Notes under the pieces: model-generated
What the model saw: only the letters and a program-made list of their open reading frames with translations
What the model was told of the DNA's origin: nothing
The model's database searches: none
Shown here: positions 1 to 64,000 of the stretch, piece by piece
Numbering within the stretch: the first letter of the stretch is position 1
Layout of the letters: each line of letters starts with the position of its first letter
Program-made: the position numbers and the translations under genes
Assembly: GCF_008014675.1 (NCBI RefSeq)
Contig: NZ_VOXD01000006.1
Location: forward strand, 70,521 to 134,520
Reading direction: 5' to 3'
DNA from: Neolewinella aurantiaca
GTDB lineage: Bacteria; Bacteroidota; Bacteroidia; Chitinophagales; Saprospiraceae
Length of the DNA stretch: 64,000 nt

Positions 1-30
1 AAGCCTCCGGCTGAAGCCGGGCCTACTGAT
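1..30. repeat. REP-like repeat, copy 1
   Basis: Positions 1-14 (AAGCCTCCGGCTGA) recur exactly at 820-833, and GCCTACTGAT at 21-30 recurs at 864-873. The unit ends at the stop codon of the GldM-C-like gene. The two copies are direct repeats bracketing that gene. The GCCTCCGGC core also appears in the hairpin at 4463-4503. Confidence 0.6.
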
Positions 31-452
31 TACTTCAACTCAAAACTCAAGGTCTCCCCTACTTGGTCCACGAGTGCGCCGGGGCATCGGTAGCGGATTT
101 TGGTGAAGATGTAGCGATTGCCGGGTTGGGCTTGATCAATAAGTGCCCGGGCTTCAGGCTCGTACTTGCCGCCTTCGTTTGTCACAATTTCGGCGTCGTT
201 GCTTGTAGATATCCGGATGATCTCGTAGCTGATCGTCTTACAGACGGCACAAATATCAAAGCCTTCAATTTGGGCATATAGGCCTTGCTGTGATTTGAAA
301 ACAATAGTTCTAACCCATTCCGTAGTCTTAGGGCCATAATTGCCTACTCTAGGTACGGCTGGTAAAGGCTTCGTGTTGAATTGATATTGTTCTCTTGTCC
401 CGTCTTCCAGCGTCACGGTAATCTCAACAAAGCCTGACTCAGCAGAGCGCAA
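30..452 (-). CDS. GldM C-terminal-domain-like protein, N-terminus unclear
   Basis: The 140-residue product resembles the C-terminal domain of GldM/PorM, the periplasmic shaft of the type IX secretion and gliding motor. The second half fits that domain's pattern: a beta strand (ISYEII), a GGKYEPEARALIDQAQPGNR segment and an FTKIRYRCPG strand. The transmembrane and coiled parts of GldM are absent, so this is not a motor subunit as it stands; stand-alone GldM-C domains are known in Bacteroidota. The start at 452 is TTG. The same frame stays open upstream to 551 with protein-like sequence (PSYGDEKEPEAIPLEISQTN) but no ATG, so the gene may begin upstream at a non-ATG codon or be 5'-truncated. Direct repeats lie on both sides. 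Function here is unknown. Confidence 0.55.
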   Translation of the reverse strand: MRSAESGFVEITVTLEDGTREQYQFNTKPLPAVPRVGNYGPKTTEWVRTIVFKSQQGLYAQIEGFDICAVCKTISYEIIRISTSNDAEIVTNEGGKYEPEARALIDQAQPGNRYIFTKIRYRCPGALVDQVGETLSFELK

Positions 453-701
453 TCTGAAGCCGTAGTTAGTTTGACTTATCTCTAAGGGTATTGCTTCTGG
501 CTCTTTCTCGTCACCATAAGATGGCCGTACGTCAGGTTTACAAACTATAGTTTACGGGAGGCTTCACGCAGACACATAGATTTGAAGTGAATTTACGTTA
601 ACACCCGCTATTCAGCAAGTAAAGACCTTTTTTTGTGAATTAAACACCATTTCTACCTATTAACCCTATTAATACGCTCTGTTTGAAAACCTGAATTTTC
701 A

Positions 702-720
702 GGGCGGGGCCGCAGGTGCA
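702..720 (+). repeat. 19-bp dispersed motif copy (GGGCGCNNNCGCAGGTGCA family)
   Basis: Reads GGGCGGGGCCGCAGGTGCA, one mismatch from consensus; central triplet GGC. Intergenic. Confidence 0.75.
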
Positions 721-730
721 ATAATTGTTC

Positions 731-832
731 TTCAGGCTTCAGCCTGAAAGGGTTCCACTGCAAGAAACAGCCCGGTTACTACCTGCTTTCCTATCCTTCA
801 GCCGGAGCTTCACAACTCCAAGCCTCCGGCTG
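731..832. repeat. Two REP-like hairpins
   Basis: Hairpin 1 has 8-bp arms at 731-738 and 741-748. Hairpin 2 has 9-bp arms at 799-807 and 824-832, the right arm lying in the repeat unit shared with positions 1-14. Confidence 0.5.
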
Positions 833-873
833 ACCGCCGTAGGCAGCTGCGAAGCAAACCCGAGCCTACTGAT
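820..873. repeat. REP-like repeat, copy 2
   Basis: Direct copy of the unit at 1-30: AAGCCTCCGGCTGA at 820-833 and GCCTACTGAT at 864-873, with about 30 extra bases between the two blocks. Confidence 0.55.
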
Positions 874-1183
874 CAACTTATCCTTCCTCCAACTTCCACC
901 GATTACCCGGTACACACGATTTCTGCTCTCCTCAGGTTGCAGGAGGTACGCCTCGGGCATATCCCGCTTCACTACATCGTTCCCCCTTGCGGGTAAAACC
1001 ACCTGAACCATCAGGTACTAATGCCTGAGTTGGGCGTTTCGCGATACGGTAAAGCAGCAAGAGTTGATACATTGGATCAGCGTACCAAAAGTAACCTGGC
1101 AGGTTTCTCCTCCTTTCCTGAGAAAGGTGACGCCTTTTTCCTTCGAGCACCGCCCTCCTGTACTAACCCATACTTCTTCTATC

Positions 1184-2218
1184 ATGAAATTTACAAGCCA
1201 CAAGCAAGCTGCACCAGGCTGGATCGGAGGATTCGAGCAATCGAATCCTGCTTTTCCTTATCCCAACCCAAAGGCCAACGATCCCCTCCCGGACCTCTCG
1301 TCGCTCCTGATGGAGCAAAACATGACCCACATCAACCTGCTGACGCGTCAGCAGAATGTTCAATGGCCGGAGTTCAGTTGGGAGACCGTTCCTGGCATTC
1401 CTGATTCACGGTGCTACCAGATGTTTTCGCCCTACATCTCCCGGCTGGGCTACACCGATACGGGCAAGGTCTATTCCATCATTTGCCCTCAGCAAGGTTT
1501 ATGGATCAAAGGCTTCGGTACACTGAACGTAGAAGTAACCGTAACGGGCAACCGTGGATGGGTCGACGAAGACACCCGGGAGATTTATGCCGATATGACC
1601 GTCGAACCAAAAATCTGGTTCAGCCCCGACATCGAACAAAGCCCGTTAGGAAAAACAGCCTGGACCATCTTCGAATCCCTTTCCGCCCAGTGGCCTTTCC
1701 CCAGCAACAAGCAGCAAGCTATTCAGCTCAACACCTATAACCCACAGGTACCCGGACAAAAAATCTTCCCGCTGCTGCGCTGGACGACAACCGACTTCCC
1801 CGTTCCGACATTCGCACAACACTACGATGAAGCCTGGAGCGTAGCGAACCTGGAGGTAAAAATTGGAGAGCCTCAACCAACAACTTCCACTTTCGTCGAC
1901 GACTTCAACCGTCTTGTGATGAATGTTTTCAATGCCGGCTCCGGTAACATGCTCCTCGCCGACAACGTTTTGGCCTGGAACGTCTGGTTCAATGCACCAG
2001 AACTCGTCGACACGGAAGAATGGGCCGAACACGCCGAAAAATGGAGAACATCCATCGACGTTAAGCACACCGCACCCACCGGGTCCGGAAGCACACCAAA
2101 GTTCTTCAGCGGCAAAGAATTTACCGTCGAGGACTCTTTGATCGAAGCAGCCGTAATGGACTTGATGCACTTCCTCTTGAAGCACGCCTTCGACAAGCAC
2201 AGCCAGATGGTGCACTAA
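1184..2218 (+). CDS. Hypothetical protein (344 aa)
   Basis: I do not recognise this protein. The frame is open from 1064, but the first 40 codons are cysteine/proline-rich and unlike a signal peptide, so I start at ATG 1184 (MKFTSHKQAAPGWIGGFEQ). No signal peptide, membrane segment or lipobox is visible, so it is probably cytoplasmic. It is rich in Trp, Pro and aromatic residues, with a predicted beta-rich middle (GFGTLNVEVTVTGNRGW) and a helical C-terminus. It converges on the hut operon end, with a short GC-rich hairpin between them. No neighbour suggests a role. Confidence 0.7.
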   Translation: MKFTSHKQAAPGWIGGFEQSNPAFPYPNPKANDPLPDLSSLLMEQNMTHINLLTRQQNVQWPEFSWETVPGIPDSRCYQMFSPYISRLGYTDTGKVYSIICPQQGLWIKGFGTLNVEVTVTGNRGWVDEDTREIYADMTVEPKIWFSPDIEQSPLGKTAWTIFESLSAQWPFPSNKQQAIQLNTYNPQVPGQKIFPLLRWTTTDFPVPTFAQHYDEAWSVANLEVKIGEPQPTTSTFVDDFNRLVMNVFNAGSGNMLLADNVLAWNVWFNAPELVDTEEWAEHAEKWRTSIDVKHTAPTGSGSTPKFFSGKEFTVEDSLIEAAVMDLMHFLLKHAFDKHSQMVH

Positions 2219-2243
2219 AGCTATCGACTAAGTGAAGTAAGAT

Positions 2244-2279
2244 CGGGAGGGTAAGGGGAGCAATTCTCTCGCCCTCCCG
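2244..2279. terminator. Hairpin between convergent genes
   Basis: Perfect 8-bp arms CGGGAGGG (2244-2251) and CCCTCCCG (2272-2279) lie between the stop of the 344-residue gene and the stop of hutG. There is no clear T-tract on either side, so it is a weak terminator call. Confidence 0.4.
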
Positions 2280-2284
2280 GTACT

Positions 2285-3247
2285 TCACCCCCGCAAAATC
2301 ACATCCACCAGCCCGGCCGCAAGGCGCGCCGTGCTTCCGTCTACATCAAAGACGGGATTCATCTCAGCCAGGTCAACGGAAATGACCTTGCCGGAGGCAA
2401 GCAAATATTCAAGTACCGCCATCACGAAGGCCGGGCTGAAGCCATAGGGCGAAGGCGCACTCACCCCCGGTGCGTAAGCCGAAGAGAAGCCATCAAGATC
2501 AATACTGAGGTAAACGTGGTCGTTGCGATCCAGAAAGCGTTCAAGGGTGTGGATGATGGTCGGCAATTGATAGGTCCGACAGTGCTGTGCCAAGACGTAC
2601 TCCACCCCGTAGTCCTCTGCGATGGTGAACAGTTCAGCAGTGTTCGCTTGCTGCTGGATTCCGAGGACGAGATAATCCACCAGCCCTTCGTCGAGGATCT
2701 GGTTGAAGGGAGTACCGGAATTGGGCTCGCCGGTCACCGGTCGCAAATCAAAATGGGCGTCGAAGTTGATGATACCGACGTTTTTACCTTCCGTTGCCGC
2801 TCTGATACCACAAAAATGACCGTAAGCAACGTCATGGCCTCCGCCGAGAACAATCGGTACCTGTCCGGCTTCGATCTGGTGCAACACCATCAGGGCAAGT
2901 TGCATCTGAGCGTTCTCCAGCTCTTCCCCTACACAAACGACGTCACCGTAGTCTACAACGGTTTTTTCAGCATGGTGCCAGGCCATGCGCGCGATCCGTT
3001 CCCGAACCGACTTTGCACCCGCGGCCGCGCCCAAACGCCCCTGATTCCTACGTACACCTTCTTCGCAGACGTACCCGATGATACCGAAACCGGCACCCGG
3101 CAACAGTCCTTCAGACCAATTTCTGAGCTGAACGTTCTGGTACCAGTACTGCGCGCCCTGCTCGGGAGTGGTGGTCCGGCCCGTCCAGACTTCGGGGTCA
3201 GGTGCGCGGTAAGCATCAGCTACATGATCGACAATCCATTTTTCCAT
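2285..3247 (-). CDS. hutG: Formimidoylglutamase (arginase family), last step of histidine degradation
   Basis: Predicted to hydrolyse N-formimino-glutamate to glutamate and formamide in the cytoplasm. The 320-residue protein carries the ureohydrolase binuclear-manganese motifs: GGGHD near residue 135, NFDAHFD near 161-167 and SIDLDGF near 248-254, matching arginase/agmatinase/HutG. The arginase fold alone does not fix the substrate, but it is the last gene of a hut operon and overlaps hutI by 28 bp, which makes HutG the clear choice. The GAAAGA segment near residue 73 is encoded by a near-perfect copy of the 19-bp dispersed motif (3014-3032). A GA-x-x-G segment is expected in this family at that point. 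Confidence 0.93.
   Translation of the reverse strand: MEKWIVDHVADAYRAPDPEVWTGRTTTPEQGAQYWYQNVQLRNWSEGLLPGAGFGIIGYVCEEGVRRNQGRLGAAAGAKSVRERIARMAWHHAEKTVVDYGDVVCVGEELENAQMQLALMVLHQIEAGQVPIVLGGGHDVAYGHFCGIRAATEGKNVGIINFDAHFDLRPVTGEPNSGTPFNQILDEGLVDYLVLGIQQQANTAELFTIAEDYGVEYVLAQHCRTYQLPTIIHTLERFLDRNDHVYLSIDLDGFSSAYAPGVSAPSPYGFSPAFVMAVLEYLLASGKVISVDLAEMNPVFDVDGSTARLAAGLVDVILRG
3014..3032 (-). repeat. 19-bp dispersed motif copy inside hutG
   Basis: Matches GGGCGCNNNCGC[A/G]GGTGCA exactly on the minus strand; triplet GGC. In frame, encoding an Ala/Gly stretch. Confidence 0.7.
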
Positions 3248-4449
3248 ACCCGGTTTGGTTTTAATTGACCTTGTTGGTAAAGTATTTCGCGGTAATCGGT
3301 GGTGGGGAAGGCGATGAAATCAGCCAATTGACCGGAGGACAGCCTCCCCCTGTCTCCCAACCCCAGCGCTGCCGCCGCCCGAAAGGTAAGGCCCGCCAGT
3401 ATTTCGGCGGTGGTCAATTTTTCAAAAGTCCCCAGAATAGCGGCCTGGGTGAGCAGGTCGCCCATCGGCGCGGAACCGGGATTCCAGTCTGAGGCGATGG
3501 CCAGAGAAGCCCCGGCGTCCAGCAGCCTGCGGGCGGGCGTGAAAGCGCAACCAAGACCAATGGACGCGCCGGGCAGCGCAACGGGGATGACGTCGCTCTG
3601 CGCCAGCGCAGCAATTTCTTTTTCTCCGGAGGCTTCCAGGTGATCCACGCTCAGAGCGCCGACGTCGATGGCCAGCTGGCTGCCCCCGGTCGTGAACTGG
3701 TCTCCGTGGACGGTAATGTTGAAGCCCTGATTTTTCAGGCGCTCTAAAAATGATCGGCTGTGCTCCGGAGTGAAGGCGCCGCCCTCAACGAAGATGTCGA
3801 ACCGGCCAGCGAGTTGCTCCGCCTCAACAACCGGCACGATGTTTTCCAGAATGGCCTGTAGCCATGCGCGTTCGTCACCGATTTCGGGCGGGATGACGTG
3901 CGCCGCCAGACAAGTGGGAACGACATCGGCAGCATGAGCATCGCCCGTAGTTTTGATGATGCGCAGCATCCTCAATTCCTGGTCAACGCTAAGGCCGTAC
4001 CCCGATTTCACTTCGATGGTGGTGACGCCATTGCCGAGGTGACGGTCGAGCCGGGTCTTTAAGGAGTTGGCCAGTTCGTCGTCGGAGGCAGCCCGGGTTT
4101 TTCCCATCGTGTCTTTGATGCCGCCGCCGGCGGCACCGATTTCCTGGTACGTTTTACCCGCGTTGCGGGCGGCATAATCCATCGCCCGGCTCCCGGCGAA
4201 GAGCAGGTGCGTATGGCAATCGGTAAAACCGGGAAGGCAGACAGTATCGCCCGCTATTTCATGGACTTCGACGCCTTTGCCTGAGGTTTCTTTACGCAAC
4301 TCTTTGAAGTTACCAACTGCGATGATCTTACCCTCTTCGGTTAAGATGCCCGCATTGGGGATGATCTTCAGCTGGTCGTCGGAGAGTTTTCCTCTGAGCG
4401 GAAGATCGGTAAGGGGAAGTAACTGAGTGAATGGTCCGGTAAGGGTCAT
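3220..4449 (-). CDS. hutI: Imidazolonepropionase
   Basis: Hydrolyses 4-imidazolone-5-propionate to N-formimino-glutamate, the third step of histidine catabolism. The 409-residue protein is an amidohydrolase with the metal-binding HTHLLFAGSR motif at residues 79-88 and the family signatures HGDQF and SVDHLEA in the barrel. Length matches the family (about 400-420). The start is ATG at 4449, in a loose spacing of 63 bp after hutU that holds a strong hairpin. Its 3' end overlaps the start of hutG, which suggests translational coupling. Confidence 0.96.
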   Translation of the reverse strand: MTLTGPFTQLLPLTDLPLRGKLSDDQLKIIPNAGILTEEGKIIAVGNFKELRKETSGKGVEVHEIAGDTVCLPGFTDCHTHLLFAGSRAMDYAARNAGKTYQEIGAAGGGIKDTMGKTRAASDDELANSLKTRLDRHLGNGVTTIEVKSGYGLSVDQELRMLRIIKTTGDAHAADVVPTCLAAHVIPPEIGDERAWLQAILENIVPVVEAEQLAGRFDIFVEGGAFTPEHSRSFLERLKNQGFNITVHGDQFTTGGSQLAIDVGALSVDHLEASGEKEIAALAQSDVIPVALPGASIGLGCAFTPARRLLDAGASLAIASDWNPGSAPMGDLLTQAAILGTFEKLTTAEILAGLTFRAAAALGLGDRGRLSSGQLADFIAFPTTDYREILYQQGQLKPNRVWKNGLSIM

Positions 4450-4462
4450 AACGGTGGGTTGT

Positions 4463-4503
4463 GCGCCTCCGGCGCAATTTCAGGCAGATCGCGCCGGAGG
4501 CGC
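4463..4503. repeat. Perfect 13-bp inverted repeat between hutU and hutI
   Basis: Arms GCGCCTCCGGCGC (4463-4475) and GCGCCGGAGGCGC (4491-4503) with a 15-base loop fill most of the hutU-hutI gap. There is no T-tract, so it is more likely a REP-type mRNA stability or processing element than a terminator. It shares the GCCTCCGGC core with the repeats at 1-14 and 820-833. Confidence 0.7.
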
Positions 4504-4512
4504 TCGCCCCAA

Positions 4513-6510
4513 TCAGGTGAAAGATAGTTGGTCCAAAAGCTTTTCGTCGACGAGTTCAGAGGTCGTCACCCGCAACTCCGGCGTCCGTTCCATTTCGCGT
4601 TCAATGGCAAATTTCGCCTCCGGGTTCCTTGCCCAGCTGCGGCGGGCGATGCCGTTGTTGACATCGAAAAAGAGCATATTACGCAACCGCTTTTCTGCGG
4701 CGTCGGAGCCATCGAGCAACAGCCCGAAGCCGCCGTTGATGACTTCGCCCCACCCCACTCCGCCACCGTTGTGGATCGAAACCCAGCTGGCACCTCGGAA
4801 GCTGTCGCCGATAACGTTGTGGATTGCCATATCGGCGGTAAACTGGCTACCGTCGTAGATGTTGCTCGTTTCGCGGTAGGGCGAGTCGGTGCCGGAAACG
4901 TCGTGGTGGTCGCGGCCGAGTACGACCGGGCCAATCTCCCCCGCCCTGATGGCCGCATTAAAAGCCGCAGCGATCTTCAGCCGGCCCATTGCGTCGGCGT
5001 AGAGGATGCGCGCCTGAGAACCAACAACGAGTTTATTCGATTTTGCATCCCGGATCCAGGTGATGTTGTCTTGCATCTGCTGCTGAATTTCCGGAGGAGC
5101 AACGTTCATCAGCTCCCCGAGTACTTCACCGGCGATGCGGTCGGTGGCATCGAGGTCTTCCGGTTTGCCGGAGGTGCAAACCCAACGGAAGGGCCCGAAG
5201 CCGTAGTCGAAGCACATCGGCCCGAGGATGTCCTGCACGTAGGAGGGGTAACGAAAATGAATATCATCTTCGGCCATCACCTTAGCTCCTGCCCGGGAAG
5301 ATTCGAGGAGGAAGGCATTACCGTAGTCGAAGAAATAGGTTCCTTTCCCGGCGTGAGCGTTTACTGCTGCGGCGTGGCGACGCAGCGTAGCCTGCACGGC
5401 TTCTTTGAAAGCATCCGGATCACTGGCCAGCAGATCGTTTGCGGCGTCGAAGCTCATACCTACGGGGTAGTAGCCACCGCTCCAGGGGTTGTGCAGCGAA
5501 GTTTGGTCGGAACCGACGTGGACGAAAAGGTCTTCGTTAAGGAAGTGTTCCCACACGTCGACGACGTTTCCGATGTAGGCGATCGACTCTGCCCGTTCAG
5601 CCATCATTGCATCCCGCGTGCGCGCCACCAGATCGGGCAGATTATCAACCAGGGTATCTACCCAGCCCTGTTCGTGGCGCTTTGTGGCGGCAGCCGGGTT
5701 CACTTCGGCGCAGACCGTCACGCAGCCCGCAATGTTCCCCGCCTTGGGTTGAGCGCCGGACATTCCGCCGAGGCCGGCGGTAAGAAAGATTTTGCCCTTC
5801 GGGTCGGCCTTGATTTTACGGAAAGCGTTCATCACCGTGATCGTCGTGCCGTGCACGATTCCCTGCGGACCGATGTACATGTACGAGCCGGCCGTCATCT
5901 GGCCGTACTGCGTTACCCCCAGGGCGTTGCCGCGCTCCAGGTCGTCCGGGCTGCTGTAATTCGGGATCGTCATACCGTTGGTGACTACCACGCGTGGCGC
6001 GCTTTCCGACGACGGGAACAGTCCCATCGGATGGCCGGAGTAGAGGTGCAGCGTCTGCTCGTCGGTCATTTCCGCCAGGTACTTCATCGTCAGGCGGTAC
6101 TGCGCCCAATTCTGAAAAACAGCTCCGTTGCCGCCGTAGGTGATCAGTTCGTGCGGGTGCTGGGCCACGGCGGGGTCCAGGTTATTCTGGATCATGAGCA
6201 TGATCGCAGCCGCCGTTTTCGAGCGTGCCGGATATTCATCGATCGGCCGGGCGTGCATCGCGTAATCAGGTCGGTAGCGGTACATGTAGATGCGGCCGAA
6301 TTGCTTCAGTTCAGCGAGGAATTCAGGCGCGAGCGCAGGGTGCAGAGAGGGGTTGAAATAGCGGAGGGCATTCCGCAAAGCGAGTTCTTTTTCGGCGGGA
6401 GTGAGGATGTCCTTGCGCCGGGGAGCATGGGAGACTTTGTCTTCGTAAGGCTTTGGCTCTGGTAGGTGAGCCGGGATGCCTTCTAGTATTTGTTGGTGGA
6501 AATTTTTCAT
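4513..6510 (-). CDS. hutU: Urocanate hydratase
   Basis: Converts urocanate to 4-imidazolone-5-propionate using tightly bound NAD+, the second step of histidine catabolism. The 665-residue product contains the NAD-binding GLGGMSGAQPKAG segment, the PQGIVHGTT segment and the C-terminal HNGGGVGWGEVINGGFG region typical of HutU. It is about 110 residues longer than the classical enzyme of about 555, with an extended N-terminus; to my knowledge this long form is common in Bacteroidota. Start ATG at 6510. It sits between hutH upstream and hutI downstream. Confidence 0.96.
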   Translation of the reverse strand: MKNFHQQILEGIPAHLPEPKPYEDKVSHAPRRKDILTPAEKELALRNALRYFNPSLHPALAPEFLAELKQFGRIYMYRYRPDYAMHARPIDEYPARSKTAAAIMLMIQNNLDPAVAQHPHELITYGGNGAVFQNWAQYRLTMKYLAEMTDEQTLHLYSGHPMGLFPSSESAPRVVVTNGMTIPNYSSPDDLERGNALGVTQYGQMTAGSYMYIGPQGIVHGTTITVMNAFRKIKADPKGKIFLTAGLGGMSGAQPKAGNIAGCVTVCAEVNPAAATKRHEQGWVDTLVDNLPDLVARTRDAMMAERAESIAYIGNVVDVWEHFLNEDLFVHVGSDQTSLHNPWSGGYYPVGMSFDAANDLLASDPDAFKEAVQATLRRHAAAVNAHAGKGTYFFDYGNAFLLESSRAGAKVMAEDDIHFRYPSYVQDILGPMCFDYGFGPFRWVCTSGKPEDLDATDRIAGEVLGELMNVAPPEIQQQMQDNITWIRDAKSNKLVVGSQARILYADAMGRLKIAAAFNAAIRAGEIGPVVLGRDHHDVSGTDSPYRETSNIYDGSQFTADMAIHNVIGDSFRGASWVSIHNGGGVGWGEVINGGFGLLLDGSDAAEKRLRNMLFFDVNNGIARRSWARNPEAKFAIEREMERTPELRVTTSELVDEKLLDQLSFT

Positions 6511-6515
6511 TGGCT

Positions 6516-6698
6516 GAACCCCCTCCCCAACTCCTCCCCACCGGGGAGGGGCTTTCGGGAAATCTCTATGCGATTTATTAGGGTAAGTTTGGTCGTTACA
6601 GGATAAATTTTGCGATAAAGGATGATCTTACAACGCCAAATTGCGAAGCAATTTAAATGCTCCCCCTCCCCCGTGGGGAGGGGCTGAGAGAGGGAGTT
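6516..6698. repeat. Inverted GC-rich element pair filling the hutH-hutU gap
   Basis: The left arm (about 6516-6555, CCCTCCCC...GGGGAGGGG) and right arm (about 6659-6698) are inverted copies of one about 40-base unit, separated by about 100 AT-richer bases. An extra small hairpin inside has arms AAATTGC and GCAATTT. The right arm touches the hutH stop codon and the left arm begins just before the hutU start. In the transcript the arms can pair with each other or fold separately. Confidence 0.6.
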
Positions 6699-8250
6699 AA
6701 AACACCTCGAAATCAACGTCGAAGCCACTAAACCCCTCCGGCCCATACTCCGCTACAATCTCGAGCAATTTGCCACTCCGGATGATCTCTTCGGCCTTCA
6801 GCAGATCTTCGCCGTAAATGCGATCTGCCGCAGCGTGCTCGATTTGCCCGCGGACGTGAGCATGGACCGCCTCCAGGGTAGCACTCGATTTGAGCGGCCG
6901 GTGAAAATCCAACGCCTGCGAAGCGCAAAACAATTCGACCGCCAGGATTTTGCGGAGGTTACCACATACCCGCAGGGTTTTCCGGCCGGAGATGGAGCCC
7001 ATGCTCACGTGGTCTTCCTGCCCCAGCGAAGTGGGGATCGAATCCGCCGAAGCGGGGAAGCAAAGGCTTTTGTTTTCGCTCACCAGGGCTGCGCCGGTGT
7101 ACTGCACGATCATCAGCCCGGAATGGAGGCCGGTGTCTTTCACCAGTAATTTCGGAACCGACCCTGAAATGCCGTACAACGAGAAATAGCTCCGCCGGTC
7201 GGAGATGCTGCCCACTTCGTGCGCGGCCAGGCAGGCGTAATCCATCGGCAACGCGATGGGCTGACCGTGGAAGCTCCCCCCGCTGATGATGAGCTCTCCG
7301 TTGATCACTACCGGGTTGTCCGTTACGGAGTTCAGTTCGGTTTCTACGATCTCTTTGAGGTGCAGCCAGGCGTGGCGCGATGCACCGTGCACCTGAGGTG
7401 CACACCTCAGCGAGTAGGGGTCCTGCACGCGGTCGCAATTGATGTGAGAAGCGTTGATTTCGGATCCCGCCAGAAAATGAGCCATCCTTGCCGCCACGTG
7501 TGTATTCCCCTTATGCGGCCGGGTCGCGTGCAGTGCCGGATGGAAAGGCATTGCGGAGCCCAGCAAACCGTCGACCATGAGAGCGGCGATCAGATCGGCG
7601 TGGCTGAGCAACGATTGCAGTTCTTCCACAATCGTCACAGCGTGAGCAAGCATAAACTGGGTACCGTTAATCAGGGCCAGCCCTGCCTTCGGGTGCAAAT
7701 CCAAAGGCTCCATGCCGTGGGTTTTCAGTACACTCGCGGCGGGCTGACGGTTCCCTCCGTAAATCACCTCCCCCTCCCCGATCAGGGGAAGAAACAGATG
7801 AGAAAGCGGAGCCAAATCTCCCGAGGCTCCAACGGAGCCCTGCTCAGGAACGACCGGAATCACATCGTTGTCGATGTGCCAGCAAATCCGTTCAATGACG
7901 TATAGAGCGATCCCCGAATAGGCCTTGCACAAAGCATGAACCTTCAGGATCAGCATCAACTTAGCCAGTTCCGTCCGGATGGGCTCCCCCATCCCTACGC
8001 TATGGCTCAGCAGCAGGTTACGCTGCAGGGCAACGGTCTCTTCCGGCTTGATCCGTTTGTTGCACAGCGGCCCGAAGCCGGTATTGATTCCGTATACGGC
8101 ACTGTCTGCCGCTGCAATCTGCAAAACAGTAACATGGGACGCTTCGATCCGTTCGATGGTCTCCTGTGAAATAGCGGTGGATAGTTCACCGCGGGCAATG
8201 GCGAGAGCCTTGCCCGCAGTCAGGTGATCCTGGCCGTAGCTGAATGGCAT
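6697..8250 (-). CDS. hutH: Histidine ammonia-lyase
   Basis: Removes ammonia from L-histidine to give urocanate, the first step of the pathway. The 517-residue protein carries the GSVGASGDLAPLSHL signature. The Ala-Ser-Gly triad at residues 141-143 would cyclise to the MIO prosthetic group. The RCAPQVHGA motif, YGINTGFGPL near 53-62 and the C-terminal QEDHVSMGS motif are also present. Length is normal for HAL. It is the promoter-proximal gene of the hut operon and is divergent from a LysR-type gene, with about 205 bp between the two starts. Tyrosine ammonia-lyase is an alternative for this fold, but the hut context settles it. Confidence 0.97.
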   Translation of the reverse strand: MPFSYGQDHLTAGKALAIARGELSTAISQETIERIEASHVTVLQIAAADSAVYGINTGFGPLCNKRIKPEETVALQRNLLLSHSVGMGEPIRTELAKLMLILKVHALCKAYSGIALYVIERICWHIDNDVIPVVPEQGSVGASGDLAPLSHLFLPLIGEGEVIYGGNRQPAASVLKTHGMEPLDLHPKAGLALINGTQFMLAHAVTIVEELQSLLSHADLIAALMVDGLLGSAMPFHPALHATRPHKGNTHVAARMAHFLAGSEINASHINCDRVQDPYSLRCAPQVHGASRHAWLHLKEIVETELNSVTDNPVVINGELIISGGSFHGQPIALPMDYACLAAHEVGSISDRRSYFSLYGISGSVPKLLVKDTGLHSGLMIVQYTGAALVSENKSLCFPASADSIPTSLGQEDHVSMGSISGRKTLRVCGNLRKILAVELFCASQALDFHRPLKSSATLEAVHAHVRGQIEHAAADRIYGEDLLKAEEIIRSGKLLEIVAEYGPEGFSGFDVDFEVF

Positions 8251-8321
8251 ACAATAAAAATGGAGGTGGGATAAATGCGGGCGGAGCTCCCTGAAAGTTC
8301 AATCCGTTTAATTACCGTTAT

Positions 8322-8339
8322 ATATCACTTATTGGATAT
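8322..8339. promoter_or_regulatory. Possible LysR-type operator between hutH and lysR
   Basis: ATATC (8322-8326), 8 bp, GATAT (8335-8339) is a perfect inverted repeat in the divergent intergenic region. It is AT-rich, of the size and symmetry bound by LysR-type regulators. Confidence 0.4.
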
Positions 8340-8455
8340 TGACCTATAGCATCTGAGGGCTCCGACCCGGAGAAAAATCATACTTGTTAAATCATTGCAA
8401 AGATGAGCCCGACAAACGATACCGCACAAGATCAATTTTTACTATATTGATACCC

Positions 8456-9334
8456 ATGAGTTATCAATTAGAACTTCGCCACCTTCGTTACTTCCTTGCT
8501 GTAGCCGAAGAACTGCACTTTCGGCGGGCAGCCGACCGGCTGTTCATCTCTCAACCGGGCCTCAGCCGGCAGATCAAACAGTTGGAAGACCAGCTCGGTT
8601 ACCCTCTGTTCGTGCGCACCAACCGGACCGTAAGTCTCACTCCGGCAGGAATCTATTTGCAGACCGAAGCAGCGAACATTCTTCAGAAACTCGATGGTGC
8701 CCTGCACCACGCCCGCGCCCTGCACGAGGGCCAGGAAGGGCGCTTAAATTTCGGTTACGTTGGTTCTGCGATGCAGAACATCATTCCCGAACTCTTGCTC
8801 CGCTTTCGTAAAGATTACCCCAAGGTGATTTACGGGCTCGACGCAATGGGCAATCAGGAACAGATTGACCGCCTGCTCACCCGCGACATCGACCTGGGCT
8901 TCGTACGCCTCGACGCCGTACCCCGCGAACTGGCCAGTAAGCCGCTCTTCGTCGATACCTTTTCCATCGTTTTGCCCGAAGACCACCCCGTATCAGCCGA
9001 AAACTATACGGGCATTCATCAACTGGCGGAGGAGCCCTTCATACTTTTCGATCCCGGTTACAGCCAACCTTATTACGATAAAGTGATGGAGATATTCACC
9101 GATGGCGGCCTGAAGCCTAATGTTTCTCACCGGACGGTTCACGCTACTACTATTTACCGCCTCGTCGAGAATAAGTTCGGGCTCTCCATCGTGCCCACCT
9201 CACTGAGGATGGGATACCGTATGGACGTAAAGTTCATCGAGCTTACCGACATTCCTCAGCGGACTACCCTCTCGGTCATATGGCGCAAGGACAACGAGAA
9301 CCCGGCCTTAAAGAACTTTGTAGAACTGCTGTAA
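8456..9334 (+). CDS. LysR-family transcriptional regulator, probable hut regulator
   Basis: The 292-residue protein has an N-terminal winged helix-turn-helix (FRRAADRLFISQPGLSRQIK, about residues 22-41) and a type 2 periplasmic-binding-like effector domain. The frame is open further upstream, but the ATG at 8456 (MSYQLELRHLRYF) gives the canonical LysR start. It is transcribed away from hutH, the usual arrangement for a LysR regulator and its target, so control of the hut operon by histidine or urocanate is a reasonable inference. Gammaproteobacterial hut operons use GntR-type HutC instead. Confidence 0.88.
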   Translation: MSYQLELRHLRYFLAVAEELHFRRAADRLFISQPGLSRQIKQLEDQLGYPLFVRTNRTVSLTPAGIYLQTEAANILQKLDGALHHARALHEGQEGRLNFGYVGSAMQNIIPELLLRFRKDYPKVIYGLDAMGNQEQIDRLLTRDIDLGFVRLDAVPRELASKPLFVDTFSIVLPEDHPVSAENYTGIHQLAEEPFILFDPGYSQPYYDKVMEIFTDGGLKPNVSHRTVHATTIYRLVENKFGLSIVPTSLRMGYRMDVKFIELTDIPQRTTLSVIWRKDNENPALKNFVELL

Positions 9335-9344
9335 CCGCTAATTA

Positions 9345-10904
9345 CTATTGCAGAATATACTTAGCGACTACTTTCCCGCCGCCTCGTATGACCAGTTTCA
9401 TTCCTCCTGCGCGGGGCAGCGCGGGCAACTCCACCTCTTCGGAGTAAGGGCCTGGCCCGCGTACGGGGAGTTTTTGCTGCCACAACAGGTTGTTCCCGGC
9501 ATCGACTACAATGATGTGTGGCTGGCCGTTAACCGGCATTCGAAAGTCGACCTTTACGATACCCCGCGCATCGCGCTGCAGGATAGCCGGCGGTGGCGGG
9601 CTGGTGCTTTGCATCGAGGGCGTGCGGTCGGTGAGTGGGTTTCCTGCTCCGGGGTTGCCACCGGGTGCGTGTTCCCTGAAAGGAATCCGGACTACCTCGC
9701 CGGTACCCCGAGGTTCCCAGAACTCCATTCCGGGAGGTATCTGGAACCGGGCAGCCGGGTTCACTTCCACCGACGCACCGGCGGACCGGTCGATATCCAC
9801 CGTCCGGATTTGCATCTGGCTTCCGTCCAGCCAGATCCACTTGAACTGGTTGAAGCGGCCGCTGGCTCTCGTCCAGGGTTTGTCGTCATTATTAGCCCGC
9901 AGGGGCGCTCCCCAGCAGCCCTCCCCTACGTAGACCGTTCCCCGCACATCATCACGGATGAAGCCTTCGCTTGATCCGGGTGCTCTGCTCGGGCGAATCG
10001 GCCAGGTTTGTTTCACCGTGTGAGCATCAGACTCGACCACAAGGTTTACCCCGTAGCGGGCAAACTGAGTAGCCCAGAGCGTGATCAGTTCGTCGCGCTC
10101 CGGCTTCGAGGCAGTATGCGGCCGCATGGCGTGGTGGTACTGGGCAATTTTCCAGGACGTTTTGGTGCGGGACAGGTCGGCCGTAAGCCAATTCAGTTGA
10201 TGCCCCCCCGGCGGGAAACTGCTGTTGAGAGTGTAAGTACGCAGCAGGTTTCCGCCGAAGCTCAGAGCGTAGTAAACCTCCTGGTGCGGGGTATCGAAGA
10301 GATTGTAGATAGAGGAATTGGCCCGTTCGTGGTTGCCGCGGGCGGGCACGATGGGAGTCAGCCGGCCGTCGCTACTGATGGTGAGTTGCCAGTCGTCAAA
10401 CCAATCCTGCCATTCCCTGGGGGTGTCGGTATTGGTCATATCTCCGCCGAAGAGCACGAAGTGAGGGCGGAGCTTGCTCACCAGTCGGTTTCCCCGTACG
10501 GCTGCCGGGCGGTTGTTGCGGCTGTCTCCGCCGGCGATAATGCTGAGTGGTTGGTCCGGGCTGTTGGGCGGGGTTTCAAAGATCATCCGCTTACTCACGC
10601 TATTCTCATCAACGACCAGGAAGTAATAAATCGTTCCGGGTTGCAGGCCTCCCAACCGCACAAATACGTTTTGCATGCCCGCGTGGTTGATTCTGCGGGC
10701 GGGGTTAGCCGATTGGCGGTAGGCATTTACCTCCCGGTCGTGGTCTTGCGTATCGTAAACCACACGGGCGTTAGAGGCGCCGTAGATTTCGAAACCGATC
10801 GTCATGGTGGTTGCCGGATCATCGCGCCAGGTAAGCCGGTAGCGGCGGGTAGCCGACGACAGGCTCAGGGAATAAAGCATGCAGGCAAGTAGCAACAGAA
10901 GCAT
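9345..10904 (-). CDS. Secreted purple-acid-phosphatase-like metallophosphoesterase
   Basis: A 519-residue exported protein with an N-terminal fibronectin-like domain and a calcineurin-like phosphoesterase domain. Metal-site motifs are visible at GGDSRNN (125-131), GGDMTN (153-158), GNHE (190-193), YHHAMRPH (256-263) and ESDAHT (291-296), the order seen in purple acid phosphatases. I chose ATG 10904 because it gives an immediate signal peptide (MLLLLLACMLYSLSLSSA). The open frame runs 60 codons further, but that stretch holds two copies of the 19-bp dispersed motif and is not signal-like. A Pro-rich linker near residue 430 precedes a beta-rich C-terminal domain. The substrate is unknown. Confidence 0.8.
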   Translation of the reverse strand: MLLLLLACMLYSLSLSSATRRYRLTWRDDPATTMTIGFEIYGASNARVVYDTQDHDREVNAYRQSANPARRINHAGMQNVFVRLGGLQPGTIYYFLVVDENSVSKRMIFETPPNSPDQPLSIIAGGDSRNNRPAAVRGNRLVSKLRPHFVLFGGDMTNTDTPREWQDWFDDWQLTISSDGRLTPIVPARGNHERANSSIYNLFDTPHQEVYYALSFGGNLLRTYTLNSSFPPGGHQLNWLTADLSRTKTSWKIAQYHHAMRPHTASKPERDELITLWATQFARYGVNLVVESDAHTVKQTWPIRPSRAPGSSEGFIRDDVRGTVYVGEGCWGAPLRANNDDKPWTRASGRFNQFKWIWLDGSQMQIRTVDIDRSAGASVEVNPAARFQIPPGMEFWEPRGTGEVVRIPFREHAPGGNPGAGNPLTDRTPSMQSTSPPPPAILQRDARGIVKVDFRMPVNGQPHIIVVDAGNNLLWQQKLPVRGPGPYSEEVELPALPRAGGMKLVIRGGGKVVAKYILQ

Positions 10905-10906
10905 CA

Positions 10907-10924
10907 GGCGGGGCCGCAGGTGCA
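10907..10924 (+). repeat. 19-bp dispersed motif copy
   Basis: Reads GGCGGGGCCGCAGGTGCA, central triplet GGC. It lies 2 bp upstream of the chosen phosphatase start codon. Confidence 0.7.
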
Positions 10925-11010
10925 GTGAACGTTGGGAGAGAATGCGTACGGAAGCGGGGGCTGCGCCCCGCACTTTCATCGGGCCGGACACGGCCGGATA
11001 CCGATCACCC

Positions 11011-11030
11011 TGAACCTGCGTTTGCGCCCA
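11011..11030 (-). repeat. 19-bp dispersed motif copy
   Basis: Plus strand reads TGAACCTGCGTTTGCGCCCA, one mismatch from consensus; triplet AAA on the motif strand. Upstream of the phosphatase gene. Confidence 0.65.
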
Positions 11031-11208
11031 TTGCTGCATGATCGAACAGGAAAACCGAAAGAGAGGTAAGATTTGCTGGGGCATAAGGAAGTGAAAATAC
11101 GTAGGGACGTTGCAAAGATAACTTACGGATTGAGGTCTGGCGCTTGGTGGTCACGGTGTCCGCTACCTGAAAAATCGTAGAAGTCTAACAATTTTATTGA
11201 TCGGTGAA

Positions 11209-11241
11209 TTGCCACGGCGGACATTATAAGGCGTAATTTTG
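11209..11241 (+). promoter_or_regulatory. Bacteroidota-type promoter of glyA
   Basis: A perfect -7 element TAATTTTG (TAnnTTTG) at 11234-11241, with TTG at 11209-11211 as -33 element, spacing 22 bp. Confidence 0.6.
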
Positions 11242-11275
11242 CATTTTTATAATGCAGCTCAGCCAGGGCTGCCAA

Positions 11276-12559
11276 ATGAACTCTGATATGAGCCGCGACA
11301 CCGCTGTTTTCTCCCTCATCGAACGCGAACTTGAACGCCAGCGCAACGGCATCGAACTGATTGCTTCGGAAAACTTTACTTCCCAGGCCGTAATTGACGC
11401 CATGGGCAGCTGCCTGACCAACAAATACGCCGAAGGTTACCCCGGCAAACGCTACTACGGCGGCTGCGAAGTAGTGGATGAAATTGAGCAACTCGCCATC
11501 GATCGCCTCTGCGAACTTTTCGGTGCCGAGTACGCCAACGTACAGCCCCATTCCGGAGCCCAGGCCAACGCTGCCGTTTTTCTCGCCTGCCTGAAGCCCG
11601 GAGACAAAACCCTCGGCTTCAGCCTCGCCCACGGCGGGCACCTCAGCCACGGCCACCCGGCCAACTTCAGCGGTAAGCACTTCGAGGCTCACTTCTACGG
11701 CGTAGAAGAAGCAACCGGAATGGTAGACATGGACAAAGTCGCCGAAAAAGCCCGCGAAGTACAACCAAAGATGATCATCTGTGGCGCTTCTGCCTACAGC
11801 CGCGACTGGGACTACGCCCGCTTCCGCGAGATCGCCGACGAAGTCGGCGCCATCCTGCTGGCCGACATCGCCCACCCCGCCGGACTCATCGCCGCCGGAC
11901 TACTGAACGATCCGCTGCCCCACTGCCACATCGTGACCTCCACCACCCACAAGACCCTGCGCGGCCCGCGCGGCGGCATCATCATGATGGGCAAAGATTT
12001 CGACAACCCCTTCGGTCGCGTTTTCAAGAAGAGCGGCAAGCCCTTCAAGATGAGTCGCATCCTGAACGGTGCCGTATTCCCCGGCATGCAGGGCGGCCCG
12101 CTGGAGCACGTGATTGCCGCCAAAGCCGTCGCCTTCGGCGAATCCCTCACCCCAGAGTGGAAAGAATACGGTAAGCAGGTGATCAAGAACGCCCAGGCGA
12201 TGGCCCAGGCCCTGGTCGACAAAGGCTACCACATCATCAGCGGCGGCACCGACAACCACTCCATGCTCATCGATCTGAGCAATAAGGACGTGAACGGCAC
12301 CCAGGCCGAAGACGCCCTGAACGCAGCGCACATCACCCTCAACAAAAATATGGTCCCCTTCGATAAGAAGACGGCCATGAACCCTTCCGGCATCCGGATC
12401 GGTACGGCCGCCATCACTACCCGCGGCTTCACCGAAGCCGACTGCGTAAAAACGGTAGAATGGATTGACCGGATCATCCAGGACATCGAAAACCCGGCGG
12501 TGGTGGAAGCTGTACGGGGAGAAGTCCACGCCTTTATGGCCGGGTTCCCGCTTTATTAG
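11276..12559 (+). CDS. glyA: Serine hydroxymethyltransferase
   Basis: Interconverts serine and glycine with tetrahydrofolate, feeding one-carbon metabolism. The protein is PLP-dependent: the cofactor lysine lies in the [13 protein letters not shown] motif, and [10 protein letters not shown] and [16 protein letters not shown] are the family's N-terminal signatures. At 427 residues it has the usual length. ATGs at 11252, 11276 and 11288 are all in frame; 11276 is my choice, and 11252 would leave an extremely short leader after the promoter at 11234-11241. A Rho-independent terminator follows. Some bacteria use HutG-derived one-carbon units, but no link to hut is visible here. Confidence 0.96.
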
Positions 12560-12604
12560 GAAAGTAACGTTCTTTCGCTACCAGCGATTGGATTTAGAAA
12601 AATG

Positions 12605-12641
12605 GCCCTGGCCCTGCTTTTGTAGGGTTGGGGCTTTTTTT
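12605..12641 (+). terminator. Rho-independent terminator of glyA
   Basis: Arms GCCC...CCCT and AGGG...GGGC (12605-12634) are followed by seven T residues (12635-12641), about 45 bp after the glyA stop. Confidence 0.75.
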
Positions 12642-12729
12642 GTGGGGGTGCTGCGGTTTGGGGTTGTATGCTTCCCCTCAGCTGCAACCACTTTAAAATA
12701 GAAATTCTGATTATTAATTTCCTGGCAAC

Positions 12730-13185
12730 CTATTCCCCCTTCCCGAAGGCAAGTACCAGGAAGAGAAGAGAAGCCCCTTCGAGACCGACCCTTCCCCAGT
12801 GCCATTGCCTCCAGGTGATCAGCTCATTTTTGAGTGCGGCCTCGTTGAAGGCCGCCTGGTAAAACAGCTCGTTGGCTTCTTTGAAGTACACGTAAAAGCA
12901 GGCAACAAAAGCTACGGCAAATAAGGCGGACACCAGCGCGAAGCCCCGACCGGGAGACCGGGAACGAAAGTAGATTATCGATAAGATGATGGGGACGAGT
13001 GCGGCAATCACCGTCAGTACCGTATAGAAGCGCCCGATGGCGGGGCCGAAGGTGTTATAGTAGGCGTAGAAATCAGGGGCAGGCAACGACTGCCAGTACG
13101 GTACCAGCAGAACACCTTCGGTAATCTGGCTGCCCAGAAAAACGGAGAATAAGACAAGCAGAATATATTTAAGATGGTCGTTCAT
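12730..13185 (-). CDS. Four-helix membrane protein, DUF1772/anthrone-oxygenase-like
   Basis: A 151-residue integral membrane protein with about four hydrophobic segments (residues about 7-27, 52-72, 82-102 and 130-148). The pattern GVLLVPYWQSLPAPDF after the first helix and the WRQWHWGR motif before the last resemble the DUF1772 (anthrone oxygenase-like) family. The physiological role in bacteria is not established. It stands alone between the glyA terminator and rnpB, on the opposite strand to both. Confidence 0.7.
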   Translation of the reverse strand: MNDHLKYILLVLFSVFLGSQITEGVLLVPYWQSLPAPDFYAYYNTFGPAIGRFYTVLTVIAALVPIILSIIYFRSRSPGRGFALVSALFAVAFVACFYVYFKEANELFYQAAFNEAALKNELITWRQWHWGRVGLEGASLLFLVLAFGKGE

Positions 13186-13355
13186 GTTCAGGTGTATTTA
13201 CTTTGACGTCGTGCTCCGGGCGGGCTCGGGTATTCCTTCCGTTAAACGTGGTAATCTTATGGAAGGATGGTTTTTTACCACAGATTCACCGCAGGAGAAC
13301 CAACCTGTAATTACCCGCCGGCCAACCAATTCTTCTTAAGGATTGTTCCTACACA

Positions 13356-13774
13356 GCAATTCTGGCCCACTTCACCGCTTGCGGCACCTTTAGGGGATGA
13401 CCGCAAGAGGAAAGTCCGGGCAACGCAGGGCACCACGCCGGCTAACGGCCGGGGCTTCGTATTCTTTCGGGGGTGCGAGGTACGGAAAGTGCCACAGAAA
13501 GCTATACCGCCTTCCTCTTTCGGGAGGGAGGTAAGGGTGAAAACGTGCGGTAAGAGCGCACGACGCTCCGTAGCAATACGGAGGGTGGGTAAACCCCGTG
13601 GGTTGAAATACCACGCAGTATTGTTGCCTCCGGGCAGTCGTCGGCTCCGGCGATCTTTACGGGCGATACGGGTAGGTAGATTGAGTCCGTCAGCAATGGC
13701 GGATCTGGATAAATGGTGAAGCTCTCCGCCTTGGCGGAGATGACAAAACCCGGCTTATCGGAGCCACGAATTGC
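13356..13774 (+). ncRNA. rnpB: RNase P RNA (bacterial class A)
   Basis: The catalytic RNA that matures tRNA 5' ends. Landmarks are AGAGGAAAGTCCGGGC near 13405 (P4 5' strand region), GGTAAGAGCGCAC near 13550, GGGTAAACCCC near 13587 and ACCCGGCTTAT near 13749 (P4 3' strand). GCAATTC-TGGC at 13356-13366 pairs with GCCA-CGAATTGC at 13763-13774 as helix P1, which sets the ends. The usually conserved ACAGAACCCGG reads ACAAAACCCGG here. A terminator follows directly. Confidence 0.93.
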
Positions 13775-13780
13775 AATAAT

Positions 13781-13828
13781 GACGGCCTGGCCGACGCTCC
13801 AACGTCGACGCCGGGCCGTCGCCTTTTT
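13781..13828 (+). terminator. Rho-independent terminator of rnpB
   Basis: An 11-bp stem, GACGGCCTGGC (13781-13791) with GCCGGGCCGTC (13810-13820), is followed by a T-tract at 13824-13828. Confidence 0.8.
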
Positions 13829-13850
13829 GAACCGGGCCCAAAACCGACAA

Positions 13851-13869
13851 TGCACCTGCGGCCGCGCCC
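13851..13869 (-). repeat. 19-bp dispersed motif copy (perfect)
   Basis: Plus strand reads TGCACCTGCGGCCGCGCCC; exact match to the consensus on the minus strand, triplet GGC. Intergenic, between rnpB and the 122-residue gene. Confidence 0.8.
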
Positions 13870-13928
13870 GTATTTTATTCCCCTCGGTCGCATGAGGTGA
13901 AAATCACCTGCTGTGGCCGGGGGGAGTA

Positions 13929-13936
13929 TATCTTTG
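13929..13936 (+). promoter_or_regulatory. -7 element TATCTTTG
   Basis: Perfect TAnnTTTG 25 bp before the GTG start at 13961. It argues against the longer open frame beginning at 13913. Confidence 0.5.
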
Positions 13937-13960
13937 CCTATTCAAAAAAATAATCACTCC

Positions 13961-14329
13961 GTGGAAAACTGGGAAGAAGACTTCGAATATGAACGGGTAC
14001 GCCACTACATCAAGCAGCGGTTTCAACGTCCGGTACTGCCCAATATGGACGCGATGCTGTTCCTGATCGGTGTGCAGGAACTCGGCCGCTGGAAAGAAGG
14101 TTTTACTAAAGAGGAAAAACAGGACCTGATGCACATTGCGGTCTGCCGTCTGTTTGCCGTCGACGGCCATTATGAATTCATTGGCCGCGACGACGAAGGA
14201 TGGCCTCATTACAAGCTGACGAGCAAGATCCCGCCCAAGGACCTTTCCGGGCAGGAACAACTCCTGAAGACCAAAATTGTGGCTTACTTCAAAGAACTTG
14301 AAGCCGAAGAGGGCCTGCTCGACTCCTGA
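13961..14329 (+). CDS. Conserved small hypothetical protein
   Basis: A 122-residue acidic, probably cytoplasmic protein with no membrane segment. I chose the GTG at 13961 (VENWEEDFEYERVRHYIKQ) because a -7 promoter element lies between it and the earlier in-frame GTG at 13913. Notable patterns are the DAMLFLIGVQELG core and a helical, Glu-rich C-terminus. I cannot name a family from sequence alone. The following cyclophilin gene has its own promoter, so no operon link is implied. Confidence 0.75.
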   Translation: MENWEEDFEYERVRHYIKQRFQRPVLPNMDAMLFLIGVQELGRWKEGFTKEEKQDLMHIAVCRLFAVDGHYEFIGRDDEGWPHYKLTSKIPPKDLSGQEQLLKTKIVAYFKELEAEEGLLDS

Positions 14330-14353
14330 CACGGTAACCTCCAACTCTTTCCT

Positions 14354-14361
14354 TACCTTTG
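14354..14361 (+). promoter_or_regulatory. -7 element TACCTTTG upstream of cyclophilin 1
   Basis: Perfect TAnnTTTG ending 22 bp before the ATG at 14384. Confidence 0.5.
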
Positions 14362-14383
14362 GCCACCAATTAAATAAGCTACT

Positions 14384-15031
14384 ATGCGCCAGTTGATAAA
14401 CTTTGCATTATTCGCCTTAATCCTTACCGTCTTCGCCGCCTGCGGAAACAATGGACAAGGAACCACCCTTGAGATCAAGACCAATAAAGGTGACATCACC
14501 GTTCTCCTGTTCGATGAAACCCCGAAGCATAAGGAAAACTTCATCAAACTGGCCAACGAAAATTACTACGCCGGCACTCTCTTTCACCGCATCATCAAAG
14601 ACTTTATGATTCAGGGAGGAGACCCCAATAGTGTAGGAGCAGGCCCCAACGCCGCACTCGGTGGTGGCGGCCCGGGTTACCTCATCGACGCAGAGATTGG
14701 CCAACCTCACCTGCGCGGTGCCCTTGCCGCGGCCCGTACCAACAATCCGCAAAAAGCGAGCAGCGGCTCACAGTTTTACATCGTTACCGGAGTACAACAA
14801 AGCGAAGCCACGCTGGACCAGTACGAAAAGATGAAAGGCATCAAATACAGTGAAGCACAACGCCAGGCTTACATCGCTGAAGGCGGCCGCCCTGACCTGG
14901 ACATGGAGTACTCCGTTTTTGGTCAGGTGCTTTCAGGAATGGATGTTGTTGATGCCATCGCAAGCGTTCCTACCGGACGTGCAGACCGCCCGGTGGAAGA
15001 CGTTGTTATCGAGAGCGTTACGGTACAGTAA
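14384..15031 (+). CDS. Lipoprotein peptidyl-prolyl cis-trans isomerase (cyclophilin type)
   Basis: A 215-residue exported cyclophilin that should speed proline isomerisation during folding in the periplasm or at a membrane. The signal peptide ends in a lipobox (VFAAC, Cys20). The cyclophilin core follows, with FHRIIKDFMIQGGDP, the AARTNNPQKASSGSQFYI segment and VFGQVLSGMDVVDAI. The catalytic arginine is in FHR. A charged insertion near residues 145-175 lies between the active-site strand and the C-terminal FGQV strand. The next gene is a paralogue with the same insertion, which indicates tandem duplication. Confidence 0.92.
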   Translation: MRQLINFALFALILTVFAACGNNGQGTTLEIKTNKGDITVLLFDETPKHKENFIKLANENYYAGTLFHRIIKDFMIQGGDPNSVGAGPNAALGGGGPGYLIDAEIGQPHLRGALAAARTNNPQKASSGSQFYIVTGVQQSEATLDQYEKMKGIKYSEAQRQAYIAEGGRPDLDMEYSVFGQVLSGMDVVDAIASVPTGRADRPVEDVVIESVTVQ

Positions 15032-15081
15032 GCTCTCCCCCTCCTGTTATTAAGTTATCCCCCACTACAAAAAATATTCCC

Positions 15082-15960
15082 TTGCGTCATTTATTTGCTC
15101 TCTTGTTTCTGGCCGTCCTGTTCAGTCACTGTTCAGCCCCGAAGCCCGCTTTTTCGGCTAACCGCCAAACGGTTGTTGCCGCCGACACCGTGTCCTTCAA
15201 AAACATGTCGGAAAAAGCAGTTTCTTACTCCTGGGATTTCGGTAACGGGGAAACCAGCACCGACGCCCGCCCGGTTCACAGGTACTTCCGCTCCGGTGAT
15301 TACACCGTAACGCTGACGGCAACCGACGAAAAAGGCAAGTCTAAATCTATCACTCAACTCATCAACGTGACTCCTCCAAAAGAATGTCTCATCCGCATCG
15401 AGACCCCAATGGGCAATATGCTCGCACGCCTTTCTGATGCAACCCCTCAACACCAGGACAATTTTGTAAAACTGGTAGAGCAGAACTACTACGACGATCT
15501 GCTTTTTCACCGGGTTATTAATGGCTTCATGATTCAGGGCGGAGACCCCAACAGTCGCGGAGCAAGTGCCAACGCCCGTTTGGGCTCAGGAGGCCCCGGT
15601 TATCAGATTCCTGCGGAATTTGTTGACAGCCTCGCGCACGTGAAGGGAGCACTGGCTGCAGCCCGTACCAACAACCCGCAGAAAGCGAGCAGCGGCTCAC
15701 AGTTCTACATTGTAGATGGCCGCAGCGTTACGGACGCGGAGTTGAACAAGCAGGAGTCTTCCACAGGCGTTCGCTACCCCAGCGATGTCCGTGAAAAGTA
15801 CCTTGAAGTAGGCGGCGCGCCTTTTCTGGACCAGGGATACACTGTATTTGGTCAGGTGATCGAAGGGCTCGATGTGATCGACAAAATTGCAGCGACCAAA
15901 ACCCTCTCAGGAGATCGTCCGGAGGAGGATGTGTGGATGAAAATCAGCCTGGTCAGGTAA
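15082..15960 (+). CDS. Lipoprotein cyclophilin with N-terminal PKD domain
   Basis: A 292-residue paralogue of the preceding cyclophilin. The start is TTG at 15082; this gives a lipoprotein signal (MRHLFALLFLAVLFSHC) and no ATG fits. Residues about 25-95 form a PKD-like beta-sandwich (YSWDFGNGE, then GDYTVTLTATDEKG). The cyclophilin domain then carries FHRVINGFMIQGGDP and the same ARTNNPQKASSGSQFYI block as its neighbour. The PKD domain is absent from the first copy, so one member gained or lost it. PKD domains usually mediate binding to proteins or glycans at the surface. Confidence 0.9.
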   Translation: MRHLFALLFLAVLFSHCSAPKPAFSANRQTVVAADTVSFKNMSEKAVSYSWDFGNGETSTDARPVHRYFRSGDYTVTLTATDEKGKSKSITQLINVTPPKECLIRIETPMGNMLARLSDATPQHQDNFVKLVEQNYYDDLLFHRVINGFMIQGGDPNSRGASANARLGSGGPGYQIPAEFVDSLAHVKGALAAARTNNPQKASSGSQFYIVDGRSVTDAELNKQESSTGVRYPSDVREKYLEVGGAPFLDQGYTVFGQVIEGLDVIDKIAATKTLSGDRPEEDVWMKISLVR

Positions 15961-16013
15961 GCTATTATTCCTCGTTTCCCTGACAATTGTCCTTATGGCA
16001 ATTCATTTGATAT

Positions 16014-16030
16014 AAAAACGCTTCGTTTTT
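16014..16030. repeat. Small AT-flanked hairpin (AAAAACG-CTT-CGTTTTT)
   Basis: Seven-base arms with a three-base loop between cyclophilin 2 and ppgK. Similar in design to the AAAACGC hairpins at 16944-16960 and 30934-30950. Confidence 0.45.
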
Positions 16031-16088
16031 GAACGGCTATGCCTTAGTTTTCGGAGCATGAATATTTAGACCTTCATACTTACCGATC

Positions 16089-16853
16089 ATGAATAAAAAT
16101 AGAATTCTTGGCATTGACGTTGGCGGAACAGGCGTAAAAGGCGCCATTGTGGATGTAGAAACCGGAACTCTCCTTACGGAACGTATCCGGATACTTACCC
16201 CTCAACCAGCGACTCCCAAGGCAGTCGCCGCTACTATTCAGAAACTGGTGAATGAGTTTGAATACGAGGGGCCTGTTGGGGTCGGATTCCCAGCTATCGT
16301 CCGCCATGGTGTAGCCGCGAGTGCGGCCAATATCGACAAGAGTTGGATCGGAACGAACATAGAGGAAACCTTCAGCGAGAAAACAGGATTGCCTTTTTTT
16401 GCACTGAATGACGCCGATGCCGCAGGCATCGCCACCATAAATTTTGGCGCAGGCAATCCTTACGCAGAGGATGGCGTCGTCGTTATGGTAACCATTGGTA
16501 CCGGCCTTGGCGGAGCCCTCTTCGTTGACGGAAAACTGATGCCCAATTTAGAGATCGGTCAGATATACCTGAAGAACCAGAAGGTCGTCGCCGAAAAATA
16601 TATCTCCAATAAAATCCGCAAGGATACCAACATGAGTTGGTCTGAGTTCGGTAAGAAATTCAATAAATTCCTCTCTCACGTAGACGGAATCCTCAATCCC
16701 GACCTCATCGTTTTAGGCGGAGGAGCGAGCAAGAGTTTTTCCGAATTCAAGCGTCACCTCAAGACGAATGCCGAAGTTAAGGCAGCCACGCTGGCTAACG
16801 CCGCCGGCACGGTCGGCGCCGCCGTATACGCCGCTCAAAGAATCGGAAAATAA
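16089..16853 (+). CDS. ppgK: ROK-family kinase, polyphosphate glucokinase-like
   Basis: A 254-residue cytoplasmic sugar kinase. The N-terminal phosphate-binding motif ILGIDVGGTGVKGAIVD (about residues 6-22), the catalytic-aspartate segment NDADAAGIA and the TIGTGLGGALF motif are typical of ROK kinases. The short length, the VGVGFPAIV segment and the C-terminal DGILNPDLIVLGGGASK block fit polyphosphate glucokinases, which phosphorylate glucose with polyphosphate or ATP. The ROK Cys zinc motif is absent, as expected for that subgroup. Phosphoryl-donor preference cannot be read from sequence. Confidence 0.8.
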   Translation: MNKNRILGIDVGGTGVKGAIVDVETGTLLTERIRILTPQPATPKAVAATIQKLVNEFEYEGPVGVGFPAIVRHGVAASAANIDKSWIGTNIEETFSEKTGLPFFALNDADAAGIATINFGAGNPYAEDGVVVMVTIGTGLGGALFVDGKLMPNLEIGQIYLKNQKVVAEKYISNKIRKDTNMSWSEFGKKFNKFLSHVDGILNPDLIVLGGGASKSFSEFKRHLKTNAEVKAATLANAAGTVGAAVYAAQRIGK

Positions 16854-16906
16854 GAAGGGTAGGGCGGTCTGCCGTGGGTTGCCCTCTCTGTGGTGGTTAA
16901 GATCTG

Positions 16907-17056
16907 CTCCCGAACCCTCTCCCCACGGGGGGAGGAGGTATTGAAAACGCTACGCGTTTTGGGTTACAGTCTGTTAGCGGAGACTATTATTTCGAGCTAA
17001 AAGCTTAATATCTAATCCTATGCGTTGGCCGTGGGGCTGGGGAGGGGGAGAGGTTT
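16907..17056. repeat. Inverted GC-rich element pair downstream of ppgK
   Basis: The left arm (about 16907-16939, CCCTCTCCCC...GGGGGGAGG) and right arm (about 17028-17056) are inverted copies related to the pair at 6516-6698. An AAAACGC-TAC-GCGTTTT hairpin lies between them at 16944-16960. The spacer is AT-richer. Confidence 0.5.
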
Positions 17057-17091
17057 AAAAGCAGCAAAGCTACCCCCAGTACCCCAGCATG

Positions 17092-18639
17092 CTACTCGTC
17101 CTCCGGCTCGAAATCGCCAAAATCACTCAGCGCAACCAGCCCCAAAAAGGTAAGCAGCCCGTTGAAGGCGAGAATCAGAAAACCGAACTCGAACCCGAAC
17201 AGCCATTCGACGGACTTAGCGTCGACGATCATCGAGATGATTGGTGAAGCGATGCACACCAGCAAAAGTGCCGGGATGCGCGTTTGGCCTAACAGTGTAA
17301 CTTCCCTGACCCGAAGACGCGTAAACAACCCGAAAGCAAAAAGCCCCAACAGCGGCCCATAGGTATAGCCCGCCGCTTTAAACAGACTGTTGATAACGGC
17401 CCGGTCTCCGATGCTTTTGAAAGCGATAATCACTATAAACAGAAGGACCGAAAATCCGATATGAACGTAAAGCCTGCGCTTGCGATCGGCGGCGAGGGTA
17501 GCCGTGTCTTTCGCCTCGGCGGTGGGCTCGTTCATGCCCAGAAAGTCTACACAAAAAGAGGTAGTGAGAGCGGTCAGCGCACTGTCGGCACTGGAATATG
17601 CGGCTGCAATCAGGCCAAGAACGAACACTATCCCTGCTCCTGCGGGCAGGTGCCTCAAAGCAATACTCGGGTACAACTGATCGGATGCTTCCGGAATTTC
17701 CAACCCCACGCTTGTAGCGTAAATGTACAGCAAAGCCCCGAGGGACAGGAAGAGTAAATTGGCGAAAATGAGCACGAAACTGAAAGCCGCCATATTTTTC
17801 TGGGCATCCCGGAAGTTCGGCATACTCAGGTTTTTCTGCATCATGTCCTGATCCAGCCCCGTCATCACGATGGTGATCAGTGCTCCGCTGAAGAACTGCT
17901 TGAAGAAGTTGTTCGGATCCGTCCAGCCGCCTTCAAAGTAAAACACCTGACTGTAGTCGCTGTTGCTGATCAGTTCAATCATCCCGGAGAGGTCAGTCTC
18001 CAGCGCATTTCCTATGTAATATACCGTAAGGCCCGCCGCTAAGAGCATGCAAACCGTTTGTAGTGTATCGGTATAAACAATGGTTTTAATCCCCCCCTGA
18101 AAGGTATAAAGCCAGATCAGCACAATCGTGATAGCCACTGTTGCTGCGAACGGGATGTTGAGCGGCCCCGTCACAAACTCCTGAAGGACAATAGCGACCA
18201 GAAAGAGCCTGAAAGAAGCCCCGATTATTCTGGACAGCAGGAAGTAAAAGGCGCCGATCTTATAGGCATGAGGCCCGATACGCTGTTTCAGGTACTCGTA
18301 GATGCTGGTAAGCCCGAGTTTATAATAGAGTGGCAGCAGTACTGTTGCGATGAACAGGTAGCCCAGCAAATAGCCCAGCACAACCTGCATATAGCTGAAC
18401 GCCTGGTTTGCTCCTCCTGCGCCTACCGCTCCGGGTACACTGATAAAAGTGACGCCCGAAAGGCTTGCACCAACCATGCCCAGCGCAACAAGCGGCCAGG
18501 GAGACTTCCGGCCCGCCAGAAAGAAAGATTCGTTCTTGCTTCCTTCGCCACGGCTCGTGAGAAAGGAGATGAGAACCAACACTGCAAAGTACACAGCGAT
18601 GATGCCAACAATAGCGATCGGGGAAAGAGATGCGTTCAT
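17092..18639 (-). CDS. Sodium:solute symporter (SSS family)
   Basis: A 515-residue inner-membrane transporter with about 13 hydrophobic segments. The N-terminal FLAGRKSPWPLVALGMVGASLSG region and the conserved central pattern (ISRIIGASFRLFLVAIVLQ, later GLIAAAYSSADSALTALTTS) place it in the SLC5/SSS family of Na+-coupled carriers. Family members move sugars, proline, pantothenate, iodide or carboxylates; the substrate cannot be assigned here. Proximity to ppgK hints at a sugar but they are on opposite strands. Upstream lies thioredoxin in the same direction after a 78-bp gap. Confidence 0.9.
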   Translation of the reverse strand: MNASLSPIAIVGIIAVYFAVLVLISFLTSRGEGSKNESFFLAGRKSPWPLVALGMVGASLSGVTFISVPGAVGAGGANQAFSYMQVVLGYLLGYLFIATVLLPLYYKLGLTSIYEYLKQRIGPHAYKIGAFYFLLSRIIGASFRLFLVAIVLQEFVTGPLNIPFAATVAITIVLIWLYTFQGGIKTIVYTDTLQTVCMLLAAGLTVYYIGNALETDLSGMIELISNSDYSQVFYFEGGWTDPNNFFKQFFSGALITIVMTGLDQDMMQKNLSMPNFRDAQKNMAAFSFVLIFANLLFLSLGALLYIYATSVGLEIPEASDQLYPSIALRHLPAGAGIVFVLGLIAAAYSSADSALTALTTSFCVDFLGMNEPTAEAKDTATLAADRKRRLYVHIGFSVLLFIVIIAFKSIGDRAVINSLFKAAGYTYGPLLGLFAFGLFTRLRVREVTLLGQTRIPALLLVCIASPIISMIVDAKSVEWLFGFEFGFLILAFNGLLTFLGLVALSDFGDFEPEDE

Positions 18640-18717
18640 AGACTGAGCGCAATATAGTGATGTAGTTCGGGAGTCTTGCAGTTCGACATTAGAGGCAGCT
18701 GGAAGCGGGGGGTAAAA

Positions 18718-19032
18718 TTAAGCCGAAAGCTTGGCCAACTCGGCCTTCAGTACACCTATCGGCTGCACCCCGGCTGCCCGGAATTTCATGTCTCCGTTCT
18801 GAAAGATCATGGTGGTGGGCATAGATGTAACTCCCAGTTTCTGGCACAGAGCCTCGTTGCGGTCTACGTCGATTTTCACAAGGCGAAGTTCATCTCCCAG
18901 GTCCGACTTCAGCTGACCAAGGATCGGGCTGTAAGCATGACAGGGGCCACACCAGGTAGCAAAAAAATCGATCAGAACCGGCGTTTCACCGTTGATCAGT
19001 TCGAGGAAGGAAGTGGTTTTCTTATCAGCCAT
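18718..19032 (-). CDS. Thioredoxin
   Basis: A 104-residue cytoplasmic disulfide reductase with the classical active site WCGPC at residues 27-31 and the cis-proline segment SMPTT. No signal peptide is present. An in-frame ATG four codons upstream (19044) is an alternative start. I prefer 19032 (MADKKTTSF). It is a single-domain thioredoxin of ordinary length; trxA is plausible, but the genome may hold several. Confidence 0.92.
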   Translation of the reverse strand: MADKKTTSFLELINGETPVLIDFFATWCGPCHAYSPILGQLKSDLGDELRLVKIDVDRNEALCQKLGVTSMPTTMIFQNGDMKFRAAGVQPIGVLKAELAKLSA

Positions 19033-19156
19033 TTTAATTTTCATTTTATAATTTCCTAACGCACCAAAGACCTCTTCTTTGTATCCGGCGCGTCGGGAAA
19101 GCCTGCACTATTAACATCTAACCCTGCCTTTGGGTTATTTGTGCTGGTTTTCTTGC

Positions 19157-21244
19157 CTAAAGCCGGACCAGCCCGTGGCGCACACCATTATCATACCGGA
19201 CGGCGAAAGCGGAAGGGAAACCGCTGGACTGCACCCGTTTCAAGACCACCTTTGCCTCGGCAGAATCGGTGAAGTACCCAATAGTGATTCGTTGCAAACT
19301 CTTACCCGGGATGGGTTCCGACCTCAGGTTGCCGATCGCTCTGATCGACTCAAACTTTCCATCAGCGGCATTGAACTTACGTTCCGCACTGACCTGAATG
19401 CGGTACGCGACGGGGTCGTTATTCTTGGGCGAGGACGCAGGTGCAGGGGGAGGACCGGGGAGCGAGGGTGTAACAATCGTTGTTCCGGTCGTTCCGGCGG
19501 AGCCCGTAGTTGTTGTCGTGGTAGTCGGATTTTCGGGAGCGGACTGACTTTGTCCGAAACCGCCACCTTGCACCGGCGGCCGCGCCCCCTGATTGCCACC
19601 GCTTCCACTGGCATCACGTCGCAGAAAAACAGGCTGTCCGTACAGGGAAGACCCCGTTGCGCTTGTTTCCACCTGGTACTCGGTGCCATTATAGCCTTCC
19701 CGGCGAATAGCTACCCGGTACTTGCCCGCCGGGCGGAGTTCGAAATCATAAACACCGGTAGGAAAAGTTCTTCTTTCCAGTTCGATCACTCCGCCTTCGG
19801 GACTTAATTCATACAGGGTTATCTCTGCGCCGCTCAGTTCCGTTCCCGTTGTATTGTCGTAGACGATTGCTTTGAGCCGGGCGCGCGCCGCCCGAAAGTT
19901 GAGGGTATAGATGTCCGATTCCGTTGTATTGCTTTTAGTTTCCCCGTAGGCCCGGTTACTCGTCAGGTAGGCCCGGCCGCTGCCAGCGGCCAACGACAAC
20001 CCATAATCATCGGCAGCTGAGTTGACCGGCTCTCCCAGGTTTTCCGGAGCAGAAAAACCATTGGGTCCGCCTGCCGATTTGAAGACGTCAAGGCCACCGT
20101 AGCCCGGGTGCCCGTTGCTCGAAAAATACAGGTAGCCCTCCTCCATATTGTAAGCAGGGGTTATTTCGTCGCTGACCGTATTGATTTCATTTCCAAGATT
20201 TACGGGACTGGAAAACGAAAGCGGATCATTGGGGTCTTGCTGTACGCTGAAGTAGAGGTCGAGGCCACCCCGACCGCCTGGGCGGTCGCTCGCAAAATAC
20301 AGCACATTTCGTCCTTCGCGGTCGGTGACGATCCCGGGGAATGCGTTGTTACTGCCGGGCATATTTACAGCGGGGCCAAGGGCTACGGGCTGGGTCCAGG
20401 AACCCGAAACCGTTCGTTCCCCCCGGAAGATATCGCAACGATTGGTAGCGTCTTCTCCCGTGAGGCCGCTGCAAATCGTGAAGAAGAAGACCTTCCCGTC
20501 AGCAGTAAAGCTTCCCGTCCCGAAGCCCCCCTGAGCAATCACGGGAAATCCGGGCGGCACGGTGGCTTTAGTCCATTCTCTGGCCTGAAAGCGGCTTTGG
20601 TACAAACGGCTTTGGCCGCCGGCCGTACTCGTAAAAAACAGCTGATCACCGGCCACCGCAACGGGACCAAATTCATCTGCGCTGGTATTGATTCCCCGGC
20701 CCGGCCGGTCGATATCGATCGTGCCCTGGCCCGTCGGGCCAGACTGAGCCAGGCGGATACCAGCCAGTTCGTTGTTCACAATTTCCGTAACGATGGCGCG
20801 GTCGGCTCCGTTATAACTCTCCCGGAACAAACCCAGTTGGCGGCGGGCTTGCTCGTAGCGGCCATCCTGTTTCAGCGCCCGCCCGTACTGAAGGCCGAGC
20901 AACGGCCATTTCTGCTCGTCGGGCTCCAGTAGCTGGTAAGCATCCGCGGCTTTCTTATAATCCCGTACCCGGGCGTAAAGCTCTGCCGCTTTGAATAAGA
21001 CCTCTTTCCTGTTCGGTTTCTGGTTGTAAGCCTTCCGGTAGTTTTCGGCCGCAGCGAGGTAGTTCCCGGCTTTGGTTTCCACCTCTGCATTTTTGATCAG
21101 TTTACTGTAAGGCAATTCTGCCTGAGTGGTAGTTCGTGGACCGCCGCAGGAAAACAGCAGGAACAGACACAATACCGGGATAAGGACACCGAGGGGCAGG
21201 GCTTTGCCTGCCGTTGGGCAGTTGAAGCGTGAATTGAAGATCAT
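19157..21244 (-). CDS. Lipoprotein with TPR, PD40 beta-propeller, carboxypeptidase-like and SPOR-like domains
   Basis: A 695-residue envelope protein. A hydrophobic leader ending in LLFSCGGP suggests a lipoprotein. TPR-like helices (about residues 40-140), WD40-like PD40 repeats (about 190-440, with FFTSTAGGQ, YFASDRPGG and YFSSNGHPG blades), a carboxypeptidase-regulatory-like beta-sandwich (about 455-540) and a Pro/Thr/Gly linker follow. The C-terminus (AYRIQVSAERKF... RITIGYFTD) looks SPOR-like. This order resembles PorE-type proteins of the type IX system but with a SPOR-like end instead of OmpA. Two 19-bp motif copies lie in the linker. Peptidoglycan anchoring is an inference. Confidence 0.75.
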   Translation of the reverse strand: MIFNSRFNCPTAGKALPLGVLIPVLCLFLLFSCGGPRTTTQAELPYSKLIKNAEVETKAGNYLAAAENYRKAYNQKPNRKEVLFKAAELYARVRDYKKAADAYQLLEPDEQKWPLLGLQYGRALKQDGRYEQARRQLGLFRESYNGADRAIVTEIVNNELAGIRLAQSGPTGQGTIDIDRPGRGINTSADEFGPVAVAGDQLFFTSTAGGQSRLYQSRFQAREWTKATVPPGFPVIAQGGFGTGSFTADGKVFFFTICSGLTGEDATNRCDIFRGERTVSGSWTQPVALGPAVNMPGSNNAFPGIVTDREGRNVLYFASDRPGGRGGLDLYFSVQQDPNDPLSFSSPVNLGNEINTVSDEITPAYNMEEGYLYFSSNGHPGYGGLDVFKSAGGPNGFSAPENLGEPVNSAADDYGLSLAAGSGRAYLTSNRAYGETKSNTTESDIYTLNFRAARARLKAIVYDNTTGTELSGAEITLYELSPEGGVIELERRTFPTGVYDFELRPAGKYRVAIRREGYNGTEYQVETSATGSSLYGQPVFLRRDASGSGGNQGARPPVQGGGFGQSQSAPENPTTTTTTTGSAGTTGTTIVTPSLPGPPPAPASSPKNNDPVAYRIQVSAERKFNAADGKFESIRAIGNLRSEPIPGKSLQRITIGYFTDSAEAKVVLKRVQSSGFPSAFAVRYDNGVRHGLVRL
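19427..19445 (+). repeat. 19-bp dispersed motif copy in the TPR/PD40 gene
   Basis: Reads GGGCGAGGACGCAGGTGCA, one mismatch; triplet GGA. In the low-complexity linker (PAPASSP). Confidence 0.7.
19569..19587 (-). repeat. 19-bp dispersed motif copy in the TPR/PD40 gene
   Basis: Plus strand TGCACCGGCGGCCGCGCCC; one mismatch, triplet GGC. In the same linker, opposite orientation to the copy at 19427. Confidence 0.65.
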
Positions 21245-21373
21245 TGTTTGCTGGTTCTGTAGAAAAGCGTAAACTCAGGGAAAAGGTAGGGTATTTCGGG
21301 CGAATGAAATAAAAAGCTCTTTTCTTCGGCCATCGTAACCGGCCAACAGACTGTCTATGCTAAAAACCGGGCG

Positions 21374-22168
21374 TCAGGAAGGCTTATCCGCCACAAAAGC
21401 AACACAGGCCCACCGCACCGAATTTCCGCGTACATCCATCGGTTCTTCGAGGGGGAGCGGGTCCGTCCAGTTTTCGATGCTCCAGCCTTGTTGTTGCAGG
21501 TGGGAGAGAATTTTCACGGGCGGATGGGCAGTCCGCCACCCTTCGGGTTGCAGAAAATTGAGCGGGGAAGCCGTTATCAATCTTCCTCCGGGTTTCAAAA
21601 CCCTGGCCCATTCTGCGAATGCGGCGAAGGGAGTCGGCAGCCGGTCGATAAGGAATGTATTGATGACAACATCAAGCGAAGCATCCGGGAAGGGGAGGAG
21701 CTCACCTTTTGCAAGCGCAAAACTCAGATTGGTCAGTTCATACCCTGCGAGCTCCGGTGTTCCCCAGCCGTAACGGATGAGATTGGGCCGCAAAGACGCG
21801 CCTTTCACCCAAAAATCCGTCGCCTGCCTCAGCATTTGGTAGCTGAGGTCGATGCCGTAACAATCCCACGATGTGTTGGCGTTGGCAATGTCTCCGATCA
21901 GCCTTCCTACGCTGCAACCTACGTCCGCGACCTTCAAGTGATCTCCGACAGACAAGTGATCCCTGATGTAATTCTGGAGCGGTTGAAAAGGGTAGGCCTG
22001 GTGCAGTTCATCCGCCAGGTGAAGTGCGGTCTGACGGGTTACCAATTCGTCGTACCGTTCGTAGACATCGGCTTTGAATTCTGCTTCACTTTTGTCGTAG
22101 AAAAACGGTACACCCCTTCGCGAAGACGAAGCGGGAGATAACAGATTTCCTTTTGGTGGTTCGGGCAC
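21374..22168 (-). CDS. SAM-dependent methyltransferase (class I)
   Basis: A 264-residue cytoplasmic protein. The SAM-binding motif I is VADVGCSVGRLIGDI near residue 78, with YGIDLSYQML as the following acidic-loop strand and LDVVINTFLIDRLP as motif IV/post-motif. The ARVLKPGGRLITASPLN block is typical of class I enzymes. It starts two bases after the stop of the IscA-type gene, so the two are co-transcribed. The substrate is not apparent. Confidence 0.85.
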   Translation of the reverse strand: MPEPPKGNLLSPASSSRRGVPFFYDKSEAEFKADVYERYDELVTRQTALHLADELHQAYPFQPLQNYIRDHLSVGDHLKVADVGCSVGRLIGDIANANTSWDCYGIDLSYQMLRQATDFWVKGASLRPNLIRYGWGTPELAGYELTNLSFALAKGELLPFPDASLDVVINTFLIDRLPTPFAAFAEWARVLKPGGRLITASPLNFLQPEGWRTAHPPVKILSHLQQQGWSIENWTDPLPLEEPMDVRGNSVRWACVAFVADKPS

Positions 22169-22170
22169 GC

Positions 22171-22536
22171 TTAGGCGCTGAACGAGGACCCGCAGCCACA
22201 GGTATCCGTAGCGTTCGGGTTATTGAAGGTAAAGCCGCGGTTATTGAGGCCGGTTGCCCAGTCGATTTCCATACCAAGGAGGTACAGCGCGTGCCCGGGC
22301 TTCATAAGCACGGTTTCGTCGCCGATCTGGAACTGCTTGTCGTCTTCTTCCGGCAGATCGAAGCCGAGCTGGTACTCAAAGCCTGAGCATCCACCGCCGC
22401 GTACACCGATGCGGAGGAAGTGATCCTGCTCTACGTTGAGCTCAGCGCGCAACTCTTTGAGTTGCTCCAATGCTGAAGGCGTGATGGAGATGGGAGAAGT
22501 TGCTGATTTTGGGGCGGCGGAAATGTCAACGCTCAT
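22171..22536 (-). CDS. Iron-sulfur cluster assembly protein (IscA/ErpA type)
   Basis: A 121-residue A-type carrier that holds and passes on Fe-S clusters. Its three conserved cysteines are present as GGGCSGFEYQL and a C-terminal TCGCGSSF pair, with ITPSALEQLKEL at the N-terminus as in HesB/IscA/ErpA. Which A-type carrier it is cannot be settled from sequence alone. A promoter-like TAAATTTG lies about 22 bp upstream on the same strand, and the methyltransferase gene follows at once. Confidence 0.92.
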   Translation of the reverse strand: MSVDISAAPKSATSPISITPSALEQLKELRAELNVEQDHFLRIGVRGGGCSGFEYQLGFDLPEEDDKQFQIGDETVLMKPGHALYLLGMEIDWATGLNNRGFTFNNPNATDTCGCGSSFSA

Positions 22537-22557
22537 GGCGGGTAATTTTTACGGAGG

Positions 22558-22565
22558 CAAATTTA
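22558..22565 (-). promoter_or_regulatory. -7 element TAAATTTG of the iscA-type operon
   Basis: Perfect TAnnTTTG on the minus strand, its last base 22 bp upstream of the ATG at 22536. The -33 element is weaker (CTG). Confidence 0.45.
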
Positions 22566-22695
22566 CAAAGTTTACCTTTGCTGGCAGATTAAACATACGG
22601 GCAGCACTATTGGTTGATACCCGCACTGGCTTTGCTGCCGCGCACTGTCGCCAAACGGCGTTTTTGCAGGCTGTAAGGTGGAAAAAATAATTAGC

Positions 22696-23238
22696 ATGGA
22701 CCTCATAACGACTCTTGTTCTTCTCATCGGCTTCGCGATTATCTCGGGCGTTCTTTACAGCGTGATCAATAAAACATTGGACCAGCTCAACGACACGATC
22801 ATTGCGCTCGTTCGCCGGGCCGAGGCGCCTCCGCAGGTAGTGGAGGCCGACGGTAAAGACAACTCCAACGCGCTGCGGCTTCAGGCGTGCGAACGACTAA
22901 CGCTGATGCTGGAACGGATCAATGTTCCCAATTTGCTCCTTCGTCTTCCACCCGGCACCGGCGTCAGCGCCAAAGAACACACCGCGGTATTACTGATGAC
23001 CATTCGTGAAGAATTTGAGTACAACGTAACCCAACAGATCTACGTAAGCGACGCGCTGTGGTCGATTATGATCCAGGCCCGCGACAACGTCAGCCAGCTG
23101 ATCATCCGCGCCGCCGAAGGCGCCGAAACCGGAGAACAAGTCGCCAGCCGGCTACGGCTGATGAGTAGCCGCCAACCCGACGACGCGATCGGTTTGGGGC
23201 AGGCGGCAATCCGCAGAGAGGCAAGTTTAGTGCTTTAA
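22696..23238 (+). CDS. Conserved single-pass membrane protein
   Basis: A 180-residue protein with one N-terminal transmembrane helix (residues about 4-26) and a cytoplasmic helical domain. The frame opens six codons earlier, but ATG 22696 (MDLITTLVLLIGFA) gives a standard N-terminus. Recognisable stretches are ACERLTLMLERINVPNLLLRL and EEFEYNVTQQIYVSDALWSI, the kind of block seen in a Bacteroidota-restricted family of unknown function. A TACCTTTG -7-like element at 22573-22580 could drive it. Confidence 0.75.
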   Translation: MDLITTLVLLIGFAIISGVLYSVINKTLDQLNDTIIALVRRAEAPPQVVEADGKDNSNALRLQACERLTLMLERINVPNLLLRLPPGTGVSAKEHTAVLLMTIREEFEYNVTQQIYVSDALWSIMIQARDNVSQLIIRAAEGAETGEQVASRLRLMSSRQPDDAIGLGQAAIRREASLVL

Positions 23239-23386
23239 AAAACGATAGAGCCCCACGCTTGCCCCCCTCTTCGAAGAACAAACGTGGCTCTTAATCAGTC
23301 CGTTAAGATTTGATCCTTTCGTGGCCCTACCGAACCCGGCAAGGTAGCCCTTGCGTACTAATGGCATAATCAATCCACAATTTGAC

Positions 23387-24220
23387 ATGCCATTTCTGAC
23401 CAATAAAACCGCCGAAACCCCAGTCGATATCTTTTATGAAGACTATGGTTCCGGCCAACCCGTAATCCTGATTCATGGCTGGCCACTGAGCCACCGCGCA
23501 TGGGAACCTCAGGTTCCCGACCTGGTTAACGCAGGGTACCGGGTCATCACTTATGACCGCCGTGGCTTCGGACTGTCCAGCTTTCCGTGGGACGGTTACG
23601 ACTACAGTTCGCTGGCATCGGACCTCAACGAAATAATCAGCCAGCTGGAATTGAAAGACGCCGTCATCGTCGGCTTCTCGATGGGTGGGGGAGAGGTTGT
23701 CCGCTATTTCACCGACTACAACGGAAAGAACGTAGCCAAGGCTGCCCTGATCAGTTCCATCATCCCTCTCGTACCCCGGAAACCCGACAACCCGAACGGT
23801 GTTCCGGAAAAAGACCTGAAGGACATTATGGAGTCCCTGAAGAGCGACCGCGTCGGATTCCTGAAGCAGTTTCACAAAAACTTCTATAACTTCGACGACA
23901 ACGAAGGCGAACGAATCAGTAAAGCACAACTGCATTACGATTGGAGCATCGCCAGCTACGCCAGCCCGAACGCAACCATCAAAACCGCAGAGAGCTGGGG
24001 AGGAACCGATTTTCGCCCGGAAATGAAGAACGTGACGGTCCCTACCCTGATCGTACACGGCACAGCCGACAACATCGTGCCCATCGAAACCGCCGGAGAT
24101 CAGGCGACAGAAGGTATCCCAGACAACGAGTACCACAAAATTGACAACGCTCCGCACGGACTGGGTGTAACGCACAAGAAAGAGCTGAACAAACTCCTGC
24201 TCGACTTCCTGGCGAAGTGA
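23387..24220 (+). CDS. Alpha/beta hydrolase, non-haem haloperoxidase-like
   Basis: A 277-residue cytoplasmic hydrolase. The catalytic triad is visible: Ser in GFSMGGGE, Asp in HGTADNIVP and His in NAPHGLG. LIHGWPLSHRAW forms the oxyanion strand. The closest pattern is the cofactor-free chloroperoxidase/esterase group (VITYDRRGFGLSS). ATG 23387 was chosen over an upstream TTG because the leader codons do not resemble the family N-terminus. It is monocistronic with a terminator at 24256-24282. The natural substrate is unknown, and true halogenation is not implied. Confidence 0.88.
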   Translation: MPFLTNKTAETPVDIFYEDYGSGQPVILIHGWPLSHRAWEPQVPDLVNAGYRVITYDRRGFGLSSFPWDGYDYSSLASDLNEIISQLELKDAVIVGFSMGGGEVVRYFTDYNGKNVAKAALISSIIPLVPRKPDNPNGVPEKDLKDIMESLKSDRVGFLKQFHKNFYNFDDNEGERISKAQLHYDWSIASYASPNATIKTAESWGGTDFRPEMKNVTVPTLIVHGTADNIVPIETAGDQATEGIPDNEYHKIDNAPHGLGVTHKKELNKLLLDFLAK

Positions 24221-24255
24221 TCGCTCTGAATCGTTAAAGTTTAGTACTGAACCCT

Positions 24256-24282
24256 GCCCCCTTTCCCGGTGGCGGGGCTTTT
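24256..24282. terminator. Hairpin terminator between convergent genes
   Basis: GCCCC (24256-24260) pairs with GGGGC (24274-24278), followed by four T residues, just after the hydrolase and before the permease stop. Confidence 0.6.
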
Positions 24283-24298
24283 AGTTGGGGTCAGTTCT

Positions 24299-26092
24299 TT
24301 ACAGGCCGAAAACCCACGGAACCATTGCGGTGGTAACCATCCAGCAAATCAGGTTGAGCGGCGTACCCACCTTGGTGAAATCCAGGAATTTGTACCGCCC
24401 GGCACTGTAAACCATCGCATTGGTCTGGTAGCCTACCGGCGTCATGAAGCTGGCAGAGGCAGCAATTGAAACCGTTACCAACAGCGCCATGGGGTCGATG
24501 CCGATTTGCTGCCCGGCCGCGATAGCGACCGGCGCCAACAGCGCCGCCGTGGCGTTGTTGCTCATCACTTCGGTAAGCACGTTGGTAACGAGGTAAAGCA
24601 CAGCGATGAGGGCATACACCCCAAGGTGGCTGACCGAATTGGCCAGCAGCCCGGCAATGGTTTCGTCCAACCCGCTGTTGCCCATTGCCTTGCCGAGACT
24701 GAGTGCTCCGGCCAGCAGGAAGACAATTTTCCAGTCGATGGATTCGTAAGCCTCGCTCATACTGAGCGTCCGACCGAGAACGAGTACGCAGACTCCCATC
24801 AGGGCAGCAATACTTATGGGTACCACGTTGGCCGTTGCGAGAGAGATAACACCGATCACTACCATGATCACGAAGGCAAAACGGGTGCGTTTGAAGTCGT
24901 GAATAGTATCGCTCGAGAGCAGAATAAAGGGGCTGTCCTGCCCCTGCTCTATCCGGTAGAGTTCTTTGAGGTAATGCGTTTTTGCTTCTGCCAGGATAAC
25001 GTCGCCAGCCATAAGCGGCAATTCGTAGAGCCGCTCGTTGAGGGTTGCTTCACGGTGACGAATGGCCAGTGGTACCGCCCGGTATGACCGCCGAAAATCT
25101 ACCTGCCGCAGGGTTTTACCCACGAATTCCGAATTTGGCGTAACGACCATTTCCACCAGACTGGAATTGTCGCGCTCCAAACCTGTGCCCATCACCCGGA
25201 CGCCGGAGGACTGATCGGTGAGGCGAACCCAATCCTTTAGTCCTTTGATCTTTTCCCGGTCGCAGCGGACTTTGAGGGTATCTTCGGCTGCAAGCCGAAA
25301 ATCTCCGGGAGGCAGAGTAAAACGATCTTTACCGCGCCGGACCTCGATGATGTCCATGTCCAGTTCGCGGACAATCGCGGAATCCATTATTCTTGTGTCG
25401 GCCAGTTGAGAATCTTCGGGGATGAGAATTTCAGCGAGGTAATCGTGCAGAGCGAACTGTTCGGCAAGGCTCTCTTCGGCTTCCCGGTTGGGCAGTAACC
25501 GGTCGCCGATGTAGGTAAGGTAAATAACCCCCAGCACCAGAATCACTACCCCAACCGGCGCCAGCGTAAAAACAGAGAATCCCTGCAGCCCTGCTTCCTG
25601 AGCGATGCCGCTTACCAGAATGTTCGTGGAAGTACCGATGAGCGTACACATTCCTCCCATTATACTGGCAAAGGAAAGTGGGATCAATAGCTTCGCCGGA
25701 TTGATTTTTGCCGTCACCGCAATGCGCCCCACAATGGGGATGAAGACTGCCACCACGGGAGTATTATTGACGAACGCTGACACAACCGCTACCAACAACA
25801 TCAACAAAAGGGTAGCCTGCTTGGGGCGCTTCCGGAAGCGTTCTGCCATCCGGGCGGCCAGCAACTGCAGGGCTCCGGTTTTCAGCAGGGCGGCGGAGAG
25901 GACAAACATAAAGGCCACCGTCAGGGTGGCTCCGTTGCTGAAACCCTCGAGGCCTTCGCCCGGACTGACTACCCCGGTTACGACCAGCGCCACAATTATC
26001 AGCATCGCCACCAGATCCACCGTAAGCCACTCCGTCACGAAGAGGATGACAGCAGCGAACGCTATGAGTAAGGTGATGAGAGCAGGAGACAC
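24299..26092 (-). CDS. SLC13/CitT-type sodium-coupled anion permease with RCK C-terminal domains
   Basis: A 597-residue inner-membrane protein. Two hydrophobic halves flank a soluble central region (about residues 205-370) with two TrkA-C/RCK_C-like folds (LDMDIIEVRRGKDRF and SLVEMVVTPNSEFVGKTL). The VNNTPVVAVFIPIV motif in the first half and MSNNATAALLAPVAI in the second are the paired SNT/SNN-type motifs of DASS transporters. Similar proteins carry sulfate, phosphate or dicarboxylates. The cargo is not determined here. Confidence 0.9.
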   Translation of the reverse strand: MSPALITLLIAFAAVILFVTEWLTVDLVAMLIIVALVVTGVVSPGEGLEGFSNGATLTVAFMFVLSAALLKTGALQLLAARMAERFRKRPKQATLLLMLLVAVVSAFVNNTPVVAVFIPIVGRIAVTAKINPAKLLIPLSFASIMGGMCTLIGTSTNILVSGIAQEAGLQGFSVFTLAPVGVVILVLGVIYLTYIGDRLLPNREAEESLAEQFALHDYLAEILIPEDSQLADTRIMDSAIVRELDMDIIEVRRGKDRFTLPPGDFRLAAEDTLKVRCDREKIKGLKDWVRLTDQSSGVRVMGTGLERDNSSLVEMVVTPNSEFVGKTLRQVDFRRSYRAVPLAIRHREATLNERLYELPLMAGDVILAEAKTHYLKELYRIEQGQDSPFILLSSDTIHDFKRTRFAFVIMVVIGVISLATANVVPISIAALMGVCVLVLGRTLSMSEAYESIDWKIVFLLAGALSLGKAMGNSGLDETIAGLLANSVSHLGVYALIAVLYLVTNVLTEVMSNNATAALLAPVAIAAGQQIGIDPMALLVTVSIAASASFMTPVGYQTNAMVYSAGRYKFLDFTKVGTPLNLICWMVTTAMVPWVFGL

Positions 26093-26425
26093 GTCAGCAA
26101 ATTAGCTTTTAAGTTTATCGGAAACCAAGGGGATGCAATAAAGGAATTCTTTAACGACAATTCAATCGCCACGCTCAGGTTTCGGGGGCGAAGATATGCC
26201 CAAACCTTTAAGCAGCTTGTTTAAGTTGCCAGCCGCGCGGAGAACCCACCATTGGTTTCGGGACAGAACGGCGCGGCGTTGCCGCGCAAACCCGATCCGA
26301 ACAGCGGCTCTGTGGCCGAGGAACTTCGGGAAAGCCCCATGCAGTACCAAAACCCGGCAAGTACGTTTCTACCTACTACTCGTTAAATTATCTTACCTTC
26401 ATCCGCACGAGAAAACCTCTAACAC
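26093..26425. other. Intergenic region without a gene
   Basis: Divergent spacer between the permease and the HhH protein. It contains a tight hairpin, GCGCGGC-GTT-GCCGCGC (26271-26287). A loose -7-like TTACCTTC sits near 26393, 30 bp before the next ATG. No small open frame looks protein-like. Confidence 0.5.
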
Positions 26426-27802
26426 ATGAACGATTTCTTCAACCTTCTTGGCGACTTTTTCCAGAACCGCCCTCTAACCAACGAAGAACAAATCCTGCTC
26501 GGCATCCTCGCCATTCTTATTCTCACCATTGGTGTGATTATCGGCTGGATCATCCAGGGCCTGACCACTCGCAGGTACAAAAAGGAATTGTTGCTGCTGC
26601 GGAAAGACCGCGACGAATTCGAAGTTCGTTACCGGTCTGCCGAAACCAAGCAAAAAGCACTCGCCAAAGAGCTGGAAGAAGTAAGTCGTGAAAAAGTAGA
26701 CGCCCTGGACCGTATTCAGGCGCTTCAGAACGACTGCAACAGCCGCGACGCCCAGATTGAACAATTGCGCAAAGACAACGAAGAACTCAGTGTCACCAAC
26801 CAAAGCTATGCGGGAACCATCGAATCGCTCAACGATCAGGTGATCGGGCTGAAAACCCAAAACGAGCAGCTTCTGGAGCGTGCCGACGCAGTAGTGCTGC
26901 CGATTGATGATCAGGGCGCGGCCGCAGGTGCCGGGAACGGACAAGAGAGCAACGAAAACCTGAATGCATACATCGCCAGCTCCGAAGCCCGCTTTCAGGA
27001 ACTGGAAGCCCGCCTTCAGGCCCTGACCGCAGAGAACAACGAGCTGACTTCCCGCGGAACCGTTGCACCCGCCAGCCCCTACGCAGGTCACCAACCGGTT
27101 GTCAACCCGGACCTGTCCGGTTCGACCGGCGAACCTCTCGTCATCCGTGCCGACACCACTCAACCGGGAGCCCGCACGGGCAATCAGGGCGGTGCCGAAG
27201 TCATCGTTCAGAACTCTCCCTCTATTCAGGTTCCCCCTATTTCTTCCGGGGATGCATCGCAGGCGGATGATCTGACGCTGATCGATAACATCGGACCATT
27301 TCTTCAGAGTAAACTCAACGAAGCCGACATCTACAGCTACGAGCAGATTGCCAGCTGGACGGAAGCAGACATCGTAACCTATACCAACCTCATCGGTTAC
27401 ATCCCGGGCATCATCCAGCGCGACGACTGGGTAGGCCAGGCCCGCGGACTGGCGATGAGCGAAGCCGCTAATAAGCCGGAAGAAGAGGTCGAAGAGATGG
27501 TCTTTGCCAGTAGTCCGGCCCCTGCCCCAACCGAATCTTCTTCCGAAGAAGCCGAGGATGACCTGAAAATCGTCGAGGGCATCGGCCCAAAAATCGAGTC
27601 TATCCTCAAGGCATCCGGCATCCGCACCCACGGCATGCTGGCCGATACCTCCATCGAGCGCCTCCGGGAGATCCTGGATGAAGCCGGCTCACGGTTCAAG
27701 TCTCACGACCCGAAGACCTGGCCCGTGCAGGCAGGACTGGCCGCCGACGGTAAAATGAAAGAGCTCAAAGCCTGGCAGGGAGAACTGAAAGGAGGCAAAT
27801 AG
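26426..27802 (+). CDS. Membrane-anchored coiled-coil protein with helix-hairpin-helix domains
   Basis: A 458-residue protein. One transmembrane helix (about residues 23-45) is followed by a long coiled coil (about 55-140), a low-complexity region with a short second coil, then two related helix-hairpin-helix segments: DLTLIDNIGPFLQSKLNEAD near 283 and DDLKIVEGIGPKIESILKAS near 378. The IxGIGPK pattern is typical of non-specific DNA- or RNA-binding HhH motifs. An Ala/Gly stretch near residue 167 (AAAGAG) is encoded by a copy of the 19-bp motif. A nucleoid-to-membrane tether is possible but is inference only. Confidence 0.7.
   Translation: MNDFFNLLGDFFQNRPLTNEEQILLGILAILILTIGVIIGWIIQGLTTRRYKKELLLLRKDRDEFEVRYRSAETKQKALAKELEEVSREKVDALDRIQALQNDCNSRDAQIEQLRKDNEELSVTNQSYAGTIESLNDQVIGLKTQNEQLLERADAVVLPIDDQGAAAGAGNGQESNENLNAYIASSEARFQELEARLQALTAENNELTSRGTVAPASPYAGHQPVVNPDLSGSTGEPLVIRADTTQPGARTGNQGGAEVIVQNSPSIQVPPISSGDASQADDLTLIDNIGPFLQSKLNEADIYSYEQIASWTEADIVTYTNLIGYIPGIIQRDDWVGQARGLAMSEAANKPEEEVEEMVFASSPAPAPTESSSEEAEDDLKIVEGIGPKIESILKASGIRTHGMLADTSIERLREILDEAGSRFKSHDPKTWPVQAGLAADGKMKELKAWQGELKGGK
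26914..26932 (+). repeat. 19-bp dispersed motif copy inside the HhH gene
   Basis: Reads GGGCGCGGCCGCAGGTGCC, one mismatch at the last base. Lies in the linker between coiled coils. Confidence 0.7.
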
Positions 27803-27846
27803 CCACCGCAGAACTTCCCGTTTTCAACGCTCTCTTCAACCATTTT

Positions 27847-27865
27847 TGCTCCTTGCGGCCGCGCC
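27847..27865 (-). repeat. Degenerate 19-bp motif copy
   Basis: Plus strand TGCTCCTTGCGGCCGCGCC, with one inserted T and two substitutions relative to consensus. Intergenic, downstream of the HhH gene. Confidence 0.4.
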
Positions 27866-27934
27866 GTATTATTTCCTGAAATCGTTTTGTGATAAAAACG
27901 TTAGAATTTGCCACGAACCGCCTACTTGCTGCAA

Positions 27935-27951
27935 TTGTCTTTCTGAGACAA
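27935..27951. promoter_or_regulatory. Crp/Fnr-like palindrome upstream of the regulator gene
   Basis: TTGTCT (27935-27940), 5 bp, AGACAA (27946-27951): a perfect inverted repeat of Crp/Fnr size and symmetry ending 16 bp before the ATG. Suggests autoregulation, likely repression given its position. Confidence 0.45.
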
Positions 27952-27967
27952 ATCAAACAGTACAGTC

Positions 27968-28651
27968 ATGGCCAATCAACAATTATGGTTCGTAGAAGAC
28001 ATTGATCTTCAAAACATCTTTTGCCCCAACTCTCCCGCAAGAAGAGGCTGCGAAAACGATACTCAGGTTTCCGTAGGACCTAACCAATACGTTTACCTGC
28101 CCGATGAGCCAGCCAAGAAAATATTTCTCGTAAATAAAGGGCGCATCAAAATTGGCACCTACGATGCTTACGGCAAAGAGGTAACCAAAGCGATACTCTC
28201 GCCCGGCGAAGTTTTCGGAGAACTCGCCCTGATATCAGACGGAGGCCGTCGTGACTTTGCCTACAGCCTCGAAGAATCGGAGCTCTATGTTCTCGACAAA
28301 AATGTTTTAAGCGAAATGCTCCGGGAAAAGGCCGAAGTACAACAATTTTTTATGCGCCTGATCGGTAACCGGACCCTGAAACTGGAACAGCGGCTCGAAA
28401 ACCTGATGTTCAAAACCAGCCGCAGCCGAATTACCGAATTTCTGCACCAACTCGCTGAGTCCCGTGGCCGGACCGTCGGCTACGAACGCGAAGTTCGCAA
28501 TATGCTGACCCACAAAGAAATTGCAGACCTTACCGGCACCAGCCGCCAAACCGTCAACGCCGTACTCAATGATCTGCGCCGGCAAAACATCCTTACGTTC
28601 AACCGTAAACGGATGCTGGTTCGTGACATGAGCCTCCTCGCCAGCGCCTGA
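27968..28651 (+). CDS. Crp/Fnr-family transcriptional regulator
   Basis: A 227-residue regulator. Residues about 35-130 form the cyclic-nucleotide-binding-type beta-roll (KGRIKIGTYDAYGKEV, then LSPGEVFGELAL), followed by the dimerisation helix and a winged HTH (LTHKEIADLTGTSRQTVNAVLNDL). Only two cysteines are visible near the N-terminus (Cys19, Cys28), so the four-cysteine Fe-S ligand set of E. coli FNR is incomplete. The effector is therefore unknown. A palindrome lies directly upstream. The convergent neighbour is nadB. Confidence 0.9.
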   Translation: MANQQLWFVEDIDLQNIFCPNSPARRGCENDTQVSVGPNQYVYLPDEPAKKIFLVNKGRIKIGTYDAYGKEVTKAILSPGEVFGELALISDGGRRDFAYSLEESELYVLDKNVLSEMLREKAEVQQFFMRLIGNRTLKLEQRLENLMFKTSRSRITEFLHQLAESRGRTVGYEREVRNMLTHKEIADLTGTSRQTVNAVLNDLRRQNILTFNRKRMLVRDMSLLASA

Positions 28652-28674
28652 TAACAACTAAAGAAAGGTCTCTT

Positions 28675-30276
28675 TTACAGTACGCTGTACTGCACAAAGT
28701 CCGACTTTTCCGGATAGTCTGTGGTGTAATGGAGTCCCCGGCTTTCGTGTCTCAGGTTTGCAGCCTTAGTAACCAGATAACCTATAGTGATCAGGTTACG
28801 CAGTTCACAGAGCTGGGTACTGACAAGAGTGTTTTTGTAAAGCTCCTCCGTTTCGTCTGAAAGTAACTCGAGGCGCTTACGGGCCCGCTCCAGGCGGACA
28901 TTGCTACGCACGATACCTACGTAGCTGGACATAACCTCTTTGAGTTCTTTGATGCTCTGGGTAATGAGGACCTGCTCTTTGGGCTTCGCCGTTGCGGTAC
29001 GGTTCCAGTGCGGAATATCCTCCCGAACCGATGCGGTATCCACATTGGCGGCAATTGAGTGCGCAATCCGGTGGCCGAAGACCAGCGCTTCGAGCAGGCT
29101 GTTGCTCGCCAGGCGGTTGGCACCGTGGAGGCCGGTACTGGTACACTCTCCGCAGGCATAAAGACGGCTGACCGACGACTTGCCGTACTCGTCTACCTTC
29201 ACGCCGCCACACATGTAGTGGCAGGCCGGCGTAACGGGAATGAGGTCTTTGGCCGGATCGATGCCGATGCTCATGCACTTTTCGTGGATGGTAGGGAAGT
29301 GCTTGATGAAATGCTCCTCGGAGATGTGAGTACAGTCGAGGCACATGTACTCCAGACCGGCGAGTTTCATTTCGTTATCGATGGCGCGGGCAACGATGTC
29401 GCGCGGCGCAAGGGAGCCCCGCGGATCGTAATCGTGCATGAACTCCGTGCCGTCGGGCCGTTTCAGGATCGCTCCTTCGCCGCGTACCGCTTCGCTGACC
29501 AGGAAGGCCTGCGGATCGAGCCCGGGGTTGTAGAGTGCCGTGGGGTGAAACTGAACGAACTCCATATTTTCGAGGTGGACCTTAGCGCGGTAGGCCATCG
29601 CGATGCCGTCTCCGGTGGCGATGACGGGGTTAGTCGTGCTGCGGTAGATTTGCCCGTTGCCACCGGCGGCGAGTACCGTATTGCGGGCCAGGATGCGGTC
29701 GATCTCGCCGGTTTTACGATTAAGCACGTAGCAACCATAGCACTCAATGTCGGGCGTAAGACGGGTAACGATGTACCCCACGTGGTGCTGAGTAAGGAGG
29801 TCCAGCGCAAAGAAATGCTCGTGCACCGTCAGGTTATCGAGGGTGGCAGCCTTGGCGCTCAGGGCGCGTTGAATTTCCCAGCCGGTGAGGTCTTTATAGT
29901 GTAGGATCCGGTTTTCGGAGTGGCCGCCTTCGCGGCCAAGGTCATACTTCTTGAACTGATCGGTATCAAAGCGCGTGCCCCATTCAATGATTTCCTCGAC
30001 GCGGGTTGGTCCTTCCTCTACGACGATGCGGACGATGTGTTCGTCGCACAGCCCTGCTCCGGCATCGAGGGTGTCGGCAATGTGTTTCTCGTAATTATCT
30101 GAACCGTGGTCCCATACGGCGGCTACTCCGCCCTGGGCGTAGCTGGTGTTGCTTTCCCGCTCGTTCACCTTGGTGAGGATGTCGATCTTGAGGTCGGGCC
30201 GAAGAATGGCCAGCTTGATGCCGGTGCTGAGCCCGGCAATTCCGGAGCCGATGATGAGTACGTCAGTTGTTAGCAT
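28675..30276 (-). CDS. nadB: L-aspartate oxidase
   Basis: Flavoenzyme that oxidises L-aspartate to iminoaspartate, the first step of de novo NAD synthesis. The 533-residue product has the FAD-binding IIGSGIAGLSTGIKLA at the N-terminus, the SYAQGGVAAVW segment, and CGECTSTGLHGANRLASNSL near the C-terminal third, all shared with NadB and the succinate dehydrogenase flavoprotein family. Length and the absence of an SDH operon favour NadB. nadA and nadC are not in the window. Confidence 0.95.
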   Translation of the reverse strand: MLTTDVLIIGSGIAGLSTGIKLAILRPDLKIDILTKVNERESNTSYAQGGVAAVWDHGSDNYEKHIADTLDAGAGLCDEHIVRIVVEEGPTRVEEIIEWGTRFDTDQFKKYDLGREGGHSENRILHYKDLTGWEIQRALSAKAATLDNLTVHEHFFALDLLTQHHVGYIVTRLTPDIECYGCYVLNRKTGEIDRILARNTVLAAGGNGQIYRSTTNPVIATGDGIAMAYRAKVHLENMEFVQFHPTALYNPGLDPQAFLVSEAVRGEGAILKRPDGTEFMHDYDPRGSLAPRDIVARAIDNEMKLAGLEYMCLDCTHISEEHFIKHFPTIHEKCMSIGIDPAKDLIPVTPACHYMCGGVKVDEYGKSSVSRLYACGECTSTGLHGANRLASNSLLEALVFGHRIAHSIAANVDTASVREDIPHWNRTATAKPKEQVLITQSIKELKEVMSSYVGIVRSNVRLERARKRLELLSDETEELYKNTLVSTQLCELRNLITIGYLVTKAANLRHESRGLHYTTDYPEKSDFVQYSVL

Positions 30277-30571
30277 GGTCGTTTGGGACTTACTTTGTTT
30301 ACGGGCTAAGATATGTCCTTTTAATTGTTTACCGGGGCAGGAGGTTCATTTGGGTGAATCAATGGCCCTCTGCAATTTCAGGGAACTCGGGCCCCAGATA
30401 ACTTCAGTCCCCTTGATCGCTGCTTACATTTCAGGCGCGTGCTGGATTATTCAGGACCTGTGTTTTAGTGCCCTTTTGTCCGGGGGATAACGGAATGATT
30501 ATTCGTAACTAAGTTGATTTCACATTCAAGAAACCGAAGATAACAGCCCGTCTTGCATGCCTGCCGGCGGC

Positions 30572-30595
30572 TTACTTTGGAAGCATCCAAAGTAA
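30572..30595. repeat. Inverted repeat TTACTTTGG-N6-CCAAAGTAA
   Basis: Perfect 9-bp arms in the gene-poor region. No T-tract follows, so it is not a clear terminator. Confidence 0.55.
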
Positions 30596-30933
30596 CAAAA
30601 ATGCCTGGCTGTACCACCGGCTGATCGTTAAAATTGGCATCCCGCACCTAAAATGGAAAAACTCGCGCTTTCACTTTCTCCATTACTTTAAAGCGGATTG
30701 GTTCTTCGAAATCAGTGGTGCTGCGTCCGGGGCTTTAGGAGCGCTCAGACAGTTTCCATTTTTTAACGGTACTGGACACCAATTCTAACGGCCGGTGCTA
30801 AGGCCGATAACCGGAAACCGGGGCTTTCCGTTCTACTTACAACCCTTAACCTTTTGGGCAAAGCTCAGCCTCCTCAGGAGCTCAAACCCAGGGTGTGTAG
30901 TTTGCTGATAAAACAGACCAACGATCTCAACAC

Positions 30934-30950
30934 AAAACGCGTAGCGTTTT
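30934..30950. repeat. AAAACGC hairpin, inverted copy of 16944-16960
   Basis: AAAACGCGTAGCGTTTT is the exact reverse complement of the 17-mer at 16944-16960. Both sit beside GC-rich CCCTCTCC/CTCCCTTCTCC blocks. Confidence 0.6.
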
Positions 30951-31093
30951 AACTAGCTCCCTTCTCCTTCGGACCTCGCAAGGAACGCGAAGCAGTTCCT
31001 GTAAAAGCCGCGCAGCGAGCACGAAGTACTGCGCAGCAAAAAGGGCTGGGGATGAGGTTACGAGCAGCAGCAAGCAAAACTGCTCAGGTATCA

Positions 31094-31234
31094 TCATAAC
31101 TGCACATCTACAGACGGAGCACCAACTCTAACATAATAATCAATACTGAAGTCAAAGCCGAAGTTGTTGCCGGGTAGCACTGCTGCACCGGGGGAAGAGT
31201 TCCCCGGGTAATTTGGCTTTCCACTTTTCTTCAT
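31094..31234 (-). CDS. Possible 46-residue peptide (uncertain)
   Basis: An ATG at 31234 opens a 46-codon frame starting MKKSGKPNYPGNSS and ending GAPSVDVQL. The product is Gly/Pro/Asn-rich in its first half and shows no signal peptide. The frame can extend upstream to a TTG at 31288. I do not recognise it. It lies in a repeat-rich region upstream of the tRNA-Val promoter, on the opposite strand, so it may be chance. Confidence 0.2.
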   Translation of the reverse strand: MKKSGKPNYPGNSSPGAAVLPGNNFGFDFSIDYYVRVGAPSVDVQL

Positions 31235-31267
31235 TTGAAATAAATTTAGAAAATTTCTCTCCAGAGC

Positions 31268-31299
31268 TTGCACATATGAAAGATCCAATGCTATCTTTG
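31268..31299 (+). promoter_or_regulatory. Promoter of tRNA-Val
   Basis: TTG at 31268-31270 and perfect -7 element TATCTTTG at 31292-31299, spacing 21 bp, 15 bp before the tRNA. A textbook Bacteroidota housekeeping promoter. Confidence 0.7.
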
Positions 31300-31314
31300 C
31301 GGTCCCTTAAAGAA

Positions 31315-31389
31315 GGGCGGTTAGCTCAGTTGGTTTAGAGCACCTCGTTTACACCGAGGGGGTCGGGGGTTCGAGCCCCTCACTGCCCA
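31315..31389 (+). tRNA. tRNA-Val (anticodon TAC)
   Basis: A 75-nt cloverleaf: acceptor GGGCGGT/ACTGCCC, D arm GCTC...GAGC, anticodon arm CCTCG-TTTACAC-CGAGG with TAC at the wobble triplet, and T arm CGGGG-TTCGAGC-CCCTC with one G-T/G-C variation. CCA is not encoded. It has its own promoter and terminator. Confidence 0.95.
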
Positions 31390-31400
31390 CTTCAAATTAA

Positions 31401-31435
31401 AGCCACTTCCTGTTTTTCAGGAGGTGGCTTTTTTT
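31401..31435 (+). terminator. Rho-independent terminator of tRNA-Val
   Basis: AGCCACTTCCTG (31401-31412) pairs with CAGGAGGTGGCT (31418-31429), followed by a run of T residues to 31435. Confidence 0.85.
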
Positions 31436-31452
31436 GTTTGGGTACACCACCC

Positions 31453-31471
31453 CGCACCTGCGTCTGCGCCC
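31453..31471 (-). repeat. 19-bp dispersed motif copy
   Basis: Plus strand CGCACCTGCGTCTGCGCCC, one mismatch; triplet AGA. Intergenic, between the tRNA-Val terminator and the SDR gene. Confidence 0.75.
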
Positions 31472-31564
31472 CTAAACAGCCTACTTTAAACCCTACCCCC
31501 CCTAATAAGTGTTACCCATACGCAGCTACCAAGCAAAGGCCCTAAAGCCTGTGCCCGTCAGCCT

Positions 31565-32437
31565 ATGGAAGACAAAACCATTCTCATTACCGGAGCCAAC
31601 GACGGCATCGGCCGTGCAACGGCCGAGCGGCTGGCAGAATACGGCGCCCACCTGGTGCTCGCCTGCCGCGATGAGGTGAAGGCCCAGCACACCGCCCAGG
31701 CAATCACGAAGAAGACCGGCAACCATCGCATCGATACCCTTCCGCTGGACCTTTCCGACTTTTCCTCCATCCGTGCTGCGGCCGACGAATTCCTGGCCGA
31801 GCACCCTAAACTGGATGTCCTCATCAACAACGCGGGTGTTTACACCGATAAGCTGGAGCTGACGAAAGAGGGCTACGAACTGCAATTCGGCGTCAATTAC
31901 CTGGGTCATTTCCTACTCACGATGGCACTGATGCCCGCCATCAGGTGCTGCCGCCACTGCAGCCGGGTCATCAACGTCAGCAGCGCTCAGCACGTAAAGG
32001 GCGGGCTCGACTTCGGTAGCCTTCGGGGCGAAAAAGGCAGCAAAGACTACAACGGCTCGAAAGCTTACGCCCAGAGTAAGCTGGCCAATGTACTGTTCAC
32101 CATGGAGCTCGACCGCCGCTTCGGGGAAGAACTCACCACCAACTGCCTCCATCCCGGCGTAGTGGGTACCCGCCTGGCCAATAAAAAGGCCGGTACGCTG
32201 ACGAGAACGGTATGGTCGATGTACAAGCCCTTTGCGACGCCCCCGCACGAGGGCGCAGACACTTCCGTTTACCTGGCTCAAAGCCCGGAGGTACAGGATG
32301 TTTCCGGGAGGTACTTCGACGAAAACCAGTGCTTGCGCAAGCCCTCCAGCATCGCCCGCAACGAGCACCTAGCGCGCAGGCTGTGGGAGTTTTCGGAGAA
32401 GGCCGTTTCGGATTACCTGCCCCGTGAGCAGTATTAG
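31565..32437 (+). CDS. Short-chain dehydrogenase/reductase, retinol-dehydrogenase-like
   Basis: A 290-residue cytoplasmic NAD(P)-dependent oxidoreductase. The Rossmann motif TGANDGIGRATAERLA (residues 9-24), the structural NNAG, the catalytic serine in INVSSAQH and the YAQSK active-site motif are all present. The overall pattern (LACRDEVKAQHTAQAI, then LHPGVVGTRL) resembles the WW-domain oxidoreductase/retinol dehydrogenase branch. Bacterial substrates of this branch are generally unknown. It is monocistronic. Confidence 0.9.
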   Translation: MEDKTILITGANDGIGRATAERLAEYGAHLVLACRDEVKAQHTAQAITKKTGNHRIDTLPLDLSDFSSIRAAADEFLAEHPKLDVLINNAGVYTDKLELTKEGYELQFGVNYLGHFLLTMALMPAIRCCRHCSRVINVSSAQHVKGGLDFGSLRGEKGSKDYNGSKAYAQSKLANVLFTMELDRRFGEELTTNCLHPGVVGTRLANKKAGTLTRTVWSMYKPFATPPHEGADTSVYLAQSPEVQDVSGRYFDENQCLRKPSSIARNEHLARRLWEFSEKAVSDYLPREQY

Positions 32438-32730
32438 TCAACACCAGAAACATTTTCCCTGCAGTCATTAACGATCTTTTTTTGCTACTGCAACTTTTCC
32501 GGTCATCCGGAGCATTATCCCTTCGCAAAGCAAATCAACCATGCGAAATTCAATCAAAAATAAACGTTTCGACGGGCGAGATATTCGCCCGGACAGCAAT
32601 TGCTAACGCCCCGGAAACCGTGGGCGCATAATGCTTCCGGGTTTTCCACACGCTCCGTCGTTTCCCTTTGTCTGCTTCATATTTCGAGCAAACCGATAGC
32701 GCGGCAACTCCTCTCATTTCTCTTCAATTT

Positions 32731-32803
32731 TGGTGCGTAGCTCAGTTGGCAGAGTAGCGGTCTCTTAAACCGTGGGTCGTGGGTTCGAGCCCCACCGCAC
32801 CAA
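32731..32803 (+). tRNA. tRNA-Lys (anticodon CTT)
   Basis: A 73-nt cloverleaf: acceptor TGGTGCG/CGCACCA, D arm GCTC...GAGT, anticodon arm GCGGT-CTCTTAA-ACCGT with CTT after T33, T arm GTGGG-TTCGAGC-CCCAC, discriminator A. CCA is not encoded. First of a three-tRNA cluster. Confidence 0.93.
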
Positions 32804-32855
32804 CGATTTCCGGGTTTTGACTTCCGGCATACTGCCGGAGATCAGTGTACCATCA

Positions 32856-32927
32856 GGTGATGTGGCGCAACGGAAGCGCAGCGGGTTGTCTACCCGAAGG
32901 TTGCGGGTTCGAACCCCGTCTTCACCG
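32856..32927 (+). tRNA. Atypical tRNA, anticodon most likely GTC (Asp)
   Basis: 72 nt with acceptor GGTGATG/CTTCACC (a T-T mismatch at pair 6), D arm GCGC...GCGC, anticodon arm GCGGG-TTGTCTA-CCCGA (G-A at the first pair) and T arm GCGGG-TTCGAAC-CCCGT. The loop puts GTC after T33, but position 37 is T, where a purine is nearly universal. The variable loop AGGTT is the same as in the following tRNA-Asn. It may be a real but unusual Asp tRNA or a degenerate copy. Confidence 0.6.
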
Positions 32928-33042
32928 CAATTTCCCCTCAGGGGCCGAGAAGGCCGTGCGCTAAACCGTACGTATGTCTCTCGCCCCAAAGGCGCGTTTG
33001 GGGTTTCCCCCGATTCCGGCCCGAACGCCAGGTGCGCCAACA

Positions 33043-33114
33043 GGTCTTTTAGCTCAACGGTAGAGCATCTCTTTGTTAAAGAGCAGGTTGCTGGTTCGAA
33101 TCCGGCAGGGACCG
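33043..33114 (+). tRNA. tRNA-Asn (anticodon GTT)
   Basis: A 72-nt cloverleaf: acceptor GGTCTTT/AGGGACC, D arm GCTC...GAGC, anticodon arm TCTCT-TTGTTAA-AGAGC with GTT, T arm GCTGG-TTCGAAT-CCGGC, discriminator G, and CA of a possible partial CCA next. Last of the cluster; a hairpin follows at 33128-33144. Confidence 0.95.
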
Positions 33115-33127
33115 CATTTTCTGTTCA

Positions 33128-33144
33128 GCAGCCCTTTGGGCTGC
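33128..33144 (+). terminator. Hairpin after the tRNA cluster
   Basis: Perfect 7-bp stem GCAGCCC-TTT-GGGCTGC, 14 bp after tRNA-Asn. No T-tract, so termination is tentative. Confidence 0.4.
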
Positions 33145-33191
33145 GGTACTCTGAGTTTCAGCGCGGAGGAGAAGGGCGCTCCAACCTCCAT

Positions 33192-33210
33192 TGCACCTGC
33201 GGCCGCGCCC
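33192..33210 (-). repeat. 19-bp dispersed motif copy (perfect)
   Basis: Plus strand TGCACCTGCGGCCGCGCCC, identical to the copy at 13851. Ends one base before the DUF5686 stop codon. Confidence 0.8.
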
Positions 33211-33211
33211 C

Positions 33212-35782
33212 CTAAAACCGCCCGAACGTGCTGGCGATGCTGATCCGCACCCCAAAATCGTCGTACTTAAAGTCCCGGAAACCGGTCACGAATTCGACCC
33301 GGAGTACCCTGAAGATATTGTCGATCGAGTAGCCCAATTCCGTGTAGTTGTCCGATGTTGGCGTGTAGAGGTAGTTCACGAACAGGTCCTCTTTGAGGCC
33401 CGCCAGGTGCAGTTGCCAGATTTGAGTGAGCAGGAATTTACGGAACTGGTAGTGGCCATACACCTCCAGATATTCCTTGTTCGTACTTTCCAGATAGTAG
33501 GGTAGAAGGCGGTAAGAGCCGATGGGATCGAGCGCGGTGAGCACCAGTTCTGAGGTAGCGAAGTGCTTGTAGTCCGGGAACCCGACGGTTTCGCGGTTCA
33601 GAAACGTACCGCCCCTCACGAGGAGGTCTACGTTTCCTTTTTTGCCGTTGGCGAATCTGCGTTGGTAGCTCGCCTCCAGGGCCGTGAAGTCCGATGCGCT
33701 CTCTCCTATATTGGGAATGCCCGTCCGGATGCTCGCCGTGATGGTTGGTGCGGAGTTCTCGATCAGTTCTTTGCGTTTTCCGTTCATGACATACTCCAGG
33801 CCCGGCCGCCAGGCTACGCCAAGCTTCACGATGGCTGCCGGGGCAACCACACCTACCGGTCCGCGCTCGGCGTTGAAGGGGAGGTTTTCGGCGTAAACCT
33901 CTTCGTCGTCGAGGCCAAACCAGTTGTTGTTGGACGAATTGAGCACCGCGCGGCGGTCTTCGTAGGCGATGGTGGCTTCGGCCCGCCAGGCATCGCCGTA
34001 GTTTTTCCGGTAGTCGAACTGGCCGTAGGCCCGCTCGTAGAGGCGGATGTAATTGGTGCCATTGAACAGGTTGGTGTACGTACTGATCCATGGTTCGATG
34101 GCGGGGCCGTCGTCGAACTGCCGCAGAAAACGACCACCGCTGAGTTTGAACTGAGGCTCGTTGTCTTTGCCGCTGCGCCCCAGGCGCAGGTCGGCCTGCC
34201 AGCTCAGTCGTTTCCAGCCGATGCCATAGCGGGGGTTGAAGCCCACGTTCCATTGTTTCCGGGTGTTACGGAAACCGATACGCCCGCCCAGGGCGTAGCC
34301 CTCAACGGGATTGAAGAAAGGATCGGGAAAAAAAGTAGTTCTGAGGTGCGGTTTTTTTCTCGTTTGGTTACTCTTTATCGAAACCTCCACACCACTGTCT
34401 CCTGCTCCGTTGCTGGTTACCGACACGATACTGTCCCTTCGTTCAAGACTGTCGGCGATGGCGTAGGCCAGTACTTCCTGCTCCGTAAGTGGAACCGGAC
34501 GAATTTTGGCCCACGACGCGGTATCGGTAATGATTTCCACCGTACTGTCCTGTACGAAAGAGTAGGTCTTCACGACCTCTGGTTCCGGAGATTTTTCACG
34601 CTCTTCTTTTTCGTAGCTCCGCATAAGCTTGAAAAGGTCTTTGCGCTTGATTTCGCCACCTTCGTTGAGGCGTTGTTCCAATTCCGAGAGCTTTTTGGCC
34701 TTCTTCGTCTGGCTGGCGACTTCGGGTTGGCTTTTCTCGTCGATCACTTCCACGTAGCCGCCCAGGTCGGGGTTCAGGGTGAGGGCGTAGCCGCTCACTG
34801 TGCTCAGGTAGTGGTACTCAAAAGCTACCCCGAAAAACTGTCCTTCTGCATCCAGGGTGGTCGTTACGGGCATCCAGATGTGATCTTCTATTTCGGCCTG
34901 TCGCTGGGTGATGTCGATTTGGAAACCGAGTTTGTAGGTGGTCAGTTCCAGGCTGTGGATCGCCCAGTCTCCGTTCACGATGTAGATGTAGCCTTCGAAG
35001 ACATCTTCGCCGCGGCTGCGGGGAATCACCTTGATTTTATTGATCAATTCGTCCTGGTCGACGAACACCCCTTCGTGTTCGAATTTATAGTAACCGAAGG
35101 CACGCGGGTGCAGCGGACTAACCAGTTCGCCGGCTACCAGCGGATCGTAGAAGGAGGTAAAAAAGTACTGGTTGGCGTCGAAATCTGAATCGCCGACTTC
35201 CAGTTTAGAGAGCACTTGCTGTTTGTAATTGTTCGGCCGGGTGTACTCGACTTTGCTGGTCGTTTCGGAGGTAAAAGGACGCTTGGTAACTTCTTCGATT
35301 TCTTCACGGTCCTCCTTTCCCGCCAGCATTTTGATCAGGCCGGGGATTTTGTTCACCTTACCCGTTCCTTTGATGTACACTTCGGCCGAGTAAGCGTCGA
35401 GTTGGTTGCGGTGATAATCTGCTTTGGCAATCGCGCGGCGGATCACAGCGTAACTTTTGTCTTCGCCGCCGCTGATGATTTCCACCGTTTCCAGGTCGAG
35501 AGATTCACTCACCAGCTGCACGTCAGCATTTCCACCGCTGATGGTTTTCACCTGGGTTTGGTAACCGAGGTAGGAAAAAACAACCTTGTTTCCGCCGCCC
35601 AGATCTACCTGAAAGTACCCATCGCCGTTACTCGCCGCACCGCTTTTGGTGCTGGGCACATAAATGGACGCAAAAGGCAACGGGTCTCCGGTTTCGGCAT
35701 CGGTGATGCGGCCGCTGACCGTTTGGGCGCTGACGCAGGTGCAGAGAAAAGTTACAAGAAGCAGGCTGAAAAGTGTGCGCAT
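33212..35782 (-). CDS. Outer-membrane protein, carboxypeptidase-regulatory plus DUF5686
   Basis: An 856-residue exported protein with signal peptide MRTLFSLLLVTFLCTCVSAQ. Residues about 20-100 form the carboxypeptidase-like regulatory domain common in TonB-dependent proteins (VSGRITDAETGDPLPFASIYV). The rest matches DUF5686: a beta-rich domain, then many amphipathic strands with aromatic residues ending in ISIASTFGRF, a typical outer-membrane barrel C-terminus. No TonB box or plug is obvious, so it is not a standard SusC/TBDT. A motif copy (35725-35743) encodes part of the signal-peptide cleavage region. Confidence 0.85.
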   Translation of the reverse strand: MRTLFSLLLVTFLCTCVSAQTVSGRITDAETGDPLPFASIYVPSTKSGAASNGDGYFQVDLGGGNKVVFSYLGYQTQVKTISGGNADVQLVSESLDLETVEIISGGEDKSYAVIRRAIAKADYHRNQLDAYSAEVYIKGTGKVNKIPGLIKMLAGKEDREEIEEVTKRPFTSETTSKVEYTRPNNYKQQVLSKLEVGDSDFDANQYFFTSFYDPLVAGELVSPLHPRAFGYYKFEHEGVFVDQDELINKIKVIPRSRGEDVFEGYIYIVNGDWAIHSLELTTYKLGFQIDITQRQAEIEDHIWMPVTTTLDAEGQFFGVAFEYHYLSTVSGYALTLNPDLGGYVEVIDEKSQPEVASQTKKAKKLSELEQRLNEGGEIKRKDLFKLMRSYEKEEREKSPEPEVVKTYSFVQDSTVEIITDTASWAKIRPVPLTEQEVLAYAIADSLERRDSIVSVTSNGAGDSGVEVSIKSNQTRKKPHLRTTFFPDPFFNPVEGYALGGRIGFRNTRKQWNVGFNPRYGIGWKRLSWQADLRLGRSGKDNEPQFKLSGGRFLRQFDDGPAIEPWISTYTNLFNGTNYIRLYERAYGQFDYRKNYGDAWRAEATIAYEDRRAVLNSSNNNWFGLDDEEVYAENLPFNAERGPVGVVAPAAIVKLGVAWRPGLEYVMNGKRKELIENSAPTITASIRTGIPNIGESASDFTALEASYQRRFANGKKGNVDLLVRGGTFLNRETVGFPDYKHFATSELVLTALDPIGSYRLLPYYLESTNKEYLEVYGHYQFRKFLLTQIWQLHLAGLKEDLFVNYLYTPTSDNYTELGYSIDNIFRVLRVEFVTGFRDFKYDDFGVRISIASTFGRF
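35725..35743 (+). repeat. 19-bp dispersed motif copy (perfect) at the DUF5686 signal peptide
   Basis: GGGCGCTGACGCAGGTGCA; triplet TGA. Encodes CTCVSAQ on the minus strand. Confidence 0.75.
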
Positions 35783-36209
35783 AAGTCTGGAGCTATGGGT
35801 TAACGGAAGGTAAAGTACGGCATCATGCTCAGCACTAGATGGGCTTTAACTTAACTTTAGACCAATTACCAGCCGTTGCAGACCAAGGTGTGCAGCCTGA
35901 TGGCAAACCAGATTGGCGGTTGTGATATGGACGGGGTAGCGTTTTCCACAAGCACTCTCTCCGCAGGAAAAGGGACTTGAGCGGCACGCCCCTGGGCTTA
36001 CACACCCTCCGTTGTAAGCCAAGGAACAAATGCCGGCACGATCAAATCTTCAACCCTTCTGCTCCCCTTACAATAACTGAAATTGCCGCCTGTCGTGTCT
36101 CCCCTCTCCCGAGGTGAGGGGCCGGGGGAAAGGGTTTCTGACCGCCCAGGGTGTGAGTAATCCTAGTTGGGAACTATGGTATCTTGCAGATTGTTACACC
36201 CGTAAAGTC
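35783..36209. other. Intergenic region without a gene
   Basis: Divergent spacer of about 430 bp. It contains a single GC-rich element near 36100-36140 (CTCCCCTCTCCCGAGG then GAGGGGCCGGGGG) related to the paired elements at 6516-6698 and 16907-17056. A -7-like TATCTTGC sits at about 36180, about 25 bp before the DUF4230 start. No protein-like frame is seen. Confidence 0.5.
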
Positions 36210-36830
36210 ATGTCCAAACTAACCTTAGTATTAACCACCGCTCTTCTTGCCTTCCTTCTGGGCCTGGCTGTGTTCTGGGGTTTCAGTAAGTCTTCGGCCG
36301 TAGAGACGCAGACGGAAGCAACGGTCTTGTTGGAACAGATTCGCAAGGTCACCAAGCTCGTCACCGTAGAGGGTGACGTCAGCGAACTCTACAACTCTAC
36401 CACCACCCGCAACGTAACTCTGTACATTCCTCTGCCCGCGCGCCTGCGCTTCGATAAAACCGCGACGGTGGAAGTGCGGGGTAAAGTGCTGGTCGGCTAC
36501 AACCTCGAGCAACTGGATATCGACGTCGACGACGCCACCCGCACCGTCCTCATCAGTAACCTGCCCGAGCCGGAAATTCTCGCCATCGATCACGAGTTGA
36601 TCTACCGCAACCTCGAGGAAAGTTGGTTCAACAGCTTCACCGCCGACGATTACAGCGCGCTCAACAAAGAAGCCAAAGACCGCCTGCGCGACGAGGCTCT
36701 GCAGAGCAAGCTCATCCAGGAAGCCCGCCTGGAAGGCAACGGCCTGCTGGAGACCATCCGCTTTTTGGTGGAAGCTTCGGGCTACAGCCTGGAGATTGAA
36801 GGAGAGGCCGATCAACCATCCCAGGGTTAG
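36210..36830 (+). CDS. DUF4230 family membrane-anchored protein
   Basis: A 206-residue protein with one N-terminal transmembrane helix (residues about 4-25) and an extracytoplasmic domain. The order (LLEQIRKVTKLVTVEGDVSE, then RVRGKVLVGYNLEQLDIDV-like strands and LPEPEILAIDHEL) is that of DUF4230, whose role is unknown. ATG 36210 is chosen because the upstream extension lacks a signal and crosses the likely promoter. It converges on the RNA ligase gene. Confidence 0.85.
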   Translation: MSKLTLVLTTALLAFLLGLAVFWGFSKSSAVETQTEATVLLEQIRKVTKLVTVEGDVSELYNSTTTRNVTLYIPLPARLRFDKTATVEVRGKVLVGYNLEQLDIDVDDATRTVLISNLPEPEILAIDHELIYRNLEESWFNSFTADDYSALNKEAKDRLRDEALQSKLIQEARLEGNGLLETIRFLVEASGYSLEIEGEADQPSQG

Positions 36831-36930
36831 CGACACGAACAAGTACGGGCACTCCGTCGTGGAGTACCCGTACTGCTCTGAATCGCAACTGAGCTAAAGC
36901 TGGCGCGGTGATAAACCAGCTCCGTGAGAA

Positions 36931-37923
36931 TCACTGAAGTAACCTAACCCGAACCAGGTTCGCGGCCTCCCGGCCGAAGCCCTTGTTGATTCGCTTCAGG
37001 TCAGCCTTATCCACCCCGGCAAGGCGGTCGGCGTTCTCCTTGTTGAAATCAGCGTAGACATCCTTATTGAACAGACCGAGTACCCGTCCAAAATCCTTGA
37101 TGGTTACGGCACCGATCTTACTCAGTACGTTCTCCAGTCGGTTTTCGTTTACGTACTCCAAGGCAAGGTCGACCAGGATTTGTAGTTCAGGGGCCAGCGG
37201 TTCGGCGGGCTTGGCGGAAGCCTTACGTTGCTTCTTCTCGGCCCACTTCGCGTTCTTGTTCTTCAGGATGACGCGGCTACCGCTGGCAAGGTACTTTACC
37301 TCCACGGGACGAATGACCGTACCCTCAACAACATTCTCCCCGATGTCCGGCAAACCGAGTTCTCCGGGTAGGGTGGAGTTGAAGTCGTTAGGGTATGCCA
37401 AGGCTTCCGCGGCCGGTCCCCGAAACAACGTCTTGGCGTAAAACATCCCGGCGGCTTCGAAGCAGGCGTTGGCGGTATCTACACCCAGGTACTGACCGTT
37501 GGCCGTTACATCAAAGGCATAGAACAGGTTATCGGGGCTGTAGCAAACACCCTTTTGTACCTTCATCGCGTCCTTGACCCGGGGAACATCATCGTGGGGA
37601 TATGCTCCGCCGAACACCTCTCCGAATACGGTCATTTGGTCGAGGCCGGGCATTCCGGCCTTCAGCCGCTTCCAGATGATACGCAGGCTTTTCAGGTTGG
37701 CGGCCAGAATGCGCTCGTGGTGGTAAAAGTTCTCACCGGCTTCGATGGGGCCGCTACGCTTACAGGCTACGAAGTCAACCCCATCGGTCGTGTAAAAACT
37801 CATATTCGCACCGTGCACCTTCTCTTGTACAACGTACTCGCCCGTCCAGTGGCCTTCCAGCTGAATGCGGTTGATGTGTTCCTTACGGTAAGTATTTTCG
37901 ATGGAGTTAAATTTCTTGAACAT
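36931..37923 (-). CDS. RNA ligase, T4 Rnl2 type with C-terminal domain
   Basis: A 330-residue protein strikingly like phage T4 RNA ligase 2, which seals 3'-OH/5'-phosphate nicks in duplex RNA. The adenylated lysine falls at residue 35 in motif I (EKVHGAN; T4 has EKIHGTN, also Lys35). Motif III is VFGEVFGG, IIIa FYAFDV, IV EGTVIRP and V ILKNKNAKWAEKK. The C-terminal domain (residues about 245-330) keeps the Rnl2-specific NRLENVLSKIG and KDFGRVLGL stretches. All nucleotidyl-transferase motifs look intact, so it is probably active in RNA repair. It is a single gene, divergent from purK, with no phage genes nearby. Confidence 0.9.
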   Translation of the reverse strand: MFKKFNSIENTYRKEHINRIQLEGHWTGEYVVQEKVHGANMSFYTTDGVDFVACKRSGPIEAGENFYHHERILAANLKSLRIIWKRLKAGMPGLDQMTVFGEVFGGAYPHDDVPRVKDAMKVQKGVCYSPDNLFYAFDVTANGQYLGVDTANACFEAAGMFYAKTLFRGPAAEALAYPNDFNSTLPGELGLPDIGENVVEGTVIRPVEVKYLASGSRVILKNKNAKWAEKKQRKASAKPAEPLAPELQILVDLALEYVNENRLENVLSKIGAVTIKDFGRVLGLFNKDVYADFNKENADRLAGVDKADLKRINKGFGREAANLVRVRLLQ

Positions 37924-37964
37924 CCGAGATCGTTTTGTTAACAGGATGGGGATGTAATGAAAGC

Positions 37965-37988
37965 TTGGGCGCTAAAAGTTGCGCCCAA
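37965..37988. promoter_or_regulatory. Inverted repeat between the RNA ligase and purK
   Basis: TTGGGCGC (37965-37972), 8 bp, GCGCCCAA (37981-37988): a perfect 8-bp-arm repeat in the 131-bp divergent intergenic region. Could be an operator or an mRNA 5' hairpin of the ligase. Confidence 0.4.
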
Positions 37989-38042
37989 AAATTTAAATCA
38001 GGTCAATTACCGATAGAGAATAGCCAATCTATCAATCTACTC

Positions 38043-38050
38043 TATCTTCG
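38043..38050 (+). promoter_or_regulatory. -7-like element TATCTTCG immediately before purK
   Basis: One mismatch from TAnnTTTG, ending 4 bp before the ATG at 38055. If used, the mRNA is nearly leaderless. Confidence 0.4.
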
Positions 38051-38054
38051 CCCC

Positions 38055-39209
38055 ATGGCAAACAACTCCTCCCCCAGAATCGGCATCCTTGGTGGTGGCC
38101 AGCTCGGCAAAATGCTCTGTCAGGCGGGCGCAGACTGGCACCTCCCCATCCATGTTCTCGATCGTAACCACAGCTTCCCCGCAGCCAACTACGCGACCGT
38201 ATTTCATTCCGGAGACTTCAGCCGTAAGGAAGACGTCCTCGAATTCGGCCGTAAGATGGACATCGTAACCATCGAGATCGAACACATCGATACCGAAGCC
38301 CTGCACCAGCTAGTAGCCGAAGGAATCAAAGTCTACCCCCAGCCCGACAAGATCGACCTGATTAAGGACAAAGGCCTCCAGAAGCAATTCTACGCAGAAG
38401 AAGGCATCGCTACTTCAGATTTCAGCCTTTACGCCGATGCAGCTGCCCTTCGGGCGGCCATTGCGTCCGGGGAGGTTACCCTGCCTTTCGTACAAAAGGC
38501 GAGAACCGGTGGCTACGATGGTCAGGGCGTTGCCGTTATCCGCAACGAGCAGGACATCGAATCCAAATTGCTCGATTGCCCCTGTCTGGCAGAGTCTATG
38601 GTCGACATCGCTAAGGAACTGGCCGTAGTCGTTACCCGTACTCCCTCCGGAGCGATTTCAGTCTTCCCGACGGTAGAGATGGAGTTTCACCCCACCGCCA
38701 ATCTGGTCGAATTCCTCATTTGCCCCGCTGCTATCGACTCGGATACCGACACCCGCGCCGCGAAGCTGGCCATGGAAGTTGCCGAAAAGATGGAGATCGT
38801 TGGCCTGCTTGCCGTAGAACTCTTCCTTACCCCCGAAGGTGAAATCCTGGTCAACGAAGTGGCACCCCGCCCGCATAACAGCGGCCACCATACCATCGAG
38901 GCGTGTATGACAAGCCAGTACGATCAGCACCTTCGTGCAATCATGGACCTTCCCCTCGGGCCTACCGATCTCCTGCGGCCCGGAGCTATGATCAACCTCC
39001 TCGGCGCAGAAGGCCATACCGGCCCTGCAGTCTACGATGGCTGGGACAAACTACTGGCTATACCAGAGGTCTATCCCCACCTCTACGGCAAAGCCGAGAC
39101 CCGCCCCTTCCGCAAAATGGGACATATTACTGCGCTCGGAGATACCGTTCAGATGGCCCGCGAACGGGCTGCTATCGCTAAGGAAGTCGTGCAGGTAATC
39201 AGCCGGTAA
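38055..39209 (+). CDS. purK: N5-carboxyaminoimidazole ribonucleotide synthase
   Basis: ATP-grasp enzyme that carboxylates AIR to N5-CAIR in purine synthesis. The 384-residue product has the N-terminal RIGILGGGQLGKMLCQAG, the VEIEHIDTEAL segment, the ATP-grasp VQKARTGGYDGQGVAVIRN and the C-terminal NEVAPRPHNSGHHTIEAC motif, all typical of PurK. The frame is open 40 codons upstream, but ATG 38055 gives the standard start. purE is not adjacent. Confidence 0.96.
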   Translation: MANNSSPRIGILGGGQLGKMLCQAGADWHLPIHVLDRNHSFPAANYATVFHSGDFSRKEDVLEFGRKMDIVTIEIEHIDTEALHQLVAEGIKVYPQPDKIDLIKDKGLQKQFYAEEGIATSDFSLYADAAALRAAIASGEVTLPFVQKARTGGYDGQGVAVIRNEQDIESKLLDCPCLAESMVDIAKELAVVVTRTPSGAISVFPTVEMEFHPTANLVEFLICPAAIDSDTDTRAAKLAMEVAEKMEIVGLLAVELFLTPEGEILVNEVAPRPHNSGHHTIEACMTSQYDQHLRAIMDLPLGPTDLLRPGAMINLLGAEGHTGPAVYDGWDKLLAIPEVYPHLYGKAETRPFRKMGHITALGDTVQMARERAAIAKEVVQVISR

Positions 39210-39334
39210 ATCTTACGGGCATTCCTTCCGAAACCAGGATCAGGAGAGGTTAAGCGGCAAGTTTTCGTTTTCAGGTCAGCGCGGATAATAATTGTAGGTA
39301 GTTGTATCGACCCTCCCACTACGGTTACTAATTT

Positions 39335-39350
39335 TAGCGAATTTTCGCTA
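39335..39350. promoter_or_regulatory. Palindrome overlapping the GMC gene promoter region
   Basis: TAGCGAA-TT-TTCGCTA, a perfect 7-bp-arm repeat. It overlaps a -7-like TACTTTGC and ends 10 bp before the GTG start, so it is a candidate repressor site. Confidence 0.4.
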
Positions 39351-39360
39351 CTTTGCATCC

Positions 39361-40974
39361 GTGACCTACGACTACATAATCATCGGCGCCGGCTCCGCTG
39401 GCTGCTTACTGGCCAATCGGCTCTCTTCCGACCCGGCCAATAGCGTGCTTCTGGTTGAAGCCGGAGGGCCAGTCAGAAACCCCAACATCATAATTCCCGC
39501 GGGTTACCCGCGGCTGCACCGTACTTCGGTCGATTGGGGTTATTGGTCTGAACCACAAGAGCACTTACTCGGGCGCAAGCTGTACCTGCCCCGTGGCAAG
39601 GTACTGGGCGGAAGCAGCTCGACCAACGCGATGGCTTACGTACGGGGCAACCGGGCCGATTATGATGACTGGGCAGAATCAGGCAATGAAGGCTGGGGCT
39701 ACGACGATATCCTCCCGTATTTCACCCGTCACGAAAGCAATGCTGACATCGTTAACCGCTTCCACGGTCAGGACGGAGAACTTAACGTTGAGTTCCCGAG
39801 TCGCTACCGATCCCCTTTTGCGGAATCCTTCGTCAATGCCTGCGAAGAAAAGGGCTTTGACCGCAACGACGACTACAACGGTAAAGAGCAAGCGGGGGCC
39901 GGACTCTTCCAATTTACGATCAAAGACGGTCGCCGGCATTCGGCGTATACCGCTTTCCTTAAGCCGGTAATGGCGCGCAAAAATCTGCGGGTACTCACCA
40001 ATACTCACGTCGTAAGGGTGGTGGTTAAGAACGATCGGGCAGTTGGTGTAATGGCAGAAGAGAACGGTAAAAGCCAGCAGTTGCTGTCAGCCCGAAAAGA
40101 GGTCATTCTTTCGGCGGGCTCTTTTGGGTCCCCTCAGTTGCTGATGCTCTCGGGTATCGGCGCTAAGGCAGAGCTTGGCCAAAACGGTATTGATTGCGTT
40201 TGTGATGCTCCCGGAGTGGGAAAGAACCTTCAGGATCATTTGTTCTGTCCTATCGGAGCCCTCTCCAAACAACAGATCGGTCAAAACCATTACGTTCGTC
40301 CGTTTCAGATGGCAAGGGCAGCTCTGGATTACCTCGTGCGTGGCAAAGGCGTTCTCAATAACAGTCCTCTGGAAGCGGTTGCTTTTGGCTCAAGTTCCCT
40401 GAGCCCGGGCCGGGTTGATTTTCAGTTTCATTTCTCGTCCTTCCACGTCGGGGAAGGTTACGACTCTGATTTCCACAACTACCGCACCTTCCCGGACCGG
40501 GAAGATGGCTTTACGGTGCTGCCGTCCTTATTGCGCCCTGCCTCCCGTGGTACTTTGCACCTGCGTTCGCGCCACCCACAAGACCACCCCGTCATCCAAC
40601 CGAATTTCCTCTCCCACGAAGACGACCGAAAGGTGATGCTCGAGGCCACTAAAAAAGCCATTGAAGTGATGGAGGCAGATGCATTTTCGCGGCACCGCAA
40701 ACGCCGCTTTTCACCGCCCGACATCAGCTCAGACGACGCAATCTGGCTGCACATTCAGCGCCAGGTCGAAACGATTTACCACCCTGTGGGCACCTGCAAG
40801 ATGGGCCACGACGAACTGGCGGTAGTGGACGAAAAGTTACGCGTAAGAGGGATTGACAATCTCCGTGTTGTGGACGCCAGTGTGATGCCAACCATTGTGA
40901 GCGGCAACACAAATGCTCCGGTTTACATGATAGCAGAAAAAGGAGCGGATATGATTTTGAACTCTTCCGACTGA
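39361..40974 (+). CDS. GMC-family FAD-dependent oxidoreductase (choline dehydrogenase-like)
   Basis: A 537-residue flavoenzyme oxidising an alcohol or sugar, cytoplasmic as written (no signal peptide). The FAD motif IIIGAGSAGCLLANRLS is at residues 7-23, GGSSSTNAMAYVRG near 81, GSFGSPQLLMLSGIG near 255, and the catalytic histidine region YHPVGTCKMG near 473 with the C-terminal NTNAPVYMIAEKGAD. Start is GTG at 39361; a -7-like TACTTTGC and a palindrome lie right before it. GTLHLRSRHP, a conserved GMC strand, is encoded by a near-copy of the 19-bp motif. Confidence 0.92.
   Translation: MTYDYIIIGAGSAGCLLANRLSSDPANSVLLVEAGGPVRNPNIIIPAGYPRLHRTSVDWGYWSEPQEHLLGRKLYLPRGKVLGGSSSTNAMAYVRGNRADYDDWAESGNEGWGYDDILPYFTRHESNADIVNRFHGQDGELNVEFPSRYRSPFAESFVNACEEKGFDRNDDYNGKEQAGAGLFQFTIKDGRRHSAYTAFLKPVMARKNLRVLTNTHVVRVVVKNDRAVGVMAEENGKSQQLLSARKEVILSAGSFGSPQLLMLSGIGAKAELGQNGIDCVCDAPGVGKNLQDHLFCPIGALSKQQIGQNHYVRPFQMARAALDYLVRGKGVLNNSPLEAVAFGSSSLSPGRVDFQFHFSSFHVGEGYDSDFHNYRTFPDREDGFTVLPSLLRPASRGTLHLRSRHPQDHPVIQPNFLSHEDDRKVMLEATKKAIEVMEADAFSRHRKRRFSPPDISSDDAIWLHIQRQVETIYHPVGTCKMGHDELAVVDEKLRVRGIDNLRVVDASVMPTIVSGNTNAPVYMIAEKGADMILNSSD
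40556..40574 (-). repeat. 19-bp motif-like sequence inside the GMC gene
   Basis: Plus strand TGCACCTGCGTTCGCGCCA, one mismatch; triplet GAA. It encodes a strand conserved in the family, so it could be convergent codon choice. Confidence 0.5.
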
Positions 40975-40979
40975 GCTTT

Positions 40980-41630
40980 TCAATCGGTAAGCAGGGCAAC
41001 CAATTCTCCCGTCATCATTGCGGTTGCACCCCATATCTGCTCTTCCCTAACCGACCAGAAAGGCGTATCCGGCAGGGTCATCCCTCCCGCTATTTTCCGT
41101 GGACCGCTCTTCCGGGCGTGAGGGGTAAAGAAATCGGCGAATGGCAACTCCAGAATTCTTGCTACTTCACTTTCCTGCGGAATGAAGTCCGGTCGTTCAT
41201 CGACCCAGCCTACGAAGGGCAGCACTAAAAAGTTACTTACCGGGATATACAAAGGGCTCAGTTCACCAATCAGTTCTACTGCATGCGGAGGTACTCCGAC
41301 CTCTTCCTCCAGTTCGCGCAGAGCAGTATGTGCCGCATCCTTGTCTTCGGGGTCGGCTGAGCCGCCCGGAAAAGAAATCTGCCCGGCGTGCCGGTCTCTT
41401 TTCGGGCTGGTTCGCTGAATATAGAGCAGGTGCAGCCTTTCCGCAATGGGGTAGAAGAGCACCATTACGGAGGCACGACGGGCGTTGAGGGGCGTACTGC
41501 TGTACTCGCCCCGCACAGGCGGGGCCATGAGGCGCTGAGCGGCAAGGCCAGGTAGAGGCGAGGACACCAGCCGTTCGCGCATTAGATCCAGCAGTTGCTG
41601 GTCCTGGGAGGTCAGTACGGGCTCGTTCAT
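40980..41630 (-). CDS. NUDIX hydrolase, CoA pyrophosphatase-like
   Basis: A 216-residue cytoplasmic hydrolase. The Nudix box is GGSADPEDKDAAHTALRELEEEVGV (about residues 90-114), preceded by QISFPGGS as in NudL-type CoA diphosphatases that cleave CoA to 3',5'-ADP and phosphopantetheine. The chain is longer than minimal Nudix enzymes because of N- and C-terminal extensions. It ends a DUF4271-hemD-NUDIX gene set with small gaps (41 and 50 bp), probably an operon. Confidence 0.88.
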   Translation of the reverse strand: MNEPVLTSQDQQLLDLMRERLVSSPLPGLAAQRLMAPPVRGEYSSTPLNARRASVMVLFYPIAERLHLLYIQRTSPKRDRHAGQISFPGGSADPEDKDAAHTALRELEEEVGVPPHAVELIGELSPLYIPVSNFLVLPFVGWVDERPDFIPQESEVARILELPFADFFTPHARKSGPRKIAGGMTLPDTPFWSVREEQIWGATAMMTGELVALLTD

Positions 41631-41680
41631 AATGGTTTTGCTGTTTACACAACACCGGAGAAATACCGAGCGCCGGCGTG

Positions 41681-42463
41681 TTACGCGTTGCTTTCTTTCA
41701 GGTAGTTGTCCAGGGCCATTTCCATACTTGGCACTTTAGGAGGCTCGGGCGCGATATTAACCACCAATCCGTGGTCTTCACAGGCCTTTGTTGTTTTCCG
41801 TCCGGCTACGGCCAGGCGCGTCTCCTTCTGCTCGAAAGTGGGGAAGTTCTCGTACAGAGAGTCGATGCCGAGCGGAGAGTAGAAAATCAGTACGTCGTAA
41901 AATACGTCTTCCAGATCGCTGAGGTCAGCGGATACTGTGCGGTACATCAGGGTTGGCGTCCAGTCAAATTTGTTCTCGTCCAGGTAAGCCGAGACGAACT
42001 CAGAGCCGAGGTTACCGGTAGGAAGCAAGAACTTCTCTTTGCTGCGGTGCTTTTTGAGCGTGGGGGCAAGGTCCTGAATGGTACGTTGACCAAAGAACAC
42101 TTTTCTTTTGCGGTAAACGATGAACTTCTGCAGGTAATTGGCAATTGCCTCGGTCATACAGTAGTACTTCGTTTCCTGGCTCATTTCAATGCGCATTGCC
42201 TTGCAAAGCCGGAAGAAGTGCTCGATAGCGAGCTTGGAAGTAAAAATGATAGCGGAGAACTCGTCCGGGCGTACCCGTTCTTTCCGAAATTCTTTTTCGG
42301 TAAGCCCTTTCACCTCAATAAAGGGTCGCCAGTCGATCTGAAGATCGTATTTTTTCTCCAGGCGAGCGAAGGGACTACGCTCCGGCTGGGGTTGAGACAC
42401 CAGGATGGTGCGGACTGGTTTCAAGGCTTTTTTTGTGTTCTCAGATGCAGCTGCCATACTCAT
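41681..42463 (-). CDS. hemD: Uroporphyrinogen-III synthase
   Basis: Cyclises hydroxymethylbilane to uroporphyrinogen III in haem synthesis. The family is poorly conserved; here a 260-residue two-domain alpha/beta protein begins TILVSQPQPER and contains the late motif DVLIFYSPLGIDSLYENFP plus LAVAGRKTTKACEDHGL, the usual HemD hallmarks. The neighbour DUF4271 is, to my knowledge, commonly adjacent to hemD in Bacteroidota, which supports the call. Confidence 0.85.
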   Translation of the reverse strand: MSMAAASENTKKALKPVRTILVSQPQPERSPFARLEKKYDLQIDWRPFIEVKGLTEKEFRKERVRPDEFSAIIFTSKLAIEHFFRLCKAMRIEMSQETKYYCMTEAIANYLQKFIVYRKRKVFFGQRTIQDLAPTLKKHRSKEKFLLPTGNLGSEFVSAYLDENKFDWTPTLMYRTVSADLSDLEDVFYDVLIFYSPLGIDSLYENFPTFEQKETRLAVAGRKTTKACEDHGLVVNIAPEPPKVPSMEMALDNYLKESNA

Positions 42464-42504
42464 AATTTTCGTCCTTGATATAGTGTTAGGTTGGTGTCAT
42501 TGCG

Positions 42505-43434
42505 TCAGGGAAGCAAGCCGCTCACGTAGTAGTAAACTAGCAACAGAGGAGCTAATTCAACGGCGCAAATATACAATAAAAAATGCACGGGCCTACTGAA
42601 GAACAAACGGTTGCCGATGAACAGGCCTCTCATGAGGTGTAAACAGTATATCCCCACCAATATTCCTGCGCCACAATAAAGGAAAGTAGTTCGCCACTCT
42701 ACGGGGGCATAACTGATAAGCAGATTCACCGGGGAAATCAGCACTCCGCCCAAGATGGCAAAAATCATCAGGGCAAACACGTAGCGGCTTACTTCTTTCC
42801 GGACCGGGAAGAGGAATGAAAACAAGACCAGAACAATGTTTTTTATCCCAAGCGCGGCCGCAACCACGAGAGAACAAGTCAGCCAACTCCCCCAGATTCC
42901 GTAGCTGAGTCCGATTTCGAAATTCGTAGCAAAGAGGTAAACAAAGAAACCAGACGCAAGAAAAAAGTAGATGTAGCCCGTCCAGAGCGCTCCCAACTCA
43001 CCTCCCGACCGGCGGGTATAGAGCTGGTTCATTATTCCATCGTTCATCGTCGCTCTGAAACATTGCCGCAACAGATCTCCGAAGAGCAGCCACAATCCTG
43101 ACAGGGTGATCAGCAACATCACGTGGATGGCCAGAATACTTCCTTTCCCTTTATTCGGGTCGGTAGTCTGTATTACAAGGGGACCATTCTGGCGGTCGGC
43201 TGTTGCCCCTCTTCCGGGCGCGGACGCTGGTGCAGGGGAGGTTGAAGGAGCAAAGCCGGCAGGCCTCAGGTCAAACGGATTATCACTGACCTCCATCCGG
43301 TTGACCGAGTCAGTTGACTCTCCGGCAGTTTCTGCCGGCAAACGTGCCGTCAGCTCAAACGGATTCCGTTCCCCCTGGGCAAACAGAGAAGCCGAGAGGC
43401 ACATCAAACTACACAGAATAATCAGGTAACGCAA
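42505..43434 (-). CDS. DUF4271 integral membrane protein
   Basis: A 309-residue protein. I start at TTG 43434 because it gives a clean signal peptide (MRYLIILCSLMCLSASLFAQ) and a -7-like TATATTTC lies just upstream. The open frame itself runs to 43602. A Pro/Ala-rich linker (about residues 60-85), part of it encoded by a 19-bp motif copy, precedes about seven transmembrane helices (VMLLITLSGLWLLFG and onwards) of the DUF4271 family. Function is unknown. hemD follows after 41 bp. Confidence 0.82.
   Translation of the reverse strand: MRYLIILCSLMCLSASLFAQGERNPFELTARLPAETAGESTDSVNRMEVSDNPFDLRPAGFAPSTSPAPASAPGRGATADRQNGPLVIQTTDPNKGKGSILAIHVMLLITLSGLWLLFGDLLRQCFRATMNDGIMNQLYTRRSGGELGALWTGYIYFFLASGFFVYLFATNFEIGLSYGIWGSWLTCSLVVAAALGIKNIVLVLFSFLFPVRKEVSRYVFALMIFAILGGVLISPVNLLISYAPVEWRTTFLYCGAGILVGIYCLHLMRGLFIGNRLFFSRPVHFLLYICAVELAPLLLVYYYVSGLLP
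43216..43234 (+). repeat. 19-bp dispersed motif copy in the DUF4271 gene
   Basis: GGGCGCGGACGCTGGTGCA; one mismatch, triplet GGA. Encodes APASAPG in the linker. Confidence 0.7.
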
Positions 43435-43651
43435 AGGCAATGAAATATAGATTCCGAAGGTGAAGGTACAATCTTTGAAACGGCTAACGAAGCATCCAGC
43501 ATAAGCGTACAAACAGGCGGGTTTTATCCTGCAAAACCAGACAACTCTTACTGCCACTCCTGAAGCGTACTTCCGGAATCTGATACAACACGTAAGAAAC
43601 ACGTATAACAGCCTTTCCGGATACGTCTTTTACCCCAGAAAAAATCCGGGC

Positions 43652-43682
43652 AAAAAAAAGCCTGATCGCAACGCGATCAGGC
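43652..43682 (-). terminator. Rho-independent terminator of the T9SS cargo gene
   Basis: Perfect 10-bp stem GCCTGATCGC (43660-43669)/GCGATCAGGC (43673-43682). On the minus strand it is followed by eight T residues (43652-43659). Confidence 0.85.
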
Positions 43683-43797
43683 ACAAACAATCATAATCTC
43701 ATGAAAAAAAAGACGACCTAAAAAAATTCTTGTGTAGCGTATTAGCCACTTTTATTTTTCATAACAACCAAACGCTCAGTAGGGTTGGCCTATTATG

Positions 43798-46788
43798 TTA
43801 TTGAAACGTTATTTGTCCGCGACCTACAAAAAGCTCATTAGTATGAATTTCGTAGAAGTAATTGCCGGCGGCAATATTTGGACGAAAGAACTCAAACTGG
43901 TCACCTCTGAACGATTTGCGGAAGACTTTCCGGCCGGCCGCGTCGTAGAGTTGAAAGTAGAATTCGGAGTTGAGCGCTTTCCAGCCCGAGATCTGTACCG
44001 TTGTACGATCACTTGTTGGGTTGGGGCTCGTTATTATATCAACACCAATTGCTTCTGGTAAGTTACGGTTTGCGGTAGAGAGCAGACAACCATCTTCATT
44101 ATAGAGGTCGTTGCAACCTACCACGTGCCTCACTTCTTCGGAGAACAATGGTGATTCATAGTCAAAATAAACGGCAGCACGATTTCTGATAACGGAACCC
44201 GTTGTAGTATTCGGTTTTTGGGATAGTCGGTATGAGACATAGCCCTGTCGGGTAACCGCATCAGCTTCCCCCGTGCCGCCGCCTGAAAAAATTCGGATTG
44301 AATCAAACGTGATCTTCAGAATACCGCCCTGGTAAAGGACGAAATCATAGGGATGACTCGCGGCGCCCATTTCGAGGCTGTTGAAATCCAACAGTTCGGG
44401 GAGGGTGTCGCGGATGACCACGCGTTCGAAGGAGTCGTTGCCCGGCAGCGCGAAGAATACCGTATATTCAATGTCTGTTTTTGGGATAATGATAGAGTCT
44501 TGATAGCCTCGGGGATAAGCCATCAGTTGTAAAGCAGCGCCTTGATCCAGCGCAACGACTTCCTGTGTTAAAATGTCAATATTGAGGTTCCCGTCGTTAT
44601 CGGGAAACTGGCCGACGTAACCGGTGGTAAAACCGGTGTTGTCGTTATCGTCTGTCTGACAGCCTTCGGCAACCGCAGTAGGAAACTGGTTTCCCGGGTG
44701 GCCTTCGGATTGTTCTGCGATGAGGCGGTAAGTACTGACTTCCCCTGCGGGGATATCGACACCGATCACTTCAGAACTCATCGACTCCAGCATAAAGTTT
44801 CCTTGTGTCCGCAGAGCAATGTCTTCAACGATTACGTAGCTGCTTGTTTGCAGCATCGGGTTTTCCCCGATATTCGTAATGGTGAAGGACAGTCCTTCCA
44901 CCCGGTCACAACGACTGGTAACTACAATGCTTGAGCCATCCCAGTCGTCACTTACAGGAGCACATTCAATCAGAGGAAAGATTGTAACCTGAGAACTGAT
45001 CGCTTGTCCTGCAACGATGTCATTACAAGCAACGCGGACCGTGATGTCAATGGTTCCCTCCGTTGAGGGAGCCAGATCGCCGATATCGAATATCAGCGTG
45101 TTTTCGTTTTGTTCTGCCGGTGTGATACCGGAAGAAATGTAGGTGAGACTTTCATCGAGGATGAGCTCGATGCTGGCGTCTTCTGCAGTATCCGTCCCTG
45201 TGTTTCCGTAGCTAAGCGTGATGCGTTGGGTATCGCACTGAATAGCGGGAGTTGCACTTGCTGTAACTTCCAGAAGGGGGCAGTCATAAGCAGGTTGCAG
45301 GGCGAAATTGTGAAAGACCGAATCGTAAGGAACAGTAAGGTCGACCGTAATTTGGTCGCTGCCACAAATATTCCAGCGGTCATTCTTTTGCAGCAGGGTT
45401 ACTTCGTAGGTGTCGGCATCGACACGCAATTCATAGTTTCCGAGCGAATCGGTACTTCCGAAGAAGGTTGCCGTTTCACTTTCGGCCCTTACCAGCCAGC
45501 CACTCAGCCCAAGGTCTCCTTCGGAGTAGGGGCCACAGTCGTTTGCGGAAGGGAAGTAAACCTTACCCTGCAGGTAGTTGGTTTGAAGCGCTCCGAGATC
45601 GTTCGTCTTAAAGAGAACCATTTCGTTACCCAGCACACCGTCGAAACGGGCACTGAAACCAGCCAGGGCGTAGCCACCGTCCAGGGTCTTGGCGAGATCT
45701 TCTCCTACATCGAGCGTTTCCTCGTCTCCGAGGCGGCGCTGCCAGAGGACCAGACCATCTTCGGACCGGACTTTCACCATTAGTACGTCAAGGTTAGATG
45801 GTGTTGGTACAGTTTGACCGACTGCGACGAGGCTTTCGCCGTTGTCGTCTTCGATTACGCTGTAGAGTACATCATCCAGTGGTCCTGCGTCAATTTCGTG
45901 GTACCACAGCGTATCTCCGTTGAGATTCGCTTTTGCAATTAATGCTTTATTCGTGTTGTCCGCAGATCCTACAAAGACCAGGTGGTCATCGTTGGTGCGG
46001 ATGATATTTTCGAGTTGTTCGTCGCCAGTTTCAGTTCCGTAGCTTTTGGTCCATTGAATTGAGCCATCAGCAGCAAGGCCGTGAAGGACGATGTCCTTCG
46101 TTGCACCGTTTACTGTCTGAGCTGTTCCGGCTACGATCATGCTCCCGTCGGGGTTGGCCACCGTTCCGAAGCCTTCGCTGGTAAAGTTCTCACTGATTAC
46201 CGTGCGAAAGAGTTCATCGCCGTTAGCGTCCACCTTTATGATCAGGATATCGCGCCGGCTCGTTCCTGTCTGTTTGCGGTAACCGGTAATCAGGAACTCT
46301 TCGTTAGGCAGAGCGATGATTTGCCGTCCACGTTCATCGGTGACTGCGTCACCGTAAGAGCGGCTGAAAACAACCCGCCCCAGTTGGTCAAGTTGTACCA
46401 GAAAGGTCTGCTCGGCGCTCGTTGGTGTTTCCTGCCGAAAACCGAGAACCAGGTAGTTGTCATCGTCAATGGCAAGTACATCTTCAGCTTGTTCAATGAA
46501 GCCAGCGTCGTACTGCCGTGTCCAGATCGTTGTACCGTCTACGTCGGTGCGAACTACGAAAATGTCAAAGTCGTTATCGTCGCCCTGTACCCCCCGGGTG
46601 CTGCCAACCTCGATGTATCCGTGGTCTTTAGTCTGGAGGATCGCCTGACCGAAGTCATCTTTAGGGCCGCCGATTTTTTTTTCAAACCCTTGAGCCCCAA
46701 CACTGAAAGTAAGACAAAGCGCAGCCAGCATCAGGGCCATACGCTGGCACTGACGACCGAGGGCCAATACCATAAGTCGCTTTTTCAT
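43798..46788 (-). CDS. Large secreted protein with beta-propeller, DUF11-like domains and T9SS sorting domain
   Basis: About 996 residues from ATG 46788, which gives the signal peptide MKKRLMVLALGRQ...FSVGAQ; the upstream 40 codons are not signal-like. Residues about 35-390 hold repeated blades of about 50 residues (WTRQYDAGFIEQAEDVLAI, IIRTNDDHLVFVGSADNTN). Then come a carboxypeptidase-like domain and DUF11-like repeats (SYGNTGTDTAEDASIELILD). The end (VQISGWKALNSEFYFQLYDA to GRGQITFQ) is a type A T9SS C-terminal sorting domain, so it is exported across the outer membrane and probably attached to the surface. A strong terminator follows. Confidence 0.85.
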   Translation of the reverse strand: MKKRLMVLALGRQCQRMALMLAALCLTFSVGAQGFEKKIGGPKDDFGQAILQTKDHGYIEVGSTRGVQGDDNDFDIFVVRTDVDGTTIWTRQYDAGFIEQAEDVLAIDDDNYLVLGFRQETPTSAEQTFLVQLDQLGRVVFSRSYGDAVTDERGRQIIALPNEEFLITGYRKQTGTSRRDILIIKVDANGDELFRTVISENFTSEGFGTVANPDGSMIVAGTAQTVNGATKDIVLHGLAADGSIQWTKSYGTETGDEQLENIIRTNDDHLVFVGSADNTNKALIAKANLNGDTLWYHEIDAGPLDDVLYSVIEDDNGESLVAVGQTVPTPSNLDVLMVKVRSEDGLVLWQRRLGDEETLDVGEDLAKTLDGGYALAGFSARFDGVLGNEMVLFKTNDLGALQTNYLQGKVYFPSANDCGPYSEGDLGLSGWLVRAESETATFFGSTDSLGNYELRVDADTYEVTLLQKNDRWNICGSDQITVDLTVPYDSVFHNFALQPAYDCPLLEVTASATPAIQCDTQRITLSYGNTGTDTAEDASIELILDESLTYISSGITPAEQNENTLIFDIGDLAPSTEGTIDITVRVACNDIVAGQAISSQVTIFPLIECAPVSDDWDGSSIVVTSRCDRVEGLSFTITNIGENPMLQTSSYVIVEDIALRTQGNFMLESMSSEVIGVDIPAGEVSTYRLIAEQSEGHPGNQFPTAVAEGCQTDDNDNTGFTTGYVGQFPDNDGNLNIDILTQEVVALDQGAALQLMAYPRGYQDSIIIPKTDIEYTVFFALPGNDSFERVVIRDTLPELLDFNSLEMGAASHPYDFVLYQGGILKITFDSIRIFSGGGTGEADAVTRQGYVSYRLSQKPNTTTGSVIRNRAAVYFDYESPLFSEEVRHVVGCNDLYNEDGCLLSTANRNLPEAIGVDIITSPNPTSDRTTVQISGWKALNSEFYFQLYDAAGRKVFRKSFRGDQFEFFRPNIAAGNYFYEIHTNELFVGRGQITFQ

Positions 46789-46987
46789 TAGTTGAGTTTG
46801 AAGGTCGCTATCCGTTGATTGCAATGCAAATATGAGGGCAGATGTAGCCCACCCAAAAAACACAATCCCGGCTTTGTTGAAAAAATTGTAGTATTTATTA
46901 GCTCTCATAACTCATATTTTACGGCCGAAACCTTAACAAATGCTTAGATTTACACAATCTTCGCCCCGTTAGCATTGTTGAAAAAAC

Positions 46988-48415
46988 ATGGACTCTACCG
47001 TTGAAAAAAATCCACTGATTTCCATATATCAGTCATTAGACAAGGCTGATGTCCGTCGTTTAGGGAAATGGTTGGACAGCCCTGCTCACAACAAACGGGA
47101 AGACGTGAGGGCACTGCATGCCTATCTCAGCGGCGGTGGAGACCGCCTGTTTAAAACGTCTTCACTTGGTAAAATGCGTATCTGGAAGCGAATATTCCCC
47201 GGAGAAACCTATAACGACGCCCGTTTAAGACAAACCTTCCACTGGGCGCTGAAAGCTACCGAGTCGTTTCTGGCCTGGGAAAACTGGCAAAACGATCCTA
47301 TGAATCAACAATTGGGTCTGGCCAAGGAGTTGCGCCGCCGCAATATTTCTGGTTCTGCGGGGCGAAGCCTCCGCAAAGCGGAACAACTTCAGGAGAAAAC
47401 CCTCGTAAGAAACGAAGCTTACTACCGCAACCAGTATGAGTTGGAGTTAGAAAGGGAAGAGCATCGCACCTATTATCAGTTACTGGACAAACCCCGCTTC
47501 CAGCAAATATCGGATACACTGGACATCACCTACCTGATCGAAAAACTCAAAGCCAGTGGAAATATGCTTTTCCATCAGCGGGTTTACAGAACGGAGTATT
47601 CTGTCCGTTTTTTAGACGAGGTCATCAGTTACGTTGAGCAGCTCGACCTTGAGGATTACCCCGTTCTGGCCATCCACTATTATGGCTATCGGGGCCTCGT
47701 TGAAGACGATGTATCGGGAACTACGATCAGTCTCTTGAGGGATGCAGTAGAAAAACACGGCAACCTGCTGAGCAGGGTAGACCTCCGTTACGTCATTCTG
47801 ATGGCGATCAACCTCTGCATCTCAAACATGAATCAGGGCCGGGAACCCTACATAAGAGAATCATTCGAATGGTACCGCCTGGGGTTCTCCCGCCAGGTAA
47901 TCACCCAAGACAACCTGCTGACCCGTGCAACTTACCTCAATGTGATTACTATTGGCCTCCGGCTGCAGGAATACGATTGGATCCGACGCTTTATAGATTC
48001 CCACACCAAACAACTCGAAGACGATATCCGGGAGAATACCGAAAGCTTTGCCCGCGCACGCCTTGCCTACGAACAGAAAGACTACGACACCGGCATGCCG
48101 TTGTTGGCACAAGTTGACTTCAAGCATCCCGTGTACAACATCATGGCCAAAACTCTTCAACTAAAAATCTATTACGAAATCGACGAATACGACGCAATGG
48201 ATAGCCAGTTGGACAGCATGACCACCTACCTGCGGCGAAAAACACTTTCGGATCTGCACAAAGACAACTTCGGTAATATTGTCCGTTTCGTACGGCGCAT
48301 GAGCCGCCTCAAACCAGGAGACCGCAAGAAAAAAGCCGAACTACGGGAACAAATAGAAAACGCCAGCCCTCTGACCGAGAAAAAATGGCTGCTCGAGCAG
48401 CTCGACAAACGTTGA
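46988..48415 (+). CDS. Conserved hypothetical helical protein
   Basis: A 475-residue cytoplasmic protein with no signal peptide or membrane segment. Almost entirely alpha-helical by composition, it may be a TPR-like superhelix (YNIMAKTLQLKIYYEIDEYD and similar). The N-terminus DSTVEKNPLISIYQSLDKAD and the LGKWLDSPAHNKRED stretch are probably conserved in Saprospiria, but I cannot name a family. It is divergent from the T9SS cargo gene. Confidence 0.7.
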   Translation: MDSTVEKNPLISIYQSLDKADVRRLGKWLDSPAHNKREDVRALHAYLSGGGDRLFKTSSLGKMRIWKRIFPGETYNDARLRQTFHWALKATESFLAWENWQNDPMNQQLGLAKELRRRNISGSAGRSLRKAEQLQEKTLVRNEAYYRNQYELELEREEHRTYYQLLDKPRFQQISDTLDITYLIEKLKASGNMLFHQRVYRTEYSVRFLDEVISYVEQLDLEDYPVLAIHYYGYRGLVEDDVSGTTISLLRDAVEKHGNLLSRVDLRYVILMAINLCISNMNQGREPYIRESFEWYRLGFSRQVITQDNLLTRATYLNVITIGLRLQEYDWIRRFIDSHTKQLEDDIRENTESFARARLAYEQKDYDTGMPLLAQVDFKHPVYNIMAKTLQLKIYYEIDEYDAMDSQLDSMTTYLRRKTLSDLHKDNFGNIVRFVRRMSRLKPGDRKKKAELREQIENASPLTEKKWLLEQLDKR

Positions 48416-48452
48416 GACCGCAGGTAGCCCCAAAAAAACAACCGGCCTTTTT

Positions 48453-48470
48453 CCCCGTTGGGAAAAAGAC
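48453..48470. terminator. Hairpin downstream of the 475-residue gene
   Basis: CTTTTTCCC and GGGAAAAAG form a 9-bp stem with a short loop, about 40 bp after the stop. No separate T-tract beyond the A/T stem. Confidence 0.45.
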
Positions 48471-48634
48471 CAGCTTGAATTTTCACCGCTATGTGTTCGA
48501 GACAGTGCGCTCCACTATTTAAAGCAGTTGTGCAGGGCGGGAAAATTCTCACGTTGCAAAAAAGAAAAACCTCTACCAGTCAACGGACCACTCTGGGTTA
48601 AATGAAAGGTTGAGAAATAAAACTTGTCAGGAGT

Positions 48635-49126
48635 TTAGAAAGGCAGATCATCATTGACTGTTTCCAATACTGTTTCGTCCAGCGATACGGCAGTTCGTTC
48701 GCGTCGGCGCTGTGTTTTGTTATCAATTGCCGCCGGAGCCGGGTCGGCAACCATAGTGGAAGACATTTCCTGATCGCCCAGTTGCCGGTCGCCTCCACCC
48801 AGAAAAGAAAACGACTGAGCGATTACCTCCGCAGAAGTACGGTTTTGGTCGTGCTTATCGACCCACTTACGGTACCGCATTGATCCCACGATCGATACTT
48901 GTTTCCCACGGTCCAGGTACTGATCAAAGAGCTCAGCGAGTTTACCGAAGGCCTTCACGCGGTGCCAGTCCGTCCGGGTTTGTTTGTTGCCATTGCGGTC
49001 ACGGTAATACTCGTTAGTGGCCAGCGAGAACTCGGCAACAACTATTCCGCTCGGTAGCGTAGTTGTTTTGGGAGCATCGCCGAGGCGGCCAATAAGGTTG
49101 ATGAAATTGCTGGTATTGATATTCAT
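48635..49126 (-). CDS. ssb: Single-stranded DNA-binding protein, copy 1
   Basis: A 163-residue SSB with the OB fold (LIGRLGDAPKTTTLPSGIVVAEFSLATNEY, then TDWHRVKAFGKLAEL) and a C-terminal acidic tip ending DDLPF, which recruits repair and replication proteins. This is the complete SSB form expected for the housekeeping protein. A near-duplicate lies 162 bp upstream on the same strand. Confidence 0.93.
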   Translation of the reverse strand: MNINTSNFINLIGRLGDAPKTTTLPSGIVVAEFSLATNEYYRDRNGNKQTRTDWHRVKAFGKLAELFDQYLDRGKQVSIVGSMRYRKWVDKHDQNRTSAEVIAQSFSFLGGGDRQLGDQEMSSTMVADPAPAAIDNKTQRRRERTAVSLDETVLETVNDDLPF

Positions 49127-49288
49127 GGCGATTATATTTAAAGAGGGAAAAATCTCCGGCCCGGTGCAACCGCAAAGGGTAACGGCGTCGCGGACCGGAG
49201 CAAAAAGGGTGATTAATGATTACAGTGTCGGGCCTTGCCCGGTAAAGTGTCAAGCGTAATCTGATGACGAAAACGCTGGTGCAGAACG

Positions 49289-49789
49289 CTACGACTCAAG
49301 CTCTTCAACGGCCTGAATCACCTCGCCAATGTCGGCGGTCGGGGTTTTGGGACGGGCGGCGGTTTTCTTGCGGCGGGAAGAGGTTTTCTTCGCCACCGGC
49401 TCCGCTACCATCATCGCCTCGTGAGCGTCTTCGATCATAGCCTCCTCTTTGTTTTTGCGACTGCCGCCCAGGAAGGTGAACTCTTCGGCAATCACTTCCG
49501 CTGATGTCCGGGTCTGCTCAAACTTATCTACCCATCTGCGGTAACGCATGGTGCCGACAATCGAGATCGGGCTACCGCACTGCAGGTGCTGATCGAAGAG
49601 TTCCGCAAGTTTGCCGTAGGCCTTTACGCGGTGCCATTCGGTCCGGGTCTGGCGCTCGCCCTGCTTATCCCGGTAATATTCATTGGTGGCGAGAGAAAAT
49701 TCTGTAGCGGTTTTACCCGTCTTGAGAACAACGGTCTTAGGGTCAGTACCAAGATTGCCGGTAAGGTGGATGTGGTTACGTACGTTCAT
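49289..49789 (-). CDS. Single-stranded DNA-binding protein, copy 2, lacking the acidic tip
   Basis: A 166-residue paralogue with the same OB fold (LTGNLGTDPKTVVLKTGKTATEF, TEWHRVKAYGKLAELFDQH). After the OB domain the tail is Lys/Ala-rich (AKKTSSRRKKTAARPKT) and ends AVEELES, with no DDxPF-type tip. It should bind ssDNA but not recruit partners the usual way. Upstream of ssb copy 1 in the same direction; co-transcription is possible. Confidence 0.9.
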   Translation of the reverse strand: MNVRNHIHLTGNLGTDPKTVVLKTGKTATEFSLATNEYYRDKQGERQTRTEWHRVKAYGKLAELFDQHLQCGSPISIVGTMRYRRWVDKFEQTRTSAEVIAEEFTFLGGSRKNKEEAMIEDAHEAMMVAEPVAKKTSSRRKKTAARPKTPTADIGEVIQAVEELES

Positions 49790-50165
49790 TATTGTGAGCG
49801 TTTGTCAGCCGCAGCGGGAAGGTTGATGTATGCCACGGCCGGGTTTGGTAATACGCCACTTCAGTTCCGGGCCGGGCCCTTCCAATCGGTGACGATGCAA
49901 AGGTGGAGGCACCAACAAACGCTAGTCGTCTTTTATACGTATACTTGCGTTTACAAACGTTTAAAAACGACTAACATTTAACTAAACACCTGATTAACAG
50001 CTACTTGAACCTAAATACAAATTTTCGCTTTTTTTCGCACTTTTATCTTTGATGACAAGCTATTTGCTCGTTTTCAGCGAACGAAATTTTCTTCCCTCCG
50101 CAATTGCGGGAGGTAGAATTACATAAATTTCGTGTTGTCCGTCCCGTCTTTCCCGGTACGGCTTA
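49790..50165. other. Intergenic region without a convincing gene
   Basis: AT-rich spacer upstream of ssb copy 2. It contains a TATCTTTG -7-like element on the plus strand (50044-50051) with no suitable -33 element, and a hairpin around 50095-50113 (CTCC-GCAA/TTGC-GGGAG). No protein-like frame over 30 codons is evident. Confidence 0.45.
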
Positions 50166-51044
50166 CTATTCACCAAGTCTCTTCAGGCTACGCAGCAAAT
50201 TTCCGACATTGTTGCGCAGCACGAATTCTACCCGACGGTTGGCCGTGCGTCCTTCGGGGCTGGCGTTGGATTTTGCGGGACTGAACTCTCCCTGGCTGGC
50301 GGCAACAACCCGGTTGGGGCTCAGGTAATACGTATCAGCCATCTCTTTGGCAAGAAAAATTGCGCGCGCAGCTGCGTACTCCCAGTTGTCCGTATTCCGG
50401 CGTGGGTTCGGCTGGTTGTCGGTATGTCCCACAATGGTGAGCTTAAGCAACGGATCACTTTGCAGTGCATCCAGCACTGCCCGCAGTACAATTGCCGCTT
50501 CATCGTTGAGTTTCTCTGAGGTCCGGTTTTTGAACAACAGGTCTTCCTGAACACTGAGCTTCACCTCGCCGGCACTTATACTGATCGTGTAGCTATCGTC
50601 GGGGATGTTAGCGTCAAGTGATGTCATCATCACACTATCAGCACGCATCACGCCACGTTGAAAATTATCGACAATCCCCTGCTGATTCTGAAGAAGTGTA
50701 TCGTACTTCAAGCCAGCAGCCTCCAGTTCCTTCCGGACGTTTGCCAACTCATTACTCATCCGTGAACTGGTGGAGTTCAGGTTTCCGCTCAGGGCGTCGA
50801 TCTGGTCTTTCTGGGCAATGAGTTTATCCTCGAGATTGCTCTGGGCAACCAACAGTGCGGCCTTTCCTCCGTTCGCCTGGTCCAGAGCAGACATCAGTTT
50901 TTCGATACTGTCCTGCCTGAAGCTGATGCCCGATTCCAGATGAGCAATCCGGTCGGCATACAGGGCCTCCATCTTGTCGAACTTCTTAGGAGCGACACAA
51001 CCACAAATGATTACTGAAGAGAGTAGGAGTAATAAACAACGCAT
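50166..51044 (-). CDS. OmpA-family lipoprotein with coiled coil
   Basis: A 292-residue envelope protein. Signal peptide with lipobox IICGC, a coiled-coil middle (about residues 25-120) and an OmpA/Pal peptidoglycan-binding domain (about 165-285): LTIVGHTDNQPNPRRNTDN, then SPEGRTANRRVEFVL with the conserved NRRV. It would tether a membrane to peptidoglycan. Monocistronic, between ssb and a metalloprotease gene. Confidence 0.88.
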   Translation of the reverse strand: MRCLLLLLSSVIICGCVAPKKFDKMEALYADRIAHLESGISFRQDSIEKLMSALDQANGGKAALLVAQSNLEDKLIAQKDQIDALSGNLNSTSSRMSNELANVRKELEAAGLKYDTLLQNQQGIVDNFQRGVMRADSVMMTSLDANIPDDSYTISISAGEVKLSVQEDLLFKNRTSEKLNDEAAIVLRAVLDALQSDPLLKLTIVGHTDNQPNPRRNTDNWEYAAARAIFLAKEMADTYYLSPNRVVAASQGEFSPAKSNASPEGRTANRRVEFVLRNNVGNLLRSLKRLGE

Positions 51045-51158
51045 AATAGTACAGAGAATGAATTCACAGGCAAAAGTAGCCTGTTAGTCTTTTACTTAGT
51101 TAGTCTTTGGGCCACATCATCCGGCCCGCGTTATGGAAGCAGCTCCAATGAACCTGTT

Positions 51159-51938
51159 CTATCCAAGGGGTTCCGGAATAAAGAGCAGTTCTTTGCCGTG
51201 CTTTTTCAGCCAGGCATCATACACCTTATAGTCCGGCAAAGCACGTTCCACCTGCGCCCAGAACCGGGCGGAGTGATTTTGCTCCACCAGGTGCGCCAGT
51301 TCATGAATGATAACTGCGTCGAGTACTTCTGGCGGGGCGAGCAGCAGGCGGGTAGCCAGGTTGATATTCCCTTTATGCGAGCAACTCCCCCAGCGCGAGT
51401 ACGTATCGGACAGTTTCACGTGGTTGATCGGCCGTTGGAAGTGCGCAGCGTTTAGTTCGTGTACCCTGCGGGTAACTTCCGGCAGGTAAATACCCGCAAA
51501 ATATTTGGCCAGTAGCTTAGCGATGATTTCTCCGCTTTCCGCCCGGGCGTCGTCAATGTTCAGTTGAACTTCCAGCCGATCATCAGCAATTCTGGAGATA
51601 CGATGGCTTTTGAGCCCGTGCGTTTCCACATCGATTTGGTAACGCGTCCCCCTGATCTCGAACGTATAGTTGTTGGCCAGTTCAGCCTTTCGGTAATGAG
51701 CAAAGGCGGCTGGTTTTTTAGCGTACAAATCCTTCGCCCACTTCACCATATCCCGGGTCATCTTCGTGCGTTCGGTCTCACTCACGTGCGCGGGTATGCG
51801 GATGATGAATGCCTTCTGGGTAAGGGATGCACGGGCGTTGGAGCGCCCACGTTCTACGATCAGGCGAACCGGTACCGTTATATCTCCAAACACCAGTTGG
51901 TCTCTTGTTTCCTGTATTTTTTTGGGGCGTCTGGCCAT
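51159..51938 (-). CDS. YgjP-type zinc metalloprotease (DUF45/WLM-like)
   Basis: A 259-residue cytoplasmic protein with the zinc motif HELAHLVEQNHSARFW near residue 212: HELAH supplies two histidines and the catalytic glutamate, a second histidine lies downstream. The YSRWGSCSHKGNINLATRLLL segment before it is also typical of YgjP proteins, whose role is uncertain. An alternative ATG lies six codons upstream (51956). A 19-bp motif copy lies just upstream of that point. Confidence 0.85.
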   Translation of the reverse strand: MARRPKKIQETRDQLVFGDITVPVRLIVERGRSNARASLTQKAFIIRIPAHVSETERTKMTRDMVKWAKDLYAKKPAAFAHYRKAELANNYTFEIRGTRYQIDVETHGLKSHRISRIADDRLEVQLNIDDARAESGEIIAKLLAKYFAGIYLPEVTRRVHELNAAHFQRPINHVKLSDTYSRWGSCSHKGNINLATRLLLAPPEVLDAVIIHELAHLVEQNHSARFWAQVERALPDYKVYDAWLKKHGKELLFIPEPLG

Positions 51939-52315
51939 GGTTGCAAGAAACGACATTTGGGCGGGAACGCAGGTGCAGAGTTAAAGGACAAAAAGCAAAG
52001 TACGTTAGGCATCGGTTCAGGTTAGAAAGTTTCCCTTCTAGCGGAAGTACAATTTTTCATCTCTGAAACTGTTATCTGCCGCCCCCTTTCAATGCCCCTT
52101 CATGATACGATACTCAACGTCGAGACGGTCAGAAAGTTTTGGCATTGAATAACTCGCCCTTGTTATGGCTATCTTGAAAGGCAAGCTCTTCTACATGGTT
52201 CGCTATACCTAAGCCAGAGTGGTATAAGGAAATGAGCCGCCTAAGTTTGGATCCTGCTCGTTTTAATGCGACCTCTGCTTTTCAACCTAATTTGCGTCCA
52301 AGCCTAATTTTGTTT
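51939..52315. other. Intergenic region without a gene
   Basis: Holds the 19-bp motif copy at 51959-51977. A 15-codon frame starting at an ATG near 52164 is too short to call. No RNA signature is seen. Confidence 0.45.
51959..51977 (+). repeat. 19-bp dispersed motif copy
   Basis: GGGCGGGAACGCAGGTGCA, one mismatch; triplet GAA. Within about 21 bp upstream of the metalloprotease start. Confidence 0.75.
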
Positions 52316-52873
52316 TCATCTTTCCAACGCTCCAACGATCATTTCGGAGAGCAAAGAGTCACTGGGCTTCGGGCAAGGTCGGCAAACAATCTCTCCCTGA
52401 TCATCAACCATAACATAAGTGGGTGCACCGGTCGTTCCGGCCGAAGCTTTAATAACTGCTCTCTCCTTTTGCGGTACGTACAACTGTAGGTCAGTTGGTG
52501 GCTGATGCTCATCTAAATATTCCTGCCACGCCGATTTCTCCGTGCTGTGGGCAACGTATACCAAGTCTACCTCAGGATAATTTGCCAGTAGCTCCGCTTC
52601 ATGCGGCTGCTGCCAAAGGCAGGGGTAGCAGCCCGCAAACCAGAACTTGAGCAAACGCAGTGGCTTACTGCCCGTGCTCATCACCGATTCTTCAGTTCCG
52701 GAGGGCGTGGGATAAGAAGTGGTGATGAAATCAGCCAAACCGTTAGCGGAGGCCGATTGCTCGATGAAGGCCCGTTCAACCTCGTCTAGCCGTTCATTGT
52801 AAAACGAAGGTAAGATAGACCGCAGGGTATCAATTTCTTCCATTTTCCCCAAGTAAACTGTGGGTGTAATCAA
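52316..52873 (-). CDS. Thioredoxin-fold domain, probably the 3' part of one frameshifted gene
   Basis: The conserved region has a thioredoxin-like fold with a redox-type CYPC in LLKFWFAGCYPCLWQQPHEAEL, a downstream cis-proline (GAPTYV) and no signal peptide of its own. It begins at a TTG. The same frame stays open upstream through 52874-52991 without a stop and reads protein-like (FLKNYPAPERHHDAVASYVA), meeting the end of the upstream lipoprotein gene across an 11-C tract. Removing one base from that tract would fuse the two. It is therefore probably the C-terminal half of a secreted lipoprotein-thioredoxin. Confidence 0.75.
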   Translation of the reverse strand: MITPTVYLGKMEEIDTLRSILPSFYNERLDEVERAFIEQSASANGLADFITTSYPTPSGTEESVMSTGSKPLRLLKFWFAGCYPCLWQQPHEAELLANYPEVDLVYVAHSTEKSAWQEYLDEHQPPTDLQLYVPQKERAVIKASAGTTGAPTYVMVDDQGEIVCRPCPKPSDSLLSEMIVGALER

Positions 52874-52931
52874 GAGTGAGGCAACGTAGCTCGCGACAGC
52901 ATCATGATGACGCTCAGGCGCGGGATAATTC

Positions 52932-53762
52932 TTAAGAAAACCGGCAGCTATGGCTGCCCTTTTTGGGTTGGTTCCACTCGCCCCCCCCCCCTTCTCCCTC
53001 CTCTCCGAGGTACGCAGAAAACATCGTTTGCAGCTCTTGGTAACGGCCAGATTGATAGTAGCCCGGTTGGGTCAGTACCGAATCAATAGCGCGTACTATT
53101 TCTTCGGTTACGAGAAAGGTATCTTTATAGAAAAACTTATAGAACTCCCGGATACTTAGCGCCCTATAGTACGGGTTGATGGCAGCTACACGCTCTAATA
53201 GTGGCTCAACGTACTCAGGTAATCCTGCGGGACGGACCAAACTATCTAAGTGTCTACGGTTGCTTACTTCTTCCGCCAAACGAAAAGAATCTAAGTCCGT
53301 AACAACCGGTGCGTAACCAGAGGCGTTTATGGGCATCAGAGCCGCATCGAGAAATGCATACTCAACGGCGAAAGCTCCTTCTTCGACAATTTGGTCATCG
53401 GCGTAATAAGCGACGTTGCGTGACCTTCCTGGAATCACCGGTCGGGTAGAACGATGGGATCCCATCACATAAGTCATATTGCACGGATGATAGAGACTTA
53501 CCTCAATTGAGGTAGCACTCCCTGGCGCCAAGCTATCGGGTACTTCCAGGTCGACATCGACAAAATAGCCAGGTAGATAAAGATTGAACGGACGCGTGGT
53601 GTCGCTTTGGTTGGAGAAAGTGAGTGTGCTGAAAATGGGCTTAACAAAAGAAGCATCAGCCCACGGAACATCCTCTCCGTTGGCAGTCTCTTTTTCAGGA
53701 GCGCTGCAAGCAGTGAGTAAGAGAAAAAACCCTGCACAAAAGAACAATGATAATTTTAACAT
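52932..53762 (-). CDS. Lipoprotein, probably the 5' part of a frameshifted lipoprotein-thioredoxin gene
   Basis: Starts at ATG 53762 (MLKLSLFFCAGFFLLLTACSAPE), a clear lipoprotein signal. A beta-rich N-terminal domain (residues about 35-150) is followed by helical segments (DSFRLAEEVSNRRHLDSL). In the present frame it runs through the 11-base homopolymer and stops soon after with GGGGEWNQPKKGSHS, an atypical tail. The other frame continues as the thioredoxin domain. It may be a phase-variable OFF state, a pseudogene or an assembly error. Confidence 0.7.
   Translation of the reverse strand: MLKLSLFFCAGFFLLLTACSAPEKETANGEDVPWADASFVKPIFSTLTFSNQSDTTRPFNLYLPGYFVDVDLEVPDSLAPGSATSIEVSLYHPCNMTYVMGSHRSTRPVIPGRSRNVAYYADDQIVEEGAFAVEYAFLDAALMPINASGYAPVVTDLDSFRLAEEVSNRRHLDSLVRPAGLPEYVEPLLERVAAINPYYRALSIREFYKFFYKDTFLVTEEIVRAIDSVLTQPGYYQSGRYQELQTMFSAYLGEEGEGGGGEWNQPKKGSHSCRFS
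52981..52991. repeat. 11-base homopolymer tract (poly-C, poly-G on the coding strand)
   Basis: Eleven C residues on the plus strand. Removing one, or adding two, would join the lipoprotein and thioredoxin frames. Tracts of this length are slippage hotspots. Confidence 0.85.
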
Positions 53763-53889
53763 AATAGCGGTGTTTACTACCGGATGCAAAGGCTTAGTAT
53801 TTTGGTGGGCAGCGCAATTTTCAGAATACTGATCTCATCGTAAAGCAGCTCTGCCCGACGCATTCTACCCTTGCTCTTCAACCTCCCCC

Positions 53890-53908
53890 TGCACCCGCGT
53901 CAGCGCCC
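53890..53908 (-). repeat. 19-bp dispersed motif copy upstream of gyrB
   Basis: Plus strand TGCACCCGCGTCAGCGCCC; exact for the G-variant of the consensus, triplet TGA. Ends 46 bp before the gyrB start. Confidence 0.75.
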
Positions 53909-53912
53909 CTGA

Positions 53913-55919
<2,007 letters not shown>

Positions 55920-55984
55920 CCTCGTCTGCATCCGCTTAGGTTGATGCCAGACAGGTCTGAAGTCTCTGCGGAACTTATAAAAGT

Positions 55985-56026
55985 AAGAAAGCCGATCACC
56001 CCTTACGGGATGATCGGCTTTCTTAT
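55985..56026. terminator. Bidirectional terminator after gyrB
   Basis: AAGAAAGCCGATCA and TGATCGGCTTTCTT form a 14-bp perfect stem, with T/A runs on both strands. Serves gyrB and the small gene that converges on it. Confidence 0.85.
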
Positions 56027-56045
56027 TTCCGTAGGGCAATAAGTT

Positions 56046-56207
56046 CTACATGTACCCCAGTGCAAGCACAAGGTAAGTAAGCATGAAAGGCATTGCCACC
56101 CAGAACCACTGGTTCATGAAGATCAACATCAGCATAAAGACGACGAAGGAAATCAGGAAGTAAAGCCAGTATTTGCTCTTGGAGGTTGAAGTTGCTGTAG
56201 TAGCCAT
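56046..56207 (-). CDS. Small integral membrane protein (53 aa)
   Basis: A complete 53-residue frame: starts MATTATSTSKSKYWL, then two closely spaced hydrophobic segments (FLISFVVFMLMLIFMN and MPFMLTYLVLALGYM) and a stop. The sequence is strongly membrane-like and Ser/Thr-rich at the N-terminus. It shares the terminator region with gyrB on the opposite strand. Its role is unknown; similar two-helix proteins are common and often uncharacterised. Confidence 0.8.
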   Translation of the reverse strand: MATTATSTSKSKYWLYFLISFVVFMLMLIFMNQWFWVAMPFMLTYLVLALGYM

Positions 56208-56250
56208 GTTCTTTTATTTTGGATTGCAAAGATAATTAGAAACTAGATAA

Positions 56251-56319
56251 TTAGGAACTAGAAATTAGGAGCTAGGGAACTAGAACGCGGAGACTAGTTC
56301 CTAGTTCTCTAGTTCCTAA
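56251..56319. repeat. Long CTAG-rich hairpin downstream of pgl
   Basis: TTAGGAACTAGA (56251-56262) pairs perfectly with TCTAGTTCCTAA (56308-56319), and GGAACTAG (56276-56283) pairs with CTAGTTCC (56294-56301) inside. It begins 4 bp beyond the pgl stop; may stop transcription or protect the mRNA end. The repeating AACTAG unit suggests expansion by slippage. Confidence 0.65.
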
Positions 56320-56322
56320 GAC

Positions 56323-57060
56323 CTAGTACCCTACCTCATCAGCCGCTGCCTTATCCAGAAACCAGATCAGTTTTCCGCTGGTGGGTTTGATGTGGGTTAC
56401 GGGGAATTTCTCAGCTCCGTGCTCTTTGTTCAGGATTTGAGCCACCCGTTGGGTTTTTCCGTTGCCTGTGATCAGAAAGGCGACCTCGTCGGATGCATTC
56501 AGTACCGGGCCGGTCATCGTTACCCGCTTTTGTCCGGATTCAGGATGAATGGCTACGGCGCAGATGCTGTCATCGGTCAGGAGTTCATCCATATTCGAGG
56601 GGAAAATGGAAGCCGTGTGGCCGTCTCCTCCCATACCCAGCATATTGAGGTCGAGGATGGGCAGTCCATCTGAGTTCGACGGCAGCAATTGCATCATCAG
56701 TTCTCCGTAGGCTTTGGCGGCTTCTTCGGGAGATTTGGTGGTATCTACGGCGTGGATTTGACTTTGCACTACGGGTACGTGGTCGAAAAGCAGTGCCTTC
56801 ACTTCTCCATAGTTGCTTTCGGGGTCGTCGTGCGGGACGCAGCGTTCGTCTCCCCAAAAGAAGTGGATGCGTTTCCAGTCTACCTTGTCCTGGTAATCTT
56901 CAGCCAGAATTTTGAAGAGTAGCTTAGGGGTACTTCCTCCGGAGAGCGCCCAGAAGAAGGGGCCTTCTTTTTTTTCATTGAGGCGTTCCACTAAGTGATC
57001 AGCAAAGGCGCGGGCGACGGCCGGGCCGTCTACGGAAACATTGAGGTTTGGGGTATTCAT
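56323..57060 (-). CDS. pgl: 6-phosphogluconolactonase
   Basis: Hydrolyses 6-phosphogluconolactone in the pentose phosphate pathway. The 245-residue product has the SugarP-isomerase-like motifs ALSGGSTPKLLFKIL and FFWGDERCVPHDDPESNYG of the DevB/Pgl family, and the GMGGDGHTASIFP segment. ATG 57060 gives the standard N-terminus; 16 further codons are open upstream. zwf and gnd are not adjacent. Confidence 0.93.
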   Translation of the reverse strand: MNTPNLNVSVDGPAVARAFADHLVERLNEKKEGPFFWALSGGSTPKLLFKILAEDYQDKVDWKRIHFFWGDERCVPHDDPESNYGEVKALLFDHVPVVQSQIHAVDTTKSPEEAAKAYGELMMQLLPSNSDGLPILDLNMLGMGGDGHTASIFPSNMDELLTDDSICAVAIHPESGQKRVTMTGPVLNASDEVAFLITGNGKTQRVAQILNKEHGAEKFPVTHIKPTSGKLIWFLDKAAADEVGY

Positions 57061-57111
57061 GCTGTTTTGATTCTTTGATGTTTGGGTCTGTGGGCTCAAC
57101 CCGGGCAATGG

Positions 57112-57130
57112 GGGCGCAGCCGCGGGTGCA
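57112..57130 (+). repeat. 19-bp dispersed motif copy upstream of pgl
   Basis: GGGCGCAGCCGCGGGTGCA, exact for the G-variant, triplet AGC. About 52 bp before the pgl start. Confidence 0.75.
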
Positions 57131-57165
57131 ATGTAAGGGATTGAAGAGCAAAGGCAGACCAGGCC

Positions 57166-57627
57166 TCAAGGTACGAAACGTACAAAAGTGAAATCTTCTC
57201 CCGCAAGCTCTTCTTCAATGATTTCTTCGATTATGCTCCAACTACCGCCCGCCAGACCCGCCCCGATAGCGGGAAAGCCAATTCGCTTACCGCTAAAGTC
57301 TGTTTTCACTTTCTGAAATACCGACCGGATAGCGTCGTAATCCACATTAGGTGTGGACTGCCGGCGGTACCCATACTGAGTATAGGCATTCACGACGACC
57401 AATGGTTGGTTATCCACAACCATCACTTCGGCACTGCTGTAAGTTCCCAGTTTATCGCGGTCACCCTTCTTCGTATTGCAGTCCGCCCGGTAAGCTGCGG
57501 GGAACAGAGCTCTGATCGATTTAGCGATACCCGCCCCCATCACGCACTGACAGTTACAGCCATGAATGATCACGTCGAAAGTTCCGGCCCGGGCAAGTGC
57601 AATCAAATCTCCATCAACGGTGGTCAT
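57166..57627 (-). CDS. Macro-domain protein (ADP-ribose-binding)
   Basis: A 153-residue single macro domain. Starts GDLIALARAGTFDVIIHGCNCQ, with the VMGAGIAKSIRALFP substrate loop and the late GFPAIGAGLAGGSWSIIEE loop, as in ADP-ribosyl hydrolases and Appr-1''-p phosphatases. It could remove ADP-ribose marks or process the 2',3'-cyclic by-product of tRNA or RNA processing. No ADP-ribosyltransferase is adjacent. Confidence 0.85.
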   Translation of the reverse strand: MTTVDGDLIALARAGTFDVIIHGCNCQCVMGAGIAKSIRALFPAAYRADCNTKKGDRDKLGTYSSAEVMVVDNQPLVVVNAYTQYGYRRQSTPNVDYDAIRSVFQKVKTDFSGKRIGFPAIGAGLAGGSWSIIEEIIEEELAGEDFTFVRFVP

Positions 57628-57699
57628 ACCTACATGGTTTTACTGCAAGACGGGTAGCCGGGGCTTGCAGATTTCAGGCTGGTTCCTTCAACTGTGCAC

Positions 57700-57718
57700 T
57701 GCACCTGCGTTTGCGCCC
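57700..57718 (-). repeat. 19-bp dispersed motif copy (perfect)
   Basis: Plus strand TGCACCTGCGTTTGCGCCC; triplet AAA. Between the SNF2 stop and the macro gene. Confidence 0.8.
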
Positions 57719-57740
57719 GGATCAGACCAGCATCAGGTCA

Positions 57741-60700
57741 TTAGCCGTGCTTTATCAGGTCGAGCAGATCATCGGCAGAAAGCGAAGCACTTTGCTCGGT
57801 ACCTGCGAGCAAGCTATCGGCCAGGTCACGCTTTTTAGCGTGGAGCTGAACGATCTTCTCCTCGATGGTATTCTCACTTACGAAGCGGAGCACGGTAACC
57901 GGACGTTGCTGTCCGATCCGGTGTGCCCGGTCACTCGCCTGGTCTTCAACGGCAGGGTTCCACCACGGATCGAGATGAATGACGTAATCGGCAGCCGTGA
58001 GTGTGAGTCCGGTACCACCAGCCTTGAGGCTGATGAGGAAAACGTCTCCTTCGCCGCGCTGGAAAGCCTGGACCGATTCGTCCCGTTTCTTACCCGGCGT
58101 ACTGCCATCGAGATACTGGTATTCGATCCCCTCCTGCTGCACCCATTCTTCCACCAATTTGAGGTGACGAACAAACTGAGAGAAGATGAGCACCTTGTGG
58201 CCGCTTTCGGTGATTTCCCGAACGGTTTCGGCCAGCAGTTCCAACTTGGAGCTGCCGATATCGACGTTGGGATCGACCATCTGCGGATGACAGGCTGCCT
58301 GACGCAGCTTCATCAGCTGGGCAAGAATCTGGAAGCGGCGGTTTTGGCCATCGCTGTCGTCGATGCTTTCGAGCGCACGCTGGCGGAGCGCTTCGTAGAA
58401 AGCACGTTCCTTGTCGGAAAGTTCCACCGTAAGGGTAACTTCCGTTTTTGGTGGCAGTTCTTCCAGCACCTCCTCTTTCCGTCTCCGAAGGATAAAGGGT
58501 TGGATGAGCCGGCGTAGTTGTTGCCGCCGTTCGTTGTCGTTGTTTTTTGTGATGGGCAGGGTGTACTTCTCGTTGAAACGCTGGAAGCCACCGAGCAGGC
58601 CGGGGTTAAGGAACTGGAACAGGTTCCACAGTTCTCCGAGATGGTTCTCGATCGGGGTACCGGTGGTAGCCACCCGGAAGTCTCCCTGGAGGCTCATCGC
58701 TACCTGGCTGCGTTTAGTACCACGGTTTTTAATCGCCTGCGCTTCATCGAGTACGATCGTACCGAATCGTTTTGCAGCCAGTGCTTCTCCTTCAAAAGGA
58801 AGCAAGCCATAACTAACCACCAACATATCGTAAGGTCCTACCGATTCGATGGCTTCCTTTCGGTCTCCCATCCCGAGTAGAACGGGGTTGAGGGTAGGGG
58901 CAAATTTTGCAGCCTCCCGGATCCAGTTTCGGGTCACGGATGCAGGTGCAATGACCAGTGCGGGGCCGAGTTCTGCGCGCGCCTGCAGCATTGCTAGGCC
59001 CTGAATGGTTTTACCCAGACCCATATCATCCGCCAAACAAGCACCAACGCCCCAATCAGCCAGGCGCATCAGCCAACGGAAGCCGTCGAGTTGGTAAGGC
59101 CTCAGTTCTGCCCTGAAGGTAGAAGGCACACGGGCGATGGTGCGGTTAACGTTCTGGATGCGCTGCAGGCTTTCGCGCCACGCGATGTCTGCTTCGAAGC
59201 CACCCAGCTGATCGGCCACATCGTCGAGAATACCGGCTGCGAGGGGGTGAAGTTGAAGGCCCTCTTTACCCTGGCTCATAAGCCCTTCCATTTCACGGAG
59301 CTTACGGCGCAGGTTTTCCGTCAGCGCAACGTACTGCCCTTCGCTGAGTTGGATGAATTTGCTCTGTTCGTTTTCGGCGATCTTCTCCATGAGGTCACGG
59401 AAGTTGATAACCTGGTTGTCATCGACGGCGAGCTCTCCTTCTACGTCAAACCAACCTGCTTTTTCTTTAACGCCGAGGGTCAGGTCACCAAAGTCGACAC
59501 TACCCACGAGGCGGATCCGTTCACCCCGGGGGTGTTCCAGAACGATCTGATCGAGCGCTCGCACGGGTTGGAGCTCCAGAAGGATGCTGAGGCATTCCTC
59601 TACCTCGTCGATTTGCCACTCGTAATCGCGGTGAACGATACGTTGCAGCGTCGGACAAGCGAGTATCACATTTTCCGCCGCTTCGATCTCTTTAGACAGA
59701 TTCCGTTCGGCAAGGCGACGGTGGCCATCGGTGTCACCGATAACCTTATTGCGGCCTTTACCCGGCTTGAAGTATTGATCCTCCTCGCGCAATGGTCTTA
59801 CGAAGAACTCGACCTTAAAGGTTTCCCCAATCGGGAGAAGGTGAACGTACGTGCGCTGATCCGCTTTCGTTTCGTCCACATCGTCGATTACTCCGTTCAG
59901 AGTACTCTGAACTTCGACTATTTTGCTCAGGTTGCGGCTTACTTCGGTGAGCCGGTGGCGGGCCCGTTTTGGTATTTCGAGACCGTTTCCGATCTGACGG
60001 TGAATGCTGTCGTGGCTATCGTTTACTTCAATCACCTGGTAGCGGGTAGGAGTTTCCTTCACTACCTGAACTCCGGTTCCTTCAAATTCCTGCGCAAAGC
60101 GCAGGTAAAGGCGGTTGTCTCCCTCTTCGATCAGCAGCTGGGGGTTGCGGCGAACCAGATTAACCCCGATAGCCGAATTCTGCTGAAGGTACAGGTTCGG
60201 GTGCCCAACCAGGGCCAGCAATGCATCTTCGTAGCGGATCTTGAAATGTCCGTTGGGGTGGTACTTGCTGTAATCTTCTTCGATTGCCTGCGCCACGGTG
60301 ACATCCTGAGGAGTCATGCCGTTCACATCTCCCTGCTTGACCCTTTTCAGGGCTACTTTACGGCCTTTAGACCAGGTTCCGTTCTTAGCCAGTGTTTGCT
60401 CCCGGGGTTCGAGTTCTTTCTTTTCGAAGTCTACAAACCAGACAAAGCGAGCGGTCTTCTTCGCTCGTTTTTCTGCCCGTTGCTCCTGGTTCCCCATACT
60501 CGCGAGCACTTCGAGCGCACGCTCCCATGGTTCGATGCGCGGCATCGCGTCGGCCAGTGAGTAAATGTGAAGTTCTTTGCTCAGGGTTTCGGCGCGCTCA
60601 ATGAAGGCCTGGCGGGCATCTTCGTTGGGGTGGCGTGCTGCAAGGACCCGGGTGAGTTCCATTTCTACCCAGCGGTAACCATTCGTTTGAGCCTTATCGC

Positions 60701-61877
60701 GCTGAGCATCGAGTTCTGCGATGTACTCTTCGGTTACCGGAGTAGTGGAACTGTCGGTCCACATCCGGTAAAGCGCATGAAAGGTGAGCGTGAAAGCATT
60801 ACTCTCGGTGCGTAGCAAGCCATCATCGGCGAGAACCTGTGCGGTCTCATCGTTGCGCAGGTAAGCAAACAGCGCCTGAAAAACCAGGAATGTTCCTCCC
60901 AACCGCAGGTTGTGCGTTGGGTCCATGTTCTCGAGGTGCTCGCCAATTTTCTCAGCACTTTTCACTCCTCCGTGCCGGAGCAGAGACAAGAGATAGAGGT
61001 AACCCGAGAGGTGAACAGGGAATGTGTCTTCGTAGTCGCGCCGGTACCCTTTGCGAACGTCGTCGATAAAGGCTGCGGCGCCTTCATCGTCATCACGCAG
61101 TACGTGGTAGATGAGACTGATGGCTGCCCGACGCCACTCGTCGGTTTCGAGGTCTCCCCAAAGTCTCAGCCGGCTCCATGCTCCTTGCAGTACGAATGCT
61201 TCGGTCAGCAATTCACGCAACGGCCCCGACACACCTTCCCGGATGTTCTCGTGTTGCTCGAGAAACTCGACGAGCGAGTCCAGCGGTTCCATCTCCGTGA
61301 TGGCCCTACGAAAAGCTTTGCGGACATTTATTTCCTGCCAGGTAGGGGGCAGTTGTTCTACCCATCGGGGTTCGAAGAAGTCGAAAAGAGGGTCGATAAA
61401 GATGCCCGCCTGGGCTTTATCAGGGTAGAAGGTTTCGGATTCATTCTGCAGGCGGTCAAAACTGGCTTCGTTCTGCAGATAGAAAGCGATGCGGATTTCG
61501 CGCATCAGCGCGAGATAGCTGGAAGGCTGCCAATAGGTCTTGTAGGGTAATTCTCTCCGGACTTCGTTGAGCAGATGTTCGAAGTCCGGCCGCCGGTGCG
61601 CCCGTCGCATGATCTCTTCCGACACATCGGTGTTGATCCGCCACGTGCGGTCATCATGCTTCACGGCAAGGCCCAGCTCGTGAATCTTGTGTACAATTAC
61701 TTCCGTACCGGCGTGGGTAAAGCGGGATTCGCCAACGGGGGGGCGCAAACCGATTTTATTGAGCAGGCGAGAAAGATCGAGAACAGATCGTTCCTCGTAT
61801 ACGATGCTCAGGGCAGTGACTACATCACGCTCTGTGGGGGAAAGTTTACTCCAGGTGTCGCGGAAAGCTCCGTTCAT
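57741..61877 (-). CDS. SNF2-family DNA-dependent ATPase with a very long N-terminal region
   Basis: A 1378-residue protein. The C-terminal third is a full SNF2/RapA-type engine: Walker A LADDMGLGKT near residue 946, DEAQ box VLDEAQAIKNRG, TTGTPIENHLGELWNL, and the HELICc half with GGTGLTLTAADYVIHLDPWWNP and SDRAHRIGQQRPV. About 930 residues precede it, largely helical repeats and an unrecognised beta-rich middle. It translocates on DNA rather than unwinding it. In bacteria such proteins act in transcription recycling, restriction-like defence or repair; the neighbours (macro domain, recA) do not decide. Confidence 0.88.
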   Translation of the reverse strand: MNGAFRDTWSKLSPTERDVVTALSIVYEERSVLDLSRLLNKIGLRPPVGESRFTHAGTEVIVHKIHELGLAVKHDDRTWRINTDVSEEIMRRAHRRPDFEHLLNEVRRELPYKTYWQPSSYLALMREIRIAFYLQNEASFDRLQNESETFYPDKAQAGIFIDPLFDFFEPRWVEQLPPTWQEINVRKAFRRAITEMEPLDSLVEFLEQHENIREGVSGPLRELLTEAFVLQGAWSRLRLWGDLETDEWRRAAISLIYHVLRDDDEGAAAFIDDVRKGYRRDYEDTFPVHLSGYLYLLSLLRHGGVKSAEKIGEHLENMDPTHNLRLGGTFLVFQALFAYLRNDETAQVLADDGLLRTESNAFTLTFHALYRMWTDSSTTPVTEEYIAELDAQRDKAQTNGYRWVEMELTRVLAARHPNEDARQAFIERAETLSKELHIYSLADAMPRIEPWERALEVLASMGNQEQRAEKRAKKTARFVWFVDFEKKELEPREQTLAKNGTWSKGRKVALKRVKQGDVNGMTPQDVTVAQAIEEDYSKYHPNGHFKIRYEDALLALVGHPNLYLQQNSAIGVNLVRRNPQLLIEEGDNRLYLRFAQEFEGTGVQVVKETPTRYQVIEVNDSHDSIHRQIGNGLEIPKRARHRLTEVSRNLSKIVEVQSTLNGVIDDVDETKADQRTYVHLLPIGETFKVEFFVRPLREEDQYFKPGKGRNKVIGDTDGHRRLAERNLSKEIEAAENVILACPTLQRIVHRDYEWQIDEVEECLSILLELQPVRALDQIVLEHPRGERIRLVGSVDFGDLTLGVKEKAGWFDVEGELAVDDNQVINFRDLMEKIAENEQSKFIQLSEGQYVALTENLRRKLREMEGLMSQGKEGLQLHPLAAGILDDVADQLGGFEADIAWRESLQRIQNVNRTIARVPSTFRAELRPYQLDGFRWLMRLADWGVGACLADDMGLGKTIQGLAMLQARAELGPALVIAPASVTRNWIREAAKFAPTLNPVLLGMGDRKEAIESVGPYDMLVVSYGLLPFEGEALAAKRFGTIVLDEAQAIKNRGTKRSQVAMSLQGDFRVATTGTPIENHLGELWNLFQFLNPGLLGGFQRFNEKYTLPITKNNDNERRQQLRRLIQPFILRRRKEEVLEELPPKTEVTLTVELSDKERAFYEALRQRALESIDDSDGQNRRFQILAQLMKLRQAACHPQMVDPNVDIGSSKLELLAETVREITESGHKVLIFSQFVRHLKLVEEWVQQEGIEYQYLDGSTPGKKRDESVQAFQRGEGDVFLISLKAGGTGLTLTAADYVIHLDPWWNPAVEDQASDRAHRIGQQRPVTVLRFVSENTIEEKIVQLHAKKRDLADSLLAGTEQSASLSADDLLDLIKHG

Positions 61878-61896
61878 TCAGTAAGGGATTATCTCT

Positions 61897-61917
61897 GTTG
61901 CTACCCTCCGTAGCAAC
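61897..61917. promoter_or_regulatory. Palindrome in the SNF2 gene leader
   Basis: GTTGCTAC (61897-61904), 5 bp, GTAGCAAC (61910-61917): perfect 8-bp arms, 20 bp upstream of the ATG. Candidate operator or mRNA hairpin. Confidence 0.4.
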
Positions 61918-62174
61918 CCTTTCTAAAGGCTTAGGCAGCAGGGTTAGTTGTCCTGTAGGTTGATTTTTTTTTGATAGTTCTGTTTACACCTCCAACGATG
62001 CGCTGCTGTACGCCTTAAATGAGAGACGGTAACAGCCTGTTAGCCCGATACTTTGTTCCGTGTTCCGGTAAAATTTCTGGCGGAATTTCGGCTTATCGGA
62101 TATTTTATTCTTTCGGCGGACTTCTTCTGATTTGTCCCGTTCCGGCCCGGGTAAAAAGAGGAACAAAACGAAAT

Positions 62175-62204
62175 GCGCCCGCCTCCACAAGTGGAAGCGG
62201 GCGC
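62175..62204 (-). terminator. Terminator of recA
   Basis: GCGCCCGC (62175-62182) pairs with GCGGGCGC (62197-62204), with a TCCAC/GTGGA inner stem; on the minus strand it is followed by ATTTCGTTTTG. About 80 bp after the recA stop. Confidence 0.6.
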
Positions 62205-62284
62205 TGATTTCAGTTCAGGGATCATCGTCGCTAAAACGATAAACAAGTAAAACTTCTTGGTGCATGAAGCACTAAGCCGAAGGC

Positions 62285-63346
62285 TTAAACTTCAACAGCG
62301 TCTTTAGCATTATCTGCTTCAGCTGCCTCATCTTCCGTTCCCATCAGGTGGGCTTTGATGCGGGCTTCAATTTCCTGAGCTACTTCAGGGTTGTCCATCA
62401 TGAAGGTTTTCGCAGCCTCACGCCCCTGGGCGATTTTAGCATCGCCGTAGCCGTACCATGCACCAGACTTGCTGATGATGTTAAGGTCTACGCCTATATC
62501 GACGATTTCTCCTGTTTTGGAGATTCCTTCACCGTACATGATATCGAACTCAGCAATCCGGAAGGGAGCAGCCAGTTTGTTCTTTGCGATTTTGACCTTC
62601 ACGTGGTTACCGATCACGTTGCCTTCTTTGTCCTTGATGGCTGCACCGGAGCGACGAATGTCGATCCGCATGGAAGCATAGAATTTGAGGGCATTACCAC
62701 CCGTCGTTGTTTCGGGATTACCGAACATTACGCCGATTTTTTCGCGAAGCTGGTTGATGAAGATACAGCAGCATCCCGTTTTACCGATGGTACCGGTGAG
62801 CTTACGCATTGCCTGACTCATGAGGCGTGCCTGAAGCCCCATTTTGGAGTCTCCCATTTCACCTTCTATTTCAGCGCGGGGTACGAGTGCCGCTACGGAA
62901 TCGACAACAAGAATATCTACCGCGCCGGAGCGGATAAGATTCTCGGTGATTTCCAGCGCCTGCTCGCCGTTGTCCGGCTGGCTGATGAGGAGGTTGTCGG
63001 TATCTACTCCGAGTGCTTCTGCGTAGAAACGGTCGAAGGCGTGTTCTGCATCAACGATGGCGGCGATGCCGCCACGTTTCTGGCATTCAGCGATGGCGTG
63101 GATGGCCAGCGTTGTTTTACCGGATGATTCCGGTCCGTAGATTTCGATGATCCGGCCTTTGGGAAAGCCGCCGATGCCAACGGCCACATCAAGACCAAGC
63201 GACCCCGTAGGAATGGCCTCTACGTTAGCGGCCTGGGATTCGCCGAGGCGCATGATGGTACCTTTTCCGTAGGCTTTGTCGAGACGATCGATCGTCATCT
63301 GGAGCGCCTTGAGTTTAGCGGCGGTATCCTTGTTTTTATCTGCCAT
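62285..63346 (-). CDS. recA: DNA recombinase RecA
   Basis: Coats ssDNA and drives homologous strand exchange and the SOS signal. The 353-residue product has Walker [16 protein letters not shown] near residue 70, [22 protein letters not shown], the L1/L2 regions ([21 protein letters not shown]) and an acidic C-terminus ([13 protein letters not shown]) as in all RecA. A near-perfect promoter lies upstream. Confidence 0.97.
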
Positions 63347-63389
63347 GATAACTGCTGTTTAAAAGAACTTGTTTTGTTTTGCGATAACA

Positions 63390-63420
63390 CAAATATAAAC
63401 ACTTCAACAATACCACACAA
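63390..63420 (-). promoter_or_regulatory. Promoter of recA
   Basis: On the minus strand TTG (63418-63420), 20 bp, TATATTTG (63390-63397): a textbook Bacteroidota promoter with about 40 nt of leader before the recA ATG. Confidence 0.75.
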
Positions 63421-63658
63421 CACTTTGCTTATTAAAAAGCGAAATTCTTTCACTTTTTGTCTATTTTATTCAAAATGTAAATTTATCGCGTACAAAATTT
63501 GTTTGAAATAAAACAATTGTTGGGACTTCCCCGTGGTTCACAGCTACTCCCCGGCCATCCTGAACGTTATACTGCTCAAACGGGACGCGGGAAAAACAAC
63601 AGGCTGCGGAAAAGTGTGTTTCCGGCAGGCGGTTCTGGTATTCCCGGAAACTTTTCTT

Positions 63659-63677
63659 TGCACCTGCGCCCGCGCCA
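63659..63677 (-). repeat. 19-bp dispersed motif copy
   Basis: Plus strand TGCACCTGCGCCCGCGCCA, one mismatch; triplet GGG. Downstream of dnaB. Confidence 0.7.
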
Positions 63678-63733
63678 CCGCGATCAGGTAACCTTATTAA
63701 CGACAAAAGTAAAGTTGCTGCTTACAGCATTGG

Positions 63734-64000
63734 CTAGAAAGGAATGTCCTCGTCCGTATTGTTCATCTTAGACGGGATGGTCGTTGAGCCATATGGCTGA
63801 CCAGCCTGGATCGCAGTATCTGGCAGCAAGTCGAAGTCGGGGTCATCGAGGTCGCTGAAGCGGGCGAAGTCGCTTTCGAAGGCCAGGCGAATATCTTTGG
63901 CTTCACCGTGGCGGTTTTTACCAACGATGACCGTTGCGGTTCCGCGCAGGGAGTTACCCTGTTCGTCTTCCTCGATACCGTAGTATTCGGGGCGGTAGAG
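63734..64000 (-). CDS. dnaB: Replicative DNA helicase, 3' end only
   Basis: The last 88 codons of a gene whose 5' part lies beyond the window. It reads LYRPEYYGIEEDEQGNSLRG, then ATVIVGKNRHGEAKDIRLAF and a tail ending MNNTDEDIPF. The RPEYYGI and VGKNRHG stretches are diagnostic of the DnaB helicase C-terminus, involved in the ATPase ring. It shares an intergenic region with recA, in the same direction. Confidence 0.88.
   Translation of the reverse strand, partial: LYRPEYYGIEEDEQGNSLRGTATVIVGKNRHGEAKDIRLAFESDFARFSDLDDPDFDLLPDTAIQAGQPYGSTTIPSKMNNTDEDIPF

Follow-up and report, generated by a model that had tools for sequence, protein, structure and literature searches.

A patchily distributed T4 Rnl2-type RNA ligase of Neolewinella aurantiaca and its co-occurrence with RlaP nucleotidyltransferases

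The ligase gene and its surroundings

We analysed a 64,000-nucleotide stretch of the genome of Neolewinella aurantiaca (Bacteroidota, Saprospiraceae; RefSeq assembly GCF_008014675.1, contig NZ_VOXD01000006.1, positions 70,521 to 134,520 of the forward strand), hereafter the window, in which a gene for an RNA ligase of the T4 Rnl2 type lies between a purK gene and a gene of the DUF4230 family. The features of this locus, in window positions, are the following:

36931..37923, minus strand: Rnl2-type RNA ligase gene, ATG at 37923, 330 aa, with Pfam, PHROG and PDB matches
37261..37839, minus strand: nucleotidyltransferase domain PF09414, residues 29-221, from Pfam and a residue check
37804..37821, minus strand: motif I KVHGAN, lysine 35 to asparagine 40, with the predicted AMP-accepting lysine
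36964..37176, minus strand: T4_Rnl2_C C-terminal domain PF18043, residues 250-320, with R262 and D288
38055..39209, plus strand: purK (PurK_C), divergent neighbour of the ligase, from Pfam
36210..36830, plus strand: DUF4230 gene, convergent neighbour of the ligase, from Pfam
37965..37988, no strand: inverted repeat with perfect 8-nt arms and an 8-nt loop, in the divergent ligase/purK gap
36842..36874, no strand: inverted repeat with 14-nt arms, a possible terminator, in the gap where the DUF4230 gene and the ligase converge at their 3' ends

Both Rnl2 domains exceeded their Pfam gathering cut-offs of 27 on the window protein, with 73.5 bits (2.9e-20) for PF09414 (RNA_ligase) and 67.3 bits (1.6e-18) for PF18043 (T4_Rnl2_C). 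The protein also matched PHROG 548 ('RNA ligase', 1e-71) and, in a PDB sequence search, the full-length T4 Rnl2 (2hvq, 3.6e-29). The full-length reading frame noticed in a preliminary description of this DNA, where its strand was absent, is present, on the minus strand. The NCBIfam profile TIGR02307 aligned over its positions 1-318 of 326 with 186.2 bits, below its equivalog cut-off of 197.15, a threshold passed by four relatives from other families of the class (202-209 bits); because this cut-off was missed, the protein is filed as Rnl2-type by its Pfam domains and not under TIGR02307. A second PF09414 match in the same genome, flanked by an exonuclease-like gene on one side and an Lhr-like helicase on the other, was rejected as an RNA ligase and read as an ATP-dependent DNA ligase (both by eye).

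Aligned with T4 Rnl2, the window protein places its lysine 35 on T4 K35 and, with H37, G38 and N40, displays the KxHG(x)N lysine motif. Among twelve named T4 residues, which we take to be the important ones of that enzyme, eleven are kept, namely the lysine together with H37, N40, R56, E102, F137, E200, K221, K223, R262 and D288 (T4 H37, N40, R55, E99, F119, E204, K225, K227, R266 and D292), and the twelfth, T4 E296, is an aspartate. The same eleven are identical in the 12 other bacterial rows of the window group, bar a tyrosine for F119 in one, and the aspartate at the E296 position recurs in 12/12 of these rows. The alignment bears out the intact nucleotidyltransferase motifs and the active lysine at residue 35 that had been described from the letters, and the Rnl2-specific C-terminal domain is likewise kept, with its PF18043 match and its SKIG and KDFG stretches, the aspartate for T4 E296 being its one noted change.

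An AlphaFold2 model built on a 15-row alignment (mean pLDDT 86.5, pTM 0.66) retrieved the T4 Rnl2 structures 2hvr and 2hvq as top Foldseek matches in the PDB (E 1.3e-21 to 1.1e-20, TM 0.56-0.60), with a large rmsd that we read as a predicted difference in the angle between the two domains; the next matches were the T4 nucleotidyltransferase domain 1s68 (TM on target 0.79) and then the trypanosome REL1. By homology, the window protein belongs to the ATP-dependent RNA ligases of the T4 Rnl2 type, and the sealing of 3'-OH/5'-P nicks in duplex RNA is its likely, predicted activity.

As a check for phage genes, nine larger proteins encoded between 28.7 and 43.6 kb of the window were run through Pfam and PHROG. 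Pfam recognised an FAD-binding protein, a short-chain dehydrogenase, DUF5686, DUF4230, PurK, a GMC oxidoreductase, a NUDIX protein, HemD and DUF4271. PHROG matched three of the nine (a FabG-like reductase, the NUDIX hydrolase and, through a family of unknown function, the FAD-binding protein), and neither database returned a structural, packaging, lysis or integration phage family among these neighbours, in agreement with the preliminary statement that no phage gene lies nearby. The composition of the ligase gene (GC 0.549, GC3 0.686) is within one standard deviation of that of the 43 other window ORFs (0.543 +/- 0.029 and 0.624 +/- 0.063). No RNA-repair gene was recognised by eye among the neighbours, and no Pnkp or Hen1 partner was recognised beside the ligase. 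Elsewhere in the window, a Macro-domain protein (PF01661, 57166-57627), of a family that can process ADP-ribose derivatives, is encoded 20 kb from the ligase, and two adjoining genes at 48635-49789 resemble, by eye, similar single-stranded DNA-binding proteins, one of which (48635-49126) matches PHROG 44.

The inverted repeat between the ligase and purK, already pointed out from the letters, is real in its perfect arms and in its folding (-15.9 kcal/mol, z -4.1, with 1 of 200 local shuffles as stable), but it is not conserved: in the corresponding stretch of the nearest relative (locus L015, described below) the arms have changed and the repeat is lost. A terminator-like scan of the ligase region gave 2 sites against 2.2 expected. 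With nothing from Rfam at gathering scores over positions 36000-39500, no further copy in the window even with 3 mismatches, and its arms changed in L015, this repeat was set aside as a regulatory element.

Phylogeny and distribution of the ligase

Two ligase trees were computed, with bacterial rows drawn from Bacteroidota only and viral ones from nine named phages and one pattern-based scan, of whose 92 confirmed loci the best 80 were taken (L072, L106 and L107 gave no ORF). The first, under a mixture model and including a second bacterial group, was thinned from 108 to 71 rows by removing phage and virus sequences more than 70% identical and bacterial ones more than 95% identical (L053 among them). 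The second held 63 rows under a simpler model: three family members were added, and the 8 bacterial rows of the second group were taken out, as were the long phage/virus rows L066, L108 and L146. In the first tree, the window ligase sat in a starred clade made up of six rows from its own family (support 100/98); this clade lay within a larger starred one of 13 Bacteroidota rows (98/96), and the named phages, T4 included, stood elsewhere. In the second, it fell in a starred nine-row own-family clade (100/99), and 16 Bacteroidota rows were parted from 47 phage/virus rows at 100/97, with a bootstrap not fully settled (correlation 0.943). This branch means that the groups are separate and says nothing on the direction of gene movement; phages of Lewinella-like hosts may be missing from the trees.

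Nesting of the window ligase among phage sequences was found in neither tree for the rows sampled, and the phylogeny that had been proposed as a check thus sets it in a Bacteroidota clade apart from the sampled phages. Of the two patterns that the preliminary description regarded as telling against its reading, membership of a recent phage clade and scattered presence in relatives, we therefore found the second but not the first. The closest sequences to the window ligase are bacterial, 46-51% identical within the family, and the nearest viral contigs are 41-46% identical among the best 80 of the 92 confirmed loci. A first viral scan for ligase relatives gave none; relatives occur in 1369 of the 50,697 phage records.

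A gyrB tree grouped the window genome with three ligase-free congeners (100/100). It joined G114 to G003 (100/99), whereas in the ligase tree G114 was sister to G055 (100/96), and the ligase of G115 stood outside the family ligase clade in both ligase trees. This local disagreement suggests transfer and loss, the deeper gyrB branches being weak.

The second Bacteroidota group, of distant Rnl2-like ligases, comprised eight loci (L033, L034, L035, L036, L037, L056, L149 and L150), at one of which (L033) a gene for a 2OG-Fe(II) oxygenase (AlkB-like, Pfam PF13532) stands directly before the ligase. Distant Rnl2-like ligases with no listed gene, 25-28% identical, were also seen on linear plasmids of Embleya and Streptomyces (L151 and L152), the only 2 matches obtained at E 1e-5 from 72,556 plasmid records.

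With the window protein as query, a ligase was found in 12 of 199 family genomes, the window's own included; according to the tree, seven of these belong to the window ligase group and five to the second group, whose family members are about 33-38% identical to the window ligase. With the alignment as query, 19 of 398 family genomes matched (10 complete window-group members, 1 fragment and 8 second-group members), as did 5 of 395 genomes of a class draw; TIGR02307 as query matched 7 of 395 genomes of a phylum draw, the window's own being counted in both draws. A single-protein scan of genome contigs gave 2 ligase loci. Within the genus, represented by 21 genomes counting the window's, the ligase is intact in one, reduced to a 3' fragment in another (G1105, locus L015) and unmatched in the remaining 19, among them a genome of only 55% completeness.

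In L015, purK (93% identical) and the DUF4230 gene (89%) flank the ligase fragment as in the window, and 505 nt of window sequence are missing, a gap that opens shortly before the start codon, reaches roughly codon 167 and removes the catalytic half; this gap may be an assembly error of the MAG. Over the 163 retained codons, the ligase differs from L015 by a dN of 0.124 and a dS of 1.286 (dN/dS about 0.10), the values for purK being 0.043 and 1.173 (NG86 throughout). The retained half is under purifying selection, and the ligase has therefore been constrained for most of the time since the split from L015. Among the ligase-bearing family genomes examined, the purK/DUF4230 neighbourhood is kept only in L015; in the stretches fetched from 17 others, some on contigs of 4-5 kb, no window neighbour was found beside the ligase, a single 23% match in L029 being unrelated. 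Comparison with an empty site in congeners was attempted and abandoned: because purK and the DUF4230 gene are differently placed in G006, G116 and G193, there was no clean empty site.

The gene had been called resident, which in the sense of conserved does not hold, the ligase being unmatched in 19 of the 20 other genus genomes and deprived of its catalytic half in the twentieth. Nor is the locus conserved in relatives, given the 19 of 398 family genomes with a match and a purK/DUF4230 setting confined to L015. We infer that the ligase is an accessory gene in this lineage, an occasional extra of the family that would have passed between Bacteroidota and is easily lost.

Co-occurrence with RlaP nucleotidyltransferases

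The window genome also encodes a tandem pair of RlaP nucleotidyltransferases (G000:C2:123173-124366), which does not share an operon with the ligase, both RlaP matches lying on contig C2 and the ligase on C61. RlaP was detected in 57 of 199 family genomes and was concentrated in those bearing a ligase (11/12 versus 46/187 of the others, Fisher p 4.7e-6, without correction for phylogeny), including all seven genomes of the window ligase group. Counted by genus, with RlaP in the ligase-bearing genome itself, the ratio was 10/11 versus 33/101 (p 2.6e-4, without species-tree correction). RtcB, taken as a control, was present in 12/12 ligase-bearing and 111/187 other genomes (p 0.0025), and is not a clean control because it also co-occurs with the ligase; for genomes of at least 5 Mb, its p value was 0.47, on a list biased towards RtcB-positive genomes. 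Among the RtcB-positive genomes of at least 5 Mb (n = 83, complete list), RlaP was found in 11/12 versus 33/71 (p 0.003, again without phylogeny correction).

The association has exceptions in both directions. One congener (G116) has RlaP without a ligase, and one genome with a second-group ligase (G022) lacks RlaP; moreover, as 46 of the 187 ligase-free genomes carry RlaP, the latter does not need the ligase. In two other genomes (G505 and G284), an RlaP pair 39-44% identical to that of the window genome (Pfam was run on the G505 pair) lies 1.7-2.9 kb from a window-clade ligase, with a DUF434/DUF5616 gene between. The ligase of another locus (L052) has, by Pfam, a calcineurin-like phosphoesterase and two RNase_T exonucleases in its surroundings, along with a cREC domain, an RNase H-like protein and two ATP-grasp proteins, a setting that L054 resembles by eye. 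Neither the ligase nor RlaP gave a PADLOC match at E 0.01.

The window genome carries RtcB-family genes at two places (L179 and L180), with differing scores, L180 being confirmed by Pfam. RlaP adjoins RtcB in one family genome (G117:C88:43894-45935), so that where Rnl2 is lacking RtcB may be another partner of RlaP. In addition, the second RlaP of the window genome has a relative (L112:6934-7791, 26% identity) on a viral contig that also bears an Rnl2 ligase. In two genomes of genus g63, an unassigned protein of 223-248 aa is encoded directly after the ligase (L203:1874-2542 and L205:3392-4135); the two copies are about 55% identical, and one gave a marginal CPDase match in Pfam (21.7 bits versus a cut-off of 21).

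Proposed role and comparison with known systems

We propose, with somewhat better than even confidence, that the gene encodes a nick-sealing RNA ligase of accessory character that has spread horizontally and works together with RlaP on RNA cut by nucleases. In this scheme, AMP from ATP would be loaded onto lysine 35 and handed on to a 5'-phosphate, either at a nick in RNA that a complementary strand holds together or, as an alternative substrate, where a stem-loop RNA (a tRNA, for example) has been cleaved and its ends remain paired; the 5'-phosphate end would then be joined to the 3'-OH while the C-terminal domain grips the duplex. The unlinked RlaP pair would restore nucleotides lost from the broken ends, the ligase providing the sealing step of an RNA-repair kit that may protect the cell against RNA-cutting toxins or anticodon nucleases. 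The resident RNA repair function of the preliminary description survives in part: an intact, selected Rnl2-type ligase does lie outside any recognisable prophage, but its residence is not a conserved one.

Three other explanations were weighed against this proposal. The gene might be recent phage cargo, left in the chromosome by a T4-like or jumbo phage and playing no part in the host, as the phage records holding a relative (1369/50,697), the viral contigs with identities reaching 46% (among the best 80 of 92 confirmed loci), the scattered presence and the loss of the 5' half in L015 could indicate; we nevertheless hold it to be very improbable, given that the closest sequences are bacterial (46-51% in the family), that the 16 bacterial rows stand apart from the 47 phage/virus rows (100/97, for phages sampled by one pattern-based scan plus nine named ones), that structural and integration phage genes are absent among the neighbours tested, that GC and GC3 are like those of other window ORFs and that dN/dS is about 0.10. 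An absence from 19 of 20 congeners is ill-suited to a housekeeping role, and it speaks, together with the RlaP co-occurrence, against a stand-alone ligase acting on a housekeeping or regulatory RNA (RNA circularisation, mRNA or rRNA processing) unrelated to damage repair or RlaP. Such a role, which we consider unlikely, would fit the lack of a recognised repair gene next door in the window and in most family loci (by eye), and has a parallel in the archaeal ATP-dependent RNA ligase that, in the available text of PMC9014305, circularises C/D box RNAs.

Patchy spread is typical of conflict genes, and repair of ribotoxin damage is documented for another bacterial Rnl in the accessible portion of PMC4411300, so that the ligase could instead be a self-antidote to a toxin or nuclease of the same cell (abortive infection, toxin-antitoxin), its link with RlaP arising only from large genomes. 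We give this little credence, since no toxin was recognised beside the ligase loci (by eye, over the first 90-110 residues of the ORFs), PADLOC was without a match for ligase or RlaP, and the link with RlaP persists when only RtcB-positive genomes of 5 Mb or more are counted. Returning to the proposed ligase-RlaP partnership, a bolder version, in which a distinct non-phage Bacteroidota Rnl2 lineage and an unlinked RlaP would form a split restore-then-seal kit against RNA-cutting toxins, is put forward tentatively, as a rather doubtful possibility. If true, it would give Rnl2 a biological role in bacteria, and the RlaP co-occurrence together with a bacterial clade apart from the sampled phages offers a testable pairing in bacteria. 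Our literature search found no paper on the window ligase clade in Saprospiria, and we do not claim its absence from print.

T4 RNA ligase 2 (gp24.1, Rnl2; 2hvq, 2hvr, 1s68) shares with the window ligase the two-domain plan, lysine 35, the nucleotidyltransferase motifs, the C-terminal R and D residues and the predicted fold, but the window ligase is only about 32% identical, is chromosomal and stands outside the T4 clade. The Trypanosoma RNA editing ligase REL1 (1xdn) resembles it in the nucleotidyltransferase domain (PDB sequence match 8.7e-14), its role being the editing of organelle mRNA, unlike the setting of the window ligase. Burroughs and Aravind, in 2016, reportedly predicted RNA-repair systems in which RNA ligases are combined with RlaP and cREC. 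As far as the available text of PMC7824862 goes, such predicted ligase-RlaP-cREC systems use the same ligase type, and RlaP and cREC do occur near window-clade relatives, but the window ligase is alone, with its RlaP pair unlinked on another contig; the same text has the RlaP of jumbo phages acting alongside RNA ligases, with a predicted role in restoring nucleotides before ligation. The bacterial Pnkp1-Rnl-Hen1 complex, in the accessible portion of PMC4411300, is likewise a case of a bacterial RNA ligase presumed to undo ribotoxin cuts, from which the window gene differs in that no Pnkp or Hen1 partner was recognised beside it. More broadly, Rnl2 members in bacteria are on record (available text of PMC3400036), the family has been linked to nick sealing in duplex RNA (PMC4606414, excerpt), and RNA ligases 2 were portrayed in 2015, in the portion of PMC4599027 at hand, as having a broad but punctuated distribution, chiefly in viruses and bacteria, with a role unknown outside kinetoplastids. 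To this picture, the present analysis adds a clade of Bacteroidota ligases apart from the sampled phages, the loss in L015 and the link with RlaP.
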